DNA of 64,000 bases from Haloarcula hispanica ATCC 33960 (GTDB lineage: Archaea; Halobacteriota; Halobacteria; Halobacteriales; Haloarculaceae), in NCBI RefSeq assembly GCF_000223905.1, contig NC_015944.1:62001-126000 (forward strand), read 5' to 3'. The notes under the pieces are model-generated. The model ran no database searches, was not told the DNA's origin, and saw only the letters and a program-made list of their open reading frames with translations. The number at the start of each line of letters is the position of its first letter. Positions within the stretch are counted from its first letter, which is position 1. Both the position numbers and the translations under genes were made by a program. Shown in pieces: positions 1 to 64,000 of this stretch.

Positions 1-307
1 CGTCGACCTCGTCGGCATAGCTGATGACCTCCACGTACGGTTTCCCGTGACAGCAGCGAGTGGTGACCTCGACGCCGAGCGCGTCACCCCTCTCGGCGAC
101 CTCTGCGAGTTCATCGTTCCCCCATTCCTCGATTTCGATGGTCTCCAGTTCCATACTACTGAGGGCTGGCTCGGCGTGTCGGTCCGTATCGACAACAAAG
201 ACGGCGTGAAGCTCGGCACCGTGTTGCTCGGCCTGTTCGAGCGCGTGTGTCGCTGCGCGGTTCGCGTCAGCACTGCCGTCGGTCGCGACCACAATCGTGT
301 CGTACAT
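1..307 (-). CDS. Universal stress protein UspA family, C-terminus cut off by window edge
   Basis: The reverse strand from 307 reads MYDTIVVATDGSADANRAA, the classic first beta-strand and nucleotide-binding start of UspA domains (hydrophobic strand, then TDGS). About 102 residues are visible before the window ends, so the C-terminal GxxGx9G(S/T) loop that tells ATP-binding members apart cannot be seen. The sequence CCHGKPYVEVISYA near the edge is the usual strand and helix before that loop. It is a cytosolic stress or nucleotide-sensing protein, exact role unknown. It is one of five UspA-type genes in the window. The family call is secure. Confidence 0.88.
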   Translation of the reverse strand, partial: MYDTIVVATDGSADANRAATHALEQAEQHGAELHAVFVVDTDRHAEPALSSMELETIEIEEWGNDELAEVAERGDALGVEVTTRCCHGKPYVEVISYADEVD

Positions 308-477
308 ACTAAAAGAATGCACCGCTTCCTATTTCAATCCGCTGACCATTATCAAAAGCTAATAATCTATTGTTGTATTGGGTACCCGTCCACATATCGA
401 TCCGTTCGATTTTTGGAGGTGTCGCGTATCGTATTTACAACGGCTAAAACGTCATTCCCGTCCAAAGTCGGTGGCAA

Positions 478-957
478 TCACGGTTCGATGTTCTCCCGGA
501 AGTCGGGTGCCAGTCCGGTCTGTCGGATCCCGGCAAGATCCGTTATCTCGAACTCGTAGAGTGCGACTCCGCCGGAGGTGGTGGCAGTCTGGAGCGTGTT
601 GGGTCGCCAGGCGTTCTGTGTCATCGCCGTGATATCCGACCAGTCGTCCTCAGGCACACTGCTGATATCGCCGGCGAGCATCACGCTCTGCCACTCGAAC
701 GCGGTGTCGATGTCGTAGACGAGAAACCGGCCACGGCCGGCTCGCTCAGTCAGTTCCGCTTTCCGGCTCGATTCGCCGAGGAGGTAGGTGAAATAGAGGC
801 AGGCTCCGTCGTCAAAGCCGTACGATAGTGGTAGCAGGTACGGGACGTCTGTCGTCGGCAGCCCCAAGACTCCGGTCGAGTGTGTGGCGAGGAATTCCCG
901 AATCGCTTCGTCGTCCATCTGTTCGAGTCCGTACTCTTCTAATTGGTCGAGTGTCAT
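478..957 (-). CDS. Pyridoxamine 5'-phosphate oxidase-like FMN-binding protein
   Basis: The product has 159 residues. HSTGVLGLPTTDVPYLLPLSYGFDD is followed by strands ending in RFLVYDIDTAFEWQSVMLAG, the pattern of flavin split-barrel proteins of the pyridoxamine oxidase/nitroimidazole-resistance type that are common in haloarchaea. The N-terminal helix (EEYGLEQMDDEAIREFLATH) precedes the barrel as usual. It probably binds FMN or F420 and reduces an unknown substrate. No residue identifies it as a true PNPOx of vitamin B6 synthesis. A similar but shorter paralogue lies at 2911-3345, so two copies flank the DUF2267 and UspA genes. Start at the ATG whose complement is at 955-957. Confidence 0.8.
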   Translation of the reverse strand: MTLDQLEEYGLEQMDDEAIREFLATHSTGVLGLPTTDVPYLLPLSYGFDDGACLYFTYLLGESSRKAELTERAGRGRFLVYDIDTAFEWQSVMLAGDISSVPEDDWSDITAMTQNAWRPNTLQTATTSGGVALYEFEITDLAGIRQTGLAPDFRENIEP

Positions 958-1180
958 AGGTCGCGTCTGATCATCCAGTTACGTATCACGAATGCAACCC
1001 CACGCTAAAAAAAGTAGAGCGGACTTCTCAGAGGGTGTGGCTGTTCACAATACGGCACAGATACTGTTATATCTATGAAATCTGCCGATACTCGTCGGAC
1101 GGTAGTACGTATGCCTGCTGGTTTTCAGCCAGTGAGAAGTCCCACCGGACGCTATATTGTTGCACTGCCAACAAGAGTAC

Positions 1181-1663
1181 ATGGACTTCGATGAGTTCAC
1201 CGGCGAGATACAGCACAGGCTTGAACTACCCGGTACTGGTGAGGCCGTTCGGGCGACCCGCGCGACACTGCTACCCCTGGGACAGCGCATACCCGCGGAG
1301 AACGCCGCGGACTTCGCTGCCTCCCTCCCGATGGAAATCAAGTGGTATATGACCGGCGCCGTCCGCGACCACGGGCAGCGGTTTGACTGGACGGAGTTCG
1401 TCGACCGTGTCGCCGAAATAGAAGGCGTTGAACCGTCGGACGCAGCGTACCACGCACGCGTCGTTGTTGACCTGATGCATACGGCGGTCCCGGCCGCCGA
1501 TTTTCAGGACCTCCGCGGCCAACTCCCCGAAAGTGCGGACGAAGAAAACTGGCGCGAACTCTTCAGCATAGTCGATGCCGGTGGCTGGGGCGAGGCGGAA
1601 GAGGCGCAAACCGGCGGTGGTCCACAAAAGTCTGCTGAAGCCCCTCAGTGGGACAATCAGTAG
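1181..1663 (+). CDS. DUF2267 family protein
   Basis: The product has about 160 residues, starting MDFDEFTGEIQHRLELPG. The helical repeats, with RATRATLLPLGQRIPAENAADFAASLP followed by a second similar unit, match DUF2267, an all-alpha family of unknown biochemical role often found near stress genes. The frame is open eight codons further upstream (1157), but the 1181 Met begins the conserved motif and is preferred. The C-terminal 30 residues are low in complexity and probably disordered (GGWGEAEEAQTGGG). Neighbours are stress-type genes. Function unknown. Confidence 0.78.
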   Translation: MDFDEFTGEIQHRLELPGTGEAVRATRATLLPLGQRIPAENAADFAASLPMEIKWYMTGAVRDHGQRFDWTEFVDRVAEIEGVEPSDAAYHARVVVDLMHTAVPAADFQDLRGQLPESADEENWRELFSIVDAGGWGEAEEAQTGGGPQKSAEAPQWDNQ

Positions 1664-1846
1664 CAGCTCTCATGTCGTTTTCAAACGAATATGCCTTGAC
1701 ATAATATGGTAATAACTGTACGATTGTTACGCTCTCCCCTCATACTTTGGGGGTGTCCGGCGAGGACTGCTGGCAACGCAGTCTAACTATTCGAGACGCC
1801 GATCTCAGCCGCCGGATTTCTAATAGTGTGAGAATCGCGACTACAG

Positions 1847-1854
1847 TTTATTTA
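1847..1854 (+). promoter_or_regulatory. Probable TATA box of the tandem UspA gene
   Basis: TTTATTTA lies about 33 bases before the ATG at 1883. Archaeal TATA boxes sit about 26 bases before the transcription start, so this would give a nearly leaderless transcript, the usual haloarchaeal arrangement. No BRE was checked beyond a purine-containing flank. Confidence 0.5.
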
Positions 1855-1882
1855 CTGACAGCAACAATTCGTAAACACAGCA

Positions 1883-2785
1883 ATGTTCGATTCAATACTG
1901 GTCCCGACTGACGGCAGCGAACACGCGACCCGGGCCGCCGAGCACGGGGCAGCGCTGGCCCGTGCATTCGGCGCGAGCCTGCACGTCATCGCTGTCATCG
2001 ATACGCGAACAGCAGGCGGGCCGTTCAACGGCGACGATCTCGAAGACGAGACACTCGACCGCATGACGGCCGACGCCGAAGACACAGTCGCGGCTATCAC
2101 GGACGCGGTGGACGCCGCCGGAGCGATACAGACGACTATCCGCAAGGGAGATCCAGTTGACGAGATTTGCGCATACCGCGACGACCACGATGTGGAACTG
2201 ATTGCGATGGGAACGCACGGCCGCACAGGCGTCGGGCGATATCTCGCCGGGAGCGTGACAGAGAGCGTCGTTCGGCAGGCTGACGTCCCTGTTCTCACCG
2301 TGCGCGCAACCGACCGGAGTCGCGACACCGCTCCCTACGACGATATCCTTGTACCGACGGATGGAAGCGCGCCCGCAGCGGCCGCAATCGAGCCCGCATG
2401 CGAGATTGCGGCGCAGTTCGATGCCCGCGTTCATGCCCTGAACGTCGTCAATCTCAGCAATATCGCAACCGGCTCCGAATACACGCTACCGAAAGACCTG
2501 ATCGAGTCCCTGGAGTCGCAAGGGGAGAAAGTGACAGAGCGGATTGCGGCACGGGCACGCGAATCCGGAGTGGAAACTGTCACACGAGTCGTCAGTGGAT
2601 TCCCGGCGGCAGATATCCTTGAGTACGCTGACGAGAACGACATCGATCTGATCGCCATGGGGACGGCCGGTCGGACCGGTCTCAATCGGTTCCTCGTGGG
2701 AAGTACGACAGAACGGATCATCAGACACGCCGATATGCCTGTCCTCGCAGTCAACGCCCGAGACCAGCGCGGTGACGAAGCCTGA
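1883..2785 (+). CDS. Tandem-domain universal stress protein
   Basis: The product has 300 residues and two complete UspA domains: residues 1-145 (FDSILVPTDGSEHATRAAEH) and 150-295 (YDDILVPTDGSAPAAAA). Both carry the ATP-binding loop GxxGx9GS: G110-THG-RTGVGRYLAGS and G260-TAG-RTGLNRFLVGS. Both halves should therefore bind ATP, and the protein would behave as an internal dimer. It is cytosolic, a stress or energy-state sensor by family. The start at 1883 fits the strand pattern and the TATA box at 1847. It lies between DUF2267 and a flavin split-barrel gene on the same strand. Confidence 0.92.
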   Translation: MFDSILVPTDGSEHATRAAEHGAALARAFGASLHVIAVIDTRTAGGPFNGDDLEDETLDRMTADAEDTVAAITDAVDAAGAIQTTIRKGDPVDEICAYRDDHDVELIAMGTHGRTGVGRYLAGSVTESVVRQADVPVLTVRATDRSRDTAPYDDILVPTDGSAPAAAAIEPACEIAAQFDARVHALNVVNLSNIATGSEYTLPKDLIESLESQGEKVTERIAARARESGVETVTRVVSGFPAADILEYADENDIDLIAMGTAGRTGLNRFLVGSTTERIIRHADMPVLAVNARDQRGDEA

Positions 2786-2910
2786 AGACAAGCACCGTCT
2801 TCCTGTCTGTCAGCGTCCGACTGCGTGCGGGGCCCGTCGTGTCCCCGGCGAGGCGGCAGTCAGACCGACACGACCATGCACTTATTACTGTTCCTGTCGT
2901 GACACTACCT

Positions 2911-3345
2911 ATGGCTGCGGACAACCCGGTTACGATGACGGACGAGGAACGGGACGCGTTTCTGGACAACGGGGGGACGGGCATCCTTTCGCTCGCCGCC
3001 GGCGACGCGCCCCCGCATTCAGTCCCGGTTTCGTACGGGTACGACGCGCCCACCACCACATTTTACTTCCGGCTAGCGGTCGGTGTAGAGCGGTCGAAGG
3101 GCGAACTCGACGACCGCGCGGCGACGTTCGTGACTTATGACGAGACGGATTCGGGATGGCAAAGCGTGGTCGCGAACGGTCGGCTCGAAGACGTCGAACG
3201 GGAGGGAATCGAGACGGAAACACTGGAAGGACTGGAACACGTCGATATGCCCATGGTCGACATCTTCGAACGCCCCCTCCGCGAGGTTGACTTCGAATTC
3301 TACCGCCTCGTACCGAATGAGCTAACCGGACGGACCGAATCCTAG
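2911..3345 (+). CDS. Pyridoxamine 5'-phosphate oxidase-like FMN-binding protein
   Basis: The product has about 144 residues from the ATG at 2911 (MAADNPVTMTDEERDAFLDN). The frame is open upstream to 2839, but that part is arginine-rich and unlike the family. HSVPVSYGYDAPTTTFYFRLA and FVTYDETDSGWQSVVANG give the split-barrel pattern also seen in the 478-957 gene. It probably binds flavin (FMN or F420); the substrate is unknown. It sits between the tandem UspA and the P-type ATPase on the same strand. Confidence 0.8.
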   Translation: MAADNPVTMTDEERDAFLDNGGTGILSLAAGDAPPHSVPVSYGYDAPTTTFYFRLAVGVERSKGELDDRAATFVTYDETDSGWQSVVANGRLEDVEREGIETETLEGLEHVDMPMVDIFERPLREVDFEFYRLVPNELTGRTES

Positions 3346-3434
3346 GGCGGACGGTTCTCCGCAGTACCGACTCGAAGAAGAACCACTGTACTGGATAAGG
3401 GAACTCATATCAACATAGCGGCAGATCACCCTCC

Positions 3435-6020
3435 ATGTCCGAAGCCGCCCACACACAACCGACTGCCGACGTCATTTCGGGGCTCGACAGCGAGTCTGAT
3501 GGGCTGTCGGCGTCGGAAGCCCGAACGCGGCGTGACAGACACGGCGAGAACGAGATCACGCAGGGGAGCAAACGGACACCACTCGACATCGCTATCGCCC
3601 AGTTCGACAGCGCCCTTATCTGGGTTCTCGTTGCGGCCGCGATACTGTCCGTGTGGGCGGGACACGCTGTCGACGCAGTCCTGATAGCCGTGATCGTGGT
3701 CGGGAACGGCCTGTTCGGCTTCGTCCAGGACTACCGCGCAGAGGGGACGCTCGAATCCTTGCGGGAACTGACCGCCCCAACCGCGACAGTCAGACGCGAT
3801 GGGCAGTCCGTCGAGGTCGACGCGACCGAACTCGTTCCGGGCGACGTTATCGAACTGGAAAGTGGCGACGTCGTTCCGGCCGACGGTCGACTGATCGACT
3901 GTCGGTCTCTGGAGGTCGACGAAGCGGCGCTCACTGGAGAGAGCACGCCGGTCTCGAAGGGAACCGACCCGGTCGACGCCGACGCACCGCTTGCGGAGCG
4001 AGAACCGATGGTGTACAAGGGAACGAACGTCACGCGCGGCTCGGGCGCTGCCGTCCTCACGGCGACTGGGATGGACACTGAGGTCGGAGCCATCGCCCGC
4101 CAACTCGCAGGAACGGAGGAAACTGACACACCGCTACAGACTGAACTCGACACGCTGGGCCGGACGCTCGGCGTCGGCGTGATGGTACTTGCTGCCCTCG
4201 TGGTTCCACTCCTCGTCTTCCGGGGGACCGAACTGGTACAGGCGGCACTCACCGCGATTTCACTCGCTGTGGCCGCGGTCCCCGAGGGACTGCCAGCGGT
4301 TGTGACGCTAACGCTGGCCCTCGGTGTCCGGAAAATGGCCGACGAGAACGCTCTCGTGCGGCGCTTGCCCGCCGTCGAGGCGCTGGGCTCCGTCGATGTC
4401 ATCTGCACCGACAAGACCGGGACGCTGACCGAGGGGCGAATGTCAGTCAGTCGGATCTGGGTCAACGACGCTGTCGTCGACAGTGACGAAATAGAGGGGG
4501 AACCCCTGCCGGACCGCGTTGCCACGGTGCTCCGCGCCGGGACACTGTGTAGCGATGCGACGCTCGAAGCGGGGGACCCGACGGAGCAGGCCATCGTCAT
4601 GGCGGCTGATGAGTCCGGTATCGATGTCGAACGCCTCCGTGAAGAGCACCCGAGAACAGCCGAGATCCCGTTCTCGTCGGAGCGCAAGTGGATGGGCACT
4701 GTTCACGATGACACGGTCTACGTAAAAGGCGCGCCCGAAGTAATCCTCTCGAAGTGCTCCCGCGTCCTCACCGATACCGGGCCGGCGGACCTGACGCCCG
4801 ACAGAGCCGAGCAGATCAGGGAGCAGGTCGGCGCGTTCGCTGACGACGCGCTCAGGGTACTGGCAGTGGCGTACACTGAGGATACCTCCGTGGTAGAACG
4901 GAACGACACCACTGGCGAGGCCGACGATGTCAGTGCCGACCTGATCTTCGCCGGGTTGGTCGGCATGATCGACCCGGCCCGCGAGGAGGTCGCTGATGCG
5001 ATTGCGGCGACCGAGCGTGCAGGCGTGGCCGTGAAGATGGTAACCGGTGACAACGTCCGGACCGCCGCGGCCATCGCTGGCGAACTCGGCCTGGGGCAAC
5101 GAGTGATGGAAGGACACGACGTCGAGGAATGCTCCGAAGAAGCGCTCCGAGACCGCGTCGAGACAGTCGACGTGTTCGCACGCACGTCTCCGGAGCACAA
5201 GGTCCGGATCCTGCAGGCGTTACAGGCGAACGGCCACACCGTCGCAATGACGGGCGACGGGGTCAACGACGCACCGGCGCTGAAAAACGCCGACATCGGC
5301 GTCGCGATGGGCGTCCGCGGAACTGACGTGGCCAAACAGGCCAGCGACGTTATCCTGCTGGATGATAACTACGCGACGATTGAACGGGCGATCGAGCGCG
5401 GGCGGGCGATCTTCGACAACGTCTGGAAGTTCGTCGGTTACCTGCTGAGTGCCAACGTGGCCGAAGTCGCCATCGTCTTTATCGCCTCACTGTTTGGCTA
5501 CCTCGTCCTGCCGGCGGTCCAGTTGCTGTGGATCAATCTACTGACCGATGGTCTGCCAGCGCTTGCGCTCGGGGCCGACCCCAAAAGCGATGACGTGATG
5601 CAGCGACCGCCCAGAGACCCGGATCGCGGCATCGTCGACCACGATATGCTCGCGCTTATCGGGGGTACAGGCGTCATCTCGACAACTGTGATGCTCGGCC
5701 TGCTACTGGTCACGCTTGCCGGCGCACCCGCAGTCACGCCGTACGCGATGACGATGATATTCACCGGGTTCGTGTTCCTCGAATTCGAGAAACTGTACGT
5801 GATCCGCTGGCTCCGCGAGACACCGACGCTGTCGAATCGGTGGCTGGCGTCCGCAGTAGGCGGGTCGATACTCCTGCAACTCGCTGTGCTATACACCCCT
5901 CTCAACGTCTACTTCGGGACGGTCCCGCTCGGACTCACCGACTGGGGGCTGATCGGTGGCGTCCTCTTACTCGCCCTGCCACTGTACCTCGCTGTCGCCA
6001 GCGGTGTGAAACGCCTGTGA
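3435..6020 (+). CDS. Type II cation-transporting P-type ATPase
   Basis: The product has 861 residues. The order is a cytosolic N-terminal cation-ATPase domain, the actuator TGES loop (167-170), the phosphorylation site DKTGT with D326, the nucleotide-binding domain, the hinge TGDGVNDAP (606-614), then a six-helix C-terminal membrane block. The M4 motif VPEGLPAVVTLTLALG is that of Ca2+/Mn2+ pumps (SERCA/PMR1 and bacterial CtpF-like types), not of CPx heavy-metal pumps, and there is no N-terminal CxxC metal domain. Calcium or manganese export is the best guess; sodium or potassium is not excluded. It lies after the UspA and flavin genes in the same direction, across an 89-bp gap. Length is normal. 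Confidence 0.92.
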   Translation: MSEAAHTQPTADVISGLDSESDGLSASEARTRRDRHGENEITQGSKRTPLDIAIAQFDSALIWVLVAAAILSVWAGHAVDAVLIAVIVVGNGLFGFVQDYRAEGTLESLRELTAPTATVRRDGQSVEVDATELVPGDVIELESGDVVPADGRLIDCRSLEVDEAALTGESTPVSKGTDPVDADAPLAEREPMVYKGTNVTRGSGAAVLTATGMDTEVGAIARQLAGTEETDTPLQTELDTLGRTLGVGVMVLAALVVPLLVFRGTELVQAALTAISLAVAAVPEGLPAVVTLTLALGVRKMADENALVRRLPAVEALGSVDVICTDKTGTLTEGRMSVSRIWVNDAVVDSDEIEGEPLPDRVATVLRAGTLCSDATLEAGDPTEQAIVMAADESGIDVERLREEHPRTAEIPFSSERKWMGTVHDDTVYVKGAPEVILSKCSRVLTDTGPADLTPDRAEQIREQVGAFADDALRVLAVAYTEDTSVVERNDTTGEADDVSADLIFAGLVGMIDPAREEVADAIAATERAGVAVKMVTGDNVRTAAAIAGELGLGQRVMEGHDVEECSEEALRDRVETVDVFARTSPEHKVRILQALQANGHTVAMTGDGVNDAPALKNADIGVAMGVRGTDVAKQASDVILLDDNYATIERAIERGRAIFDNVWKFVGYLLSANVAEVAIVFIASLFGYLVLPAVQLLWINLLTDGLPALALGADPKSDDVMQRPPRDPDRGIVDHDMLALIGGTGVISTTVMLGLLLVTLAGAPAVTPYAMTMIFTGFVFLEFEKLYVIRWLRETPTLSNRWLASAVGGSILLQLAVLYTPLNVYFGTVPLGLTDWGLIGGVLLLALPLYLAVASGVKRL

Positions 6021-6182
6021 CGCTCCGATCCGGTAGCACCGGCCGTTCGGTCTGGGTTTCCACATCTCGTTGCCGATTCCGCCAGGCGTGCGCCTGCAGA
6101 CGGTGACCGGGCGGCCCTTTGCCCCGGAGTGATTGGCTATCGTTGGGCCGCTCCTCTCGAAAAGCCGTCTACCGTACCGCTC

Positions 6183-7607
6183 TCAATCCAGTTGTCCGTT
6201 GAGCACTTTGGCGGCGACCAGCACCGGGTCCCAGACGGGGCTGAACGGCGGTGCGTACGCCAGGTCCAGTCGTTCGAGCTCGTCGATGGTCATGTCCGCC
6301 TCGATGGCCGTCGCAAGCGTGTCGATACGTATCGCCGCCCGGTCTGCCCCGACGATTGCGCCGCCCAGCAGGCGACCGCTCTCCCGGTCGGCGACGAGCG
6401 TCACGTCGGTATCGTCGCCGCCGGGGTAGTACCCCGACCGAGAACCAGCCGTGACTGTCTTCGACACCGGGTCGAAGCCGGCGGCGCTGGCCTGTTCGTG
6501 GTCGAGGAGGCCGACGCGACCGCATTCGAGGTCGAACGCTTTGACGACGGCCGTTCCGGCGATGTCGCCGACGGGCGACGGGTCGCCCGCCACAGTCTGT
6601 CCGATCCCGCGACCGGCCCGGTTTGCGGTCAGTCCGAGCGGGACCCAGTCGGGCTCGCCGGTAACGGCGTGGGTGTCCTCGGCGCAGTCTCCGGCGGCGT
6701 AGACGCCGTCAACGCTCGTCGCACCGTACTCGTCGACCGCTATCGCACCGGAGGCCCCGAGTTCGACCGGTGTGTCTTCGACGAGGGCGGTGTTCGGCTT
6801 GATGCCGATACCGACAAGCGCGAGGTCCACATCGGTATTGCCGTCGCCGTGTACAACCGACGCGACGCGCCCGCCTTCGTCGCCGACGAGTTCCTCGACG
6901 GCGGTGTTCAGATGCAGTGTCACGCCCTGTTCCCGGAGGTGATCGGCAACGCGCTCGCCCACTGCTTCCCCGAACGGCGGCAGGAGGTGGCCTGACCGCT
7001 GGAAGAGGTGCGTTTCGACATCGTGGGCCCGGAACGCTTCGGCCATTTCCACGCCGACGTAGCCGCCGCCGACGATAGCGACTCGCTCCGGTGGCTCCCA
7101 GTCGGCGTACTTCTCGACGAGTGCTGTATCGACGTACTCGATGCTCGTGTCGACGGTAGAGTCGCCGGGTTCGGACAGCGCAGCGCGGACCGCGGCGGCC
7201 GAATCGAGCCCGTGCATCGTGAACGCGCCGTCGAGTTCCGCCCCCGGTATCGGCCCGGTCACCGCGTGTGCGCCCGTCGCGACCAGCAGGTCGCCGTATG
7301 GCTGGCTGAACGTCTCGCCGTCTTGTGCGACGGTGACCGTTTCTGCGTCGGTGTCGACGCCGACGACTTCGTGGTTCCGGCGAAGGTCGATACCGCGCTC
7401 AGACGCCTGCTCGGGCGACAGCGAGAGAAGGTCCGTCAGCCGCTCGACGGTCCCCTTCACGTAATACGGCGTCCCGCAGTGGGCATAGGATACCCACTCG
7501 CCTTTCTCGAAGACGATCACGTCACGGTCCGGTGCCTCTCGGGTGAACTTGCTCGCGGCGCTCAGTCCGGCCGCGTCGCCACCGATGACTACGAACGGGT
7601 CCGTCAT
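6183..7607 (-). CDS. CoA-disulfide/persulfide reductase-like FAD oxidoreductase
   Basis: The product has 474 residues. FVVIGGDAAGLSAASK is the FAD-binding start, and SYAHCGTPYY carries Cys44 in the single-cysteine active site of CoA-disulfide reductases, NADH oxidases and NADH-dependent persulfide reductases. AIVGGGYVGVEMAEAF is the second Rossmann motif for NAD(P)H, followed by the dimerisation domain with GAIVGADRAAIRIDTLA. There is no C-terminal rhodanese domain. Because sulfur genes follow, reduction of CoA disulfide, persulfide or polysulfide is the favoured role (inference); NADH oxidase activity remains possible. It is the downstream-most gene of the sulfur island on this strand. Confidence 0.85.
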   Translation of the reverse strand: MTDPFVVIGGDAAGLSAASKFTREAPDRDVIVFEKGEWVSYAHCGTPYYVKGTVERLTDLLSLSPEQASERGIDLRRNHEVVGVDTDAETVTVAQDGETFSQPYGDLLVATGAHAVTGPIPGAELDGAFTMHGLDSAAAVRAALSEPGDSTVDTSIEYVDTALVEKYADWEPPERVAIVGGGYVGVEMAEAFRAHDVETHLFQRSGHLLPPFGEAVGERVADHLREQGVTLHLNTAVEELVGDEGGRVASVVHGDGNTDVDLALVGIGIKPNTALVEDTPVELGASGAIAVDEYGATSVDGVYAAGDCAEDTHAVTGEPDWVPLGLTANRAGRGIGQTVAGDPSPVGDIAGTAVVKAFDLECGRVGLLDHEQASAAGFDPVSKTVTAGSRSGYYPGGDDTDVTLVADRESGRLLGGAIVGADRAAIRIDTLATAIEADMTIDELERLDLAYAPPFSPVWDPVLVAAKVLNGQLD

Positions 7608-7787
7608 ACAGACCCTCGTATCGCTGCGGTACTAATGATTGCGTGAGGTTCGGGTAACTGCGTGGGCTACTGGAAGCGATTGTGTTCGGGACGGATTCGA
7701 ACCAGCCAGTCGGTCTGTCCCCTCTCCAAGGTCGACCGTCACCACCATCTACGGCTGAACGTGGTTGAGGACATGCTGAGCCAACTT

Positions 7788-8573
7788 TCACACGACTCCA
7801 AGGCCACTGGCGACCAGTCTGAAGCCGATAATCGATAGTAAGGCTAGCACGGCGGCTCGACGGACCCGGTCACTGACAGCGGTTCTGAGTCGCTTCCCGA
7901 CTGCGACACCGGCAACGGCCGGCACGGCTGCGAGAACGGACGTTCCAGCGACAACCGCGTTGGGATAGAGCCCGAAGACGCCGGCAAAAGCGACCCGCGT
8001 GACGCTGAGTCCCAGAAACACCAGCGCGACGACGCCGACGAACACGCTGTGCGAGAGGTCGAAACTCCGGAGATACGCGACGAGCTGGACGCCGACGTTC
8101 GTTCCGCCGAACAGCGCCCCCGAAACGCCGCCGATGCCGACCATCGCAAGCGGTGTCTTCCCGAGGTCGCTGTTGCCCACTGACACCCATCCGGGAAGCG
8201 GCACCCGCTGCTGGGCGGTCGCCACAAACCCCAGGGTCAGCAGGCCGAGTCCGACACGGAGCGGCGCTTCCGGGAGCCTGTCGAGTACAGCCATCCCGAC
8301 AACAGTCCCGACAAGCGCCGCAGCGATAAGCGGTCCGAACCGCTGGCTACAGGTACGCAGTTCACGCCGTGAGAGGTCCCGAACCAGTGAAACGTTCACC
8401 GCGAGAATGGGGAGAATCATGAACACGACGGCTGTCGCCGGGTCGATGACCGTCGCAAGCGCCATCGTCCCGACGACGGCGAAGCCGAAGCCAGCAAGCC
8501 CGTTTGTCGCCCCGGCGACGAGGACGATAGCCGTCACTATCACGACCATCGTCCACGAGACTGGCAGAATCAT
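7788..8573 (-). CDS. TauE/SafE family sulfite (or sulfonate) exporter
   Basis: The product has 261 residues with about eight hydrophobic segments. AGATNGLAGFGFAVVGTMAL in the first repeat and MVGIGGVSGALFGGTNVGVQ in the second are the duplicated TauE/SafE half-motifs. Family members export sulfite, sulfoacetate or other organosulfur anions from the cytoplasm. Beside a persulfide dioxygenase and DsrE genes, sulfite efflux is a reasonable inference. It lies 180 bp from the flavoprotein gene, so it may be transcribed separately. The start is the ATG at 8573 (MILPVSWTMVVIVTAIVLVA). Confidence 0.88.
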   Translation of the reverse strand: MILPVSWTMVVIVTAIVLVAGATNGLAGFGFAVVGTMALATVIDPATAVVFMILPILAVNVSLVRDLSRRELRTCSQRFGPLIAAALVGTVVGMAVLDRLPEAPLRVGLGLLTLGFVATAQQRVPLPGWVSVGNSDLGKTPLAMVGIGGVSGALFGGTNVGVQLVAYLRSFDLSHSVFVGVVALVFLGLSVTRVAFAGVFGLYPNAVVAGTSVLAAVPAVAGVAVGKRLRTAVSDRVRRAAVLALLSIIGFRLVASGLGVV

Positions 8574-8723
8574 ATGGTATCAGGGTCCTGTGCGACGCCC
8601 ACAGCGGCCCGTAACCGACTTCGGGCTGGGCAGTGGTTCTTGTGAAGTAATCACACGGCCCTGGATAAAGCCGCGTCGTGTTTCACTACAGTGGGGTCGA
8701 ACGTGACCGCCCCGCTGTCGGGA

Positions 8724-9080
8724 TCAGAACGTGATAACTTCGTAGTCGTCGTCGACGAGCGAGCGAATGCTCGGGTGGCCGTCGTGCTCGTCCAGCGTGA
8801 CGAGTCCGGAGTCGGCGACGGCGTCTTCGACGCCGAATGCACCGGAACAGTAGTCACAGACGGCCGTATCCTCTTTGACGGTCTGGTACAGTTCATGGTA
8901 GTCGCTGTCCTCGTCTTCGAGTTCCGGAATCCACTGTGTTCCGGCCCCGTCGAAGATGAGTTCGAGGTCGTCCTCGTCGTTTTCCGCGAACTCCGTTGCT
9001 GCTTCGAGGCCGTTTGCGAGTCGGCCGAGATTCTCGTGTCCCTCTGTCCCTGCGAGGATGATGACGGCTGCTTTCGTCAT
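8724..9080 (-). CDS. DsrE-like sulfur-relay family protein
   Basis: The product has 118 residues. MTKAAVIILAGTEGHENLGR begins an alpha/beta DsrE/YchN-like fold, and a CxxC pair (C75, C78 in AVCDYCSGAFG) lies where DsrE-family proteins carry the sulfur-accepting cysteine. By family it is a cytosolic carrier or modulator of sulfane sulfur. It faces the thioredoxin gene on the same strand and belongs to the sulfur island. It is too divergent to assign to TusD, DsrE or DsrE2 specifically. Confidence 0.78.
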   Translation of the reverse strand: MTKAAVIILAGTEGHENLGRLANGLEAATEFAENDEDDLELIFDGAGTQWIPELEDEDSDYHELYQTVKEDTAVCDYCSGAFGVEDAVADSGLVTLDEHDGHPSIRSLVDDDYEVITF

Positions 9081-9221
9081 TACGTGGCGTAATAGCGCTC
9101 TCGCTAATATATTATGAGTGGGTGCGTGCGACGGCGCTGAACTCGCACCAAGTGTTTATCAACTAGTGCCAATCGGGCAGTGAATACGTCGATATACAGG
9201 ATGTCGTCTACAGGCGTGGCC

Positions 9222-9581
9222 TTATTCCGCGTATGATTCGATGAGCGCTCTGAGCGCTTCTTCGCCTTCGAGGCCGACGACTTCTTCTACCTGCTCCCCA
9301 TCGGCGAACAGGATGAGTGTTGGAACGCCACGGACGCCGTAGGACTGTGCGAGTTGCTGGTTGGCGTCGACATCGACTTTGGCGACGGTCGCGCCGGTCT
9401 CTGCGGCCAGCGTCTCGACGGTCGGTTCGAGCATCTGGCACGGGCCACACCAGTCGGCATAGAAGTCCGTGAGGACGACGTCGTGCTTGTCGACGACATC
9501 GTCGAGATGGTCCGTTCCGTCGATGTGAAGCGGTTCGTCCGTCGCGGTCGTCTCGGCGTCGGATGCAGTATCAGTTGCCAT
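9222..9581 (-). CDS. Thioredoxin
   Basis: The product has 119 residues from the ATG whose complement ends at 9581 (MATDTASDAETTATDEPLHI). The active site is DWCGPC (C45, C48), followed by VDVDANQQLAQSYGVRGVPT with the cis-proline. The frame is open upstream, but that part is hydrophobic sequence over the promoter. It has a short acidic N-terminal extension. It is a cytosolic disulfide or persulfide reductase. The upstream region carries AGTATTGT and TTTTGTGC motifs shared with other genes of the island. A close paralogue with a longer N-terminus lies at 18248-18661. Confidence 0.93.
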   Translation of the reverse strand: MATDTASDAETTATDEPLHIDGTDHLDDVVDKHDVVLTDFYADWCGPCQMLEPTVETLAAETGATVAKVDVDANQQLAQSYGVRGVPTLILFADGEQVEEVVGLEGEEALRALIESYAE

Positions 9582-9628
9582 CAATAGACTGTACGCGGCA
9601 GCGACAAATAAGAGTTTGCACAAAATAT

Positions 9629-9636
9629 ACAATACT
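9629..9636 (-). promoter_or_regulatory. Candidate shared operator (AGTATTGT) upstream of thioredoxin
   Basis: On the minus strand ATAGTATTGTATATTTTGTG lies about 50 bases before the thioredoxin start. The core AGTATTGT recurs upstream of several sulfur-island genes (12626, 15714, 18102 and, less exactly, 12766, 18711 and 19100). It may be an operator, or just an AT-rich promoter element. Confidence 0.35.
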
Positions 9637-9743
9637 ATGAAATACTCTTCGCAAGCCAATGGTAGCGGGATGTCTATTCGTGCAGGCGCAGAAATCGGCT
9701 CGGCTCGTGAGCGACAGCGTGTAATAGAGAGAAGACGGCGGCG

Positions 9744-10148
9744 TTAGCTTTCGACAGTCGGGGCCGAGGACTCGGACTGTTCGTACTTGTTCTCGAACTC
9801 CTGAATCAGTTGGCCCATCTTCGCGTACCAGTCGTTGAGCATGCGCTGCATCTCGTCTGCTATCTGGGACGGATCCGTCGGCGAGTAGACGTGGTAGTAG
9901 CCGCCCTGGTCGTAGTTGATCTGGTCTTTCTCGATAAAGCCCGTCTGGAGGAGTCGCTGGACGGCGCGATACGCGGTCGAGCGCTCGCGGTCGACTGCCT
10001 CGGCGAGTTCGTCGACGGTCAGTGGTTCCTCGGCCTCGACGAGCGCCCGAAAGCACTCCTTGTCGAGTTCTTTGAGCCCGTGGAAACACTCCAGCAGTCC
10101 TTCGCACTGCATATCTCGACGGAGCTGTTCAGACATCGAATCTGGCAT
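9744..10148 (-). CDS. TrmB-like winged-helix regulator with three N-terminal cysteines
   Basis: The product has 134 residues from the ATG at 10148. The winged helix spans about 25-90: TVDELAEAVDRERSTAYRAV is the recognition region and GGYYHVYSPT the wing. A C-terminal helix (97-125) is likely a dimerisation coil. Cys15, Cys21 and Cys32 lie in or just before the first helix. Paired N-terminal cysteines are common in thiol-based sensors, so sensing of persulfide, oxidant or metal is plausible but unproven. A good Shine-Dalgarno (GAGGTGAT) supports this start over the longer open frame to 10226. The gene is inside the sulfur island and is the obvious candidate to control it. Confidence 0.83.
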   Translation of the reverse strand: MPDSMSEQLRRDMQCEGLLECFHGLKELDKECFRALVEAEEPLTVDELAEAVDRERSTAYRAVQRLLQTGFIEKDQINYDQGGYYHVYSPTDPSQIADEMQRMLNDWYAKMGQLIQEFENKYEQSESSAPTVES

Positions 10149-10152
10149 CGTT

Positions 10153-10160
10153 ATCACCTC
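10153..10160 (-). promoter_or_regulatory. Shine-Dalgarno deciding the regulator start
   Basis: GAGGTGAT on the minus strand ends five bases before the ATG at 10148, unlike many nearly leaderless genes here. A TATA-like TCTTATAT lies at 10179-10186. Confidence 0.6.
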
Positions 10161-10291
10161 TCTGTAGTTACTACCCAGATATAAGACTTGTGTACGGTTC
10201 GCACAAATGCACGCACGATCCGGCAAAAACTGCCCTCGGATGGGTGGTCAAGGCCGTTCACCTCACAGCCGACACACATGCCTGCGAACTG

Positions 10292-10753
10292 TTAGTCTGC
10301 GCCCGTCGCGGCTGTATCGCTGGTCTCGCTCCGGGTTCGCCAGTAGCCTTGGAGATATGCGCCGAGAAACATCCCGGCGAGCGCCCAGAGGATGGTGACG
10401 TTGCCGATACCGAGGCTCGCGTAGGCGGCCCCCGGACAGATACCGGACAGTCCCCACCCGACGCCGAAGATGGCACCGCCGACCAGGACGTTCCGGTCGA
10501 AGGACTTCAGACGCCGTTCGAAGGTGTCGCCGGTCAGCGGCGCGCGGCCGAGGAGGCGGGGTCCGAGAACGAAGGCCACCCCTGTCACGGCAGCGCCGCC
10601 GAACATCACGAACACCAGCCCGAAGTCCTCGAACTGGAGGAAATCCAGAACGACTTCCGGGCGCGCCATGTGGCTGTACGCGAGTCCGAACCCGAAGATG
10701 AGCCCGCCGACGAGAATCAGCGGCATGAACGCGGGGTGGCGGTCGTCACTCAT
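10292..10753 (-). CDS. YeeE/YedE family half-transporter (PmpB-like)
   Basis: The product has 153 residues with about four hydrophobic helices. VGWGLSGICPGAAYASLG is the second-half signature of YeeE/YedE proteins, with C106 in the SGxCPG motif. Full-length family members (TsuA/YeeE) import thiosulfate through conserved cysteines; paired half-size versions are known as PmpA/PmpB-type. The partner half is immediately upstream at 10821-11312. Together they would form one sulfur-species channel in the cytoplasmic membrane. Thiosulfate is an inferred substrate. Confidence 0.85.
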   Translation of the reverse strand: MSDDRHPAFMPLILVGGLIFGFGLAYSHMARPEVVLDFLQFEDFGLVFVMFGGAAVTGVAFVLGPRLLGRAPLTGDTFERRLKSFDRNVLVGGAIFGVGWGLSGICPGAAYASLGIGNVTILWALAGMFLGAYLQGYWRTRSETSDTAATGAD

Positions 10754-10820
10754 GTGTCGTTCCCTCCGGCCGCTCCCGGTCGCTCGCTTCGAGACTCTCG
10801 TTCCGCTCGTGTCTCGCAGC

Positions 10821-11312
10821 TCACGGACTCACCCCCAGTGCCGAAACCAGTTGTGCAGTGATGATGGCGACGGCGAGGAACGTCAGGACGCCGGCTATCG
10901 ACGTTTTCGACGCGGAGCCGACGCCACAGACGCCGTGGCCTGACGTACAGCCCTTGCCGACGCGCGTCCCGATACCGACGAATACCCCGCCGAGGAGGAG
11001 TCGCCACGGCTGGACGTCCGTGGTCCACGCGCCGCCCTGATAGACGACCGCGTACACGGCCGCCCCGAGGATAATGCCGAGCGTGAACACGACACGCCAG
11101 TCACGGGAGCTGACATACTGCTGGAACCGGGACCGGTCCGAGACGTACGACAGCGTCGACTCCAGAAACGTGCTCGCGCCGGCGCTGATGCCGGTTCCGA
11201 GGTAGATGACGACAGTCCCAAGCCCCACCAGCAAGCCACCGACGGCGTAGCGACTGATGCCGTTCGGAAACAGTTCGGCGGTTGCCTGCAGTGGGAGTGC
11301 CTCAATCACCAT
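10821..11312 (-). CDS. YeeE/YedE family half-transporter (PmpA-like)
   Basis: The product has 163 residues with about four hydrophobic segments. GKGCTSGHGVCGVG (C122, C129) is the first-half signature of the YeeE/YedE thiosulfate-transporter family. It lies between the rhodanese-dioxygenase gene (8-bp gap) and the second half (67-bp gap), so the three are probably one transcript. It is expected to pass thiosulfate or another sulfur anion inward, feeding rhodanese and TusA (inference). Confidence 0.86.
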   Translation of the reverse strand: MVIEALPLQATAELFPNGISRYAVGGLLVGLGTVVIYLGTGISAGASTFLESTLSYVSDRSRFQQYVSSRDWRVVFTLGIILGAAVYAVVYQGGAWTTDVQPWRLLLGGVFVGIGTRVGKGCTSGHGVCGVGSASKTSIAGVLTFLAVAIITAQLVSALGVSP

Positions 11313-11320
11313 TGGCGTCG

Positions 11321-12562
11321 TTAGTCACCCGCAAGGGATTCCTGGCTAGCGGCGCAGTTATTCGGCCCGAGTTCCAGCGTGAACGCTTCCTCGTCGTCGA
11401 CGGCGTTCTGCCCGAGGTTCGTCGCGATGATCTCCTCGTAGTTGGCCGGCCGCGGCGGCATATCCGAGAGGACGAGCTCGACGAACGCGTCCTCGTCCAT
11501 GGTGAGCGCGTCCATCTCTTCGACGAGCGCACTGATTGGGGCGGTAAATGTACTGTCCTCTGCGGGTTCGGCCGCGTCGCTGAAGTGCGCGCCGCCGATA
11601 AGCGTGCCATCAGGCAGTGTTAGCACACGCTCTTGAAGGGACTCGTAGAGCATACGCGCGGCTTCGGGCGCGCCCTCGTCGCCCTCTTCGAGGTCGGGGC
11701 GAGCGACGCTCTCGATGAAGAGCCCGTCACCGGTCGCGAGCAGGCTCCCGTCGACGAGATAGGAGGTCATCCCGGTCGTGTGGCCGGGCGTGGAGACTGT
11801 CTCGATAGTCGCGTCGCCGACCTGAAACGTGTCGCCGTCTTCGGCAGTCGTCAGGTCGTCGGTGTCCTGCCGAGCTTGCGAGGCAGGGCCCGTGGAGCCT
11901 TGCTCCGCGGCGTAGGTGACGCCGCGGTCGACGGCGGCCTCTGGAATGACGCCCTCGACGCCTTCTGCGTCGAGGTCGCGAACGCCGGAGATGTGGTCGG
12001 CGTGGATGTGCGTATCGAGTGCATACTTGAGTTCGACACCGAGTTCAGCGGCGTCATCGAGATACCGGTCGGTGAACGCACGTAGCGGGTCGATGATGGC
12101 GGCTTCGCCGTCGTCGTAGAGGAGATAGCCCAGACAACCTGAGGACGGTCGCTGGTACTGCAGGAGTGTGCCGGTGCCGTCGTAGCGTTCGACTTCGACG
12201 GCCTCGTAGATGCTCGCCCACCCGTTCATGCCGTCTTCGAGGTGGTTGACGTCGTAGCCGTGTTCCGCGAGTGTGCCCGCGACGTACTCGCTGGCGCCGC
12301 CCTTCGCGCACAGGACGGTCACTTCGCGGTCGTCGGGAATCTGAGCGAGGACGTCGCTGTCGATGTCGTCCTCAAGGAACTCGAAGTACGGGATGTTGAG
12401 CGAGGTGACGTTTTCGCCGTCGATGCGCCACTCGTCGTAGTCTGATTGCATACGCGCGTCGAGAAGCGTCACGTCTTCACCAGCGTCAATGCGGTCTTTG
12501 AGCGATTCCGGATCGGTCGTTTCCACGTCGACGTCTGGCGTCGGAAAGTCGTCAGCGTTCAT
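11321..12562 (-). CDS. Rhodanese-persulfide dioxygenase fusion (ETHE1-like)
   Basis: The product has 413 residues. Residues 15-120 form a rhodanese domain with Cys85 in VTVLCAKGGASEY. Residues 130-345 form a metallo-beta-lactamase fold with THIHADH (184-190), PGHTTG (H261), TGD (D279) and GGAHF (H327). H185, H261 and D279 fit the mononuclear iron ligands of ETHE1-type persulfide dioxygenases, and ARPDL (R288) fits the substrate arginine. Predicted reaction: glutathione- or other low-molecular persulfide plus O2 to sulfite, with the rhodanese moving sulfur to or from thiosulfate. The order is rhodanese first, the reverse of some bacterial fusions. The ATG at 12562 is chosen over an upstream GTG. 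The C-terminal 65 residues have no recognised domain. Confidence 0.9.
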   Translation of the reverse strand: MNADDFPTPDVDVETTDPESLKDRIDAGEDVTLLDARMQSDYDEWRIDGENVTSLNIPYFEFLEDDIDSDVLAQIPDDREVTVLCAKGGASEYVAGTLAEHGYDVNHLEDGMNGWASIYEAVEVERYDGTGTLLQYQRPSSGCLGYLLYDDGEAAIIDPLRAFTDRYLDDAAELGVELKYALDTHIHADHISGVRDLDAEGVEGVIPEAAVDRGVTYAAEQGSTGPASQARQDTDDLTTAEDGDTFQVGDATIETVSTPGHTTGMTSYLVDGSLLATGDGLFIESVARPDLEEGDEGAPEAARMLYESLQERVLTLPDGTLIGGAHFSDAAEPAEDSTFTAPISALVEEMDALTMDEDAFVELVLSDMPPRPANYEEIIATNLGQNAVDDEEAFTLELGPNNCAASQESLAGD

Positions 12563-12810
12563 TTTGTGCACTCGTTTCTACCGGGCGGACGCACAAAAGC
12601 ATTTGCATAGTAATCCACATTCTAAACAATACTATCGGCCAAACAGACCCACGAGTAAATAAAATATGGCCTGAATTAGCATAATAGGGCATTTGAGGCC
12701 GAAAATTAGGTGAGTAGTTGTTTGCTAAACTCACAAGAATCGACAATCTTTTACTTGACCGGGCGGTATTGTGCGTTAGCTCCAAGACAACTCAACGGAG
12801 CGAATAACCA
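12563..12810. promoter_or_regulatory. Divergent promoter region of rhodanese-dioxygenase and tusA
   Basis: This 248-bp AT-rich region lies between divergent genes. On the minus strand AGTATTGT is at 12626-12633, and TTTTGTGC and GCACAAAA flank the start of the dioxygenase gene as an imperfect inverted pair. On the plus strand GGTATTGTGCG (12765-12775) precedes tusA by about 40 bases. Exact TATA boxes were not assigned. Confidence 0.45.
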
Positions 12811-13056
12811 ATGAACGCTGAATTCGATATCGCGGAGACGCTCGACGTGAAAGGTGCATCGTGTCCCATGCCAGTGGTGAAGACGAAGTCGGCTACCGAC
12901 GACCTCGCCGAGGGTGACGTCCTCGAAGTACTAGCGACCGACCCGGGCAGCATGAGCGACATCGACGGTTGGGCGGCCGGTACTGAGGGCGTCGAACTCG
13001 TCGACCAGGAGGAGGGCGACGACGTGTACAAGCACTACGTCCGCAAGACGGAGTAA
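12811..13056 (+). CDS. TusA-family sulfur carrier protein
   Basis: The product has 81 residues. LDVKGASCPMPVVKTKSA contains the TusA signature CPxP with Cys18, the residue that carries a persulfide. The fold ends in the usual DPGSMSDIDGWAAG segment. It is a cytosolic sulfur carrier between rhodanese or desulfurase donors and DsrE-type acceptors. It is directly followed (2-bp gap) by a DsrE2-like gene, the usual TusA-DsrE2 pair of sulfur-oxidising prokaryotes. A second TusA lies at 15439-15675. Confidence 0.93.
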   Translation: MNAEFDIAETLDVKGASCPMPVVKTKSATDDLAEGDVLEVLATDPGSMSDIDGWAAGTEGVELVDQEEGDDVYKHYVRKTE

Positions 13057-13058
13057 CG

Positions 13059-13631
13059 ATGAGCACGGACACACCAGACGCGGCGTCCGACGACACTCCC
13101 TCGCGTGCGGAGCTGGCCGCCCGCGTCGACGAACTGGAAAACGCGCTCGCGGAGGCCACGAGCGAGGACGACACGAAGAAGATGAGCATCATTGCGACGA
13201 AGGGCACGCTCGACATGGCGTACCCCCCGCTCATCCTCGCCAGCACCGCCGCTGCGTTCGGGTACGAGGTGACTGTCTTCCACACGTTCTGGGGGCTAGA
13301 CATCCTCCACGAGGAACGCTCGAAGAACCTCAAACTGAGCTCCGTCGGGAATCCGAATATGCCGATGCCGAACGCGGTCGCCGCGATTCCTGGCATGGAC
13401 CGCGTAACGACGAAGATGATGGAAAAGCGCATCGCGAACAACGACACCGCGACGATTGAGGAGCTGCTGGAGACGAGCCTCGATATGGGCGTGGAGTTCC
13501 AGGCCTGCCAGATGACCATCGACCTGATGGATTACGACGAGGCCGACTTCTACGACGGCGTTACCACCGGTGTCGGCGCTGCGACAGCGCTGCAGGACAT
13601 GGCCGACGCCGACATCCAACTTCTTGTCTGA
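13059..13631 (+). CDS. DsrE2-like (DsrE/DsrF/DrsH) sulfurtransferase family protein
   Basis: The product has 190 residues. After an acidic coiled N-terminus (13-38), KMSIIATKGTLDMAYPPLIL starts the DsrE fold. FQACQMTIDLM places Cys150 in the conserved position of DsrE2-type proteins. The sequence has few hydrophobic helices, though DsrE2 proteins are often membrane-associated. By family it exchanges sulfane sulfur with TusA. It is co-directional with and 2 bp after tusA. Confidence 0.88.
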   Translation: MSTDTPDAASDDTPSRAELAARVDELENALAEATSEDDTKKMSIIATKGTLDMAYPPLILASTAAAFGYEVTVFHTFWGLDILHEERSKNLKLSSVGNPNMPMPNAVAAIPGMDRVTTKMMEKRIANNDTATIEELLETSLDMGVEFQACQMTIDLMDYDEADFYDGVTTGVGAATALQDMADADIQLLV

Positions 13632-13667
13632 AACGACCAATCGCGCACAGCTAGCTGCGGCAGACAA

Positions 13668-14294
13668 CTATTCTGTCTTTTCCTCGGCGCGCTCACGGCC
13701 GACTGCGCCGGCAAGCGCCAGCAAGTAGCCGAGCCCGTACTGAACGTCCGGGTCGCGTAGCCCGCGAAGCAGACCGACGGGACCGACCGGCTCGGCCGGT
13801 TCGCGCTCCGCTTCACCGAGGCCCGCCAGTAGCGTCTCGATACCGTCGCGGGTGTCGTCGTCTGCTGCCGTCTGTGCGACTTCGCCGAGCGCGGCACCGG
13901 TACCGGCCAGCGACGTGACCATCTCGTCGTCGAGCGCGGCGGTCGCCAGCGAGCCGACTTCGGCGAGCTCGGCTAGTTCGTCGAGCGTGCCGCTTCGCTG
14001 GAGCGCGAGCAGGGTTTCCAGCGCGTCCTGCAACTCATCGCCGTTCTCACCGACGGTCTCGGCCAGGGAGACGGTCTCGTCGGTCGCAAGCCCGTCTGCA
14101 GACTCGGCAAGGGTCGAGCCGGTGGCCGAGAGCTCACGCACCATCTCATCGGAGAGCGCACTCTCGCCGAGCGAGAGCACGTCCAGCAACTCGTTGACGG
14201 CGTCGAGGTGTTCGACGAACTCCGCGACGGCCTCGGGATTCTGCTGGATTGCCGCTTCGAGGTCGGTCTGCTCGGAAACCTCTTCTCCGGACAT
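13668..14294 (-). CDS. DUF1641 family protein
   Basis: The product has 208 residues from MSGEEVSEQTDLEAAIQQNP. It is a helical, alanine- and leucine-rich acidic protein with repeated segments (DELAELAEVGSLATAALDDE) and a C-terminal VGLLRGLRDPDVQYGLGYLL, the conserved DUF1641 end. The family is found next to SQR-like flavoproteins and formate dehydrogenase genes; its biochemical role is unknown. It starts 2 bp after the SQR stop, so it is co-translated with SQR. A membrane-anchor or partner-subunit role for SQR is a guess. A longer open frame to 14447 overlaps SQR and is rejected. Confidence 0.83.
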   Translation of the reverse strand: MSGEEVSEQTDLEAAIQQNPEAVAEFVEHLDAVNELLDVLSLGESALSDEMVRELSATGSTLAESADGLATDETVSLAETVGENGDELQDALETLLALQRSGTLDELAELAEVGSLATAALDDEMVTSLAGTGAALGEVAQTAADDDTRDGIETLLAGLGEAEREPAEPVGPVGLLRGLRDPDVQYGLGYLLALAGAVGRERAEEKTE

Positions 14295-14296
14295 GG

Positions 14297-15442
14297 TCAG
14301 AGCAACCCCCGTGCGGTGAGCCAGTAGGACTCGTTGTACGCCAGCTTCGACCAGTGGAGTTTCTCCGAGGGCGGCGCCGGCGACGGCTGGTTCTCGTAGT
14401 CGAACTCGACGAACGACGCCGCGTCCATCCCCGTTTCGATGAAACACAGCGTCTTCCCGTCGTAGGTCGCTGTTGCCGGACGGCCGCGGATTTCACTGGC
14501 GAGGCGCTGCCCGACGACGCCGGCCTGGTAGTGGGCGACGCTCCCAGCGTTCGGGACGCCGGTATCGGCGGTATCGCCGAGCGCGTAGACGTTCTCGGCG
14601 GCTTCGGCTTCGAGCGTGTGCTTGTCGACGTCGACCCACCCGTCGTCGCCGAGCCCCGCCTCTTCGATGAGGTCGATACCGCCGTGGGGCGGAATCGTCA
14701 CGAGGAGGTCGTAGTCGAGGTCGGTCCCCTCCATCGAGGTGAGCGTCTCCGAATCCGGGTCGACTTCCTCGGCGTTGAAGAACGTCTCGACCTCGATGCC
14801 GCGTTCGTCCATAATCGGTCGGGCCCATTCGGCGATATGGGGGTTGCCGTGGACGCGCTGGATCGGGTATGTGTAGGTGATGTCGACGTCGTCGCGGAGC
14901 CCGCGCTCGCGGAGCCAGTCGTCGGCCATGAAGACGAACTCCAGTGGTGCCGCCGGGCACATGTGGGGCGACCCGATGACGCTCAACACGAGGTGCCCCT
15001 CGGTGAACCCAAGCAGTTCGTCACGGAGGGCGGTCGAGCCCGACTCGCTGTAGTAATCGTGCCCACCGTCCGCGAGGCCGGGTATCCGTTCGGGCTCTAG
15101 CGTCGACCCGGTCGCCAGCACGAGGTAGTCGTAGTCGACTGCCGGAGCGGTGCCGTTGAACCGCAGTCGCTGGGCTTCGGTGTCGATTGCGGTCACGCGG
15201 TCGATTCGAAGGTCGACGGCGTCGTCGACGAGCTCGTCGAGCGGTCGCCGACCGTCTGCCGGTTCGCGTTGTCCGAACGGCACGTACAGCCAGACCGGCT
15301 TATATACGTGGTCAGGTCCGTCGTTGATCAGCGTGATTCGGACGTCGTCGGCGGCAAGCTCGACGTCCAGTCGGTCGGCGAGGTCGTTCGCGAGGACGGT
15401 GCCACCGGTCCCACCACCGACGATGACGACGTGCTCGGTCAT
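14297..15442 (-). CDS. sqr: Sulfide:quinone oxidoreductase-like flavoprotein
   Basis: The product has 381 residues. VVIVGGGTGGTVLAND is the FAD Rossmann start, and Cys162 (SPHMCPAAPLEF) and Cys333 (TLCFIETG) form a redox pair. Their spacing (171) matches the two essential cysteines of archaeal SQR. No cysteine lies before 162, so the third cysteine of type I enzymes is absent, suggesting another SQR type. FAD end motif VYALGDTADTG. A C-terminal aromatic amphipathic tail (KLHWSKLAYNESYW) suits membrane association. Predicted reaction: sulfide plus quinone to persulfide or polysulfide plus quinol. It overlaps the upstream tusA by 4 bp and is followed by DUF1641. Confidence 0.88.
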   Translation of the reverse strand: MTEHVVIVGGGTGGTVLANDLADRLDVELAADDVRITLINDGPDHVYKPVWLYVPFGQREPADGRRPLDELVDDAVDLRIDRVTAIDTEAQRLRFNGTAPAVDYDYLVLATGSTLEPERIPGLADGGHDYYSESGSTALRDELLGFTEGHLVLSVIGSPHMCPAAPLEFVFMADDWLRERGLRDDVDITYTYPIQRVHGNPHIAEWARPIMDERGIEVETFFNAEEVDPDSETLTSMEGTDLDYDLLVTIPPHGGIDLIEEAGLGDDGWVDVDKHTLEAEAAENVYALGDTADTGVPNAGSVAHYQAGVVGQRLASEIRGRPATATYDGKTLCFIETGMDAASFVEFDYENQPSPAPPSEKLHWSKLAYNESYWLTARGLL

Positions 15443-15675
15443 GCTTTCTCCAGGTAGAACGCGTTGTGGTCGTCGAGCTCCTCGATAGCGAGCAGTTCGT
15501 TGCCGGCCTCTTCGGCCCACTCCGGAACGTCGGTGAGCGACTGGTCGGTGTCGCTCAGGAGCCGAACCACGTCACCGGCTTCGGCATCTCGGATCTGTCC
15601 GATGAGGTCCATCAGCGGACCGGGACAGGCTGCGCCTCGGGCGTCGACGGTTTCGTCGGGTTCGATGTCAGTCAT
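15439..15675 (-). CDS. TusA-family sulfur carrier protein (second copy)
   Basis: The product has 78 residues. VDARGAACPGPLMDLIGQIR carries the CPxP motif with Cys17, and the chain ends in a short acidic tail. Its stop overlaps the SQR start by 4 bp (ATGA), so this TusA is translationally coupled to SQR and DUF1641. It is a cytosolic acceptor or carrier of the sulfane sulfur made by SQR (inference from coupling). It differs clearly from the 12811 copy, which suggests separate partners. Confidence 0.92.
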   Translation of the reverse strand: MTDIEPDETVDARGAACPGPLMDLIGQIRDAEAGDVVRLLSDTDQSLTDVPEWAEEAGNELLAIEELDDHNAFYLEKA

Positions 15676-15713
15676 GGGAGTCTCACAGGAGGTAGTTGGA
15701 GCTCACCTGTATT

Positions 15714-15721
15714 AGTATTGT
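15714..15721 (+). promoter_or_regulatory. Candidate shared operator (AGTATTGT) upstream of tusA-sqr-DUF1641
   Basis: TTAGTATTGTGCG on the plus strand (minus strand CGCACAATACTAA) lies about 40 bases before the tusA start at 15675. It repeats the motif seen before thioredoxin, the dioxygenase gene and, in the opposite orientation, the first tusA. Confidence 0.35.
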
Positions 15722-15822
15722 GCGTAAATTCCAAGATTATGAAAACAGATGAGTCCGGCGCAGTGGAGCAAGCGTATCGATCGTACGGCGAGTACGGAAC
15801 CGCCGGGAGCGCGCCGCTATCT

Positions 15823-16416
15823 CTATCGGGTGAACACGAGGGCGTAGTGGTACGGCGGCAGTTCGACCTGCCGCTCAAGCGTGAACTCCGACGCCGAGAG
15901 CACCGCATCCTCGGTTGCCGCTGGGGGCATCCGAAGCCCCGTCGGCGGCCCTCGCGGTTCGCCCGCAACGGTCGTGGTTTCGCGCGGACGGTCGTGCCAG
16001 TTCACGACGAGTAGGCTCCCGCCAGCCTCAATCGCCCGGAAGGCCTGTCGGATAAAGCCGGACTGGTCGTCGACGCCGTGCAACGTGTTTGCTATCATGA
16101 GCGTGTCGACGCGGGCAGTGAGCGCCGAAGGCAGGTTCCGAGCATCGCCGTGGATTGGGACGACGTTCTCGATCTCCTGTTGGTCGGCGAGATCTTCGAG
16201 TTCGTCGAGGAGGGCCGCATCCAGATCGAGCGCGTACACCGGCTCGGGCTCGACGATGCGGGCGGCTGGGAGCGCAAAGTACCCGCTTCCACAGCCGACC
16301 TCGGCGACTGACTCGCCGGACGCGACACCGAGTGTCCGGAGCGTCGCGCCGGGCGTCGGCCAGAGTTTGCCCCACCAGTCCCAGTCGGGCTGGCCGGTGT
16401 TCTGGAACCGGTCCAT
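15823..16416 (-). CDS. Class I SAM-dependent methyltransferase
   Basis: The product has 197 residues from MDRFQNTGQPDWDWWGKLWP. VAEVGCGSGYFALPAARIV is SAM motif I, VYALDLDAALLDEL motif II, and VDTLMIANTLHGVDD motif IV. It is cytosolic with an unknown acceptor; thiol or sulfide methylation is conceivable from the neighbourhood but not shown. The frame is open to 16467, but that would overlap the DUF2892 gene, whose stop is two bases before the chosen ATG. It follows DUF2892 tightly, so they are probably co-transcribed. Confidence 0.85.
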   Translation of the reverse strand: MDRFQNTGQPDWDWWGKLWPTPGATLRTLGVASGESVAEVGCGSGYFALPAARIVEPEPVYALDLDAALLDELEDLADQQEIENVVPIHGDARNLPSALTARVDTLMIANTLHGVDDQSGFIRQAFRAIEAGGSLLVVNWHDRPRETTTVAGEPRGPPTGLRMPPAATEDAVLSASEFTLERQVELPPYHYALVFTR

Positions 16417-16418
16417 CC

Positions 16419-16637
16419 CTAGCGGGAACCCGACGTGTCGATACCCAGCAGTCGGTACAGGAGGCACATCCGGACGAGGCCAGTCGCGACGAGGACGACA
16501 CCAAGCAGTGTCGCGACCGCGCCGACCGTCGTTCCGAAGCCCAGCAGACCGCCGAGCGTCGCCAGTCCAGCAACTGCCAGCACGAGGCCAACAGCGATGC
16601 GGGTCAGTCTATCAGTCGCTCCAATATTGTTCTCCAT
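16419..16637 (-). CDS. DUF2892 (YgaP-type) small membrane protein
   Basis: The product has 72 residues starting MENNIGATDRLTRIAVGLVL. The N-G-x2-DR-x2-R signature and two hydrophobic helices (about 13-32 and 38-62) are those of DUF2892, the membrane domain found fused to rhodanese in YgaP. A cysteine follows the second helix (VRMCLLYRLLG). It is probably a small membrane partner in sulfur handling. Start chosen at the Met whose complement ends at 16637, the usual family start. Confidence 0.83.
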   Translation of the reverse strand: MENNIGATDRLTRIAVGLVLAVAGLATLGGLLGFGTTVGAVATLLGVVLVATGLVRMCLLYRLLGIDTSGSR

Positions 16638-16731
16638 ACCCACAAATACGCAATACATCTACCTAAGTCTTACTCGATGCACGGTGACCACCGGAGCAGT
16701 CGCGCCGACAAAATCACACCGCAACGGACTG

Positions 16732-17982
16732 CTACGGTGCTGTCTGTGACGCCCACACTGCCGGCAGTCTCGTGTAGACGGCTGCATTGTCGACGAGCAC
16801 ATCGACCGGGACGTACTCGTCGGGGGTGTGGACGGTATCGGTCCCGAGCGCAAACTCGACGGTCGGAATGCCCGCGTTCCGGAGCGTCTTGGCATCGCCG
16901 CCGCCCGTGGCACTCCGTCGGAAGACGCGTTCACCTGTGACGTCCGCCGCCGTCGACGTGACCGCTTCGACGAGCGGGCTGTCGGACTCCTCGGCAGTCC
17001 CGACGCTCCAGGAGACATCGGTAATCGTAATCCCCTCACAGTCGGTGACACAGGACCGGATCTCCGAGAGCACGTCGGGCGTCTCAACCCCGGCGGTCAA
17101 TCGGATGTCGATTTCGGCGCGGGCGGACTGCGGAACACTGTTTACCGCGTCGCCACCTTCGAAAATGCCGAGGTTTATCGTGGGGTACCGGAACAGGTCC
17201 CGCGCGACATCTTCACCCAGCGATGGGGCGTAGTATTCGACCGACTCGTCGACAATCGGTTCCACTTTGGGGGCGATATCGAGTCGTCTAGAGCCAAAGC
17301 GGTCACGCAGCGTCTCGACGGCGTCGTAGAGTCGGTCGACCGCGTTGATGCCCAGCATCGGCCGGGAACCGTGGGCCCCCTCGCCGCTGGCTTCGAGCGT
17401 CAACCAGATGCTGCCCCGGTCAGCAACCGTGACGGAGTGACGGCCCGCCTCGCAGGTCGGTTCGCCGATAACGCACGCGTCCGCGTCGAGTTTCTCGGCC
17501 TCCAGCAGCGCGGGAAGGCCGGCGTCACCGCCCACTTCCTCGTCGCTCACGAAGGCAAACAGGAGCGTGACAGGCGGTTCAGCGTCGGTTGCGGCGAAAG
17601 CCTGGATGGCAAGCAGCATCGATGCCACGGCACCTTTCATATCGGTCGCGCCGCGGCCATACACGCGGTCTTCGACGCGCTCGCCGAGCGGAGCGTGAGT
17701 CCATGCGTCGGCCTCGAAGGGCACCGTATCGAGATGCCCGTTGTACAGCAGCGTTCGGTCCGACTCACCGGGAATCCCAACGAGGAGGTTCGGCTTCGCC
17801 GGGTCGACTGCGAACCGCTTGACGTCGACCGGCAGCGGGTCGAGGAATCCCTCGATCTCGGTCACAATCGCACGCGTATCCCCGGGCGGGTTCGACGTGT
17901 CTATCGCCAGGAGGTCGAGGGCGAGTGTGACCAGTTCCTCGCGGCGGTCTCGAACGTAGGTGAGGGGAACAGCGGGACTCAT
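16732..17982 (-). CDS. M20-family metallopeptidase (ArgE/DapE-like)
   Basis: The product has 416 residues. YNGHLDTVPF (H83, D85), GATDMKGAVA (D114) and VSDEEVGG (E148, E149) are the metal ligands and catalytic residues of M20 deacylases such as acetylornithine deacetylase, succinyl-diaminopimelate desuccinylase or carboxypeptidase G2. The substrate cannot be read from sequence. It is a cytosolic zinc or cobalt hydrolase. The upstream region carries ACAGTATTGTA and TTTTGCGC, similar to sulfur-island promoters, so a thiol-conjugate substrate is possible but speculative. Confidence 0.88.
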   Translation of the reverse strand: MSPAVPLTYVRDRREELVTLALDLLAIDTSNPPGDTRAIVTEIEGFLDPLPVDVKRFAVDPAKPNLLVGIPGESDRTLLYNGHLDTVPFEADAWTHAPLGERVEDRVYGRGATDMKGAVASMLLAIQAFAATDAEPPVTLLFAFVSDEEVGGDAGLPALLEAEKLDADACVIGEPTCEAGRHSVTVADRGSIWLTLEASGEGAHGSRPMLGINAVDRLYDAVETLRDRFGSRRLDIAPKVEPIVDESVEYYAPSLGEDVARDLFRYPTINLGIFEGGDAVNSVPQSARAEIDIRLTAGVETPDVLSEIRSCVTDCEGITITDVSWSVGTAEESDSPLVEAVTSTAADVTGERVFRRSATGGGDAKTLRNAGIPTVEFALGTDTVHTPDEYVPVDVLVDNAAVYTRLPAVWASQTAP

Positions 17983-18101
17983 GTGTGGCCGAATATACCG
18001 TTAACGTCCTTTGCTGTCGTCCAGGCCGTTTCTGGGTGGGTGAAAACCAACGTCATATCTTATAATAGAATCAGTGTGCGCAAAAGTATTTCGCAGATAT
18101 T

Positions 18102-18109
18102 ACAATACT
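18102..18109 (-). promoter_or_regulatory. Candidate shared operator upstream of the M20 peptidase
   Basis: The minus strand reads ACAGTATTGTAATATCTGCG about 120 bases before the peptidase start. It is the same AGTATTGT core as in the sulfur-island promoters, in a 265-bp gap otherwise free of genes. Confidence 0.3.
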
Positions 18110-18247
18110 GTGTAGTATTATACGTGGAGCCCGGCCGTGGAGAGAAACGACTACAGAACGGAGTCCAGATGAACCGCTACGAGTCCCCCACGCTTGTAAG
18201 ACGGGATTTGCCTCCGTTTCTCTCAGGGAAACTCGCTACCGCCCGAA

Positions 18248-18661
18248 TCACGCGTACTTTTCGATTACGGCACGCAGTTGTGATTCGTCCTGCATTCCGA
18301 CGAGTCGCTCGACCGGCTCCCCGTCGGCAAACAGAAGCAGCGTCGGGACTCCTCGAACGCCGTACTCGGCGGCGAGCTCCTGGTTCGCGTCGACGTCGAT
18401 TTTCGCCACTGTCGCGGCGGTCTCGGCCGCGACGGTTTCGACGACGGGTTCAAGCATTTGGCACGGCCCACACCAGTCGGCGTAGAAGTCGACCAGAACC
18501 ACGTCGTGATCGGTAGTCGTGTCGGACAACTCGGCTTTTCCATCGACCGTAATCGGCTCAGAGGGGTCTCCTGATTCAGATTCGTTGGTACTACCCGACT
18601 CACCCCGGGTACGAAGCTCGTCCAGTTTTTGTCGTCTGATCTCCTCTAGCTCGTCAGTCAT
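18248..18661 (-). CDS. Thioredoxin with charged N-terminal extension
   Basis: The product has 137 residues from MTDELEEIRRQKLDELRTRG. Residues 1-45 are a charged helix plus a Ser/Glu-rich linker, and 46-137 is a thioredoxin fold with DWCGPC (C64, C67), VDANQELAAEYGVRGVPT and a C-terminal VIEKYA. The core is very similar to the thioredoxin at 9222-9581. An N-terminal helix of this type often precedes haloarchaeal thioredoxins. The frame is open upstream to 18850, but the added part is basic and non-conserved. CAGTATTGC lies about 50 bases upstream. Confidence 0.9.
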   Translation of the reverse strand: MTDELEEIRRQKLDELRTRGESGSTNESESGDPSEPITVDGKAELSDTTTDHDVVLVDFYADWCGPCQMLEPVVETVAAETAATVAKIDVDANQELAAEYGVRGVPTLLLFADGEPVERLVGMQDESQLRAVIEKYA

Positions 18662-19115
18662 CACTCCGACATTCGGACCGGATCGACTTATTTGTTTTGT
18701 ACATCCTTTGCAATACTGGGTTGCACTGCGGGAGTCTATACGAAAGTCAAGAGTGTGATCTGACCAGCAGTCGATTCTCACCCTCGGCGTCACAGCCGTC
18801 GGTTCTCTCAAACGGTAACCGGGGCCGGCCAGTCTCATATATGACAACAAGTCGGTGTGGCCTATCGTGTGGGGTTCACAGGTAGAATTGCCTCAGTACC
18901 CGTGGAAGTGGTCGGTAATGGCGTACTTTACTAGCCATTTGATAGCCACATCGATTCCGACGTACCACATACAAGACATACTCCGCCGACGAGCTACGGT
19001 TGCAATATCGACGAGTGGCGACCCCACTTCTCGATCCGGTACTCGAAAATTCTCTCCGTCCTTTCGACACCGTATCCGAAGAGACTTTGCTCTGTAGGCA
19101 CAATACAACACACGA
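18662..19115. other. 454-bp intergenic region, no gene seen
   Basis: It separates the second thioredoxin (minus) from DUF302 (plus). Open frames here are basic and unlike proteins. It holds CAATACTG at 18711-18718 on the thioredoxin side and CACAATACAACAC (19099-19111) just before the DUF302 start, both close to the AGTATTGT motif. Confidence 0.5.
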
Positions 19116-19556
19116 ATGGTACTCCCAATCGACCCGAGCCAGATCGACCCCGAAGACATCGGCGAACAACAGGCGACGCTCGAAATGAGCCACGAAGACG
19201 CCATCGAACACGTCCGAGACGTGTTCACCGACGCCGGGTTCGGTGTCCCCGTCGAGTTCTCGCCCTCCGAAATGCTCAACGAGAAGATCGATGCGGACCG
19301 TGACCCCTACTACGTGTTGGGGGCCTGTAACCCCGAAGTCGCTGACCGCGCTCTCGATGCGACAGACAACAAACTCGGTGCGCTCATGGCCTGTAACGTC
19401 GTCATCTGGGAGGAAGAACCCGGACAACAGCGCGTCTATCACGTCTCGATTATGCGAATCGCCCGCCTCGTCGGGATGGCTCCCGACAACGAGGAGATGG
19501 CGGACATCGTCGCCGACACCGGCGAAATCGTCGACGAGGCGTTCCGGAACCTCTAA
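19116..19556 (+). CDS. DUF302 domain protein
   Basis: The product has 146 residues. MSHEDAIEHVRDVFTDAGFGVPVEFSP followed by YYVLGACNPEVADRALDATD and GALMACNVVIWEE is the DUF302 beta-alpha fold, with the conserved ACNP and LMPCNV-like strands. Function is unknown; the family often occurs near redox or sulfur genes. It ends one base before the next ATG, so it is co-transcribed with the methyltransferase. The start at 19116 lies a few bases after CACAATACAACACACGA. Confidence 0.87.
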   Translation: MVLPIDPSQIDPEDIGEQQATLEMSHEDAIEHVRDVFTDAGFGVPVEFSPSEMLNEKIDADRDPYYVLGACNPEVADRALDATDNKLGALMACNVVIWEEEPGQQRVYHVSIMRIARLVGMAPDNEEMADIVADTGEIVDEAFRNL

Positions 19557-19557
19557 C

Positions 19558-20118
19558 ATGGGGTATCACACGTTCGACGCCGGCCGGGCCGACAAACTCG
19601 AAGACGCCCAGCAACGGTACCGCTCACTCTCTGCAGAAGAGTTGCACTGGGCGCTCTCACCCGAGAGTGACGAGACGGTCGCGGACCTCGGGAGCGGGAC
19701 CGGGTTCTACACCGACGACATCGCACCGGCCGTCGAATCAGTGTACGCTGTCGACATCCAGGAAGCGATGCACGACTACTATCGGGAGAAAGGCGTCCCT
19801 GACAACGTCGACCTCGTGACGAGTGCGGTCGACGACCTCCCGTTCGATACCGGCAGTCTCGACGGGGCGTTCTCGACGATGACGTACCACGAATTCGCTA
19901 GCGACGGGGCGCTGAACGAGGTCGCACGGGTGCTCAACTCAGGCGGGACGTTCGCCATCGCCGATTGGGCGGCCTCCGGCAGTGGTCGCAACGGCCCGCC
20001 CGTCGACGAGCGGTTTTCCGCTACTGAGGCAACGGACACGCTCCGCCAGCACGGATTCACAATCGAGTTCGAGGCGGTGCGACCGGAGACGTTCCTGCTC
20101 GTTGCGAGTGCCGAATAA
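19558..20118 (+). CDS. Class I SAM-dependent methyltransferase (UbiE/Methyltransf_11 type)
   Basis: The product has 186 residues. TVADLGSGTGFYTDDIAP is SAM motif I, VYAVDIQEAMHDYY motif II, LDGAFSTMTYHEFAS motif IV and LNSGGTFAIADWAASG motif V. The acceptor is unknown. The ATG at 19558 directly follows the DUF302 stop. It is a different branch from the methyltransferase at 15823. Arsenite or thiol methylation cannot be claimed, as no conserved cysteines are present. Confidence 0.87.
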   Translation: MGYHTFDAGRADKLEDAQQRYRSLSAEELHWALSPESDETVADLGSGTGFYTDDIAPAVESVYAVDIQEAMHDYYREKGVPDNVDLVTSAVDDLPFDTGSLDGAFSTMTYHEFASDGALNEVARVLNSGGTFAIADWAASGSGRNGPPVDERFSATEATDTLRQHGFTIEFEAVRPETFLLVASAE

Positions 20119-20209
20119 CAGAACTGGCTACCGGTCACGTCATTTCTGCTCTGGCCGAGTGCAACTCGGACCCTCCGGGTCAAGGGATTCCGCCGTCGTG
20201 GGTCGGCCG

Positions 20210-20899
20210 TTAACTGGCGAACAGCCGCCGCTCCGCACGTTCGTGCTCGGCGGCCAGCACATCCACCAGCGGTGCGAACGGTGTCATCTCGTCTATCCCC
20301 TGATCCGCGCTATCGTCGACTGCGGCCGTCATCACCGGCTGTAGGTCATCCAGTATTCGCTGGGCATCTGTGTGGCCGAGCGAGAGGAGGCGCTGGGCTG
20401 CCCCCAACAGTCCGGTGACGAACCCGTGACAGCACAGCAAGCAGGCGTCACGGACAGCCACATCGGCCAGGGCTGTCGCAACGCCGAGCACCACGGCGTA
20501 GTTGCCGGGCGCTTCGTCGGCGTCGACGCGTTCGGCGTAGCGGTCCAGCAGCGCCTCCTCACACAGTTCTGTCTGAAGCGAGAGCAGTCGGTCGCCGGAC
20601 TGCTGGGCGCTCTCGCGGAACTCCGCGGCCAGCGTCACGGCCGAAAGCCGCCGGTCGGCCCGACAGACCGCTTCGAAATTCCCATCGGCTGCGGCGGCGT
20701 GTGCAGCCCGGAGCGCGACGAGTTCGGCGGGTCCGACTTGCTGGCGGAGGTACGTCGACAGGAGCGCTTCGAGGTCTGCCGCGTCTTCGACCCGGTCGTC
20801 CTGAATGAACTGTTCCAGTCCGTAGGAGACGGTGTAGGTCCCGACCGGGAGGAACGAGTCCGCGAGCCGGAACGATTCGAGCGCTGCGGCGTCGCTCAT
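20210..20899 (-). CDS. ureF: Urease accessory protein UreF
   Basis: The product has 229 residues. LADSFLPVGTYTVSYGLEQF near the N-terminus is the UreF signature, and the rest is all-helical with FVTGLLGAAQRLLSLGHTDA near the end. UreF joins UreD (UreH) and UreG to deliver nickel into apo-urease and gates GTP hydrolysis by UreG. It is the last gene of the operon and overlaps ureE by 4 bp. Normal length. Confidence 0.95.
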   Translation of the reverse strand: MSDAAALESFRLADSFLPVGTYTVSYGLEQFIQDDRVEDAADLEALLSTYLRQQVGPAELVALRAAHAAAADGNFEAVCRADRRLSAVTLAAEFRESAQQSGDRLLSLQTELCEEALLDRYAERVDADEAPGNYAVVLGVATALADVAVRDACLLCCHGFVTGLLGAAQRLLSLGHTDAQRILDDLQPVMTAAVDDSADQGIDEMTPFAPLVDVLAAEHERAERRLFAS

Positions 20900-21459
20900 T
20901 GGTCGCCCCCATCGATAGTCCGGACGCCGTGGTCGTGGGCGTGGCCGCCGCCGTCGTGCATGCCGGTACCGTCGCGGTGCGTGTGGTCAACCCCTTCATC
21001 ATCGAACGTTGTCGGCGGAACGTGTTCGTACCGCGTCGGCACGTCTGCGGGCAGCAGTTCTGCGACAGTCGTCTCCATCCGTTCCTTCGAGTCGGTCACG
21101 GGGAACAGGGTCTCTCGGTCGCGGACCGCGAGGTTCCAGTGTCTGTTCCCGACTGCGTGACCGAGTTCCAGCGCCGCGGTCGGTGAAACATCGCTGTCGG
21201 CGAAATCGAGCACGAGGGCCTCGATGGCGGCGAGTTCGACGACGACGAGTGTGCCGTCTTCAGCTTCCAGCACGTCGCCGTCAGCGAGGTCGCGGGCGAC
21301 CACGATACCGAGGTCACAGCCGTCTGTCGTCTCAGTGCGGACTCGCGAGCGTTGGCGTTCGGTGTCCGAGAGCACGACCGTAGCGTGGTCCGACGTATCG
21401 ATATCTTCCGCAACGGTCGCGTCGTCGCGGTGGCCGAGATAGGTGTCTGCGACCAGCAT
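20896..21459 (-). CDS. ureE: Urease nickel metallochaperone UreE
   Basis: The product has 187 residues. The N-terminal peptide-binding domain is followed by the nickel-binding domain with ALELGHAVGNRHWNLAV, holding the conserved His. The C-terminal tail is His- and Asp-rich (DHTHRDGTGMHDGGGHAHDH) and should bind several Ni2+. It hands nickel to UreG for urease activation. It overlaps ureD by 1 bp and ureF by 4 bp. Confidence 0.94.
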   Translation of the reverse strand: MLVADTYLGHRDDATVAEDIDTSDHATVVLSDTERQRSRVRTETTDGCDLGIVVARDLADGDVLEAEDGTLVVVELAAIEALVLDFADSDVSPTAALELGHAVGNRHWNLAVRDRETLFPVTDSKERMETTVAELLPADVPTRYEHVPPTTFDDEGVDHTHRDGTGMHDGGGHAHDHGVRTIDGGDQ

Positions 21460-22358
21460 CAGTACTTCCTCCCGGACGGCGCGGGCGCGTCCAGCAGTTC
21501 CTGTCTGGCGTGGTCCCAGGCCGCGTGGAGCGTAGCCTGTACGGTCTCAGCCCGGTCGCCCAGAGCACGGACCGCAACGCCAGCCCCGTTGGGGAGCGCT
21601 GTCGCACCGGCCCGGGCCTCGTCGTCGGTGACGGCCGCATGTAGCGCGTCACTCAGTTCGGATTCGTCGTGGTCCGGCGCGAGGACGAACGTCGTCCCGT
21701 AGACGGTGAACTCGCCGAGAACGCCGGGTACTGTCGGGTCCCTGTCTTCCGGCGTCAGATGAGTTGCGTCCTCGAACAAGAGTCCGTCAGGCCCGGTCCC
21801 GCGCACGCGGGAGAGATATCGCTCGAACTCGAAGCGCTCGCCCCGAGCGAGGCGTCCAGGGACAACCACGTCACTGACGACGGCGGTTGCGCCGGGCGAC
21901 AGGTCTACCGTCATCTCCTGCACGTATCTTGAATCGGCGTGGAGAATCGTCGGCTCGGGCACGTAATCCAGGTGGCCGCCGGCGCCGACGCTGAGGGTCG
22001 TGTCGGCGGCGGCGTAGTTACACGTCATCGTCTGGACTTTCGTCGAGCTCTGAGTCGAGACGTGAGCGACAGCCTCGTCTCCGACAGTTATCGACACGTC
22101 GTGGCGGTCACCCTGGGCGACGCCGCCGGTCGGCGACTGGACGAAGACGGTGTTGGCGTCGGGATGGGGGTCGTGCCCCAGCGTCCCCGAGATGTGGAAC
22201 GGGACCGTCGCGTAGTCGTGGACCAGGGTCGTCCCGTCGGCCGTCCGCTCGAAGGTCAGTTCGAGCACGCCGTCTTTCCCCGGCGACCCTACGGCGGCCT
22301 GTGGCACGGCCTCGGTCGCATACCCCTCGAACGCCGGATGGGGCGCGTCGGCGGCCAT
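21459..22358 (-). CDS. ureD: Urease accessory protein UreD (UreH)
   Basis: The product has 299 residues. FVQSPTGGVAQGDRHDVSIT is the UreD signature, and the C-terminal RALGDRAETVQATLHAAWDH matches the family end. It is the scaffold that binds apo-urease and then UreF-UreG, and may channel nickel. It overlaps both neighbours by 1 bp, supporting one polycistronic mRNA with coupled translation. Confidence 0.94.
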   Translation of the reverse strand: MAADAPHPAFEGYATEAVPQAAVGSPGKDGVLELTFERTADGTTLVHDYATVPFHISGTLGHDPHPDANTVFVQSPTGGVAQGDRHDVSITVGDEAVAHVSTQSSTKVQTMTCNYAAADTTLSVGAGGHLDYVPEPTILHADSRYVQEMTVDLSPGATAVVSDVVVPGRLARGERFEFERYLSRVRGTGPDGLLFEDATHLTPEDRDPTVPGVLGEFTVYGTTFVLAPDHDESELSDALHAAVTDDEARAGATALPNGAGVAVRALGDRAETVQATLHAAWDHARQELLDAPAPSGRKY

Positions 22359-22981
22359 CAGGCGAACAGCACCCCCTCGCGGACGTGTGACAGCACCTCG
22401 TCGATGTTCGTCTCGTCCTTACAGTTGGTGAAGACGACCGGCCCGTCCCGGACCTCGTCGGCGTCCCGCTCCATCACGTCGAGGTCGACGCCGACGTGGG
22501 GCGCGAGGTCCGTCTTGTTGATGACGAGCAGGTCACAATCGACCACTCCCGGCCCGCGCTTTCGAGGGATGTCTTCCCCTTCCGCGACCGAGATGACGTA
22601 CAGCGAGTAGTCGGCGAGTTCGGGGTTGAACGTCGCCGCGAGGTTGTCGCCGCCGCTCTCGACCAGCACCAGGTCAAGTTCCGGGTGGTCAGCCAGGAAC
22701 GAGTCGATCTGCTGGAGGTTCATCGACGGGTCTTCACGGATGCCCGTATGTGGGCACGCCCCGGTCTCGACGCCGGCCACAAGGTCCTCGGGGACGACTC
22801 CGGCGAAGCGCTCGCGTAGCACGTCTGCGTCCTCTTGCGTGAGAATGTCGTTGGCGATGACGCCCACGTCAAGTCCCTGCTCGCGCAGCTCTGGGACGAG
22901 CGCGGTCAGCAGTGAGGTCTTTCCGGACCCGACCGGGCCGCCGATGCCGACCGTCGCCACGTCCCGATGTGTGAGACTCAT
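22358..22981 (-). CDS. ureG: Urease accessory GTPase UreG
   Basis: The product has 207 residues, a SIMIBI-class GTPase. The P-loop is GGPVGSGKT (14-22), the metal-binding C-P-H is at 76-78 ([15 protein letters not shown]), the UreG signature is [12 protein letters not shown], and [17 protein letters not shown] is the base-recognition region. It dimerises through CPH with nickel and GTP and delivers the metal to urease. It overlaps ureA by 4 bp. Confidence 0.96.
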
Positions 22982-23364
22982 TCGTCTGTCCCCGCTGAGT
23001 CTCCGCCATTGGTCGCCGTCTCTCCCTCAGGTGCATCGTCGTCGGCCGACCCGACACTGTCGGAGCGAATCGGGTCGTGAACCGTGACGAGTTTCGTACC
23101 GTCGGGGAACACCGGCTCGACCTGAATCATGTCGATCATCTCCGGGACGCCGTCCATCACGTCTTCGCGGCCGAGCAGCTTCGACGCGCCGGAGCGGATT
23201 TCGGCGACCGACTGGCCGTCCCGGCCGCGCTCGATGCACCAGTCGCTGATGTAGGCGACCGCTTCGGGGTGATTCAGCGGGACGCCGCGTTCCTTGCGCC
23301 GCCGCGCGACCTCTGCAGCGGTGAAGACCGTGAGTCGTTCCTGTTCTTTGGCTGTGAGTTTCAT
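22978..23364 (-). CDS. ureA: Urease gamma subunit UreA
   Basis: The product has 128 residues. [20 protein letters not shown] through [20 protein letters not shown]-like sequence is the gamma subunit (about 100 residues). A further acidic tail of about 28 residues ([16 protein letters not shown]) is unlike bacterial UreA and probably a halophilic addition. It is a structural part of the urease trimer. It overlaps ureC and ureG by 4 bp. Confidence 0.95.
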
Positions 23365-25067
23365 AGCATGTACCGCTGTGCGAGTGGGAGTTCGGAAGCC
23401 GGTTCGCAGGTGACGTGGTCACCGTCGACCCGGACCTCGAAGGTCTCGGGGTCGACTTCGATGTCGTCGGGGCAGTAGCTGTTGTACACCATGTCGTCCT
23501 TGCCGGGCGTGCGAGCGCCCTCGATTGGAACGACACGGGAGTCGAGTCCGTACTCGTCGCCGATGCCGGCCTCGGCGGCCGCCGGCGAGACGAACGACAG
23601 CGAGAGGGCGTGTTTGGCCTTGCCGACCGCACCAGCGCGTTCCCGCTGGAGAATCGGTTCGCAGGTCATCAACGACCCGTTGGCCTCGCCCATCTCCGAG
23701 TGGACCGGGAAGCCGCCCTTGAACGTCATCGCCGGCTTGACGCCGAAGAACGCAGGGTCCCACAGGCAGATATCGGCGAGCTTGCCGGGTTCGAGCGTCC
23801 CGACGTGGTCCTCGATACCAGCCGAGATTGCGGGGTTGACGGTGTACTTCGCGATGTAGCGCTTGATGCGGTGGTTGTCCGCGCCGGTCCCCTCGTCCTC
23901 GGGGAGCGGGCCGCGCTGGGACTTCATCTTCGAGGCCGTCTGCCACGTCCGCGGGATGACTTCGGCCATCCGGCCCATCGCCTGCGAGTCGGAGGTCATC
24001 ATCGATATCGCGCCCATGTCGTGAAGCACGTCCTCGGCGGCGATTGTCTCTGCGCGAACGCGGGACTCGGCGAAGGCCACGTCCTCCGGCACGTCGGGGT
24101 TGAGGTGATGACACACCATTACCATGTCCAGATGTTCATCGAACGTGTTGTCGGTGTAGGGCATCGAGGGGTTCGTCGACGACGGGAGCATGTTCGGCTC
24201 GCCGACCATCTCCATGATGTCCGGGGCGTGGCCGCCGCCCGCGCCCTCGATGTGGAACAGGTGCATGGTCCGGCCGTCGACGGCACCGAAGGTGTTCTCG
24301 ACGAAGCCAGCCTCGTTCAGCGTGTCCGTGTGCATACACACCTGCACGTCCTCGTCCTCGGCGACTTCGAGACAGGTGTTGATCGTCTCGGGCGTCGACC
24401 CCCAGTCTTCGTGGAGTTTCAGCCCGCAGGCACCGGCCTCGACCTGCTCGCGGAGCGGGCCGGGGTCGGAGGCGTTGCCCTTCCCGTAGAAGCCAACGTT
24501 GACCGGCCACGCTTCGGCGGCCTGCAGGAAGCGTTTGACGTTCTCTGGGCCGGTCGTGGTCGTCGTCGCGCCGCCGCCGTACCCGCCACCGAGCATTGTC
24601 GTGATACCGCCCGAGAGCGCGTGTTCGTGGAGCTGTGCGGAGTTGAAGTGGATGTGGATGTCGAGGCCACCAGCGGTGGCAATCTTCCCCTCGGCGGGGT
24701 AGACGTCCGTCGACGGGCCGACGACCATGTCGACGCCGTCCATCGTGTCGGGGTTGCCGGCCTTCCCGATGCCGGCGATCTCGCCGTTCCGGATGCCGAT
24801 GTCGGCGGCGACGATACCGAGTATCGGGTCGATAATCGTCGCGTTCGTCAGCACCCAGTCGAGCGCGCCCTCCGCCTGTGTGACGCCGGGGGCCATTCCC
24901 AGCCCGTCCCGGAGCGTCTTCCCGCCGCCGAACACCGCCTCGTCGCCGTGGGTCCGCAGGTCGTCCTCGACTTCGGCGAACAGTTCCGTGTCACCCAGGC
25001 GGACCTTGTCACCCGTCGTTGGCCCGTACAGCTCGGCGTAGTTCTCGCGGTCGATGTCGCGTGTCAC
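23361..25067 (-). CDS. ureC: Urease alpha subunit UreC (catalytic)
   Basis: The product has 568 residues, normal length. Nickel ligands and catalytic residues are all present: HIH (138, 140), Lys217 in GLKLHEDWG (to be carbamylated), H219, H246 (MHTDT), H272 ([10 protein letters not shown]), flap C319-H320 (VCHHLNP) and D360 (TSDSQAMG). From K217 on, the numbering equals that of Klebsiella urease as I remember it, while HIH is shifted by four. Reaction: urea plus water to two ammonia and CO2, in the cytosol. It overlaps ureB and ureA by 4 bp. Confidence 0.97.
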
Positions 25068-25468
25068 TCCGCTCCCTCCTCGTCGCCGTCGGCCCCGGTT
25101 TCCCGGAACCCGGCCGCCCGCATGCGTTCGACCGCGTCGCCCGTCTCGCCGTCGACACTCCCGTTGACAAGTCCGTTCATCCCGTGGGCGCGTCGCTTCC
25201 CGCCGATTTCGACGAGTTCGACCGTTTGCTCGTCGCCGGGTTCGAACCGGACGGCCGTCCCGGCGGGGATGTTCAGCCGCATTCCCATGGCCGCCTCGCG
25301 GTCGAACTCCAGGGCCGCATTAGCCTCGAAGAAGTGGAAGTGCGACCCGACTTGCGAGGGTCTGTCGCCGGTGTTCCCGACAGTCACTTCCGTCGTCTCT
25401 CGGCCTTCGTTCAGCGTCACTGTCCCTTCACCCGGGATGACCTCACCGGGCACGAGTCCATCGCTCAT
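25064..25468 (-). CDS. ureB: Urease beta subunit UreB
   Basis: The product has 134 residues from [40 protein letters not shown] and [20 protein letters not shown] are the beta-subunit core; the C-terminal 30 residues are acidic. It is the first gene of the operon: the order ureB-ureC-ureA-ureG-ureD-ureE-ureF differs from the common bacterial ureABC order. The frame is open upstream to 25531, but the family start is this Met. Confidence 0.95.
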
Positions 25469-26101
25469 CGCGCCACCGCCTCGAGTATTTCTGACTGTTT
25501 GTCTATCATCTGCCCTTCTCTTTGAATACACATACTAAAATGATTGCTCTCTGCGCAAGTGACGCCTCTATATCGAGAACCGGATTAAATGCTAAAGTTT
25601 CGGCCCTACATAAAGGGGTTCGACTATCGAATTGTCCTACTTCCCGAAGCCAACACGACTCACGTCCAGTCTGCTGGCAGTGCCGACGATAGGTGGCTCC
25701 TGTAGCGCGGGCGAGAATATGACGGGCGATTTGGAGGGACAAGAGCACAAAACTCGCCGACTGCGGCAAGACAAACCGCTGCGACGGAAAAATACCATTA
25801 TTTTCTATTTTTGCCGCATTGACTAGAAAAATGCTAAAATTACTAAATAATGCAAATTTGCACGCCAATTCTAGTGATTTCGATGCCTATTCGTCATATC
25901 CTTTGACGACCTTATACTCTCCAGTCTGTATGGCGGACAATATAAGATAAGAGTGGTAAACCTTATTTTCCCCCTCCCGGACGGCAACACTGTGATCGAA
26001 ATCATGGACGAACGTTCGGATATCACGAACAAAGGACGAGATATGAACAAGGAATGTGGGTATAATAGCTCCAACAACAATCAGAAACTGGTGGTGAAAG
26101 C
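25469..26101. promoter_or_regulatory. 633-bp AT-rich control region between urease and urea-transporter operons
   Basis: There is no convincing gene. It is much richer in A and T than its neighbours. It holds the perfect 12-bp palindrome TGCAAATTTGCA (25851-25862) and an inverted pair GCGGCAA/TTGCCGC (about 25762 and 25812). On the minus strand, TTTAGCATTTAATCC near 25590 is a possible urease promoter. It probably carries nitrogen- or nickel-responsive sites for both operons (inference). Confidence 0.5.
26061..26066 (+). promoter_or_regulatory. Possible TATA box of urtA
   Basis: GGGTATAATAGC lies about 40 bases before the urtA ATG, which would place the transcription start near 26090. A GGTGGTGA Shine-Dalgarno-like run sits just before the ATG. 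An alternative TATA-like CCTTATTTTC lies near 25963. Confidence 0.4.
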
Positions 26102-27409
26102 ATGAGTCGTCCGTCTGTCAGTCGGCGCCAGTTCCTCGGCGCGAGCGGGGCCGCACTCGTCACTGGCCTCGCCGGCTGTTCGGCCGGTGAAGGTGGAACT
26201 TCGACCGATACCGCGAGCAGCGCCGAGACACTCAAAATCGGCGTCCTCGAGGATCAGTCCGGGAACTTCGCCCTCGTTGGCGACCCGAAAGCAAAGGCGT
26301 CGATGCTCGCTATCGAGGAAATCAACGCCAACGGCGGTATCGACGGGAAGCAAATCGAGACGTTCCAGCGCGACCCACAGTCGGACAATCAGCGCTATCA
26401 GGAACTCACCCGAACGGCCATCAACGAGGAGAACGTCGACGCGCTGTGGGCCGGCTACTCCTCGGCGACCCGGGAGGCCATCCGGCCGATAATCGACCGC
26501 AACGAACAGCTGTACTTCTACACCACCCAGTACGAGGGCGGCGTCTGCGACGAGTTCACCTTCGCGGTCGGCCCGACCGCGCGCCAGCAACTCGGCATCG
26601 TCCTCCCGTACCTGGTCGAGGAGTTCGGCCCGGACATCTACACTATCGCGGCTGACTACAACTTCGGCCAGCTCTCCGCGGACTGGGTGAAGGTGCTGGC
26701 CAACGAAAACGACGCGAACGTCCTCGGCGAGGAGTTCATCCCGCTGAGCGAGTCCTCCTTCGGGTCGACCATCAACCGGATTCAGGAGGCCGACCCGGAC
26801 TTCGTGATGTCGATGCTCGTTGGCGCGAACCACACGTCGTTCTACGAACAGAAGGCCTCGGCCGGCCTCGACATTCCTATCGGCACCTCGACGGCGATGG
26901 CACAGGGGTACGAGCACCGACGGCTCGATGCCCCGGCGATGGCCAATATCTACGCCGGCGTCAACTACATGGAGGAGGTACCGACCGAGAGCAACACGGG
27001 CGACGGCGGCTTCGTCGACCGGTACTTCGAAATGTATCCCGACGCGCCGTACCTCAACGAGGAGGCCGAGACCAACTACTTCTCGACGTACATGTACAAG
27101 AAGGCCGTCGAGCAGGCCGGCACCACCGAACAGCCGGAAGTCATCGACGCCCTGGAGTCGGGGATCGAACTCGGCACGGAAGAGGCACCCGAAGCGCCAG
27201 AGGGTGAGACGATCCGTCTCGATGGTGCGACCCACCACGTCGACCACCACATGTGGATCATGCGCGCAGACGAGGAACACAACGTCGAAGCCGTCGAGAA
27301 CCGCCAGATACCCGAAACGTTCCTCTCGGAGACGGCCGGCTGTAACCTCCCCGAGAACCCGGAACAGACCCAGTACACCCCGGTCGACTACTACGAGGAG
27401 GCCGAATAG
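26102..27409 (+). CDS. urtA: Urea ABC transporter substrate-binding lipoprotein UrtA
   Basis: The product has 435 residues. The Tat signal SRRQFLGASGAALVTG is followed by the lipobox LAGC, so it is exported folded and lipid-anchored, as usual in haloarchaea. The mature part is a type I periplasmic-binding fold: LKIGVLEDQSGNFALVGDP, then TIAADYNFGQLSADWVKVL and YEGGVCDEF, as in UrtA and amide-binding FmdD/AmiC relatives. The location divergent from a complete urease operon makes urea the likely ligand; short amides remain possible. Confidence 0.9.
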   Translation: MSRPSVSRRQFLGASGAALVTGLAGCSAGEGGTSTDTASSAETLKIGVLEDQSGNFALVGDPKAKASMLAIEEINANGGIDGKQIETFQRDPQSDNQRYQELTRTAINEENVDALWAGYSSATREAIRPIIDRNEQLYFYTTQYEGGVCDEFTFAVGPTARQQLGIVLPYLVEEFGPDIYTIAADYNFGQLSADWVKVLANENDANVLGEEFIPLSESSFGSTINRIQEADPDFVMSMLVGANHTSFYEQKASAGLDIPIGTSTAMAQGYEHRRLDAPAMANIYAGVNYMEEVPTESNTGDGGFVDRYFEMYPDAPYLNEEAETNYFSTYMYKKAVEQAGTTEQPEVIDALESGIELGTEEAPEAPEGETIRLDGATHHVDHHMWIMRADEEHNVEAVENRQIPETFLSETAGCNLPENPEQTQYTPVDYYEEAE

Positions 27410-27411
27410 GG

Positions 27412-28350
27412 ATGGTAAACGGCATCAACCTCGCGTTACAGTTCCTCGATAGCTTCGCGTTCATCGTGCTCGCCGCGGCGGGGTTGGCCATCATCTTCGG
27501 GATCATGGGCGTCATCAACCTGGCACACGGGGAGTTCATCCTCATCGGTGCCTACACCGCGACGCTGGCAGTGACGCAACTCGGCCTCCCGCTCGTCGTG
27601 GCGATGGTCGCCGGCGGCCTGGTCACCGGCCTGTTCGGGATTCTGACCGAGCGGGTCATCATCTCCGGGGCGTGGCCCAACTGGGTCAGCCAGCGGACCC
27701 TCGGCCGTGACATCATCGAGCCGCTGTACGACCGGCTGGCCGACTCGATGGTCGCCACGTTCGGGCTCAGCCTGATACTGACCCAGGGGACCCGAATCGC
27801 CTACGGCAACTCCATCGACGGCCTCTCGACGCCCTTTGGCCCCATCGAGTACGGTGCGTTCTCCTACTCGACGTACCGAATCGTCCTCGCCGGCGTCAGC
27901 ATCGGGCTGCTCGTCGCCACCTACTACCTGTTCACCCGGACCGACTTCGGGATGCGCGCCCGGGCGACGATACAGGACAAGGAGACCGCACAGGCGATGG
28001 GCGTCAACACCGAGCGCATGTACATGCTGACGTTCGGCATCGGGTCGGCACTGGCGGGACTGACGGGCGCGCTCTTCGCGCCGGTCGTCACGATGCGGCC
28101 GACGCTCGGGGACCAGTTCCTCGTCGAGTCGTTCGTCGCCGTCGTGGTCGGGGGCCCGAGCGTCGTCCTCGGGACCGCGCTGTCGGGGGGCGTCCTCGGG
28201 GCGATACTGGCCGTGTTCTCGAACCTCTACGGGACGTTCATCGGCCGCATCGCGTTGCTCGTGGCCGCGCTCGTCGCGCTGCGGTTCCTCCCCGACGGCA
28301 TCACCGGGTTCATCGAACAACTACGGAAACGGAGACAGGAGAGCGAATAA
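27412..28350 (+). CDS. urtB: Urea ABC transporter permease UrtB
   Basis: The product has 312 residues, LivH-type. INLAHGEFILIGAYTATLAV is the conserved branched-chain/urea permease motif, and there are about eight membrane helices. GTALSGGVLGAILAVFSNLYG near the end matches UrtB. It starts 2 bp after urtA and is followed directly by urtC. It forms the translocation path with UrtC. Confidence 0.92.
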   Translation: MVNGINLALQFLDSFAFIVLAAAGLAIIFGIMGVINLAHGEFILIGAYTATLAVTQLGLPLVVAMVAGGLVTGLFGILTERVIISGAWPNWVSQRTLGRDIIEPLYDRLADSMVATFGLSLILTQGTRIAYGNSIDGLSTPFGPIEYGAFSYSTYRIVLAGVSIGLLVATYYLFTRTDFGMRARATIQDKETAQAMGVNTERMYMLTFGIGSALAGLTGALFAPVVTMRPTLGDQFLVESFVAVVVGGPSVVLGTALSGGVLGAILAVFSNLYGTFIGRIALLVAALVALRFLPDGITGFIEQLRKRRQESE

Positions 28351-29505
28351 ATGTCGACAGACACTGCACACGGCGAGGCGAACAGTTCGCTCCCGAGTCG
28401 GCTCCGCAGTCGGTTCGAGGGGCCGAACACCATCGGCGACTCGCGGGGGTTCTGGGTCGGCTTCCTCGTCGCCGTCGCGGCGCTTGCGGTCTACCCGCTG
28501 TTCGGCGACAGGTCCCAGCTGTCGCTGTTCATGGTACTGGCCCTGCTGGGGCTCTCGCTGTCGGTCGTCTGGGGCTACTCGGGCGTGCTGAGCTTCGGCC
28601 AGGTCGTCTTCTTCGGCATCGGGGCCTACACGTTCGGCGTCGTCTCGATCAACTATGCGACCCCGGGCGGTATCACGGCTGCTGTCATCGCCGGCATCGT
28701 CGGCGGTGGCGTCAGCGCGGCGATACTGGGCTACTTCATGTTCTACGGCGGGGTGCGCGACGTCTACGTGACCATCATCACGCTCGTCTCGACAATCGTG
28801 CTGCACACGTTCATGGCCCAGACCGCCGGGTCCGAGTGGGCCATCGGCGAGGCGGCGCTGGGCGGCTTCAACGGGATGCCGGACATCCCCCTGTTGACCC
28901 TCGGCGTCGGCGGGGCGTCCTACCAGTTCATCTACAACCCGTTCCCGATGCGGATAATCGGCATCGGGGCGGTCGAGATCAGCCCGTTCTACTACCTCGT
29001 GCTGACGTTGCTGGTCGGGGCGTACCTCGGGCTGCGCGCCCTGGTCAACTCGGACTACGGCCGCGTGATGGTCGCCGTCCGCGAGGACGAGGACCGAACC
29101 GAGATGTTCGGCTACAACGTGACCCGCGTCAAGTTCGTCGTGTTCACGCTCGGGGGCGCGCTGGCGGGCCTTTCCGGCGTGCTGTACGCCGCACGGAACG
29201 TCTACATCGACCCGACCGTGTTCTCGCTGCTGTTCGCGACGCTGCCGGTCATCTGGGTGAGCCTCGGCGGCCGAAAGAGCCTGCTCGGGGCTGTCGTCGC
29301 CACGCTGGGCGTCGAATACCTCCGCATCTCGATGGCCGGAGAACTGGCGCTGGTCCTGCTGGGGACCCTGTTGCTGGTGACGATTCTGGTGCTCCCCGGC
29401 GGGTTCGTCCCGTGGGTCCACCAGCAGATCGTCGAAGCCCGGCTCGGTCCGGGCGAGGCCGGCGGGGCTGACGCACCCGACGCGTCGAGTGAGGTGAGTG
29501 ACTAA
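28351..29505 (+). CDS. urtC: Urea ABC transporter permease UrtC
   Basis: The product has 384 residues, LivM-type. After a charged N-terminus, about ten hydrophobic segments follow. WGYSGVLSFGQVVFFGIGAY is the LivM/UrtC signature and VREDEDRTEMFGYNVTRVK the cytoplasmic loop that contacts the ATPases. Its stop overlaps the urtD start by 1 bp. It pairs with UrtB. Confidence 0.92.
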   Translation: MSTDTAHGEANSSLPSRLRSRFEGPNTIGDSRGFWVGFLVAVAALAVYPLFGDRSQLSLFMVLALLGLSLSVVWGYSGVLSFGQVVFFGIGAYTFGVVSINYATPGGITAAVIAGIVGGGVSAAILGYFMFYGGVRDVYVTIITLVSTIVLHTFMAQTAGSEWAIGEAALGGFNGMPDIPLLTLGVGGASYQFIYNPFPMRIIGIGAVEISPFYYLVLTLLVGAYLGLRALVNSDYGRVMVAVREDEDRTEMFGYNVTRVKFVVFTLGGALAGLSGVLYAARNVYIDPTVFSLLFATLPVIWVSLGGRKSLLGAVVATLGVEYLRISMAGELALVLLGTLLLVTILVLPGGFVPWVHQQIVEARLGPGEAGGADAPDASSEVSD

Positions 29506-30311
29506 TGAGTGATACTGAAACCGAATCCGACATCGATTCGCTCGGACCGAACGTCCGACAGACCGCCGCGGAACTGGCAACGGGCGACAGGACGGAGACG
29601 CTGCTGCAGACCGACGGGCTCGTGAAGCAGTTCGGCGGGTTCACCGCCACGGACGACGTGGATTTCTCCGTCGCCGAGGGGGAGCTACGTTGTCTCATCG
29701 GTCCCAACGGCGCTGGCAAGTCGACACTGCTGAACCTGATTACCGGGTCCTACGAGGCGACCGATGGCAGTATCTACTACAACGGCCACGACATCACCGA
29801 TCTCGACCCACACGAGCGGATCTCACGCGGGATCAGTATGAAATTCCAGGTCCCGTCCGTCTACGGTGACCTGAGCGTCAGAGAGAACGTTAGGCTTCCC
29901 GTTCAGCAGTTCGCCGACGGGGAGGAGCGACGGCGGCTGGTCGCCGAGGCCATCGAGGCCGCGGGGCTCACCGGCTACGAGGACGTTGACGCCGGCCAAC
30001 TCTCACACGGGCAGCAACAACAACTGGAAATCGGGATGGCCGCTGCACTCGAACCCGACCTGCTCCTGCTTGACGAACCGGTTGCCGGCCTCGACGTGGC
30101 CGAGCGCGAAGCCATCGCCGAGCGGATCACTCGGCTCAACGAGGAGCAAGGCATCGCCTTCGTCGTCATCGAACACGACACCGACTTCGTCGCGAACATC
30201 GCCGAAGAAGTGACTGTGCTGCACAACGGTGAGGTGTTCCGTGAAGGGCCAATCGAGGAGATAGAGTCGGACCCCGAGGTCCAGCGGATATATCTGGGAG
30301 GTGAGTCGTGA
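29505..30311 (+). CDS. urtD: Urea ABC transporter ATP-binding protein UrtD
   Basis: The product has 268 residues, LivG-type ATPase. Residues 1-35 are an acidic N-terminal extension before LLQTDGLVKQFGGFTATDDV. Walker A is GPNGAGKSTLL, the signature LSHGQQQQLEIGMA and Walker B LLLLDEPVAG. The His switch is in VVIEHDTDFV. The signature has SHGQ instead of SGGQ, as in many UrtD proteins. It overlaps urtC and urtE by 1 bp. Confidence 0.93.
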   Translation: MSDTETESDIDSLGPNVRQTAAELATGDRTETLLQTDGLVKQFGGFTATDDVDFSVAEGELRCLIGPNGAGKSTLLNLITGSYEATDGSIYYNGHDITDLDPHERISRGISMKFQVPSVYGDLSVRENVRLPVQQFADGEERRRLVAEAIEAAGLTGYEDVDAGQLSHGQQQQLEIGMAAALEPDLLLLDEPVAGLDVAEREAIAERITRLNEEQGIAFVVIEHDTDFVANIAEEVTVLHNGEVFREGPIEEIESDPEVQRIYLGGES

Positions 30312-31009
30312 TGCTCGAACTCGACAGTGTCACCGCCGCCTACGACACGACACCGATACTGCGGGACGTGGACCTCTCCGTCGAGGAAGGGGAAATCGTC
30401 GGCGTGATGGGGAAAAACGGGGTCGGAAAGACGACGCTCCTGAAGACTGTGATGGGGCTACTGGAACCCAGCAACGGGGCCATCCGGTACAACGGCACCG
30501 ACCTGACGACTACCTCGGCCGACGAGCGCGCACGGGCCGGCATCGGCTACATACCGCAGGGCCGGGACGTGTTCCCCAAGCTAACCGTCGAGCAGAACAT
30601 CAAGATGGGCGAGACCATCCGGTCGGACAGCGACGAGACGCTGTACGACCAGATATACGAGTACTTCCCGGTCCTCGAAGAGCGGGCCAGTCAGGAGGCT
30701 GGGACGCTCTCGGGCGGACAACAGCAGATGCTTGCCATCGGCCGGGCACTGGTCTCGAACCCCGACCTGCTCCTGCTTGACGAACCGAGCGAGGGCATCC
30801 AGCCATCTATCGTTGACCAAATCAGCCAGGACATGCAGACGATTAACGAGGACCTCGGGACGACGATTCTGTTCGTCGAGCAGAACCTCGGGGTCATCCG
30901 CGAGATGGCCGACCGCTGTTACGCGATGGAGCGCGGGACGGTCGTCGATGAACTCGGTCCGTCGACAATCGCCGACGAGGACGCGATTGCGGAGTACCTC
31001 GCGGTCTGA
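30311..31009 (+). CDS. urtE: Urea ABC transporter ATP-binding protein UrtE
   Basis: The product has 232 residues, LivF-type ATPase. Walker A is GKNGVGKTTLL, the UrtE-like motif IGYIPQGRDVFPKLTVEQNI follows, then signature LSGGQQQMLAIGRAL and Walker B LLLLDEPSEG. The ATG overlaps the urtD stop (TGATG); a GTG three bases earlier is an alternative start. It ends the five-gene transporter operon. Confidence 0.93.
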   Translation: MLELDSVTAAYDTTPILRDVDLSVEEGEIVGVMGKNGVGKTTLLKTVMGLLEPSNGAIRYNGTDLTTTSADERARAGIGYIPQGRDVFPKLTVEQNIKMGETIRSDSDETLYDQIYEYFPVLEERASQEAGTLSGGQQQMLAIGRALVSNPDLLLLDEPSEGIQPSIVDQISQDMQTINEDLGTTILFVEQNLGVIREMADRCYAMERGTVVDELGPSTIADEDAIAEYLAV

Positions 31010-31182
31010 GGCGGATTACGGGATTTTCGCGCCAGGTGGCTGGTGTGCTGGCAGTCGATACGGACTGCTGTGGCATAGTCGGCATACGGGCCCGGCTGTT
31101 GTCTATCTGATAACTTCATAATCACGGGCAAGCAACCGAATCAACAGGGATTTGAGTACCCACTGTACAGACGTGTACACGA

Positions 31183-32598
31183 ATGTCCGATCGTGATTCA
31201 TGGATATCGAACCTCGGCTTCGTGCTGGCCGCCGTCGGCGGTGCCGCGGGCCTCGGGAACATCTGGCGGTTCCCGTGGCTGACCGCCGGGAACGGTGGCA
31301 GCGCGTTCCTCATCGTCTACCTGCTCGTCGTCGTCGGCATCGGCGTCCCGGGACTGCTCGCTGAGTTCGTCCTCGGCCGCTGTGGCCGACAGACGCCGAC
31401 CGCGGCGCTTCGCTCGCTCACCGGCTCCCGCTGGGGGTCGTGGCTGGGCGCGTTCAACGTCCTCACGACGCTCGTCATCCTTTCGTTCTACTCTGTCGTC
31501 GGCGGGTGGATCCTTCGCTACACGCTGGTCTCGCCGGTCGGGGCGTACTTCGGGCAGCCCCAGCAGTACTTCGGAGCAATGAGCTTCGGCCTCGAAGCGG
31601 TCGCCTTTCACCTGCTGTTTCTCGGGAGCGTCGCCGGGATCGTCTTCTTCGGCGTGAGCCACGGTATCGAACGCGTCTCGAAGGTGATGCTGCCCGGCGT
31701 CGTGCTAATCCTGCTCGGCCTCGCGGTATGGACGGCCACCCAGCCGGGTACGGCCGCCGGCTACGCGTTCTATCTCAGCTTCGACGCCGAGTATCTCGCC
31801 GCCAACTTCCTGAGCGTTATCGGGCCAGCGGCGGGCCAGGCGCTGTTCACGCTCTCGCTCGGCGCTGGGGTAATGCTGACGTACGCCTCGTATCTCGACG
31901 ACAACGCATCCCTTCCGCGAGATACGCTGGTCATCGCTGTCTCGAACACGTTCATCGGTGTCCTCGCCGGCTTGGTCGTCATTCCGCTGCTGTTTTCCCA
32001 GGGTGTCGACCCCGGACAGGGCGGCCCTGGCGCGTTGTTCGTCGCGCTCGCGACGGCTTTTGCGACGCTTCCGGGCGGGGAACTCGTCGCGACGGCGTTC
32101 TTCGCGACCGTGTTGATGGCCGCGGTGACCAGCGGTATCAGCCTGCTCGAAACGCCGGTCGCCACGCTCGTCGATAGCTTCGGCGTCCCGCGACGCCGGG
32201 CAACGGTCTTGGTCTCGGCCCTGCTTGCGGCCACCGGGAGCGGGCTGGCACTCACAAGCCCGGTGTTCCAGTTCGTCTCCGGCACGCTCGCAGACTTAAT
32301 GTTGACCGTCGGACTGTTCGCGTTCACCGTCATCGTCGGCTGGCTACTGCGCGGGGAAGCGCTGACGGAGTTCCGCGCCGGAACCGAAAGCTTCGGGTGG
32401 TTGGCCAGGCCGTGGCTCCTGACGGTCAGTTGGGTTCTCCCCGTCGTCGTGCTGTTCCTGCTGACGAACACGCTCGCGTCGCTCGCTGGGATGTCGCTGG
32501 GACTCGGCGGCCGAGCGCTTATCGCTGTGGTCGGCACTGTTGCCCTCGCCGTCGCAGTTACGAGCGGAAACTGGAGCGACCGACTGAGTTCGAGCTAA
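31183..32598 (+). CDS. Sodium-dependent (SNF/NSS family) transporter
   Basis: The product has 471 residues with about twelve helices. SNLGFVLAAVGGAAGLGNIW then RFPWLTAGNGGSAFLIVYLL is the TM1-TM2 signature of the neurotransmitter:sodium symporter family (LeuT/MhsT-like). It probably imports an amino acid with Na+. The substrate is unknown; the nearby urea genes do not define it. The plus-strand gene stands alone, 173 bp after urtE. Confidence 0.92.
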   Translation: MSDRDSWISNLGFVLAAVGGAAGLGNIWRFPWLTAGNGGSAFLIVYLLVVVGIGVPGLLAEFVLGRCGRQTPTAALRSLTGSRWGSWLGAFNVLTTLVILSFYSVVGGWILRYTLVSPVGAYFGQPQQYFGAMSFGLEAVAFHLLFLGSVAGIVFFGVSHGIERVSKVMLPGVVLILLGLAVWTATQPGTAAGYAFYLSFDAEYLAANFLSVIGPAAGQALFTLSLGAGVMLTYASYLDDNASLPRDTLVIAVSNTFIGVLAGLVVIPLLFSQGVDPGQGGPGALFVALATAFATLPGGELVATAFFATVLMAAVTSGISLLETPVATLVDSFGVPRRRATVLVSALLAATGSGLALTSPVFQFVSGTLADLMLTVGLFAFTVIVGWLLRGEALTEFRAGTESFGWLARPWLLTVSWVLPVVVLFLLTNTLASLAGMSLGLGGRALIAVVGTVALAVAVTSGNWSDRLSSS

Positions 32599-32805
32599 GT
32601 ACGCCGCGCTTGATTCCGCTGCTATTCTGAGCACGGCACCACCGAGAGGGTTTGTTCGCCGCTTTGGCTTACTGCATATTGTTCGCCAGCGCCTCTCGAA
32701 CGCATCGCAATAATTCCTGAATCCGGTATTGCTGCCATACCCACGGAACTGCATTCTGTCGGTGATCGCGCCGGTTTTTTGTTTGTGCACCCTGTGCATG
32801 ATCGT

Positions 32806-33249
32806 ATGAAACTTTACGAGGATGTTTCGGTTGGCGACGTACGACAATCCGATGGATACACTGTGTCGAAATCCGAGATCGTAGAATTCGGCGAGAAGTA
32901 CGATCCGCAACCGTTCCACACCGATGCGGACGCAGCGAAGGACTCCGTCTTCGGCGGGCTAGTCGCTTCCGGGTGGCAGACCGCCGCGATCTGTATGCGT
33001 CTCAACGTCGAGAACAGCGAGGATATGGCAACACAGGCTGGCGTCGGTGTCGACGATCTCCGCTGGCATCAACCGCTCCAACCCGGTGACACGCTACGAC
33101 TACGAACCGAAATCATCGACAAGCGACCCTCCGACAGCGACCCGAGTCGTGGGTACATCACCACCCGCCACGAAGGACTGAATCAGGACGACGAACTGGT
33201 TATTTCATACGAGGCGACAGCCATGATCCGCCGCGAGACCGACGAGTGA
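32806..33249 (+). CDS. MaoC family dehydratase (hot-dog fold)
   Basis: The product has 147 residues from MKLYEDVSVGDVRQSDGYTV. KYDPQPFHTDADAAKDSVFG has the hydratase-2 pattern with D33 and H38 as likely catalytic pair, and GGLVASGWQTAAICMRL follows. By family it hydrates or dehydrates a (R)-3-hydroxyacyl-CoA, or takes part in an analogous C-C double-bond reaction. Cytosolic. Frame open nine codons upstream, but this Met is the family start. Confidence 0.87.
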   Translation: MKLYEDVSVGDVRQSDGYTVSKSEIVEFGEKYDPQPFHTDADAAKDSVFGGLVASGWQTAAICMRLNVENSEDMATQAGVGVDDLRWHQPLQPGDTLRLRTEIIDKRPSDSDPSRGYITTRHEGLNQDDELVISYEATAMIRRETDE

Positions 33250-33503
33250 CGACACAGCCAAGCTGTGGGATACGTGCCAGTAACGTGGAGACCGCTCGTT
33301 TTTAGCCGTGTTCTGGCCCATAGCTGAGACGGCATCGCTCCCACCGGAACAATCTGAGACAGCCTGCGAGATTGCCACGTACGCACTCAGGTGTTGACGT
33401 GTATTCGAGTCGTAGTCACAAACTAGTATGCATCGGCGAGGCCTGCTGGTATCCGTCTTCTCTCAGCCAGCGCCAAAGTGGACACACGCTCTCACGCCTT
33501 CGA

Positions 33504-34265
33504 CTACACTGCGTTGCGTTCGGTCTCGACTGCCTCGACGTACGCCTCGACGACGTTCTCGATAATCGCTTCTCCGGCCTCGGTGGTCGCCGCTGTCGGA
33601 TCACCGAGGACACCGTTTTCGGTGATTGATTTGAACCCTTCACTTAGCAGCCGAGCCGGCGAAATGTCACCTTCAGGCCCGGGTTCGATATTCTCCGTCC
33701 TGACGAGACCCTCATCGATGGCCAGCACAATCGCTGTTTCGGCGGCCCCGGCGTGGATTACATCCTGTTTGTACTCGATACCGGCCTTGCTGAGACCCTC
33801 ATTCAGCAACTGCATGTGTTCGTCGAGATCAGCGAGCGGGATCACCGAGGCTTCGAGTTCACGTGCAATGTCAGGAGCCACGGTTTTGACCGGCCCGAAG
33901 TTTCCACCGTGAGTCGGGACGAGAACGATGTGTTCGAAGCCATGGGTGTCGAGGGATCTGCAGTACGACCGGATGACATCCATCAATGTCTCGGGTGGCA
34001 CGGTTATTGTGCCGGGGAATTCCATATGATGTCCCGAACATCCGGGGCGAATTGTGGGGGCGGCAAGAGCATCACCCATTTCGGCCGCCATTCGGCGCGA
34101 GAGTTCGTCCCCGTCCAGCGTATCCATGTTCAGTGGCAGGTGTCGGCCGTGTTGTTCGATCGAGCCGACAGCGATGATAACCGTCCGTGTTCCGTTGTCG
34201 AGGGCAGATTCTATCTCCGGCCATACCATCTCCTCAAGACACACTGATCTGCGAGAAGCCATCAC
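33504..34265 (-). CDS. Creatininase family amidohydrolase
   Basis: The product has 253 residues. VGSIEQHGRHLPLNMDTLDG gives the metal ligands E37, H39 and D48; VPTHGGNFGPVK and HAGAAETAIVL complete the site. Members include creatinine amidohydrolase and mycofactocin- or FAPy-processing enzymes, so the substrate is open. A TATA box at 34285-34294 suits a leaderless start at 34265 or the next Met at 34262. Cytosolic Zn/Mn hydrolase. Confidence 0.88.
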   Translation of the reverse strand: MMASRRSVCLEEMVWPEIESALDNGTRTVIIAVGSIEQHGRHLPLNMDTLDGDELSRRMAAEMGDALAAPTIRPGCSGHHMEFPGTITVPPETLMDVIRSYCRSLDTHGFEHIVLVPTHGGNFGPVKTVAPDIARELEASVIPLADLDEHMQLLNEGLSKAGIEYKQDVIHAGAAETAIVLAIDEGLVRTENIEPGPEGDISPARLLSEGFKSITENGVLGDPTAATTEAGEAIIENVVEAYVEAVETERNAV

Positions 34266-34284
34266 TGAGAGATGATAGCTATCG

Positions 34285-34294
34285 GATAAATATA
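34285..34294 (-). promoter_or_regulatory. TATA box of the creatininase-family gene
   Basis: TATATTTATC on the minus strand is centred about 25 bases before the ATG at 34265, the spacing expected for a leaderless haloarchaeal transcript. Confidence 0.55.
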
Positions 34295-34463
34295 TGTCGA
34301 AATCTGGATACTATTCCCTATCAGTCGGCAGCGGATCTGTTGCTGGCTCGGCTTTCTGTACTGGTTATTTTCATCTGCAACCGAACGGTCACGGATATTG
34401 CCGTCATTGCTCGATATTGACCGCGATGATACTGTCTACGAACCGCTTCGCTGAGGGTAGTAA

Positions 34464-34549
34464 CTATAGTAGCCATTGAAAACCAACGCACACCTGATCG
34501 CACGACGGCAGTGCGATCAGTGTGTACATCGTTTCAATTGTTACTATAG
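34464..34549. repeat. 86-bp near-perfect hairpin element (MITE-like)
   Basis: The ends are inverted: CTATAGTAGCCATTGAAAAC on the left, and on the right the reverse complement of CTATAGTAACAATTGAAAC. The centre is a perfect 10-bp stem CTGATCGCAC/GTGCGATCAG around the loop GACGGCA. Only a few mismatches or bulges lie between, so the whole element folds back on itself. There is no transposase and no clear target duplication. It is probably a miniature inverted-repeat element left by an insertion sequence; a transcribed hairpin or terminator is an alternative. Confidence 0.65.
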
Positions 34550-34587
34550 AAGAACCGGCTTTCGTCTCGTCAGGACTATGAATGACT

Positions 34588-34728
34588 TTACGCTTCTAAA
34601 CAGTCAGTGCAGCGGCCAGCACCGGGTAGTGAGGGCCCACCACATTCTGTGCAAGCATCAAGGTTTGTGGTGCTATCATCCCGTGAGAGAGGTATCGTTT
34701 CCAGCGCTTTTCGCAACCGCCTCTTCAT
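34588..34728 (-). CDS. Small CxxC...CxxC zinc-finger protein (46 residues)
   Basis: The protein reads MKRRLRKALETIPLSRDDST, then TTNLDACTECGGPSLPGAGR and CTDCLEA. Two CxxC knuckles (C26/C29 and C40/C43) with CGG and GRC contexts form a classic single zinc ribbon, as in the very small CPxCG-related proteins typical of haloarchaea. A basic N-terminal helix precedes it and could contact RNA or DNA. The size is right for this class. It lies between the hairpin element and AT-rich DNA. Function unknown; members elsewhere affect stress or motility responses. Confidence 0.75.
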   Translation of the reverse strand: MKRRLRKALETIPLSRDDSTTNLDACTECGGPSLPGAGRCTDCLEA

Positions 34729-34960
34729 GTAGTTCGGTATTGTGTTGGACTATCTTAATATTTGGGGAAGTAATTCGGATAGGATGAGTAACTAGTGTAT
34801 TAAATGCTATATGGTGAACAGGATTAAAAATTATAGCGGGAATTTCTATATATTCAATCAAATAAGGGTATGTCCCCATCATACCGACGCTGCATTCCTT
34901 CCAGAAGGATACCAGAAGCGGAGTGCCAGAACTTGTTACTTGCCAGCCCGAATGGGTAGT

Positions 34961-35162
34961 ATGGCGATTGACCCACTAACAAACGACGAGGTTCTGGCAG
35001 GACTCGAAGACTGTGAGGCGACGGCGGTCCCGACAGCCCAATCTCTGTACGCCTTGCGGCCCCGAAACCGTATGTCACGACACATCTCCAGCAACTCACC
35101 CTGAAAGGCTTGGTCGGGTTCAACACACACCGAGAGGTCCGGCGCTGGCGGCTCACACCTGC
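34961..35162 (+). pseudogene. Winged-helix regulator remnant (frameshifted, C-terminus lost)
   Basis: Frame 1 from 34961 reads MAIDPLTNDEVLAGLEDCEA then TAVPTAQSLYALRPRNR before running out at 35104. A second frame continues from about 35064 with YVTTHLQQLTLKGLVGFNTH and REVRRWRLTPA. Together they are one MarR/ArsR-like winged helix broken by a shift near 35060. After WRLTPA the similarity stops and the sequence becomes antisense to the next gene. It is probably non-functional. Confidence 0.65.
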
Positions 35163-35350
35163 TTTGCCGGCTGATCGATCAGTACCATCGCGAACGGTGG
35201 GTCGTCGAACTGGGCCGTCAGAAACGACTGGGCCGACTCTTCATACCACGAGATGGCACCGATATCCTCGACCTGTTCGAGGGCTTTCGCAGCCACCGAG
35301 CAGTACGGACACTCCCCGTCGTAACTGAGAACCGAGCCATATCTGGCCAT
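35153..35350 (-). pseudogene. DCC-type thiol-disulfide protein, truncated at C-terminus
   Basis: From the Met at 35350 the frame reads MARYGSVLSYDGECPYCSVA and continues AKALEQVEDIGAISWYEESA. YDGECPYC is the DCC (DUF393) redox motif. FLTAQFDDPPFAMVLIDQ matches the first half of the family, which normally runs to 110-130 residues. This one stops after about 65, just where the convergent regulator remnant also ends. A start at 35356 is possible. It may still give a short redox peptide. Confidence 0.6.
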
Positions 35351-35577
35351 ACACATATTAGGGGTTCTCGCCGAATATATCGTTGGATTGGAGACCACAC
35401 TCGGTCGAGTCAATCGTTCAGAGCACGTCCGGAGTGACTGTTACGCCGCCCAGCAACGGTCCAGATTTTACACTGTCACATTGGCTGTGCTGCGTGTCTC
35501 CGTTATCGTCACAGCCACCAATCCGGTCGATCAGGTGGTATGAGAAAACATTTTGTATCAACAACGTGTTCTTTGAT

Positions 35578-36093
35578 ATGAATGTCCTCCAAAGATATCC
35601 CGGACAGAACGAAGTCATGTATAATCGGATAGCTCGGTTAATTCCCGAACATCCACGGAAGCGGGCTAATTTGGCTGTATCTGGCTTCGTGATCGGTGTG
35701 ATATTCCTGAGTAGCTGGCTTATCAGAGTCGGAAACTATGTCCTCCATCCTAGTTATGTGTCAGCGAGTGCGTTTATCTCGTTCCTCCTTGGGTCCGGAT
35801 TCATTCTGAGTTCGATATATCTGTTCTACACGCTTAGTGAGCAATCGAACACTACTGACCGAGGCACAGAAGACGAAGATACCGCTTCAGCGATCGACAT
35901 ACTTCGCAAGCAGTACGCAACGGGGGCAATCACTGACGAGGAATTCGAACATCGGTTGAATACGCTGCTCCAATCCGAAGACACTGATCAGCGTGACCAG
36001 TCAGAACCGACACCGCTTGACAATTTAGTAGATAGCGCGGCCAGCGCTGATTCTCCATCCACAGCAGAACTGAACACTGAACAAAGCCGGTGA
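35578..36093 (+). CDS. Two-helix membrane protein with SHOCT domain
   Basis: The product has about 171 residues from MNVLQRYPGQNEVMYNRIAR (Met at 35617 is also possible). Two hydrophobic helices (about 34-52 and 60-84) are followed by an acidic linker and IDILRKQYATGAITDEEFEH, which is a SHOCT module for oligomerisation or partner binding. It ends in an acidic disordered tail. A longer frame to 35383 lacks family-like sequence. Function unknown. Confidence 0.72.
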   Translation: MNVLQRYPGQNEVMYNRIARLIPEHPRKRANLAVSGFVIGVIFLSSWLIRVGNYVLHPSYVSASAFISFLLGSGFILSSIYLFYTLSEQSNTTDRGTEDEDTASAIDILRKQYATGAITDEEFEHRLNTLLQSEDTDQRDQSEPTPLDNLVDSAASADSPSTAELNTEQSR

Positions 36094-36412
36094 GTCAGTT
36101 TCCGTGTAACTAGACCGGCGGTTAGCTCAGGATGGGACCCAGACTTTGGCAAGCGTACGGCCTGTACTGACCGCTACCGACCTGTTCTGACCGGTAATTG
36201 GAATGCGAGCGTATCTGCTGTCTCTGACACGCAAGCCCTGATGAGACCAACAGTGCATACGAAGCGTTCTATAATCCATTCGATGGCAGTGCGTAGCCAG
36301 TCTTATCCGCGATTCAGGAGGTCGCCAGCGTACTGAAACTCCGCTTGTAGCGTAGCACACTGCTGGCCGTGCAATCGTTTCGTTCATATGCCATTAGCCG
36401 TCACCACGGATA
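36094..36412. other. 319-bp intergenic region, no supported gene
   Basis: The minus-strand frame 36127-36387 is Arg/Cys-rich and resembles no family. No rRNA, tRNA or clear repeat was seen, and the base composition is mixed. Confidence 0.4.
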
Positions 36413-37711
36413 ATGCCCTTCACCAGACGGGTTCTCTACGCGGAGAATAGCCGTCGGACAGAACTCCTCAGCACCATCGTCTCGAATTCTCTCCCCGTCG
36501 TTGGCGTCGGGTTGTTTGACTGGAGTGCGGCTGCATTGCTGTTTCTGTACTGGTTCGAGCTCGGCGTCGACTCGGTCTGGGCACTCGTTCGGGCAGTGTT
36601 CGCTGGTCGCCCGCCGGATATTGAGACCAGCACCTTGCTTATGGGCCCGCTGGCGGAACGACAGTTCGCCCTCTCCGTCCCGCGAACCGGTTTACGAGTC
36701 TATCTCACGACGCTACTCGCGCTCCCAATTACCGTTCTAATTCTGGCAGTCGTTTGGTTGTTTACTGGGGGCCTGCTCATCGGTCCACTGCCGGAACCCA
36801 GTACAGAGACGGTAACTGGTGTGCTGCTGGCGACTATCGGGATTTTCGTTCTGACGGGAATCACAACGGTACGGAATTACTTTTACAACGGGGAGTATCG
36901 GAAACACAACTCGACGACGGCGTTTCGAGGACTGTTACCTCGGATCGTAACCGTCTTTTTCGGCGGCATACTCACGCTGGCACTGATAACAGCAGCTACG
37001 GAGGGGCCTGAAGCAGAACTCGGCAGTCTTGATCCGACTGTCGTCGGACTGCCACTGCTACTCATGGTCGTCTGTTTCAAATTCACGTCCGACCTCCTGG
37101 GCGTCTACAGCGACCGTCTTGTCGTCTATTTCAAGACATACGATGAGGAATACGGCTGGCAAACGGCCCCGCCGAAGGCTCGCTCCGTCGACGGGACGCT
37201 CACTGATGCACCTGAGCGGGTGCGTCCAGTTTGCTGGGGACGGGTCATCGGCGGCCTCCTCCGGTTTCCGTATCACCCAGGAAGCCTGTTTCTCGGTGGC
37301 ATGGGGCTGCTCGTTGCGGTCCTGTTTGCAATTGGCAGTGCGTGGGACATCGTCGCCGTGATCGTTCTCGCAAGCGTTAGCGTCCCGGCTCTCCTGCTGT
37401 GTCTCGATCAGCTATTGCGATACGGGACAATCGAATACCGGATTGACCCTGACGCTGGTGCGCTCGTCGCATATGACTGTCTGTTCGGCACGGCACTCTG
37501 GCGCATCGAGTCGTGGGAGGAAAGTGGCCTCCGCGTCGAGCAGACGCCGCTCGATTCGCTGCTCGGAACAGAGACGGTTACTATCGAACACGCTGAGGGG
37601 GAGTATATACTACCACATCTACCCGATGCCGCCTCGGTCGTCGCGGTGTTTGACCGCCAACCCGAGCGTTCAGAACAGGTAATCCCTGGTCGGGCTGGGT
37701 TACTTGGGTGA
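36413..37711 (+). CDS. DUF6498-type haloarchaeal membrane protein
   Basis: The product has 432 residues with about eight hydrophobic segments. LLSTIVSNSLPVVGVGLFDW and SAAALLFLYWFELGVDSVWA near the N-terminus match the DUF6498 family of haloarchaeal integral membrane proteins. The C-terminal third is a soluble domain (from about 345) with a beta-rich AYDCLFGTALWRIESWEESG. Biochemical role unknown. Confidence 0.78.
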   Translation: MPFTRRVLYAENSRRTELLSTIVSNSLPVVGVGLFDWSAAALLFLYWFELGVDSVWALVRAVFAGRPPDIETSTLLMGPLAERQFALSVPRTGLRVYLTTLLALPITVLILAVVWLFTGGLLIGPLPEPSTETVTGVLLATIGIFVLTGITTVRNYFYNGEYRKHNSTTAFRGLLPRIVTVFFGGILTLALITAATEGPEAELGSLDPTVVGLPLLLMVVCFKFTSDLLGVYSDRLVVYFKTYDEEYGWQTAPPKARSVDGTLTDAPERVRPVCWGRVIGGLLRFPYHPGSLFLGGMGLLVAVLFAIGSAWDIVAVIVLASVSVPALLLCLDQLLRYGTIEYRIDPDAGALVAYDCLFGTALWRIESWEESGLRVEQTPLDSLLGTETVTIEHAEGEYILPHLPDAASVVAVFDRQPERSEQVIPGRAGLLG

Positions 37712-37752
37712 GTCGGCTGTTCGTTGTCTGGAACAGGTCGCCGTTGGCCCCG

Positions 37753-38379
37753 TTATCTTTCCTCGGAGACGGTGTTGTCGGTCCACAGGTCGTAGCCGAC
37801 GACAAGCGCCATGCCACTCGTCGGGATAATCAACAGCAGCCTGCCAACGGGTGAGAAGTCGACACCTGCCATCGAGAGACCGATGTACGCAACAGCGAGT
37901 ACTGGTGGGACAGTGAGGGCGGCACCGAGTCGAGTACTGTCTGCCCGCAGGTAGCCGATGCCCCAGCCGACGAGTCCCAGGATTACGAACGGGATCGCAA
38001 GAGCCCAGATGAGGAAGGCGGTTATTTCTCTCCCGATATCGTTTGTGCCGGCTGTGGTGAACAACAGCGTTCCAAGCACACAGCCGCCAGTCCCAAAGAG
38101 AGCGCCGAATGCGAACGCGCGCTGCAAGCGAGACATCGACGCGCTGTCACGCCTGAGTACTGTGCTCAGCCCGACTAACAGCAGCGCATTCGCGCTTATG
38201 ATGAGTCCCGGCCTGAGCGTCCGTTGTACCCAAATTGCGCTAAACGCCGGTGGGTTGAACACATACGAATCACCCGGCCGCGGTGTCGGCCAGAGTTCGA
38301 GCGGCACCGCGGTGATGAGCAGACAGACTGCACTCAAACCGAGGATCGGACCGGCGAGCCGATATGAGCGACGCCACAT
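37753..38379 (-). CDS. Hypothetical six-helix membrane protein
   Basis: The product has 208 residues with about six hydrophobic segments (for example PILGLSAVCLLITAVPLELW and PGLIISANALLLVGL). No recognised motif. It follows the PQQ-propeller lipoprotein gene by 6 bp on the same strand, so they may work together at the membrane. I do not recognise the family. Confidence 0.72.
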   Translation of the reverse strand: MWRRSYRLAGPILGLSAVCLLITAVPLELWPTPRPGDSYVFNPPAFSAIWVQRTLRPGLIISANALLLVGLSTVLRRDSASMSRLQRAFAFGALFGTGGCVLGTLLFTTAGTNDIGREITAFLIWALAIPFVILGLVGWGIGYLRADSTRLGAALTVPPVLAVAYIGLSMAGVDFSPVGRLLLIIPTSGMALVVGYDLWTDNTVSEER

Positions 38380-38385
38380 AGCGGA

Positions 38386-39609
38386 TCACTCACCTCCGAG
38401 AGCCACGACGGTTCCGTCCGGCGACACGCTCACGATTCCGCCATCGAGTACCGCCAGTGAGACAGCCTGATACTCGGCCGGATACTGCCATACTGCCTCG
38501 CCGAGGCGCGTGGTGAACGCGGTGAGGCCATCGTCACTCTGGAATGTGAACACAGCGTCGTCAGCCGCGGCAGTCACCGCGCCACCGATATTGATTTCGG
38601 AGCACCACCGGGGCTTCGGTGGCCCGTTATCGACGCGGTCGAAGGCGAACGTCGCGCTGGATGACTCACCGGGGCGCTCGATTGCGTACACGCTATCGGG
38701 CGTCACGACCGGAAATTCGAGTGACCGTCTGTCGTCGAGACGCCACTGCTCGGTCCCGTCGGTGAGTGACCGACCTATCAGGTCGCCGTACGTACCGCTC
38801 ACATAAACGGTCCCGTCAGAGACGACGGGGTATCCCGAAGGTCGGTCCGAGTGTTCCCACTGGACCTCGCCGGCTGCGGCATCCACTGCCGTTATCTTCT
38901 CACCGGCGATGACGACGGTACTGTCGGCTGCGGCCAGCCTCGTCCCGTCGGCGGTCGCCGTCCACTGCCGGCGTCCGTCGTCGGTCGCAAATCTCGCTAC
39001 CCCGTCAGTCGTGGGAACGAACAGGGCGTCATCAGTCACTGTCGGAACGCCTGCCCCGGCCGTGTCGGTGTTTCGCCACGCAACAGATCCATCTCCAATT
39101 TCAAGTGCAGTGACACTGTCCGCTGTCGCGAGAAAGACGCGACTGTTGGATATTACCGGCGGCGCTGGTTCGTCTCCAATGTCGACCACTGACGGAACTG
39201 TCGCCGGTGTGAGATCGCGCCGCCACTGTTCTGTGCCGTCACGGAGCGATAGGGCGACGACACCGGTCGCTGTCGTTAGCACGACAGTTCCGTCGGCGAC
39301 AACCCCCGCGCTTGCACCGGCGGTTTCACCGCCACCAGACGATGTTGAAATATCTGCGTGCCATCTGACCGACGGCGTCGTGGTTTCCATCCCGACCGGC
39401 GCATAGCCTGTGTTCGTCGTGTCAAACCGCGGCAACGGCCACGAGCCGTCGGGCACTGTCTCGAAGCCGGCGCTGTTGACTCCCGGGTCAACTGTATGCG
39501 ATGGGTCTGGTGCGCCGTCGTCAGGGCACGACGACGAACAGCCAGCGATGCTGGCGACTGATCCAGTGGCGACCATTCCGAGGAATGTCCGCCGCAACGT
39601 GGAGGGCAT
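38386..39609 (-). CDS. PQQ-like beta-propeller lipoprotein
   Basis: The product has 407 residues. The Tat signal LRRTFLGMVATGSVA with lipobox IAGCSSS puts it outside the cell, lipid-anchored. Repeats ending in W (EQWRRDLTP, VAWRNTDTAG, VQWEHSDRPSG, EQWRLDDRRS) with GTVYVSGTYG-type strands form a PQQ/BamB-like beta-propeller. The W repeats suggest a structural rather than a catalytic propeller; no dehydrogenase Asp-Glu site was identified. It is co-directional with the 37753 membrane gene. Confidence 0.87.
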   Translation of the reverse strand: MPSTLRRTFLGMVATGSVASIAGCSSSCPDDGAPDPSHTVDPGVNSAGFETVPDGSWPLPRFDTTNTGYAPVGMETTTPSVRWHADISTSSGGGETAGASAGVVADGTVVLTTATGVVALSLRDGTEQWRRDLTPATVPSVVDIGDEPAPPVISNSRVFLATADSVTALEIGDGSVAWRNTDTAGAGVPTVTDDALFVPTTDGVARFATDDGRRQWTATADGTRLAAADSTVVIAGEKITAVDAAAGEVQWEHSDRPSGYPVVSDGTVYVSGTYGDLIGRSLTDGTEQWRLDDRRSLEFPVVTPDSVYAIERPGESSSATFAFDRVDNGPPKPRWCSEINIGGAVTAAADDAVFTFQSDDGLTAFTTRLGEAVWQYPAEYQAVSLAVLDGGIVSVSPDGTVVALGGE

Positions 39610-39802
39610 CGACTGCTCATTTCGATAGCTCAATAAAAAATGTTAATATGATATCTCAATATGCAAGAATTTCAGCTTCCGGTTTTCCAGAAGACTCACA
39701 CACACTCTGAGCAACAGTGTGGGAGACTCTCTCCTATTAATCAAGGCTCACTTCACGGGCAAATCCAGCAAAACTTAGTAAATCACTCCCAATAGCGGTT
39801 CT

Positions 39803-40015
39803 ATGGCTGAAACGACACTCGCCACAATTGACGAACTGCTGGAGGGCGCTTTCGACGACGTGGACGACCCCGATGTCCGATACAAACTCAGAAGTGCGCG
39901 ACAGCTTCTCCAAGTAGTGCAACAGCGACAGGATATCGTGGACGAAGCCATCGATACTGCCGTTGAAGACGAAGAGATCCTGAAAAACCTCCGCGACCTC
40001 GGCTATACCGAGTGA
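39803..40015 (+). CDS. Small acidic helical protein (70 residues)
   Basis: The sequence begins MAETTLATIDELLEGAFDDV and contains RYKLRSARQLLQVVQQRQDI. It is an acidic, all-helical short protein of a type seen in haloarchaea, with no recognised domain. The plus-strand start is well placed and coding-like in amino-acid usage. It lies upstream of the MTH865 gene but is separated by 61 bp, so shared transcription is possible. Confidence 0.65.
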   Translation: MAETTLATIDELLEGAFDDVDDPDVRYKLRSARQLLQVVQQRQDIVDEAIDTAVEDEEILKNLRDLGYTE

Positions 40016-40076
40016 TCCGCTACTCCTACCGTTGTCACAGAACAAGCCTTTTGTCTTTCTCAACCAAGTCTCCACT

Positions 40077-40340
40077 ATGACAGAAGACACTGCCGAACAG
40101 CTTAGAGCGGAATTAGAGGCAGTTTTCACCAGCGCCGAATACCCCGTCGAGGAACCGATGGAGCTGGTGCCAGTTCTGCCGGACGGCCCAAGTACGACGT
40201 TCGAAGCAGGGGACGTCAGCGTGGGGGTGATGGATTTTGGCACAGAATACGCTGAGTATCAGGACTATCCCTACGAGACAGCTGCAGCCCTTATCGACGA
40301 TCTGATGGTTGGCTTTCGGGAAGAGGGGCTGTTTGACTGA
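40077..40340 (+). CDS. MTH865-like family protein
   Basis: The product has 87 residues from MTEDTAEQLRAELEAVFTSA. EEPMELVPVLPDGPSTTFEA matches the MTH865 family pattern (ELMxxLPxGPDTT), followed by a short helix-loop-helix that was likened to an EF-hand. Biochemical function unknown. Frame open to 40032, but this Met starts the family. Confidence 0.78.
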   Translation: MTEDTAEQLRAELEAVFTSAEYPVEEPMELVPVLPDGPSTTFEAGDVSVGVMDFGTEYAEYQDYPYETAAALIDDLMVGFREEGLFD

Positions 40341-40449
40341 GCGGGACTTTCCTCACACCGCCTGACTGCGTGATGGGTAGTCGCTACTCAGCAGTAGCTA
40401 ACGAAGTCGTGTCGACAACAGCTACAACAGTATTCGCGGTGGGACTGCC

Positions 40450-40647
40450 TCAGGCCTTTGCGTCATACCCCGCGTCCTCCACAGCGGCGATGAGTTGTTC
40501 TGTGCTGACGTCGCCGTCGACAGACACCTGCTCGGCGTCTTTGTCGGCTTCAGCGCCTTGGACACCAGCGAGCGCCTCGATGGCCTCCTCGACGGTTTGC
40601 TCGCAGTGACCACAACTCATCCCTTCGACGGTCAACGTCGTAGACAT
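40450..40647 (-). CDS. Heavy-metal-associated (copper chaperone) protein
   Basis: The product has 65 residues: MSTTLTVEGMSCGHCEQTVE, with the metal site GMSCGHC (C12, C15), then a ferredoxin-like fold. Cytosolic Cu(I)/heavy-metal carrier, like CopZ. No copper ATPase is adjacent in this window, so its partner is elsewhere. Start fixed by the family N-terminus. Confidence 0.93.
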   Translation of the reverse strand: MSTTLTVEGMSCGHCEQTVEEAIEALAGVQGAEADKDAEQVSVDGDVSTEQLIAAVEDAGYDAKA

Positions 40648-41101
40648 AGCAGTTTTGACGAAGGATGCGCAGAACTTCTGGGTTACGACTTACCCGCCAG
40701 AACAGCACCTAATAGTGACATCTGGATAAGTATAGTTGGTTTCAACAATTCAATACATAGTGCTTCTATATGAGATTATTATCAATACTTGGATCTATAC
40801 TCAACACAGAGAAGTATCGAACCGTTCCAGATTTACGCCCAGTAGCGCTCGGCCAGTCTCGCCGATAGCGGAACTCATCTCAGTATCCGGTTCTGACCGA
40901 CAATAAGTACCGCCGAGGCGTGTCCATAGCTCTCACAGCCGATTGGCAGCGGGTCTAGTCCAAGAGCGACGCGGCTGCTGGAACCTTTAAGCGACGGGTG
41001 ATGGGATTGTTCTGGCCTGCTCAAGTCGCACCACGGTCCGTCGAGCCCGTAACAATCGCTACCGCCGGAGAACTGCTTGCGGCCAGTGTGTGACTACACA
41101 C
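40648..41101. other. 454-bp intergenic region, no gene seen
   Basis: The first half is AT-rich (about 40680-40800) and probably carries the promoter of the metal-chaperone gene on the minus strand. The second half is GC-rich without protein-like frames, repeats or tRNA. Confidence 0.45.
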
Positions 41102-41536
41102 CTAGTCCGACTCGGAAACGTCAACAGTGAGTACCGGAACGGACGACTTCGTGACGACCTTCTGCGCTGTGCTCCCGAGCATGTTCTTTTCGTACTTGTC
41201 TGCCTGCGTTCCCATCGTAACCAGGTCGATGTCGGCGTCAGCAACGTACGATACGATGCGGTCTGCTGGTTTGCCCCGCTGGATAGCCGTCGAGACCTCG
41301 ATTCCTTCCTGTTCCAGCGTGTCTCGGACGACCGACGTGGCCTCTTCGCCCTCCGTTCGCAGGTTCTCTAGCACCTCGTCCTGCATCTTGTCATCCATCG
41401 ACAGGAACGCTCGGTCGTCGACGACATACAGCGCGTGGACGGTGACGTCCCGCCCGTCGGCAATGTCGATTGTGTGTTCCAGTACCTGCTTCATTGACGC
41501 ACTCCCATCCGTTGGAACGAGAATATCGCTATACAT
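41102..41536 (-). CDS. Universal stress protein, single UspA domain
   Basis: The product has 144 residues. MYSDILVPTDGSASMKQVLE then IDLVTMGTQADKYEKNMLGS is a UspA fold. The usual GxxGx9GS loop reads GTQADKYEKNMLGS, with Gly-x2-Gly altered (G-TQ-A), so ATP binding is uncertain, as in some related haloarchaeal members. Isolated single-domain gene. Complement of the start at 41534-41536. Confidence 0.88.
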   Translation of the reverse strand: MYSDILVPTDGSASMKQVLEHTIDIADGRDVTVHALYVVDDRAFLSMDDKMQDEVLENLRTEGEEATSVVRDTLEQEGIEVSTAIQRGKPADRIVSYVADADIDLVTMGTQADKYEKNMLGSTAQKVVTKSSVPVLTVDVSESD

Positions 41537-41656
41537 CGTTCGTACAAATCAAGTTGTCACAAACATCCCTTTCGATTCTGTTCAGGCATCGCAAACACGG
41601 CAGCCGTACCACGATTGTGGCGGACGATGCTCGGTGCAGGCCTGCGTGGCACCGAC

Positions 41657-43012
41657 TTAGAGATAGCCGAGTCGCTCCAACCGCGACTCGAGGTCGACGT
41701 CGTCGAAGCCATCGATATCGTATTCTGCCATTTCGTCCTCCCCGGCAGCGAGTTCGGTGATGTCGAGTGTCTCACTTTGCTCTGCGGAGTCAGCGACAAC
41801 GTCTGACGGTGGGCGATCGATAGGTGTGCCGTCGCTGGGCTCGGACCGCCGGCCCCGCACGACCGCTTCGTACTCATCCGCTCCCCACGCTGCGCGCTTG
41901 TATACGGTGTCACCGGGTCCGTTCTGGTACACGAGCGACGCCGGCTGTTGGAACCGGTCCGGCTCGTCAGTGTACTGCTCGGCGTACTCTGCCGTCTGCC
42001 CGGTCGGGGGTGCCTGGTACGCAGTGGTCTGTCCGTCGGGGGCGACGAACCATCCGGAGTCGTCCTTTTCGCCGTCAAAGGCGGCCAGAACGGCATCGGG
42101 AAACCGTGACAGCGTCGCCAGGGACTCGATTCGCCGGCTCTCGGTCTGCCCCGGTCCTCGGACGACGAGTGGGACGTGAAACAGTTCCTCCTGCGTGCCC
42201 ATCCCGTGCATGACCGCGGGTGGCTCTGTGGCGGCCTGTGGGGGTTCTCCGAATCCGTCACCGTGGTCCGCCGTGATGACGACCAGCGTGTCGTCTAAAA
42301 CGCCGCGTGCTTCCAGGTCACCAATCACCTGCTCCAGAATAGCGTCAGTCTGTCGAATCGCGCCGTCGTACAGCGGTTCGAGCAGCTGTCCGACGCCCGG
42401 CGGGAGTTGCTCTCCGTAGACGCTCCACTCCCACTTGATCGGGAGTTCGTCGTGCATTCCCCAGTACAGGTCCGCGCCCCACTCGTCGTAGGCGTCCCGC
42501 GTCGCGTACGGCATGTGCGCGTCCATCAGATTGAGGCACGCGGCCCAGGACTCAGTTTGCTCGTCGACCCACTCAGTCAGCTCGTCGGCGTACCAGAAGC
42601 CGTCGACACCGTTGCGGGTTTCGGACGGGTCGTCAACGTCTGTTGAATCGGGCCGTTCCGTGACGACGGTCTCGAAGCTGTCGCTGAGCCCGGATGGATG
42701 AACGGTGAGATACGGGTTCTCGGTGAATACGCCAGTTTCGTATCCTTCCTTGTGGAGGAAATCAAAGATCGTCTGGCCGGGCTGCAGCCGTTCGGTAATC
42801 TTGAGCGTGTGGCCCTCCGCCGGAACTCCGGTGAACAGGCTCGTATGGGCCGGCAACGACCAGCTCGCGGTTGTCCGTGCCTGCGTGTACACCGTCGCCT
42901 CACGACCGAACGCTTCGAGAAAGGGGGTGGTCCTGCGTCGATGACCCAACAGCGAGGTGTTCGCCGCACGGACACAATCAAGAACGACGAGTAACACGTT
43001 CGGGCGACCCAT
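41657..43012 (-). CDS. Sulfatase/alkaline phosphatase superfamily hydrolase
   Basis: The product has 451 residues. MGRPNVLLVVLDCVRAANTS gives the first metal ligand Asp12. SWSLPAHTSLFTG aligns with the sulfatase CxPSRxSLxTG, with Ser52 where the nucleophile lies but His in place of the usual Arg. VVITADHGDGFGEPP is the second metal site. A true formylglycine sulfatase is unlikely; phosphodiester, phosphoglycerol or surface-glycan roles are possible, as with many haloarchaeal paralogues. No signal peptide was seen. Confidence 0.86.
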   Translation of the reverse strand: MGRPNVLLVVLDCVRAANTSLLGHRRRTTPFLEAFGREATVYTQARTTASWSLPAHTSLFTGVPAEGHTLKITERLQPGQTIFDFLHKEGYETGVFTENPYLTVHPSGLSDSFETVVTERPDSTDVDDPSETRNGVDGFWYADELTEWVDEQTESWAACLNLMDAHMPYATRDAYDEWGADLYWGMHDELPIKWEWSVYGEQLPPGVGQLLEPLYDGAIRQTDAILEQVIGDLEARGVLDDTLVVITADHGDGFGEPPQAATEPPAVMHGMGTQEELFHVPLVVRGPGQTESRRIESLATLSRFPDAVLAAFDGEKDDSGWFVAPDGQTTAYQAPPTGQTAEYAEQYTDEPDRFQQPASLVYQNGPGDTVYKRAAWGADEYEAVVRGRRSEPSDGTPIDRPPSDVVADSAEQSETLDITELAAGEDEMAEYDIDGFDDVDLESRLERLGYL

Positions 43013-43243
43013 TGTCAGGCTTTAGAAGGTATCCACGGCAAAAGTATGTTCTGTAACCGCTATCTTTCACGACAGCACCAGTGACCAGCACCGAGATCTT
43101 CTACCAGTACGCGTCTGATTTGTCTCTCGCTGCGATACAAGACGCTCGCGATATTCTCACCACTTCGAGGTAGTTCGTCGCTGCTGGAGCTACGCTATAC
43201 TCTCAAGACGCACTGGGTCGGGCCTCGCGTGAGTATATTTTAT

Positions 43244-43669
43244 ATGGGTCGACAGTCTGATACCAACAACGTGGTCAAATCGACGGTCCGGTTTCCCGAA
43301 ACGGTGATGGACTGCGTCGAGGAGATGGTAGCGGAGGGTGTCTTCTCGAACAAGTCCGAGTTTCAACGCTTCGCTGTCGAGTACGTCCTTTCGGAGATCG
43401 AGGACTACGAGCCCGAGATGGTTGATTTCGACGAGCTACAGAAAGAGGTCTTCCAGCACCAGCCGGCTTCCAGCGGGGCCGAGATGTCGCCGGAGATCAA
43501 CGAGAACTTCTACGAAAACGCGGCGCGCGTCCGGCAGTTCGCGATCCGCGGTGACATCGAGACGGCAGAGGAGTATATCGACACTGCGTACCCCGTCACC
43601 GACCCCCGCTGTTTGCTCCTTGACGACTTGCTCGAACCCTACCGACAGCGCGAAACCGAAGACGAATAG
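43244..43669 (+). CDS. Ribbon-helix-helix (CopG-like) DNA-binding protein
   Basis: The product has about 141 residues from MGRQSDTNNVVKSTVRFPET. VKSTVRFPETVMDCVEEMV followed by SNKSEFQRFAVEYVL is the ribbon-helix-helix fold. The C-terminal 90 residues are helical and acidic and may set oligomer state or partner binding. The target is unknown. Met at 43229 is also in frame. A cell-cycle RHH role as in CdrL-type proteins is only an idea. Confidence 0.83.
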   Translation: MGRQSDTNNVVKSTVRFPETVMDCVEEMVAEGVFSNKSEFQRFAVEYVLSEIEDYEPEMVDFDELQKEVFQHQPASSGAEMSPEINENFYENAARVRQFAIRGDIETAEEYIDTAYPVTDPRCLLLDDLLEPYRQRETEDE

Positions 43670-43734
43670 GTCGTTTCCCGGAGCCGGTACTCGGCTCCCT
43701 CGTCGCCTCTCCGGTTGAACTATTCTACGGCGCG

Positions 43735-44808
43735 TCAGTCGTCGTCAGCGCGGGCTTCTGGCGTCGCCTCCGAATGTGGCCCGGCGGCGTGTCCTTCGTG
43801 CGTCAGCGCTGTCGCGAACAGTTCTTCGGAGACCGCGGGAACGTCCACATCCTCGACTGCACCCTCGGACTTGATGTCGTCGACTGAACGGGGGTACTTC
43901 CTGAGGTCTTTGTGGATCGCGATGCCCGCGTCCGCGCCCTCACCCATGGCGATCGGGATCTGATTGTGGCCCGGCGTCAGATCTCCGACGGCGTAGACGC
44001 CGGAGATACTGGTCTCGCCGTGGTCGTCGACGGCCACAGTCCCGTCGTCGTTTCTATCGAGTCCCAGTTCGTCGGCCAGTTCAGCGTGGTAGTCCGATCC
44101 CAGCATCGGGAAGCCGCCTTTGTACTCCCGAACGCTCCCGTCCTCGAACTCGTACGCTGATAGCCAGCCGTCGTCGTCAGTCCGCTTGCCCGACAGCTCT
44201 GTATCGACGATATCGACCGGGTGATTGTCGAGCATCGTCTGCGTCTCGTCGCTCCACTCCGGCTCGTCGCCGCGAGTCAGTATGTCCACGTCGTCGGTGT
44301 AATTCAGCATAATCATCGCGACGTGGGCCGCGGCTTCGCCGGTGCCCATGACGAAGACGGGCTCGCCGACGAACATGAACGCGTCACAGTGGAGACACCA
44401 GTGCAGCCCTTTCCCGGTCCGCGGCAGCGGCGGATCCGGACGTTCGTCGGCGAACCCGGTCGCAAGGACGACTCGCTTTACTGCCAACTCATCGTCGCTC
44501 GTCGTCACGGTGAACCCGTCCTCGTTGTCGTCGGCGAGTGGTTCGACCGATTCGACGAAGCCCCGCTCGTAGGTCCCGCCGTAATCCTGCACCTGCTCGC
44601 GTGCAGTTTCTAAGAATTCGTTCCCCGAAACGTCCTCGGTGACGCCGATGACGTTGTGCGTGTCGGTCATCATCGCGGCGCGGCCGCCACCGCGGTTGAT
44701 AACGATCGTGTCCATCCCCAGTCGGGTGGTGTACAGTGCGCTCGTCAGCCCGGCCGGCCCGCCGCCGACCACGGCCACGTCATAGTCGTACCGCCCATCG
44801 GTGTACAT
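43735..44808 (-). CDS. Thioredoxin-reductase-like FAD/NAD(P) oxidoreductase
   Basis: The product has 357 residues from MYTDGRYDYDVAVVGGGPAG. FAD motif VVGGGPAGLTSALY, redox pair Cys138-x2-Cys141 (GLHWCLHCDAF), NAD motif FVMGTGEAAAHVAM and the FAD end motif VYAVGDLTPGHNQIP. The CLHC instead of the common CxTC, and a C-terminal tail of about 40 residues, set it apart from bona fide thioredoxin reductase. It may reduce a thioredoxin-like partner; the two thioredoxins in the sulfur island are candidates. Confidence 0.88.
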   Translation of the reverse strand: MYTDGRYDYDVAVVGGGPAGLTSALYTTRLGMDTIVINRGGGRAAMMTDTHNVIGVTEDVSGNEFLETAREQVQDYGGTYERGFVESVEPLADDNEDGFTVTTSDDELAVKRVVLATGFADERPDPPLPRTGKGLHWCLHCDAFMFVGEPVFVMGTGEAAAHVAMIMLNYTDDVDILTRGDEPEWSDETQTMLDNHPVDIVDTELSGKRTDDDGWLSAYEFEDGSVREYKGGFPMLGSDYHAELADELGLDRNDDGTVAVDDHGETSISGVYAVGDLTPGHNQIPIAMGEGADAGIAIHKDLRKYPRSVDDIKSEGAVEDVDVPAVSEELFATALTHEGHAAGPHSEATPEARADDD

Positions 44809-44929
44809 TAACACAGAATACGTGCTCGAGGAATAAAAACAGCAGAACAGCGGCCATCTACACAGCAATTCGACGCTGGTGTTACGCTCCGCGAGCGACG
44901 CGAACGACAGGCTCGCTGGCACCCCTGTC

Positions 44930-45604
44930 TCACCCAGGGCCGAGGGCTGCGATGTCGGCCCCGACCGTCGCCTGTGCATCAGCCGGGTTCGGATCACTGT
45001 CGGCCAGATGCGTCCATTCGTGGGCGGGCAGCGCCGACAGGTGGTCAGTGATCGCCGTGCTGTACGGCGTCGCTTTCACGGTGCTCTCTTTGTTACCCCA
45101 GATGTGGTTGATGACGGTCATCGAATCGATGCGTATCTCGACCGTCTCTGGGTCACACCGTGCCGCCAGTGCCCGCAGTCCGAGATGGAGGGCGGCGTAT
45201 TCGGCGACGTTGTTGTTCGTCCGAGAGCCGACCGGACGCCCGAGTCGGGCAATCGGTGTCTCATCGGCCTGAATCACAGCACCGGCACCGGCCGGCCCGT
45301 TACTGTGTGCGCTGCCGTCCACATAGAGCACTACCTGTGCCACGTCGGAGGTAGCCGCGCCCTGCTGTGACGGGGGCGGGCCAGATACAACAAGCTCGTC
45401 GATTGCGGTCCGTATTTCATCGGCGGATGTCTCCGGGTCGAACAGGCCACCGTAGCCAGCGACGGCAGCATTGATCGCATCGATAGCGGGGGTGAGTTCG
45501 TATCGATACAGGGCCAGCAGCTCGTCGACCCGCGTCGCCAGCGGCGAGAGCGTCTCCGCTGGCAGACGCTCTCTCTCACCTGCTGGCTGATTGTGACGGT
45601 CCAT
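44930..45604 (-). CDS. rnhA: Ribonuclease HI family protein
   Basis: The product has 224 residues from MDRHNQPAGERERLPAETLS. An N-terminal helical region (1-85) precedes the RNase H fold: LYVDGSAHSNGPAGAGAV (D96), TNNNVAEYAALHLGL (E135), EIRIDSMTVINHIWG (D160) and NPADAQA (D209), the DEDD catalytic set. Hydrolyses RNA in RNA-DNA hybrids in the cytosol. N-terminal extension is common in haloarchaeal RnhA. Confidence 0.88.
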   Translation of the reverse strand: MDRHNQPAGERERLPAETLSPLATRVDELLALYRYELTPAIDAINAAVAGYGGLFDPETSADEIRTAIDELVVSGPPPSQQGAATSDVAQVVLYVDGSAHSNGPAGAGAVIQADETPIARLGRPVGSRTNNNVAEYAALHLGLRALAARCDPETVEIRIDSMTVINHIWGNKESTVKATPYSTAITDHLSALPAHEWTHLADSDPNPADAQATVGADIAALGPG

Positions 45605-45761
45605 CAATAATGCGTAGCTGCGGGTGGCTAAAAGACACTTCGCCGCGATAGGCGAGGGATGGCAGGATGCGTCCCGTGAGTACCGGCTACTGATGAGTCG
45701 GGTTTCTGATAAACCAATCGGGACCGCAGTTAACAGCCCCGCGACCGTAGCTGTAGCTACA

Positions 45762-46964
45762 ATGGACCGACGGACGTTCCTCGCTGTGAGCGGGCTCACG
45801 GCCGCTGGAACACTCGCAGGCTGTAGTGCCCCCAGTGACGACCAGCAAGGGGACGGCGCGACAGCGACGGCTTCCGGACAGGCCGACGGTTCAGAGACGG
45901 CTGTCGAGACCGTCGCCGACGGACTCGAATCGCCCTGGAGCGTCACGCCGCTGCCCGACGGCTCACAGTTGCTAGTCACAGAGCGCGTCGGCCGCGTGGT
46001 GGTGGTCGATTCGGCCGACGGAACAATTACGCCTGTCACTGGCGCACCGTCGGTGTACGCGAGCGGTCAGGGCGGGATGCTCGATGCGGCGCTCCACCCC
46101 GACTTTCCGGACCCGGCCTGGGTGTATCTGACATATTCGAAAGCCAACGACAGCGGTGCGTCGGCGACACATCTGGGCCGTGGTCGCCTGAACGCCGCTG
46201 ACGCGCAGTTCGAGACGTTTGAACAACTGCACGTCGCGGAGCCCTTTATCGACTCTGACGGGCACTTCGGGTCTCGCGTCGTGTTCGGCCCGGACGGGTT
46301 GGTGTACGTGACTGTCGGCGACAGACAGTTCAAGGACTTCGGGCCCGACCACGTCGCGCAGGACAGGACGAACGAACTCGGGACCACGCTTCGGCTGACG
46401 CCCTCGGGTGGGATTCCCGACGCGAACCCGTTCACCGACGACCCGGACGCGGTCGATTCGATATTCAGCTACGGCCACCGCAACGCCCAGGGGATGACCG
46501 TCCACCCCGACACCGGCGACATCTGGCAGACCGAGTTCGGCGAGCAGGACGGCGACGAAATCAACATCGTCGAACGGGGCGCCAACTACGGCTGGCCGGT
46601 CGCCGACGAGGGCTGTACCTACGGCAGCGGCGATCCGATCGGCGTCAGCCACGCGGAGCGCGACGACGTTGTTGCACCAGTGTATTCGTGGGACTGCGGA
46701 TCGGGTGGCTTCCCGCCCAGCGGCACGACGTTCTACACCGGTGACGCCTTCACGGAGTGGACCGGCGACTTGCTCGTCGGCGGGCTGGCCTCACAGTATC
46801 TCGCCCGGTTCACCGTCGATGGGCGAACAGTCGAAGAAGCGACGCCCCTCCTCGCCGACCGCGGGTGGCGCATCCGCGACGTGGTGGTCGAGCCCGAAAC
46901 CGGACACGTCCTCGCTGCAATCGACTCGTCTGACGCACCTATCGTGCGACTCCGCCCCGCCTGA
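45762..46964 (+). CDS. PQQ-dependent sugar dehydrogenase-like lipoprotein
   Basis: The product has 400 residues from MDRRTFLAVSGLTAAGTLAG. Tat signal RRTFLAV with lipobox LAGCS. The mature chain is a six-bladed propeller of the soluble aldose sugar dehydrogenase (YliI/GdhB) type: GGMLDAALHPDFP, GHFGSRVVFGPDGLVYVTVG, YGHRNAQGMTVHP and WQTEFGEQDGDEINIVERG hold the catalytic His and PQQ/calcium residues of that family. Extracellular oxidation of an unknown sugar. Confidence 0.9.
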   Translation: MDRRTFLAVSGLTAAGTLAGCSAPSDDQQGDGATATASGQADGSETAVETVADGLESPWSVTPLPDGSQLLVTERVGRVVVVDSADGTITPVTGAPSVYASGQGGMLDAALHPDFPDPAWVYLTYSKANDSGASATHLGRGRLNAADAQFETFEQLHVAEPFIDSDGHFGSRVVFGPDGLVYVTVGDRQFKDFGPDHVAQDRTNELGTTLRLTPSGGIPDANPFTDDPDAVDSIFSYGHRNAQGMTVHPDTGDIWQTEFGEQDGDEINIVERGANYGWPVADEGCTYGSGDPIGVSHAERDDVVAPVYSWDCGSGGFPPSGTTFYTGDAFTEWTGDLLVGGLASQYLARFTVDGRTVEEATPLLADRGWRIRDVVVEPETGHVLAAIDSSDAPIVRLRPA

Positions 46965-47152
46965 ATCGAGTGATTCGGCGACAACCGTGTGGGCTGGCGA
47001 CCTGTGTCCGTAATCTGAATTAGTGTTGGAGCGATGCACCAACGGTGATCGGGGCCGTTCTGGTCCCATACTCCCACAGATCCCTATCGATCAGACTCGA
47101 CCAGCGAGGCCGGTACCGCGCCATTTTTGCTTCTGAACCCGCTACACTGGCT

Positions 47153-47326
47153 GTGAACCAGACTGCGATTCTGCACGCCGCGTTCGGAGTACTGATCGTC
47201 GCAGGGTTCCTCGTCTCGGCACCTCTGAGCTATGGCCTCTACGGGCTGGGGGCTGCCTGTTTCATTGCCGGCATCCTACTCGCACGGCGGGATAGCGACG
47301 GATCGGAAACCGCCGATAGCGTCTGA
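47153..47326 (+). CDS. Small two-helix membrane protein
   Basis: From a GTG at 47153 the chain reads MNQTAILHAAFGVLIVAGFL, then SAPLSYGLYGLGAACFIAG and a short charged tail, 57 residues with two hydrophobic helices. A longer frame starts at 47045 with basic non-family sequence. Function unknown; no motif recognised. Confidence 0.55.
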   Translation: MNQTAILHAAFGVLIVAGFLVSAPLSYGLYGLGAACFIAGILLARRDSDGSETADSV

Positions 47327-47392
47327 TATCGGAAACGCGACATGGGGTCCGGTATCAGGATGAGGTAGAGCGGTTTGCGGGGCTGTACTGCT

Positions 47393-47524
47393 CTACCGAT
47401 ATGAACGCCTGTGAGGGTAGTCGTCGGCGGGCGTCTCGGCTTCCTCGGTGGAACCGAGCGGTTCCTTGGGCTTGATCGGGTCGCCCGATTCGAGTCCCTT
47501 TTCGGCGAGTGCCACACTCCCCAT
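47393..47524 (-). CDS. Short protein-like ORF or gene remnant (43 residues)
   Basis: Minus strand MGSVALAEKGLESGDPIKPK, then EPLGSTEEAETPADDYPHRR. In frame upstream it is open back to a stop only nine codons earlier (ANRLIIEV before the Met). Amino-acid composition is haloarchaeal and protein-like, which is why it is listed. It could be the C-terminus of a lost gene or a micro-protein. No family recognised. Confidence 0.3.
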   Translation of the reverse strand: MGSVALAEKGLESGDPIKPKEPLGSTEEAETPADDYPHRRSYR

Positions 47525-47617
47525 GACCTCGATGATGAGTCGGTTGGCAGCTCACCGGTGATTGAACCGCTCCCTCTCGGGAGTGGCTATTATGGGTCTG
47601 ACACCTGATGCCGAAGC

Positions 47618-49244
47618 ATGGACCGGCGAACGCGGCTCATCGTCTATTATCTCGCCATCGTCGTCAGCGTGCTCTCTGGGTTCGTGGTTCTCTACAACTA
47701 CGGGATGGCTACATGGGAGGGGCGGCCCCAGCCGTTGTACCGCTCGGTAGAGGTCGTCGTTCAAACGGTCACCACCGTCGGCTACGGCTGGGGACGCCCC
47801 GTGGACGAGCCCGCAGATGAACTACCTCGTCTCACTCATGGCACTCTCGGGACTCGTGCTTATTTTCGCGGCCCTCCCGGTGCTCGTGGTCCCGCTCTTC
47901 GAGGACGCGTTCACCTCCAGTGCCCCCGCCTCGGTTCGTGGGCTCGATAACCACGTCGTCCTCTGTAACTACGGGCCCCGTGAAGAAGTTCTCATCGACG
48001 AACTCACCGCACGCGGCGTCCAGTACGTCATCATCAAGCAGGATCGGGAAGCCGCGGACGAACTCCACGCGGCAGGGTATACGGTTATGTCCGGAGATCC
48101 GGAGTCGGACGCGGCCCTCAAGCGTGCCCGACTCGAGCACGCCGACGCCCTGATCGCAAACGTCGACGACGAAACCAACCCGAGCGTCCTCCTCTCGGCT
48201 CGGGAGGTCGATTCCGAGGTACGGACGGTCAGCCTGACTGAAGATCCGACCACCGCGGACTACCATCGGTTCGCCGGGGCCGATCATGTCCTCTCGCCCA
48301 AGCGAATACTGGGCGAACAGCTCGCGGGCAAAGCCATCGGCACGTTCGACCCCGAAGCTATCGAAGGCGTCGAAATCGACGAAGACTTCGACATCGCGGA
48401 GTTCCCGCTCCAGAGCGGCAGCGAACTGATCGGCCAGACCATCGCCGAGAGCGGTATCTTCGAGCGGACAGGTGCCGCCATCATCGGGGTGTGGGTTCGG
48501 GGGAATTTCCACAGTCCACCCCCGCCGGATGTCCGATTTGACGCCCGAAGTGTGCTCGTTGCGACCGGGCGAGAGACGGAACTCGACCAGTTGAAGGAGA
48601 TGACGCTGTTCGAGGGCTGGCACCGTCGGGGAGACGTCGTCATCGCGGGGATGGGTGTCGTTGGACGGTCCGTCACGAGCTCGCTCACAGATGCCGGGTT
48701 CGAATACACGACCATTGACCCCGAGGACCACCCAACGGTCGACGTGGTCGGCGATGCGACGGACCGCGATGTCCTCCGTAAGGCGGACATTATGGACGCC
48801 GGCACTGTCGTCCTCGCGTTGCCCGACGACACGGCTGCTATCTTCGCGACGTTCGCGATTCGTGAACTGAACCCCCGGATAGAAATCATCGCCCGAGCGA
48901 ACGAGCACGAAAACGTGTCGAAACTGTACCGCGCCGGTGCCGACTACGTGCTCTCGCTCGCCGCCGTCAGCGGGCGGATGCTCGCGTCAATCGTACTCGA
49001 CGAGGAAATCCTCTCCCCGGGAACGCAACTGAAACTCATTCGAACGACAGTCACGGACGCTGTCGGCAAATCGCTCGCTGATGCCGACATCCGTAACCGG
49101 ACCGGCTGTACCGTCGTCGCCGCCGAACGGGAGAGGCGTGTCATCACGAACCCTGCCGCGTCGTTCGTGATCGAATCCGGGGACGAACTCATCGTCGCCG
49201 GAATCGACGAGAACATCAGTCGGTTCCAGTCGACATTCGTCTGA
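47618..49244 (+). pseudogene. Two-RCK potassium channel with frameshift after the selectivity filter
   Basis: The first frame (47618) has a membrane helix and pore loop ending VVVQTVTTVGYGWG, then drifts into Arg-rich nonsense. The second frame resumes DAPWTSPQMNYLVSLMALSG (from about 47794) with the second pore helix, then RCK1 (NHVVLCNYGPREEVLIDELT), RCK1 C-domain, RCK2 (VVIAGMGVVGRSVTSSL) and RCK2 C-domain. One extra base, most simply in the GGGG run at 47790-47793, breaks the frame; without it the protein is 541 residues. If real, the channel is inactive, phase-variable or needs a +1 shift. RCKs are also in an unbroken frame from a Met at 47817. Confidence 0.8.
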
Positions 49245-49324
49245 CGGGCTCTCCTGCGGACCGAGGGCGGCCCCTGGGTCCAAGTACTTCCCAAATCACC
49301 GACGGGGCCGGTCGGATGACCGGC

Positions 49325-50566
49325 TCACAGCAGGAGAGCGAAGAGGAGGTACGACCCGACGACAGACAGCGACGGCGTGAGGACCCAGAGAATGACGATC
49401 CGGCTCGTCGCTGCCGGATCGAACAGGTTCTCGGCGGTCAGTTCCTCGATGTCCTCCTCGCCAATGGCTGGGACTGATGGAGACGTCTCGGGGGTAGGGG
49501 ACTCTCCGGCTGCGAGTTCGCCCACAGTTGGACCCGCTGGCTTCTCTTCCTCGGTTGATGGGGCGGCGAGAGCGCCAGTACTGAGATTCGGCCCCGGCTT
49601 GGACTCGGATGGTGGCGTCGCGAGTTCCGTAAGCGTGACAGCGCGACTCGCTCGGCCCCACCCTAGACCGATGATACAGCAGGTCGTGCTCACCGCGAGG
49701 CTCGCCGGAATGCCGTAGTACGAGAGGACGGTGATGATCGTCGCACCGACGGAGGAGACGATGAGGGCTGCCAGAATCGGTAGGTCAGTAATGCCGTCGC
49801 CGACGGTTGCGAGAGTGCGTCTGGCGATGGTGAACCCACCGAGGCTGATGGCTGCGACCGCGAGGAGCACGCCCTGATCGATACTGACGGCCCCGTTGCC
49901 GACCAGCGGGGCGACTGCGTTCGCAGCGTTCGAGGCCCCCGCGCTGAAACCCATGTAACAGGCGATGGCCAACACCAGCGCCGACCCGATGAGGTCACGG
50001 GGGGACGCGTTTCTGTTGAGGCGGAGGCGGGGGAACCGGCCCGACCGGTCGATCTGTACCAACTGCCGTTCGAGGCGCGTAAACGACAGTCGAGCTTCGA
50101 GTTGCGGATAGGCGTACCGACCGATGGCCGCCCCGATGACGAGGCCGATGAGCGGGGCGACGATCCACGCGGAGACGATTGTAAACATCAACGCCTCGTT
50201 GAGTGATCCCGTCGCGAGTCCGAGCCCCACAATCGCCCCCACAGCCGTCATCGAGGTCGATGCGGGGACGCCATAGATGTTTGAAACCAGCAGCGAGAGG
50301 CCAGTGAAAAACAGGACGCCGACACCGGCTACCGGGGTGAACTGTGCGGCCGGTACGATCCCCTCGCTCATCGTGACGATGACGTTGCGGCCGACTGTCC
50401 ACGCTCCGATGAACGCGAACACGCTGAACAGTGCCGCCGCTGTTACCTTCCTGACCAGCTTGCTCCCGACAGCCGGCCCGAACGCGACGCCTGTTGACGA
50501 ACCGCCGATGTTAAATCCCACAAACCCGGCGACGAGTAAACCGAGGACGAGAAGCAGCGAGACCAT
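49325..50566 (-). CDS. PiT-family inorganic phosphate (or sulfate) transporter
   Basis: The product has 413 residues. Repeat signatures: NIGGSSTGVAFGPAVGSKLV near the start and GFSAGASNAANAVAPLVGNG after about 215. The second is a good PiT motif, while the first has GGSSTG instead of GANDxAN, so ion choice may differ. About ten helices; a Pro/Glu-rich loop of about 60 residues lies before the last helix. Sodium- or proton-coupled uptake of an oxyanion. Confidence 0.86.
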   Translation of the reverse strand: MVSLLLVLGLLVAGFVGFNIGGSSTGVAFGPAVGSKLVRKVTAAALFSVFAFIGAWTVGRNVIVTMSEGIVPAAQFTPVAGVGVLFFTGLSLLVSNIYGVPASTSMTAVGAIVGLGLATGSLNEALMFTIVSAWIVAPLIGLVIGAAIGRYAYPQLEARLSFTRLERQLVQIDRSGRFPRLRLNRNASPRDLIGSALVLAIACYMGFSAGASNAANAVAPLVGNGAVSIDQGVLLAVAAISLGGFTIARRTLATVGDGITDLPILAALIVSSVGATIITVLSYYGIPASLAVSTTCCIIGLGWGRASRAVTLTELATPPSESKPGPNLSTGALAAPSTEEEKPAGPTVGELAAGESPTPETSPSVPAIGEEDIEELTAENLFDPAATSRIVILWVLTPSLSVVGSYLLFALLL

Positions 50567-50735
50567 GAATATGATCCTCTACGGACCATTTCGGATACAG
50601 GCATAATGGCCTGTTCATCTGTCTTCGGTGCTGAGAGGTTTGATCCTGTACGAGGCTGCCGACCAGTGCTACCCGCGGCGTCGGTCACACATTCCGTCGG
50701 CGGTTTTATCCGACAGGTGAAACTATCCCTGTCAT

Positions 50736-52163
50736 ATGACTGACCAGCCTGTCGACGTCGAACCGGGAGGCGAGAACGTCGCCGGTGAGGCACCCGCCGA
50801 GGAGCCGGAATCCGTCACCGACGACGCGGTCGTCCACGACGACGTCGAACTCGAACGGACTATCGGGCTCGTTGGCGGGCTGGCAATCGGAATCGGGACG
50901 ATGATCGGGGCCGGAATCTTCGTGTTTCCAGGGCTGGCGGCCGCCAACGCTGGGCTCGCAGCCACGCTCTCCTTTGCGATCGGCGGCCTGATCGCGTTGC
51001 TTGTGGCGCTGCCGACCTCCGAACTCGCCACGGCGATGCCCCGAAGTGGTGGCGGCTACTACTTCATCTCGCGGGGGATGGGGACGGCCTACGGCGCAAT
51101 CGTCGGCCTCGGGCTGTGGCTGGGGCTGATGTTCGCTTCGGCGTTCTATCTGGTCGGGCTCGGTCACTACGCGAGCGCTGTGTTCGCCGAGCTCAACGTC
51201 GCGCTCCCGTTCAGTCCGGTCATCGGCATCGGACTGTTGTTCGGGGCCGCACTGACTGCATTGAGTATCGGCGGCACGGAAAATACCGCGAAGATTCAGA
51301 ACGTGGTGGTCGGGGTTCTCCTCGTCGTACTCACGGGCTTCCTTTCCTACGGTGTCCTCGACGCTGTTGGCGTATTCGGTGGCGGCACCGTGCCGGAGCA
51401 GTTCTTCTCGAAAGGGTACCTCCCAGTATTGACGACCGCTGCGCTCGTGTTCACGTCGTATCTGGGGTTCGCTCAGGTCGCAACTGTCGCGGGTGAAATC
51501 AAGCAACCGGGTCGGAACCTCCCGCTGGCGATGGTCGGCTCGGTCCTGATCGTTACCGTCTTTTATGTTGTCACGATTTTCGTCGCGACCAGCGCGTTCG
51601 GTGCTGATCGGCTGGGGGAATTCGGGGAGACTGCGATGGTCGAAGTCGCCCGTGACTTCCTCGGGCTACCCGGTGCGGTCGCGATCCTGGGTGCCGGGCT
51701 GTTGGCGACGTTTTCGAGCGCGAACGCGTCGATTCTCAGTGCCTCGCGGGCAGTGTACGCTCTGAGCCGCGATGCGTTGCTCCCCAGAAAGGCGAGCGAG
51801 GTCAACCTCCGCTACGGCACACCACACGTCGCACTGCTCTCCGCTGGCGGCCCGATCCTCGTCCTCGTCGCGACTGGGCGGGTCGAACTCCTCGCCGAAG
51901 TCGCTTCGTTCCTCCACCTGATTATGTACGGGCTGATGTGTATCGCCCTGATCGTGTTGCGCCGTCGGAACCCGGAATGGTACTCGCCAAGCTATCAGGT
52001 GCCGGGCTATCCGGTGGTCCCGGTCGTGGGCGCGCTCGCGAGTTTCGGACTAATCGTCTTCATGCAGCCCGCGTCAATCGGTATCGGCATCGTGGTCATG
52101 CTCGCCTCGTATCTCTGGTACCGTTATTACGCTGGGGACGTGACACTCAAAGGAGACATCTGA
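50736..52163 (+). CDS. APC-family amino-acid permease
   Basis: The product has 475 residues with about twelve helices. After a cytosolic acidic N-terminus, [20 protein letters not shown] is the TM1 signature of amino acid/polyamine/organocation permeases. [20 protein letters not shown] and [20 protein letters not shown] support it. The UspA gene starts 2 bp later, a pairing common in haloarchaeal cationic or neutral amino-acid transporters. The substrate is unknown. Confidence 0.9.
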
Positions 52164-52165
52164 TT

Positions 52166-52900
52166 ATGACGGACCGACCATCAATACTCGTTCCGCTCCG
52201 CGTGCTCGAAGGGGAATCGGTCCCCGAGGGTGTCCCCGAACTTCTCGCACACGCTCACATTGTCCTGCTGGGGTATCACGTCATCCCGGAACAGACTGCT
52301 CCCGGACAGGCGCGGATGCAGTTCGAGGACCGGGCCCTGGAACGGCTCGATGACTACGAAGCCATGTTCGAGGGAGCCGGAGCCACTGTCGAGCGGCGGC
52401 TCGTGTTCACCCACGACGGCCAGAAGACCATCGACCGTATGATTGCTGAGCACGACTGCATGGCTGTCCTCGTTCCGAACGCGACGGGGCCGGTCGAAGA
52501 CGTGCTAGTCCCAGTCCGCGGGGCCATCGGGGTCGACCGCCTCGCCCGTGTCGTCGCGAGTGTGTTCGGAGAGATGGACGCCGACGTAACGTTGTATCAC
52601 GTTGCGGATGAAGACACGACGGACGACGATATCCAGACACTCCTCGGGGGGATGGCGGATCGGTTGGCGGAGTTCGGGATGGACCCCTTGAGGGTCGAGA
52701 CCCGTATCGACCGCGATCAGGATCCCCTCGACGCGATTGCAGACATAGCTGACTCGTTCGATACGGTTGTCATGGGTGAAACCGACCCGTCCCTGGCGAC
52801 GTTCGTGTTCGGGATGCCTGCCGACCAGATCGCCGAGCGATTTCTCGGGCCGGTGTTCGTGGTCCAGCGCGAACCCGCTCCGGAGGACGAGGACGAGTAA
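52166..52900 (+). CDS. UspA-type partner protein of the APC permease
   Basis: The product has 244 residues from MTDRPSILVPLRVLEGESVP. It is a divergent tandem Usp: an N-terminal half (ILVPLRVLEGESVPEGVPEL) and a second half from about 112 (VEDVLVPVRGAIGVDRLARV, then VVMGETDPSLATFVFGMPAD). The GxxGx9GS ATP loop is not intact. It probably regulates the permease, with which it is co-translated. Ends in an acidic tail. Confidence 0.82.
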   Translation: MTDRPSILVPLRVLEGESVPEGVPELLAHAHIVLLGYHVIPEQTAPGQARMQFEDRALERLDDYEAMFEGAGATVERRLVFTHDGQKTIDRMIAEHDCMAVLVPNATGPVEDVLVPVRGAIGVDRLARVVASVFGEMDADVTLYHVADEDTTDDDIQTLLGGMADRLAEFGMDPLRVETRIDRDQDPLDAIADIADSFDTVVMGETDPSLATFVFGMPADQIAERFLGPVFVVQREPAPEDEDE

Positions 52901-53340
52901 CTCACCCAGTCGGCTAAGTGGTCGTTGGTGCATGATAGCCCTCCCGGGTTCAGTTCACCACCGACCACGGATAGACGCCTGCCACGCTCACGTCCATGTT
53001 ATCTCACGGTACAGTGAGGACGACATATCGGTTCAGTGGGCGTCCGGAGACGCCGACGGTGCCACACTGCGAACGGCCAGTATCCTTCGGGAGGAACTGT
53101 AATACACGGCTGTGATCGCCAGATAGTTCGAGGTACACGGCTTCTCGGTAAGCTGTGATACGTACTCCCAATACAGGAGTCACTCCAAGGCACCGGAGTC
53201 ACACCGGGCCGGAATCCATTTCCTTTGCTTCGCTGTACTTTTACCGTTCCCAGAGTCCGAAACCACGCGAAAGCAGGCGAGAGACGGTTTACGAGAGTCA
53301 CACCAGATTAGCCAAATATTAGAGGGCGCAAGTACCGCAT
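52901..53340. other. 440-bp intergenic region, no supported gene
   Basis: A stretch around 52990-53100 reads ISRYSEDDISVQWASGDADG and so on to a stop at 53102 and looks somewhat protein-like, but it has no start codon of its own. It may be a remnant. The end (53310-53330) is AT-rich and may hold the SCO1 promoter (GCCAAATATTAGAG). Confidence 0.4.
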
Positions 53341-54018
53341 ATGCGCCGACGGACGGTTCTCAAATCGACCGGTGCGGTTGGAACGATTGTTGGAGTCGCC
53401 GGGTGTCTCGGTGGTGGTCGCTTCGGGGATTCGAACCCCGATGTCGTCCTCGAAGAGCCCGACCGCGAGTTCGAGAGCAGCGACGTTCCGTATCCTGCGT
53501 GGGGTGAGCAGATTCCGGACGTGAGTGTCCCTGCGCCGGCCGAATCCACAGAGATTCGACTGCGCGACGTTGAAACCCCAGCCCTCCTCACGTTTTTTTA
53601 CAGCCACTGCCAGACCGTGTGCCCCGTTCTCATCTCGACCCAGCGGAACATTCAGAGCCACGCACAGAACAACGGCTACGCTGATGCGGTCCGGTTCCTC
53701 CCGATGACCTTCGACCCCGCTCGTGACACTGCAGAACGACTCGGGGCGTACGCGGACGAGATGAACGTCGACGTCGATAGCGAGAACTGGCAGTTCCTTC
53801 GGCCAGCGTCGAAGCAGCGAGCCAAGGATGTCATACAGGAACAGTTCGGGGTTGTGTTCCAGCGAACCGAACCTGAGGACATGGATATGTACATGTTCAC
53901 GCACACAGCACTGACGCTCCTGGTCAACGCTGATGGGTTCGTCGAGCGTGCCTACCGCTCGAAGTCGCCGGACGAAGAAACCATCATTTCCGACCTGAAC
54001 ACGGTGAGAAACGCGTGA
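53341..54018 (+). CDS. SCO1/SenC family copper protein (lipoprotein)
   Basis: The product has 225 residues. MRRRTVLKSTGAVGTIVGVA ends in lipobox VAGC, Cys22. FFYSHCQTVCPV gives the CxxxC copper site (C90, C94) and FTHTALTLLVNADG the partner His188, the full SCO1 metal set. Extracytoplasmic copper insertion into cytochrome oxidase CuA, or thiol redox. It overlaps the next gene by 4 bp (GTGA). Confidence 0.92.
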   Translation: MRRRTVLKSTGAVGTIVGVAGCLGGGRFGDSNPDVVLEEPDREFESSDVPYPAWGEQIPDVSVPAPAESTEIRLRDVETPALLTFFYSHCQTVCPVLISTQRNIQSHAQNNGYADAVRFLPMTFDPARDTAERLGAYADEMNVDVDSENWQFLRPASKQRAKDVIQEQFGVVFQRTEPEDMDMYMFTHTALTLLVNADGFVERAYRSKSPDEETIISDLNTVRNA

Positions 54019-54542
54019 ACCGCCGACAGGTCGTGGCAGCGATGGCAGGGCTCGGTCTCACCGGTGGGAGTCTATGGGTTGCCCAGAACGGGCTGTCGGG
54101 TAGCCAGACCGGGAACACAGAACAGCTTCCGATCCGCGTGGAGACGCTAGATGCACACGGCTCGTCGGCAGGCGAGACAGCCGTGCCGACCCCGGGAACT
54201 GTCACGGTGATCGACCTCTTCGCTACGTGGTGTGCGCCCTGTGACGACCAACTCCGGATACTAAACGCGATGCAGCCCGAGTACACTGACGTGTCGTTCG
54301 TCTCAGTGACGAACGAGCGGCCCAGCGAGACACTGACGAGGGCTGACATCAGCGCGTGGTGGAACCGGAACGGCGGTGTCTGGACTGTCGGCCTCGACCC
54401 CGGAAGCGAGTTGCTGGCGGCACTCGGGGCGAACGGACTCCCGTACATCGCGATTACTGACGAGAGCGGGACCGTCCAGTTCGGCCACAGCGGACTCGCC
54501 GGGGAAGGGACGCTTCGAGACGAACTCGACGCACTGGTGTGA
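54015..54542 (+). CDS. TlpA/ResA-like membrane-anchored thioredoxin
   Basis: The product has 175 residues, GTG start overlapping the SCO1 stop. Signal MNRRQVVAAMAGLGLTGGSL suggests a Tat-type or anchored N-terminus. VIDLFATWCAPCDDQLRIL holds the WCAPC site (C73, C76), then GANGLPYIAITDESG with the cis-Pro. Extracytoplasmic thiol-disulfide exchange, probably for the CuA centre or cytochrome c. Coupled to SCO1 and CcdA. Confidence 0.9.
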   Translation: MNRRQVVAAMAGLGLTGGSLWVAQNGLSGSQTGNTEQLPIRVETLDAHGSSAGETAVPTPGTVTVIDLFATWCAPCDDQLRILNAMQPEYTDVSFVSVTNERPSETLTRADISAWWNRNGGVWTVGLDPGSELLAALGANGLPYIAITDESGTVQFGHSGLAGEGTLRDELDALV

Positions 54543-54543
54543 G

Positions 54544-55203
54544 ATGGCCGGAGCTGCCGTACTCGGGACACTCGCGTTCGCCGCGGGCGCAGGCATCACG
54601 ACGTTTTTCGCGCCGTGTGCGTTCCCGCTGCTCCCGGGGTATATCGGGTACTACATGAACGAGAGCGACCGAGATGTCGGTATGCTACCACCTGCCACCG
54701 CCGCTGCTGGTGGGGCACTCCTTGCGCTTACCCTCGTCGCGCTGCTCGTCCTCGCACTCGGGCAGCCACTGAAAAACGCACTCCCGATGCTCGAACCGGT
54801 AATCGGACTCGGTCTGATCGCGTTCGGCGTCGTGATGCTCCTGAACAGTGAGCCAGAACTCCGCGTCCCGTTACCAGCACGACCGGCGTCGGTAACCGGG
54901 TTCGGTGTGTTCGGTGCTGTGTACGCGGTCGCTGCAGCGGGCTGTGTCGTCCCGTTGTTCTTCGGTGTGGTCTCTCAGGCCCTCGCGTTGCCACTCCGCA
55001 CAAGCGTTCTCGTACTGGCGGTGTACGCGCTCGGGGTAGCAATTCCGCTTGTCGGTGTGACACTCCTTGCGGGCGCTGGCATCGAACTCTGGCGCACCGT
55101 TGGTACGCACCTGCAACGAATGCACCAGCTTGCAGCCGTCGTGATGATAGTAGCCGGCGGCGGACAGATTTATCTCGCAGTGTTCGAACTCGGTGTCTTG
55201 TAG
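54544..55203 (+). CDS. CcdA-type cytochrome c biogenesis (DsbD) membrane protein
   Basis: The product has 219 residues with six helices. FFAPCAFPLLPGYIGYYMNE is the CcdA first-helix motif (Cys25), and AVAAAGCVVPLFFGVVS the second (near residue 129). It transfers reducing power from cytosolic thioredoxin to the outer TlpA. It follows the TlpA-like gene by one base and completes a three-gene set for copper/heme oxidase biogenesis. Confidence 0.9.
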   Translation: MAGAAVLGTLAFAAGAGITTFFAPCAFPLLPGYIGYYMNESDRDVGMLPPATAAAGGALLALTLVALLVLALGQPLKNALPMLEPVIGLGLIAFGVVMLLNSEPELRVPLPARPASVTGFGVFGAVYAVAAAGCVVPLFFGVVSQALALPLRTSVLVLAVYALGVAIPLVGVTLLAGAGIELWRTVGTHLQRMHQLAAVVMIVAGGGQIYLAVFELGVL

Positions 55204-55232
55204 TCCGCGCTACGTTCGCGTGGATGCACTGG

Positions 55233-56792
55233 TCACCCGCGTCGGTACAAATCGAGTCGCTGCAGGACCGACCCGATCAGTACGGCGATGGGAATGATTT
55301 CGAGCCGGCCGACCCACATATTGAGTATCAGCATAGCCTTCGCAGTGTCGGGCATATCTGGCCCAGTGATGCCACTGCTGAGGCCGACGTTGCTCTGTGC
55401 GCTCATCACGTCGAAAATGACGTATTCGAGCGGGTGAGCCGGTGAGAGAACGCGGAGCAGGACCGCGACACCGATGACGAGGAACGTAATCCAGAGGATG
55501 AACACGACCGTCGCTTCGGTGTACTCGCGCTGTGCCTGTTCTTCGCTGAGACGGCGCTCGCCGATCTGCAAGTACTTGATAGCGGTTTGCGGGCGGAACA
55601 CGTCCTGTATCTGCCAGACGGTCCCCTTGACTAATGTTACCACTCGGATGAGCTTGAGGCCGCTGACTGTCGACCCTGCTGCACCGCCAGTGAGCATCCC
55701 GAGACAGGCCCACAGTGTCGCGCCCGCACTCCATACCTGCTCGGTCCCGCCGCCGATTGACGCGCTTCCGAAGCCGGTGTTTGAGGTCGCGGAGACGAAC
55801 TGGAACAGCGCAACCCTGAACGTCTCTTCGAGTGTCGCGTACTGACCGTTCGCGTATAGAATCCCCGTCAGGACGAGGGAGCCAGCGGTAAACCAGATAA
55901 ACACCCACCGGGTCTGTAAGTCGGCGTACAGGTTCCGTATTTCGCCTTTGAAGATCAGATAGTGGATGGGGAAGGCGATACTACCCGCGACCATGACGGG
56001 CACCGTCGCGTACTCGATCAACGGGCTGTCGTAGAAGCCAATCGACGCCGAGTGAACGGAGAAGCCGCCCGTCGCAATACCGGTCATCCCGTGGTTGATA
56101 GCGTCCCATAACGGCATGCCAGCCAGCAGGAACAGGGCAATCGAGCCGAGTGTCAGTCCGACGAAGATCTTCCAGATCTCCCGGACGGTGGTGACGATGC
56201 TCGGATGAATCTTCTCGGAGCGGGCCTCACTCTCGTAGAGCGTATACGAGCCACTGCTCCCGCCGCCGCGTTGAAGAATAGCGACGGTCAGGACAATCAC
56301 GCCGACGCCACCGACCCACTCGATGAACGACCGCCACCAGTGCAGCGACCGCGGCAGTTGCTCTTCGGTTTCGGCCACCGTAAGCCCGGTTCCGGTGAAA
56401 CCGCTCATGCTTTCGAACACGGCATCCAGCGGGTTGAGAAACACAGCTGTGGTCTCATCCATCGCTGGCGTGTTCATCCAGACGGGGAGCGGGTCGAGCT
56501 GGATGGTCCATGCGATGAGGAGGAACGGGAGGCCGCCGAGGATACCGATAAGTCCCCATGCTGTGGCTGCGGTGACCATCGCCTCGCGTTTCTCCGGCGG
56601 CTCGGCGTCCTGATAGCGCCAGACGAGTCCGCTCCCGAGAGCGGCCATGACGAGCGCCGAGATGATGAAGGCCGGAACCGCGAAGAACTCGCCGTTTACC
56701 GCTGCGACGAGAACCGAGATCACCATCATCAACGATATGGCTTGCACGATGCGACCGACGTCACGTCCGACGGTTCGTCCGTTTACAATCAT
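55233..56792 (-). CDS. trkH: TrkH potassium uptake transporter
   Basis: The product has 519 residues. Four P-loop filters are visible: SGFTGTGLT, TGIATGGFSV, SATSNTGFGS and SAQSNVGLSS. Long pore helices between them are as in TrkH/KtrB. Takes up K+ through the cytoplasmic membrane, gated by a TrkA-type ring. The probable partner TrkA lies upstream at 56903-57613 on the same strand (110-bp gap). Confidence 0.93.
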   Translation of the reverse strand: MIVNGRTVGRDVGRIVQAISLMMVISVLVAAVNGEFFAVPAFIISALVMAALGSGLVWRYQDAEPPEKREAMVTAATAWGLIGILGGLPFLLIAWTIQLDPLPVWMNTPAMDETTAVFLNPLDAVFESMSGFTGTGLTVAETEEQLPRSLHWWRSFIEWVGGVGVIVLTVAILQRGGGSSGSYTLYESEARSEKIHPSIVTTVREIWKIFVGLTLGSIALFLLAGMPLWDAINHGMTGIATGGFSVHSASIGFYDSPLIEYATVPVMVAGSIAFPIHYLIFKGEIRNLYADLQTRWVFIWFTAGSLVLTGILYANGQYATLEETFRVALFQFVSATSNTGFGSASIGGGTEQVWSAGATLWACLGMLTGGAAGSTVSGLKLIRVVTLVKGTVWQIQDVFRPQTAIKYLQIGERRLSEEQAQREYTEATVVFILWITFLVIGVAVLLRVLSPAHPLEYVIFDVMSAQSNVGLSSGITGPDMPDTAKAMLILNMWVGRLEIIPIAVLIGSVLQRLDLYRRG

Positions 56793-56902
56793 GTTAGCAA
56801 TAACGACTAGGCCGACAACCGAGGCGGAAACAGCGGCGTAATCGAAGTCTCATCATCGGCATATCGGTCACCGGATTCTCAGAGTGGTGGGCAACGGACT
56901 GC

Positions 56903-57613
56903 TCATAGGCCGAACCCGTTCGAATCGTTCGTTGCGTGGTCTTCGTAATGGCCGAAGATGTCCGTCACCTCGGGCGTCGCCCCCGATCCGGAGTACACCG
57001 TCAACAGGTCGCCTGCTTCGATACGGGTCTGCCCTCGGGGCGTGATGGGTGCGTCGGCGTCTTTCCGTTCAATCGCGACAACGAGCGTATCGGCATCCAA
57101 CAGTCCCTCCTCGTCGGCTTCAATGAGTGTCAGCCCGGCAATCGGTGCCGCCTCGGTGACTGTAATCTCGAACACTTCGGCAACGTCGCCGACCCGCATG
57201 TAGTCAACAATCGATGGCCGGTCGACGGACCGGAAGAGTGACTCCGCAATGAGGCGCTGTGGGTTCTCCATCGTATTGACGCCGATCTGCTTAAAGAGGT
57301 TCATGTGCTCCGGATTGTGGACGACCGAGACGATTGCGGGGATTTCCAGTTCCTGTGCCAGGAGGGACACCATGACGTTGGTCGCATCCTGGTCCGTCGT
57401 CGTGATGATGGCATCCGCGCGGTCGGCACCGGCATCCTCAAGCGTCTCTTTGACGGTCGCATCCGCGTTGAGGACCATACAGTCGAACTCGCTGGCGACT
57501 TCGTCCGCCCTCGCCGCGTCCCGCTCGATGACGACGACTTCGTTTCCGGTTCCCGTTGCAATCTCGATGAGCGGCGTTCCGATATCGCCTGCTCCGACAG
57601 TGATTATGTACAT
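56903..57613 (-). CDS. trkA: TrkA regulatory subunit (RCK_N + RCK_C)
   Basis: The product has 236 residues: MYIITVGAGDIGTPLIEIAT is the NAD/ATP-binding Rossmann (GAGDIG), and residues 147-225 (VGDVAEVFEITVTEAAPIAG) the C-terminal RCK domain. Cytosolic gating ring for TrkH. It has a C-terminal acidic tail (HYEDHATNDSNGFGL). Followed on the strand by trkH. Confidence 0.93.
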   Translation of the reverse strand: MYIITVGAGDIGTPLIEIATGTGNEVVVIERDAARADEVASEFDCMVLNADATVKETLEDAGADRADAIITTTDQDATNVMVSLLAQELEIPAIVSVVHNPEHMNLFKQIGVNTMENPQRLIAESLFRSVDRPSIVDYMRVGDVAEVFEITVTEAAPIAGLTLIEADEEGLLDADTLVVAIERKDADAPITPRGQTRIEAGDLLTVYSGSGATPEVTDIFGHYEDHATNDSNGFGL

Positions 57614-57657
57614 ATGTTCTGTGTGCTAGGTGCTGTAAAATCCGCAGACACCAGGGA

Positions 57658-58017
57658 TCACGCCTCACTCACCGTCCGCTCCGAATCGAAGACTTCCCCG
57701 AGATAGTGCCACCGGTACTTGCCGCCCTCACCCTCGATATCGGGTTCCCACTGGACACGGTAGGCGAAGGGGCCACGCCCCTCTCCGGTCTCGTCAGGCC
57801 GTTTCACGACGACAATCGTGTATGCCCCGTGGTCCTCCGTCCGAACGAGTGTCTCGCCCTCCCGGGCTTCGATAGCCTCAGTGAGCGGCGGGTGTTCGCG
57901 GAGCAATTGCTGTGCGTAATGGACAATATCGCTGAGTTGGCTGTCACTACTGTCCTGCAGTGCAGTGATCGCTTCCTCGGGGACGCTTTCAGGCGGTTGG
58001 GTATCGAGTACAGTCAT
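57658..58017 (-). CDS. Hypothetical acidic protein (119 residues)
   Basis: The sequence MTVLDTQPPESVPEEAITAL then TEDHGAYTIVVVKRPDETGE and YRVQWEPDIEGEGGKYRWHY is soluble and acidic: a helical half and a beta-rich half. No family recognised. It lies 44 bp upstream of trkA on the same strand and could be co-transcribed with it. Confidence 0.7.
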   Translation of the reverse strand: MTVLDTQPPESVPEEAITALQDSSDSQLSDIVHYAQQLLREHPPLTEAIEAREGETLVRTEDHGAYTIVVVKRPDETGEGRGPFAYRVQWEPDIEGEGGKYRWHYLGEVFDSERTVSEA

Positions 58018-58302
58018 ATATTCGTTGCGTACCTCGTACGGACAGTCGGCGCATCTTCCGGCCTCCTATCCCTGCTGTTGCTGAGATCGTAGTCACTGCT
58101 AGAATACTGACTCGTAATAAGTGTTGCCGATTAACTACTGAATACGTATTTTATGCCTACTAAATTCAGCACTCCGAAATACTGTCAATTGGGATATGGT
58201 ATCAGCGCTTGTAGTGGCTGCCTGCTCGAACGCGGTCAAAAAAAGCGCGATGTGCAATTCAGTACAAAACCCTGCGTCGGGAGAACGGTCACCAGACAGG
58301 GT

Positions 58303-59067
58303 TTACGACGGCGTAATCGGTTCGTTCGTCTCACCGAACGCGTCCAGCGTCGACTCGGGTACCCCGTCCCGAGCAAACACGGAGATAAGGTCGCCGGCAC
58401 GGATTTCTGTATCGCCTTTCGGCGTAATCATCTCGTCACCTCGTTCGATAGCGATGATAAGGACCTCTTCGTCGAGTAGTGACTGTTCGTTCGCATCACG
58501 AAGTGTCGTGTCCACAATCGGGGCTTCCGGACTGACGGTCACGTCGACCACTTCCGCGCCGCCGGAGAGTGACACCATGTCGGTCATCGCCCCCTGCTTG
58601 CTCGCGCCGTCCGGCCCGAACGGTTCGTAGGGCGTGAAATACTCCTCCTGAATCAGGTCCTCGTCCTCGATCTCCAGGCCGAGCTTGCTGAGCTGGTGGG
58701 CGATCCGAGTGAGGTCACTCATTTCCTCGCCGACGGCCTTGATCTGGAGGTTGCCGCGGCCGGTCCGGAGTTCCCGAACGTTCACCACACCGGGGACCGT
58801 GAGCGCCTTTCTGGCCAGGTTCTCCCGCTCGCTCGCAGAGGTGTTACAGACGAACAGATTGGTCAAGCGACTCTCACACCGCTCGTAGTCGATATCGGCG
58901 TGATACCCCTTGATAATGCCCGCATCTTCGAGCTGATTGATGCGGTTGCGAATCGTCCCCGGAGAGACGTCCATCTCCTCCGCGACCATCGGGGCCGAGA
59001 TGTTCCGAGCGTCCTGCTGCAGCGCGTGGATGATGCGCCTGTCGATTTCGTCGAGACGCCGACTCAT
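58303..59067 (-). CDS. Lrp/AsnC-type HTH regulator fused to RCK_C (TrkA_C) domain
   Basis: The product has 254 residues from MSRRLDEIDRRIIHALQQDA. Residues 4-50 are an Lrp/AsnC HTH (SAPMVAEEMDVSPGTIRNRI), then an AsnC-like region (to about 150). Residues 168-250 form an RCK C-domain (VVDVTVSPEAPIVDTTLRDA), which binds c-di-AMP, nucleotides or ions in K+ channels. A likely transcription regulator of the adjacent TrkAH potassium genes. Frame open to 59142, but the family start is at 59067. Confidence 0.9.
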   Translation of the reverse strand: MSRRLDEIDRRIIHALQQDARNISAPMVAEEMDVSPGTIRNRINQLEDAGIIKGYHADIDYERCESRLTNLFVCNTSASERENLARKALTVPGVVNVRELRTGRGNLQIKAVGEEMSDLTRIAHQLSKLGLEIEDEDLIQEEYFTPYEPFGPDGASKQGAMTDMVSLSGGAEVVDVTVSPEAPIVDTTLRDANEQSLLDEEVLIIAIERGDEMITPKGDTEIRAGDLISVFARDGVPESTLDAFGETNEPITPS

Positions 59068-59468
59068 ACGGGGACTACAGGGTGCGTGCCAATCCCTTTT
59101 TCCCCTGAGCGCGACGGACGCCGGCCTGTGGTTCGAAATCACGACGAGCGGATGCTGACGCTGACAGCGTGATAACGTTTGTGGCGGTGCACAGCGGTCG
59201 TGCGGTTCTCAAATACTGGTATCCAGGCCGGGTCGGCGTCCGGAACTCTGGAAGCGGCAAACTACATTTCCGCTGGACTATTCATCGGGACAGCTTTTGC
59301 AACCGAACTGGCCCCGAGTTCCGGTCTATGGGTCACCATTCACTACGCTCGCTTGTGCTCGGGTGTCGCTGCCGCCGCTCTTTGGCGAATATGAATTGCA
59401 TTCGATACATACTACGGTATGCACAATCTACCGGCGTATTTATTGCGGATAAACAATCAGTACGTAGC
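59068..59468. other. 401-bp intergenic region between Lrp-RCK and UspA genes
   Basis: It carries divergent promoters. A plus-strand frame (59179-59394) has a hydrophobic run LEAANYISAGLFIGTAFATE but no supporting start or family. AT-rich near 59400-59450. Confidence 0.45.
59436..59443 (+). promoter_or_regulatory. TATA box of the UspA gene at 59469
   Basis: GTATTTAT lies about 29 bases before the ATG, which fits a leaderless or nearly leaderless transcript. Confidence 0.5.
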
Positions 59469-60341
59469 ATGGCTCACGCTGAAACTAGTCTGCAGGAGTT
59501 TCTGGAGCGGTCCGATACCGCGCCACCACAACGAATCCTCTATCCGATTTTCGGGACACACGACGACTTCACGTTCGAGACGGCACTGAACATTGCAGAC
59601 GGTGTCGGCGGGGAACTGCTCGTTCTCGATCTGTTCACGGGTGATGCTACCCGGAGTTCGGAGACCACGTCCGTCGGTCGAAAGCTACTGCAGGCGCGAC
59701 TGGACGAGACGCACACCGCTGACGCGCATTTGATCGTCGAAGAGACCGACACGCCACTCAAGACAGCAATCAACGTCGCACAGCAGCGCCACGTCCAGTT
59801 GGCTGTACTGGACGAGCACACGCCCGAATTATTCGGCGAGGGGCTCCGAGGTGACGCAGCCGACCGGATGCGAAAGAAAGCATCGTGTGATGTGGTCTCA
59901 GTCACGTACTCACGGGCTGACTCGGGAATTTCGTCGGTACTTGTCCCGATTGCAGAGGGCACGCATTCCGCCCTCGGCGTTGTCGTCGGCGGCGCGTTAG
60001 CGATGGGTGCAGATGCACCTGTCGACCTCTTCCATGTGTCCGAAACGAAAGACGAGACTGCGGTGGCACGAGCATCGACGCTGTTCGAAACAGCACGAAG
60101 CCGCCTCCCCGAGGCAGTCACAGTAGATACGTGGCATCTCGAAGCACCCGATGTCGCGGAGGCAATTATCAACGAGTCCGCTCACTACAATGTCACAGTG
60201 ATGGGCAAACCGACCCAGAGCCGCCTCCGGGAGTTCGTCACGGGCTCGGTGACTGCGGCCGTCACGGACGAATCCGAAAACGCAGTACTGACCGTCCAGC
60301 GAGATGGCGGTGATGAGGGATTCGGCTTCGAGCGAAACTGA
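59469..60341 (+). CDS. Tandem universal stress-type protein
   Basis: The product has 290 residues from MAHAETSLQEFLERSDTAPP. First half: RILYPIFGTHDDFTFETALN, a degenerate Usp start. Second half from about 155: SSVLVPIAEGTHSALGVVVG and VTVMGKPTQSRLREFVTGSV, closer to UspA with a partial GxxGx9GS loop. It may be a ligand-free structural Usp. It lies beside the potassium genes, like the Usp that follows the APC permease. Confidence 0.83.
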   Translation: MAHAETSLQEFLERSDTAPPQRILYPIFGTHDDFTFETALNIADGVGGELLVLDLFTGDATRSSETTSVGRKLLQARLDETHTADAHLIVEETDTPLKTAINVAQQRHVQLAVLDEHTPELFGEGLRGDAADRMRKKASCDVVSVTYSRADSGISSVLVPIAEGTHSALGVVVGGALAMGADAPVDLFHVSETKDETAVARASTLFETARSRLPEAVTVDTWHLEAPDVAEAIINESAHYNVTVMGKPTQSRLREFVTGSVTAAVTDESENAVLTVQRDGGDEGFGFERN

Positions 60342-60455
60342 CCGATTCAGGCTGAGTGCTCCGGAACTTGACCTTGCTGTGATGCTGGTCTCCGCGGCGC
60401 GACTGTCCTACAGCGAGGCCGCGTCGCTCGCCAGTTCGTATGAACAGATATGAAT

Positions 60456-60577
60456 GGTGGCGGCGAACCGGATTTCCCAGAGGCTCGCGCACTCCAGTAC
60501 TCCCCGGAACGCTGGTGGGCTTATCTTCCGTGTTCGGGATGGGTACGGGAGGCAACCCCACCGCTGTGGCCGCCTAT
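60456..60577 (-). rRNA. rrf: 5S ribosomal RNA (orphan copy)
   Basis: The minus strand reads GGCGGCCACAGCGGTGGGG, GTACCCATCCCGAACACGG, AAGATAAGCCCACCAGCG and GAGTACTGGAGTGCGCGAGC, the Haloarcula 5S sequence as remembered, with about one internal base difference (GGGAAATCC for GGGAAACCC) and a small change at the 5' end. The helix I ends GGCGGC and GCCGCC pair. The length of 122 matches. No 16S, 23S or tRNA is nearby, so it is not part of an rRNA operon in this window. Ends are accurate to 1-2 bases. Confidence 0.95.
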
Positions 60578-60600
60578 ACGATACCTCTGACGGCCACAGG

Positions 60601-60606
60601 TATAAG
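60601..60606 (-). promoter_or_regulatory. TATA box of the orphan 5S gene
   Basis: CTTATA on the minus strand (in TACTCTTATACC) is centred about 26 bases before the 5S 5' end, exactly the archaeal TATA-to-start spacing. The 5S may be transcribed directly from its mature 5' end without processing. Confidence 0.6.
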
Positions 60607-60827
60607 AGTAGCTACTTGGAGACGGGAGCCGTCGAAATATCGTCCAGTCACTCAATGGAACAGGTCTGCACGGAACACGAGACCGTCCCAATCGGTTCGT
60701 AATCGCGTTCCGGTCCGCTAATCCACTTCTCAGGACTACCGGTTAATTCGATATCATCGTCGGGAGTCCTGATCTCGCCACGGCCAGTGTGAACGTTCAG
60801 GCTAGTGTTTAGATCTCAGTCCATCGC

Positions 60828-61445
60828 TCATTCGAACTGGCCGCTGAAGACTATTTCGTCAAGTGGTTTCCGACCGCTCGGCTTTTCGTGCTCTTTGAGG
60901 TCCTCAGGTAACGTCTCGGGATCAGCCCGTTCACCGACGGCGATCATTGCTTCGGCGTCGAATTCGTCTTCTGGGACGCCCAGAGCTTCGTGGATCCGAT
61001 CCCAGTCGAAGCCCGCCATCGGGTGAACAGCCAAGTCGCGCCGGGCGCCCTCCAGAGCGAGATTCTGCCACGCAGCACCGGTATCGAACGAACGCGTCCC
61101 AGCGGACTCGCCGTTGTGCTCGAGGGTGACCTTCGAGAAAACGGCGATGAGCGCGCCAGCATTGCGTGCCCATGAGCGGTTGGCTTCGTTCAGCAGGCCG
61201 AGGAACGACTCCCATTCGTCGTCCTCACGGGTGGCGTAGACGAATCGCCAATGCTGATTGTTGAATGCGGACGGTGCCCAGCGCGCGGCTTCAAACAGCG
61301 GCAGCAGGTCATCTTCAGCAAGCGAATCACCAGCCATCGCACGCGGCGACCAGCGATTAACGAAGAGCGGGTCGACGTCGTGAGCAGGGTCCCGGTGTTC
61401 CGAAATCTCGTCGTCGAGGCTACGGCTGTAATACGTCTGTGACAT
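60828..61445 (-). CDS. Nitroreductase family protein
   Basis: The product has 205 residues from MSQTYYSRSLDDEISEHRDP. VNRWSPRAMAGDSLAEDDLL and ARWAPSAFNNQHWRFVYATR are nitroreductase signatures (FMN-binding RSxR-like and the PSxxNxQPW motif in variant form). FMN-dependent NAD(P)H reduction of nitro or quinone compounds. Frame open upstream, but the family starts at this Met. Confidence 0.88.
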   Translation of the reverse strand: MSQTYYSRSLDDEISEHRDPAHDVDPLFVNRWSPRAMAGDSLAEDDLLPLFEAARWAPSAFNNQHWRFVYATREDDEWESFLGLLNEANRSWARNAGALIAVFSKVTLEHNGESAGTRSFDTGAAWQNLALEGARRDLAVHPMAGFDWDRIHEALGVPEDEFDAEAMIAVGERADPETLPEDLKEHEKPSGRKPLDEIVFSGQFE

Positions 61446-61606
61446 CGTGTACGGTCGTTCGGTACGCCCGCTTATGTATTGATGGCAACACAGCCACAAT
61501 CAGGTGACACCGACGCTATCAGTCAGTATCTGTCGAGTAATAAGATACGAAGTGCCACAGCCACACACGGCTGAGCAACTCACTGCGACTGCAGCCTGCG
61601 GATCGG

Positions 61607-62932
61607 TCAGTGGGCCGATGATGGAACGCCGAGCGAGACGCCGGTGAGGAATATCGGGAGGCCGGCGATAGCAACGACGGCGGCGCTGGCTGTGGCAATA
61701 GGGACAAAAAGCACGCCCAGTCCGAACGGCGCAGGCAGTACCGGGAGTACCGGTAGCATCGACAGTACGAACCCGATAGCGGCCGTTTTCATCGCTAACC
61801 GACGGTTCCCGTGGCCGACTGCGTACCCGGCCGGGAGAAGCACGAACGCGGGTCCAAGAACTAACAGCGCCGACACCGGGGGCGTGAATCCGTCCGTGAC
61901 GACCATCGGAGCCGCCACTATCGTCGCCCCCAGCGCGATGCCCGCTCCGACTACTGCACCGCCAACGACCGCACGATAGCTCGCACGCTCACGGACACGC
62001 CGCTGTGAAAGTGCTATTCCACACACGAACAGCGCAGTGCCACCACCGAACAGCGGTGCCGCTATCCCACCCAACCGCAAAACGCCCGTCGCTCCAAGCA
62101 GCGACAGGGCAGTCGCTAACGCGCCGAACCCGGCGAATGCGACGCCTGCGGAGTCCCGGACTCGTTTGAGGTCCCAATCGAGCCAAGAGAGCCCTCCAGC
62201 GGCCGCGCCGATCAAGAGGGTAAACACCGCTGCGGGGAGCGTGATGTATGCGAGCGCCTTCACCGCCATCACGGGACCGAGAAGTGTTCCGACCGCGAGG
62301 AGACTCAACACCGGCCCAACGGCCGTATCACGGGGGACGAACGTCACGACACGCCCGTCGTTCAGTTCGGTCAGCGTCATCCGCTGGCCGTCGTCTGAGA
62401 CGGTCGCGCCGTCAATGGTCCGCCCGACTCGCATCCCATCGGGGGCAACGATGACGAGGCGGTCAGCGCCGAGGCCGTCGAGGTTTCGATAGCCGTAGGC
62501 TTCGGTAAACTCGCCAGTGCGGACCGCCCCGCCGACAGACTGCTCGGCGAAATCGGCCTCGCGGTAGCGCAGCGTTATGACGCCGTCGCCGGAGACGTTC
62601 GCGCTCAGAAGCTCGGTGTCCCACATCGCTCTGTCGGCGATAGCGGTTCGGAGGCTCTCGTTCGCCCGGAGACGTGCAACCCCATCTGAGTCGGACAGGC
62701 GGTTGTGGACGACCCACGTTGCGCTTCCGTTGGCGTTGACGGCGACGGTAGCGTTGCTGTGGGTGACAGTGACCGAGACGCCGTGGGACTCGGCCGTCGA
62801 TTCGAACGTGTCACCGCAGGCGTCACACAGCGGCCGCGGCGGCGGCGCTGCACCAGCGGGCATGGCAGTGACGAGGAGCGACGCACAGACCAGACAGAGG
62901 AGGGCGAGGTGGTGGAGTCGATGCGGGGCCAT
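61607..62932 (-). CDS. Membrane protein with secreted N-terminal domain and CxxC motif
   Basis: The product has 441 residues. A Sec signal peptide (ALLCLVCASLLVTAMPAGAA) is followed by an exported beta domain of about 190 residues with a CDACGD knuckle (C36, C39) and NGSATWVVHNRL-type strands. From about 205 there are about eight membrane helices. Resembles haloarchaeal proteins of unknown function. The C-half helices are Gly/Ala/Leu-rich without transporter motifs. Confidence 0.72.
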   Translation of the reverse strand: MAPHRLHHLALLCLVCASLLVTAMPAGAAPPPRPLCDACGDTFESTAESHGVSVTVTHSNATVAVNANGSATWVVHNRLSDSDGVARLRANESLRTAIADRAMWDTELLSANVSGDGVITLRYREADFAEQSVGGAVRTGEFTEAYGYRNLDGLGADRLVIVAPDGMRVGRTIDGATVSDDGQRMTLTELNDGRVVTFVPRDTAVGPVLSLLAVGTLLGPVMAVKALAYITLPAAVFTLLIGAAAGGLSWLDWDLKRVRDSAGVAFAGFGALATALSLLGATGVLRLGGIAAPLFGGGTALFVCGIALSQRRVRERASYRAVVGGAVVGAGIALGATIVAAPMVVTDGFTPPVSALLVLGPAFVLLPAGYAVGHGNRRLAMKTAAIGFVLSMLPVLPVLPAPFGLGVLFVPIATASAAVVAIAGLPIFLTGVSLGVPSSAH

Positions 62933-63079
62933 ATAACATATCTACCTTGTCATGTGTTAAGAGCTATCGATTACTCAAACAACAGTTATACCAACACGGA
63001 CGGCGAGTGACACTTCGGCCAAAACATCTCTGACAATTGTACCGTCTAATACATATCGCGTGGACGATTCAGGCCGTAT

Positions 63080-63949
63080 TCAAGTATCGGCGGTGTCAGT
63101 GTGGTGGCTGAGCGGAGCGGCCGCCGTTTGGGCCTCGTCGATTACTCCTGCTGCCCACCCGATCACATCGGGGTGCGTACAGCGGATGATATCGAATCCG
63201 ATGTCGCGCTCCCGGTCGATGGTCAGAAACACCGTTTCGCCGTCGATGAGGTCGATACTGCAGGGAACAGATTCGTCGAGACTGTAGTACGTCACGGACG
63301 CCGTCGCGGCCTCGATAGTCTGCCAGCGGCCACGGAGGTCAGCGTCTGAAAGCATCGTCTCGGTCAGGTCGGTGTCGAACACGACGGTCCCATCCGCTTC
63401 GTTGCCTGCCCGTACCGCCTCCTCGTACGTGTACATCGGGAGCGCGATGAACGTTCCTAGGAGCGAGCGGAACGACGACGCGTTCTGGATAGCGTTAGCG
63501 ACGATGCGGGCCGCGGCGAGTGGGTCGGCACTCTGGTCGGCCACGAGTTGTCCCTCGGCGAGACACCGCAGATCGAAGTCGAACCAGTCTGTCGGCAGTC
63601 GCTGGACGACGTCGGGATACTCCTGTCCGATGGAAACCGTCCCGAGTAACTGCGTGAAATCGTCGTAAACAAGCTTTCCCAGGCCGGTTAGCGCGTACAC
63701 CTTCTCCCCGTTCCGTCGCGTGATCCAGTCACGGTCCTCTAAGTCACCGAGGATTCGACTGAGCGTCACGCGCGTCACCCCCGTCCGGTCGCTCAGTTCG
63801 TCACGACTGCAGGGACCGTCAGACAAGAGTTCGAGGACGCGAAGGCGGTGTTCCGAGCGGGCGAGGAACGCCACCGCTTCGATGGCATCGCTCGACAGCC
63901 CCTCGGCGGACCGGGCCGCTGTTCCGTTCTGCAGGTTTGCGGTCGTCAT
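63080..63949 (-). CDS. FilR1-type winged-helix transcription regulator
   Basis: The product has 289 residues. A winged helix at about 20-95 (LRVLELLSDGPCSRDELSDR then RVTLSRILGDLEDRDWITRR) is followed by the FilR1 ligand domain (PF08350) to about 280, with DRERDIGFDIIRCTHPDVIG. In methanogens FilR1 modulates gene expression; haloarchaeal versions are uncharacterised. The start lies near the window end with the promoter beyond it. Confidence 0.85.
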   Translation of the reverse strand: MTTANLQNGTAARSAEGLSSDAIEAVAFLARSEHRLRVLELLSDGPCSRDELSDRTGVTRVTLSRILGDLEDRDWITRRNGEKVYALTGLGKLVYDDFTQLLGTVSIGQEYPDVVQRLPTDWFDFDLRCLAEGQLVADQSADPLAAARIVANAIQNASSFRSLLGTFIALPMYTYEEAVRAGNEADGTVVFDTDLTETMLSDADLRGRWQTIEAATASVTYYSLDESVPCSIDLIDGETVFLTIDRERDIGFDIIRCTHPDVIGWAAGVIDEAQTAAAPLSHHTDTADT

Positions 63950-64000
63950 TTGGGTATCCAGCGATAGTTTAGGACTGCCTAAAACAGTTTCTCCTTCGGC

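Follow-up and report, generated by a model that had tools for sequence, protein, structure and literature searches.

Separate 5S rRNA units are the normal arrangement in Crenarchaeota and are known in some Euryarchaeota, although most Euryarchaeota possess linked 16S-23S-5S genes (PMC8339473; PMC8997704). The unlinked 5S genes of Crenarchaeota/TACK archaea and of Thermoplasma are separate, independently transcribed units (PMC8339473), a property which the solitary gene of Haloarcula hispanica described here is predicted to share. Whereas the unlinked 5S is the regular gene in those organisms, the Haloarcula orphan is additional to three operon copies. Extra 5S genes outside the rrn operon, beside the operon copies, occur in methanogens and Thermococcales and are often tRNA-linked and chromosomal. 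The Haloarcula orphan resembles these in being additional, but it has no nearby tRNA and is found on a megaplasmid. Surplus copies also occur as tandem 5S-5S arrangements at the ends of rrn operons in the Natrialbaceae, but these lie downstream of 23S within the operon. Such tandem pairs end plasmid rrn operons in Natronorubrum bangense and Natrinema sp. (L122:2501-2810 and L111:2501-2807, respectively), and several other genomes of the same order display 5S matches at the same tandem spacing. A solitary archaeal 5S gene is thus a known arrangement, to which the Haloarcula orphan adds a further case. No paper discussing this gene, or any solitary haloarchaeal 5S, was found in the open-access literature searched; the rRNA gene lists for H. 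hispanica count the operon copies only (PMC9138242 Table 5; PMC5368182). Gaps in the RefSeq locus tags at the orphan site (RR_RS02515 in pNG700 and SG26_RS17470 in CBA1115), read from a gene table that holds no RNA genes, point to a 5S gene already being called there by the annotation pipeline.

The DNA analyzed (the window) is a stretch of 64,000 nucleotides, corresponding to positions 62001-126000 of a contig of 405,816 bases, which we take to be megaplasmid pHH400. The genome totals 3,890,005 bases, and its other contigs of 488,918 and 2,995,271 bases are presumably chromosome II and chromosome I, respectively. A plasmid record of H. hispanica N601 in PLSDB matches the query at 100%. Plasmid pHH400 has been described as collinear with pNG700 of H. 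marismortui and as a stable replicon (PMC3528665; PMC4441112). An Rfam search of the window reveals a match to RF00001 (5S_rRNA) over model positions 1-120 at 60577-60455 on the minus strand (84.2 bits, E 1.7e-16), which is well above the gathering score of 38 for this family and exceeds the 80.8 bits obtained for the operon copies. The gene therefore spans 60455-60577, that is, 123 nt in the Rfam frame with +1 at 60577. The initial annotation had recognized a complete 5S gene, without giving its strand, and this full-length match on the minus strand bears it out.

No tRNA genes were found by tRNA scan in the 64-kb window, nor does it contain 16S or 23S sequences, the sole other Rfam match being unrelated to rRNA. 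The latter, at 24622-24914 on the plus strand, scores 81.2 bits against the 5′ ureB antisense RNA family and probably represents conserved urease coding sequence rather than an RNA gene. The 23S genes of H. hispanica are confined to its three rrn operons, and there is no LSU match near the orphan loci of any of the 14 genomes that carry one (see below). In ten relatives that were scanned, the 2 kb on either side of the orphan are likewise free of tRNA genes. The earlier remark that no 16S, 23S, or tRNA is near accordingly holds in H. hispanica and extends, as regards 23S, to the 13 orthologues.

The region upstream of the gene carries a block of sequence common to the orphans, comprising TAGCTAC (-37), CTTATA (-29), and GTGGC (-20). 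The TATA box CTTATA is located at 60601-60606 on the minus strand (-29 to -24) and is invariant and at the same distance in 14/14 orthologues, its TTATA portion occupying -28 to -24 throughout. Beside it is the palindrome GTAGCTAC (60608-60615, minus strand; -38 to -31), placed where a BRE or upstream element would be expected, and between the TATA box and the predicted start is GTGGC (60593-60597, minus strand; -20 to -16); each position of both elements is the same in 13 or 14 of the 14. The strictly invariant positions are A-39, TAGC at -37 to -34, A-32, C-31, CTTATA at -29 to -24, G-20, T-19, C-16, and T-1. Across the 14 orphans conservation amounts to 86-91% between -50 and -21 (in an alignment numbered one base off the exact positions), compared with mostly 40-75% in the flanks and 95-100% in the 5S itself. 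Transcription is predicted to start at 60577-60578 (minus strand), where base -1 is T and base +1 is A; the T/purine form is common to all 14 orphans, base +1 being A in 13 and G in one. The operon copies of the same genomes differ at both positions, with G at -1 in 22/22 and T at +1 in 21/21, and they lack the upstream block; TTATA is absent from the 50 nt upstream of every operon 5S gene examined.

Standard archaeal promoters possess a TATA box centered near -26 and a pyrimidine/purine start. Given this spacing and the start bases, the simplest reading is that RNA polymerase would begin at base 1 of the 5S. The initial annotation had placed CTTATA about 26 bases upstream, which is close to its actual position, and had proposed that the gene could be transcribed alone from its own promoter; the conserved block supports this at the level of sequence. 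CTTATA by itself is not rare (six sites in the window versus 3.65 expected); it is the fixed position across 14 genomes, with the same motifs alongside, that goes beyond chance. Every one of the 14 orphan loci carries the full motif AGTAGCTACNCTTATA, which elsewhere in the genus turns up at only two sites with one mismatch allowed; it is therefore no general stable-RNA promoter. As a candidate regulon motif it was rejected, the genome showing no enrichment (9 near-matches versus 26 for the reversed control). GTAGCTAC is missing from the rrn promoter regions of H. hispanica, although one of these regions has TTAAGTGTGGC, which resembles the TTATAAGTGTGGC of many orphans. Upstream of the 16S gene of one rrn operon (G000:C3 near 213 kb; L126, about 1389-1560) are three successive TTAAGTGT promoter-like repeats, and the other two rrn operons have single TTTATAT boxes, which fits with differing rrn promoter regions.

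The neighborhood of the gene bears on whether the RNA might instead be derived from a longer transcript. An ORF for a nitroreductase-family protein, so annotated in pNG700 and CBA1115, is found at 60828-61499 on the minus strand, its end lying some 250 bp upstream from the 5S gene; beyond it, on the same strand, is a membrane-protein gene (61607-62932). On the other side, a universal stress protein ORF (59469-60341, plus strand; so annotated in CBA1115) is convergent with the 5S. Read-through from the nitroreductase or membrane-protein gene, with excision of the 5S by processing, would be in keeping with these same-strand neighbors, but it accounts poorly for the conservation of the TATA box and start bases. 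In 12 of the 14 genomes the orphan locus is orthologous, with the membrane-protein gene upstream of it, and the intervening genes turn over: the nitroreductase gene is full length in seven genomes including H. hispanica, is reduced to a short remnant in G027, and is absent in G001, G019, G030, and G031. Its variable presence between the membrane-protein gene and the orphan amounts to turnover at a fixed spot. The promoter block is retained in the four genomes which lack the nitroreductase gene, and also in G004 and G011, where the orphan lies in a wholly different context. We regard read-through as extremely improbable. The initial annotation had itself raised the possibility of a longer operon; a same-strand gene does indeed end a short distance upstream, but its absence there in several relatives makes such an operon unlikely.

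To assess its distribution, the gene and its flanks were used to query 32 Haloarcula genomes, of which 14 yielded an orphan of the same type. In an rpoB tree these 14 carriers form one clade with support of 100/100, every sampled member of which has the gene. Presence of the orphan requires a single change on this tree, a value as low being obtained in 0/500 shuffles. The remaining 16 rows of the rpoB tree, which include some incomplete genomes, yielded no such orphan. Among 392 Halobacteriales genomes the pattern TTATA-N18-28-GGCGGCCAYAGC is restricted to the Haloarcula clade, apart from an unrelated chance site in G013; the G030 orphan escapes this pattern through a base change at position 13.

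Three further 5S genes are present in the H. hispanica genome, one following each of its three 23S genes, so that the count of genomic copies proposed in the initial annotation gives the orphan plus three operon-linked genes. The three operon copies (rrnA-C) are mutually identical, and the orphan body is 98.4% identical to them, in agreement with the description of it as nearly identical to the operon type. The first bases of the 3′ flank are also nearly the same, whereas the orphan has no upstream 23S, possesses its own putative TATA promoter, and carries a purine rather than T at base 1. The differences from the operon copies consist of T1A and a change of CG to TC at adjacent positions 106-107; the single internal base change reported earlier is thus in fact two. 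The TC form permits a helix pairing of CCGG with CCGG, which is also favored in thermodynamic folding, whereas the CG form folds otherwise. It had been suggested that the orphan is a second version of 5S. For the body this does not hold, since other Haloarcula (G007, G011, G024, and G029) have TC at 106-107 in their operon copies, and in G007, G027, and G031 the orphan body is the same as that of the operon copy of its own genome except at base 1. Overall, orphan bodies display 0 to 6 differences from their own operon copies, base 1 excluded, and are not consistently unlike them, as a functionally distinct variant would be. The lone consistent orphan-specific mark is A or G at base 1 in place of the operon T, for which a transcription start is a better explanation than a functional difference. 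Of the base pairs in the 5S model, 84.0% are standard in orphans and 83.6% in operon copies, and in two orphans the pair U18-A62 has become C18-G62 with both sides changed. By alignment, the 3′ flank TTCATATC (60447-60454, minus strand) is nearly as in the operon 5S genes (TTCATACT/TTCATACC), and may be a context for 3′ processing or termination; no clear terminator is visible for the orphan.

From these data we surmise, with a probability of roughly 75%, that this is a functional solitary 5S gene with its own TATA/BRE promoter and a start at nucleotide 1, which feeds the common 5S pool and had a single origin in the ancestor of the clade. The orphan is, in other words, probably a working gene making 5S independently of the rrn operons. 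Transcription driven by the TATA/BRE promoter would begin directly at nucleotide 1, making 5′ processing from an rrn pre-rRNA unnecessary, and the product would enter the 5S pool shared by the large ribosomal subunits. The gene probably originated by the copying of a 5S sequence, together with the beginning of its 3′ flank, out of an rrn operon to a site next to a promoter. This would have taken place a single time, in the common ancestor of the Haloarcula clade; vertical inheritance would have followed, the gene being kept by every sampled descendant.

Against a functional gene it may be argued that three operon copies already supply 5S, and that gene conversion with the operons could alone keep the body intact. 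The locus would then be a silent relic, a duplicated piece of 5S lacking meaningful transcription. The three genomes in which the orphan and operon bodies are the same except at base 1 indicate that conversion may occur, and it may help to keep the body uniform. It leaves unexplained, however, the invariant promoter block, which lies outside the 5S, and the constant T(-1)/purine(+1), promoter and base 1 being conserved independently of conversion. Furthermore, several orphans are 2-6 bases removed from their own operons and still paired, and there is no loss within the clade. A silent relic is consequently quite improbable.

Another explanation is that the orphan is a specialized or regulated 5S gene, in which a regulator acting at the GTAGCTAC palindrome would control a supply of 5S, or a sink for 5S-binding proteins, for example under changes in temperature or growth rate. 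A perfect 8-bp palindrome beside the TATA box, almost unchanged in 14 genomes, is consistent with this, and the temperature-dependent use of 16S copies has been studied in H. hispanica (PMC5368182). The palindrome may, however, be just the BRE; by the near-match counts given above it has no counterpart at other genes of the genome and hence defines no visible regulon, and the body is no consistent variant. We consider a specialized role of this kind unlikely. A related proposal, which we hold to be doubtful, is that the clade has partly uncoupled its 5S supply from rrn by means of a palindrome promoter on the megaplasmid that is regulated apart, with the result that 5S output or ribosome make-up would shift with conditions.

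If the gene is functional as proposed, the orphan transcript of H. hispanica would bear A1 and U106-C107, and its share in ribosomes would be directly readable. The classic crystal structure of an archaeal 50S subunit came from Haloarcula, and H. hispanica serves as a genetic model. The orphan provides a natural experiment on the importance of 5S dosage or operon linkage in archaea. More speculatively, the orphan 5S may partly account for the stability of the pHH400/pNG700 megaplasmids.

More widely, a sample of 88 genomes of the order was surveyed, with three LSU candidates scored per genome, and no other clear orphan was revealed among the 5S matches listed; judged by eye, the surplus 5S matches in this sample, the Haloarcula orphans aside, are tandem copies or lie at contig ends. 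Plasmid-borne 5S genes in Halorussus, Natrinema, Halomicrobium, Natronorubrum, Haladaptatus, Halorubrum, and Halomontanus were considered as orphans and discarded, 23S being directly upstream in every one checked. Genome G022, which falls outside the clade, carries a different solitary 5S (L136:4877-4998, equivalent to G022:C5:135376-135497; 82.1 bits) that is about 91% identical. It is without the TATA block, and no 23S or tRNA is found within 5 kb of it. Its helix I carries the change GACGGC/GCCGTC, which is apparently compensated, and the gene is possibly an independent or imported orphan.
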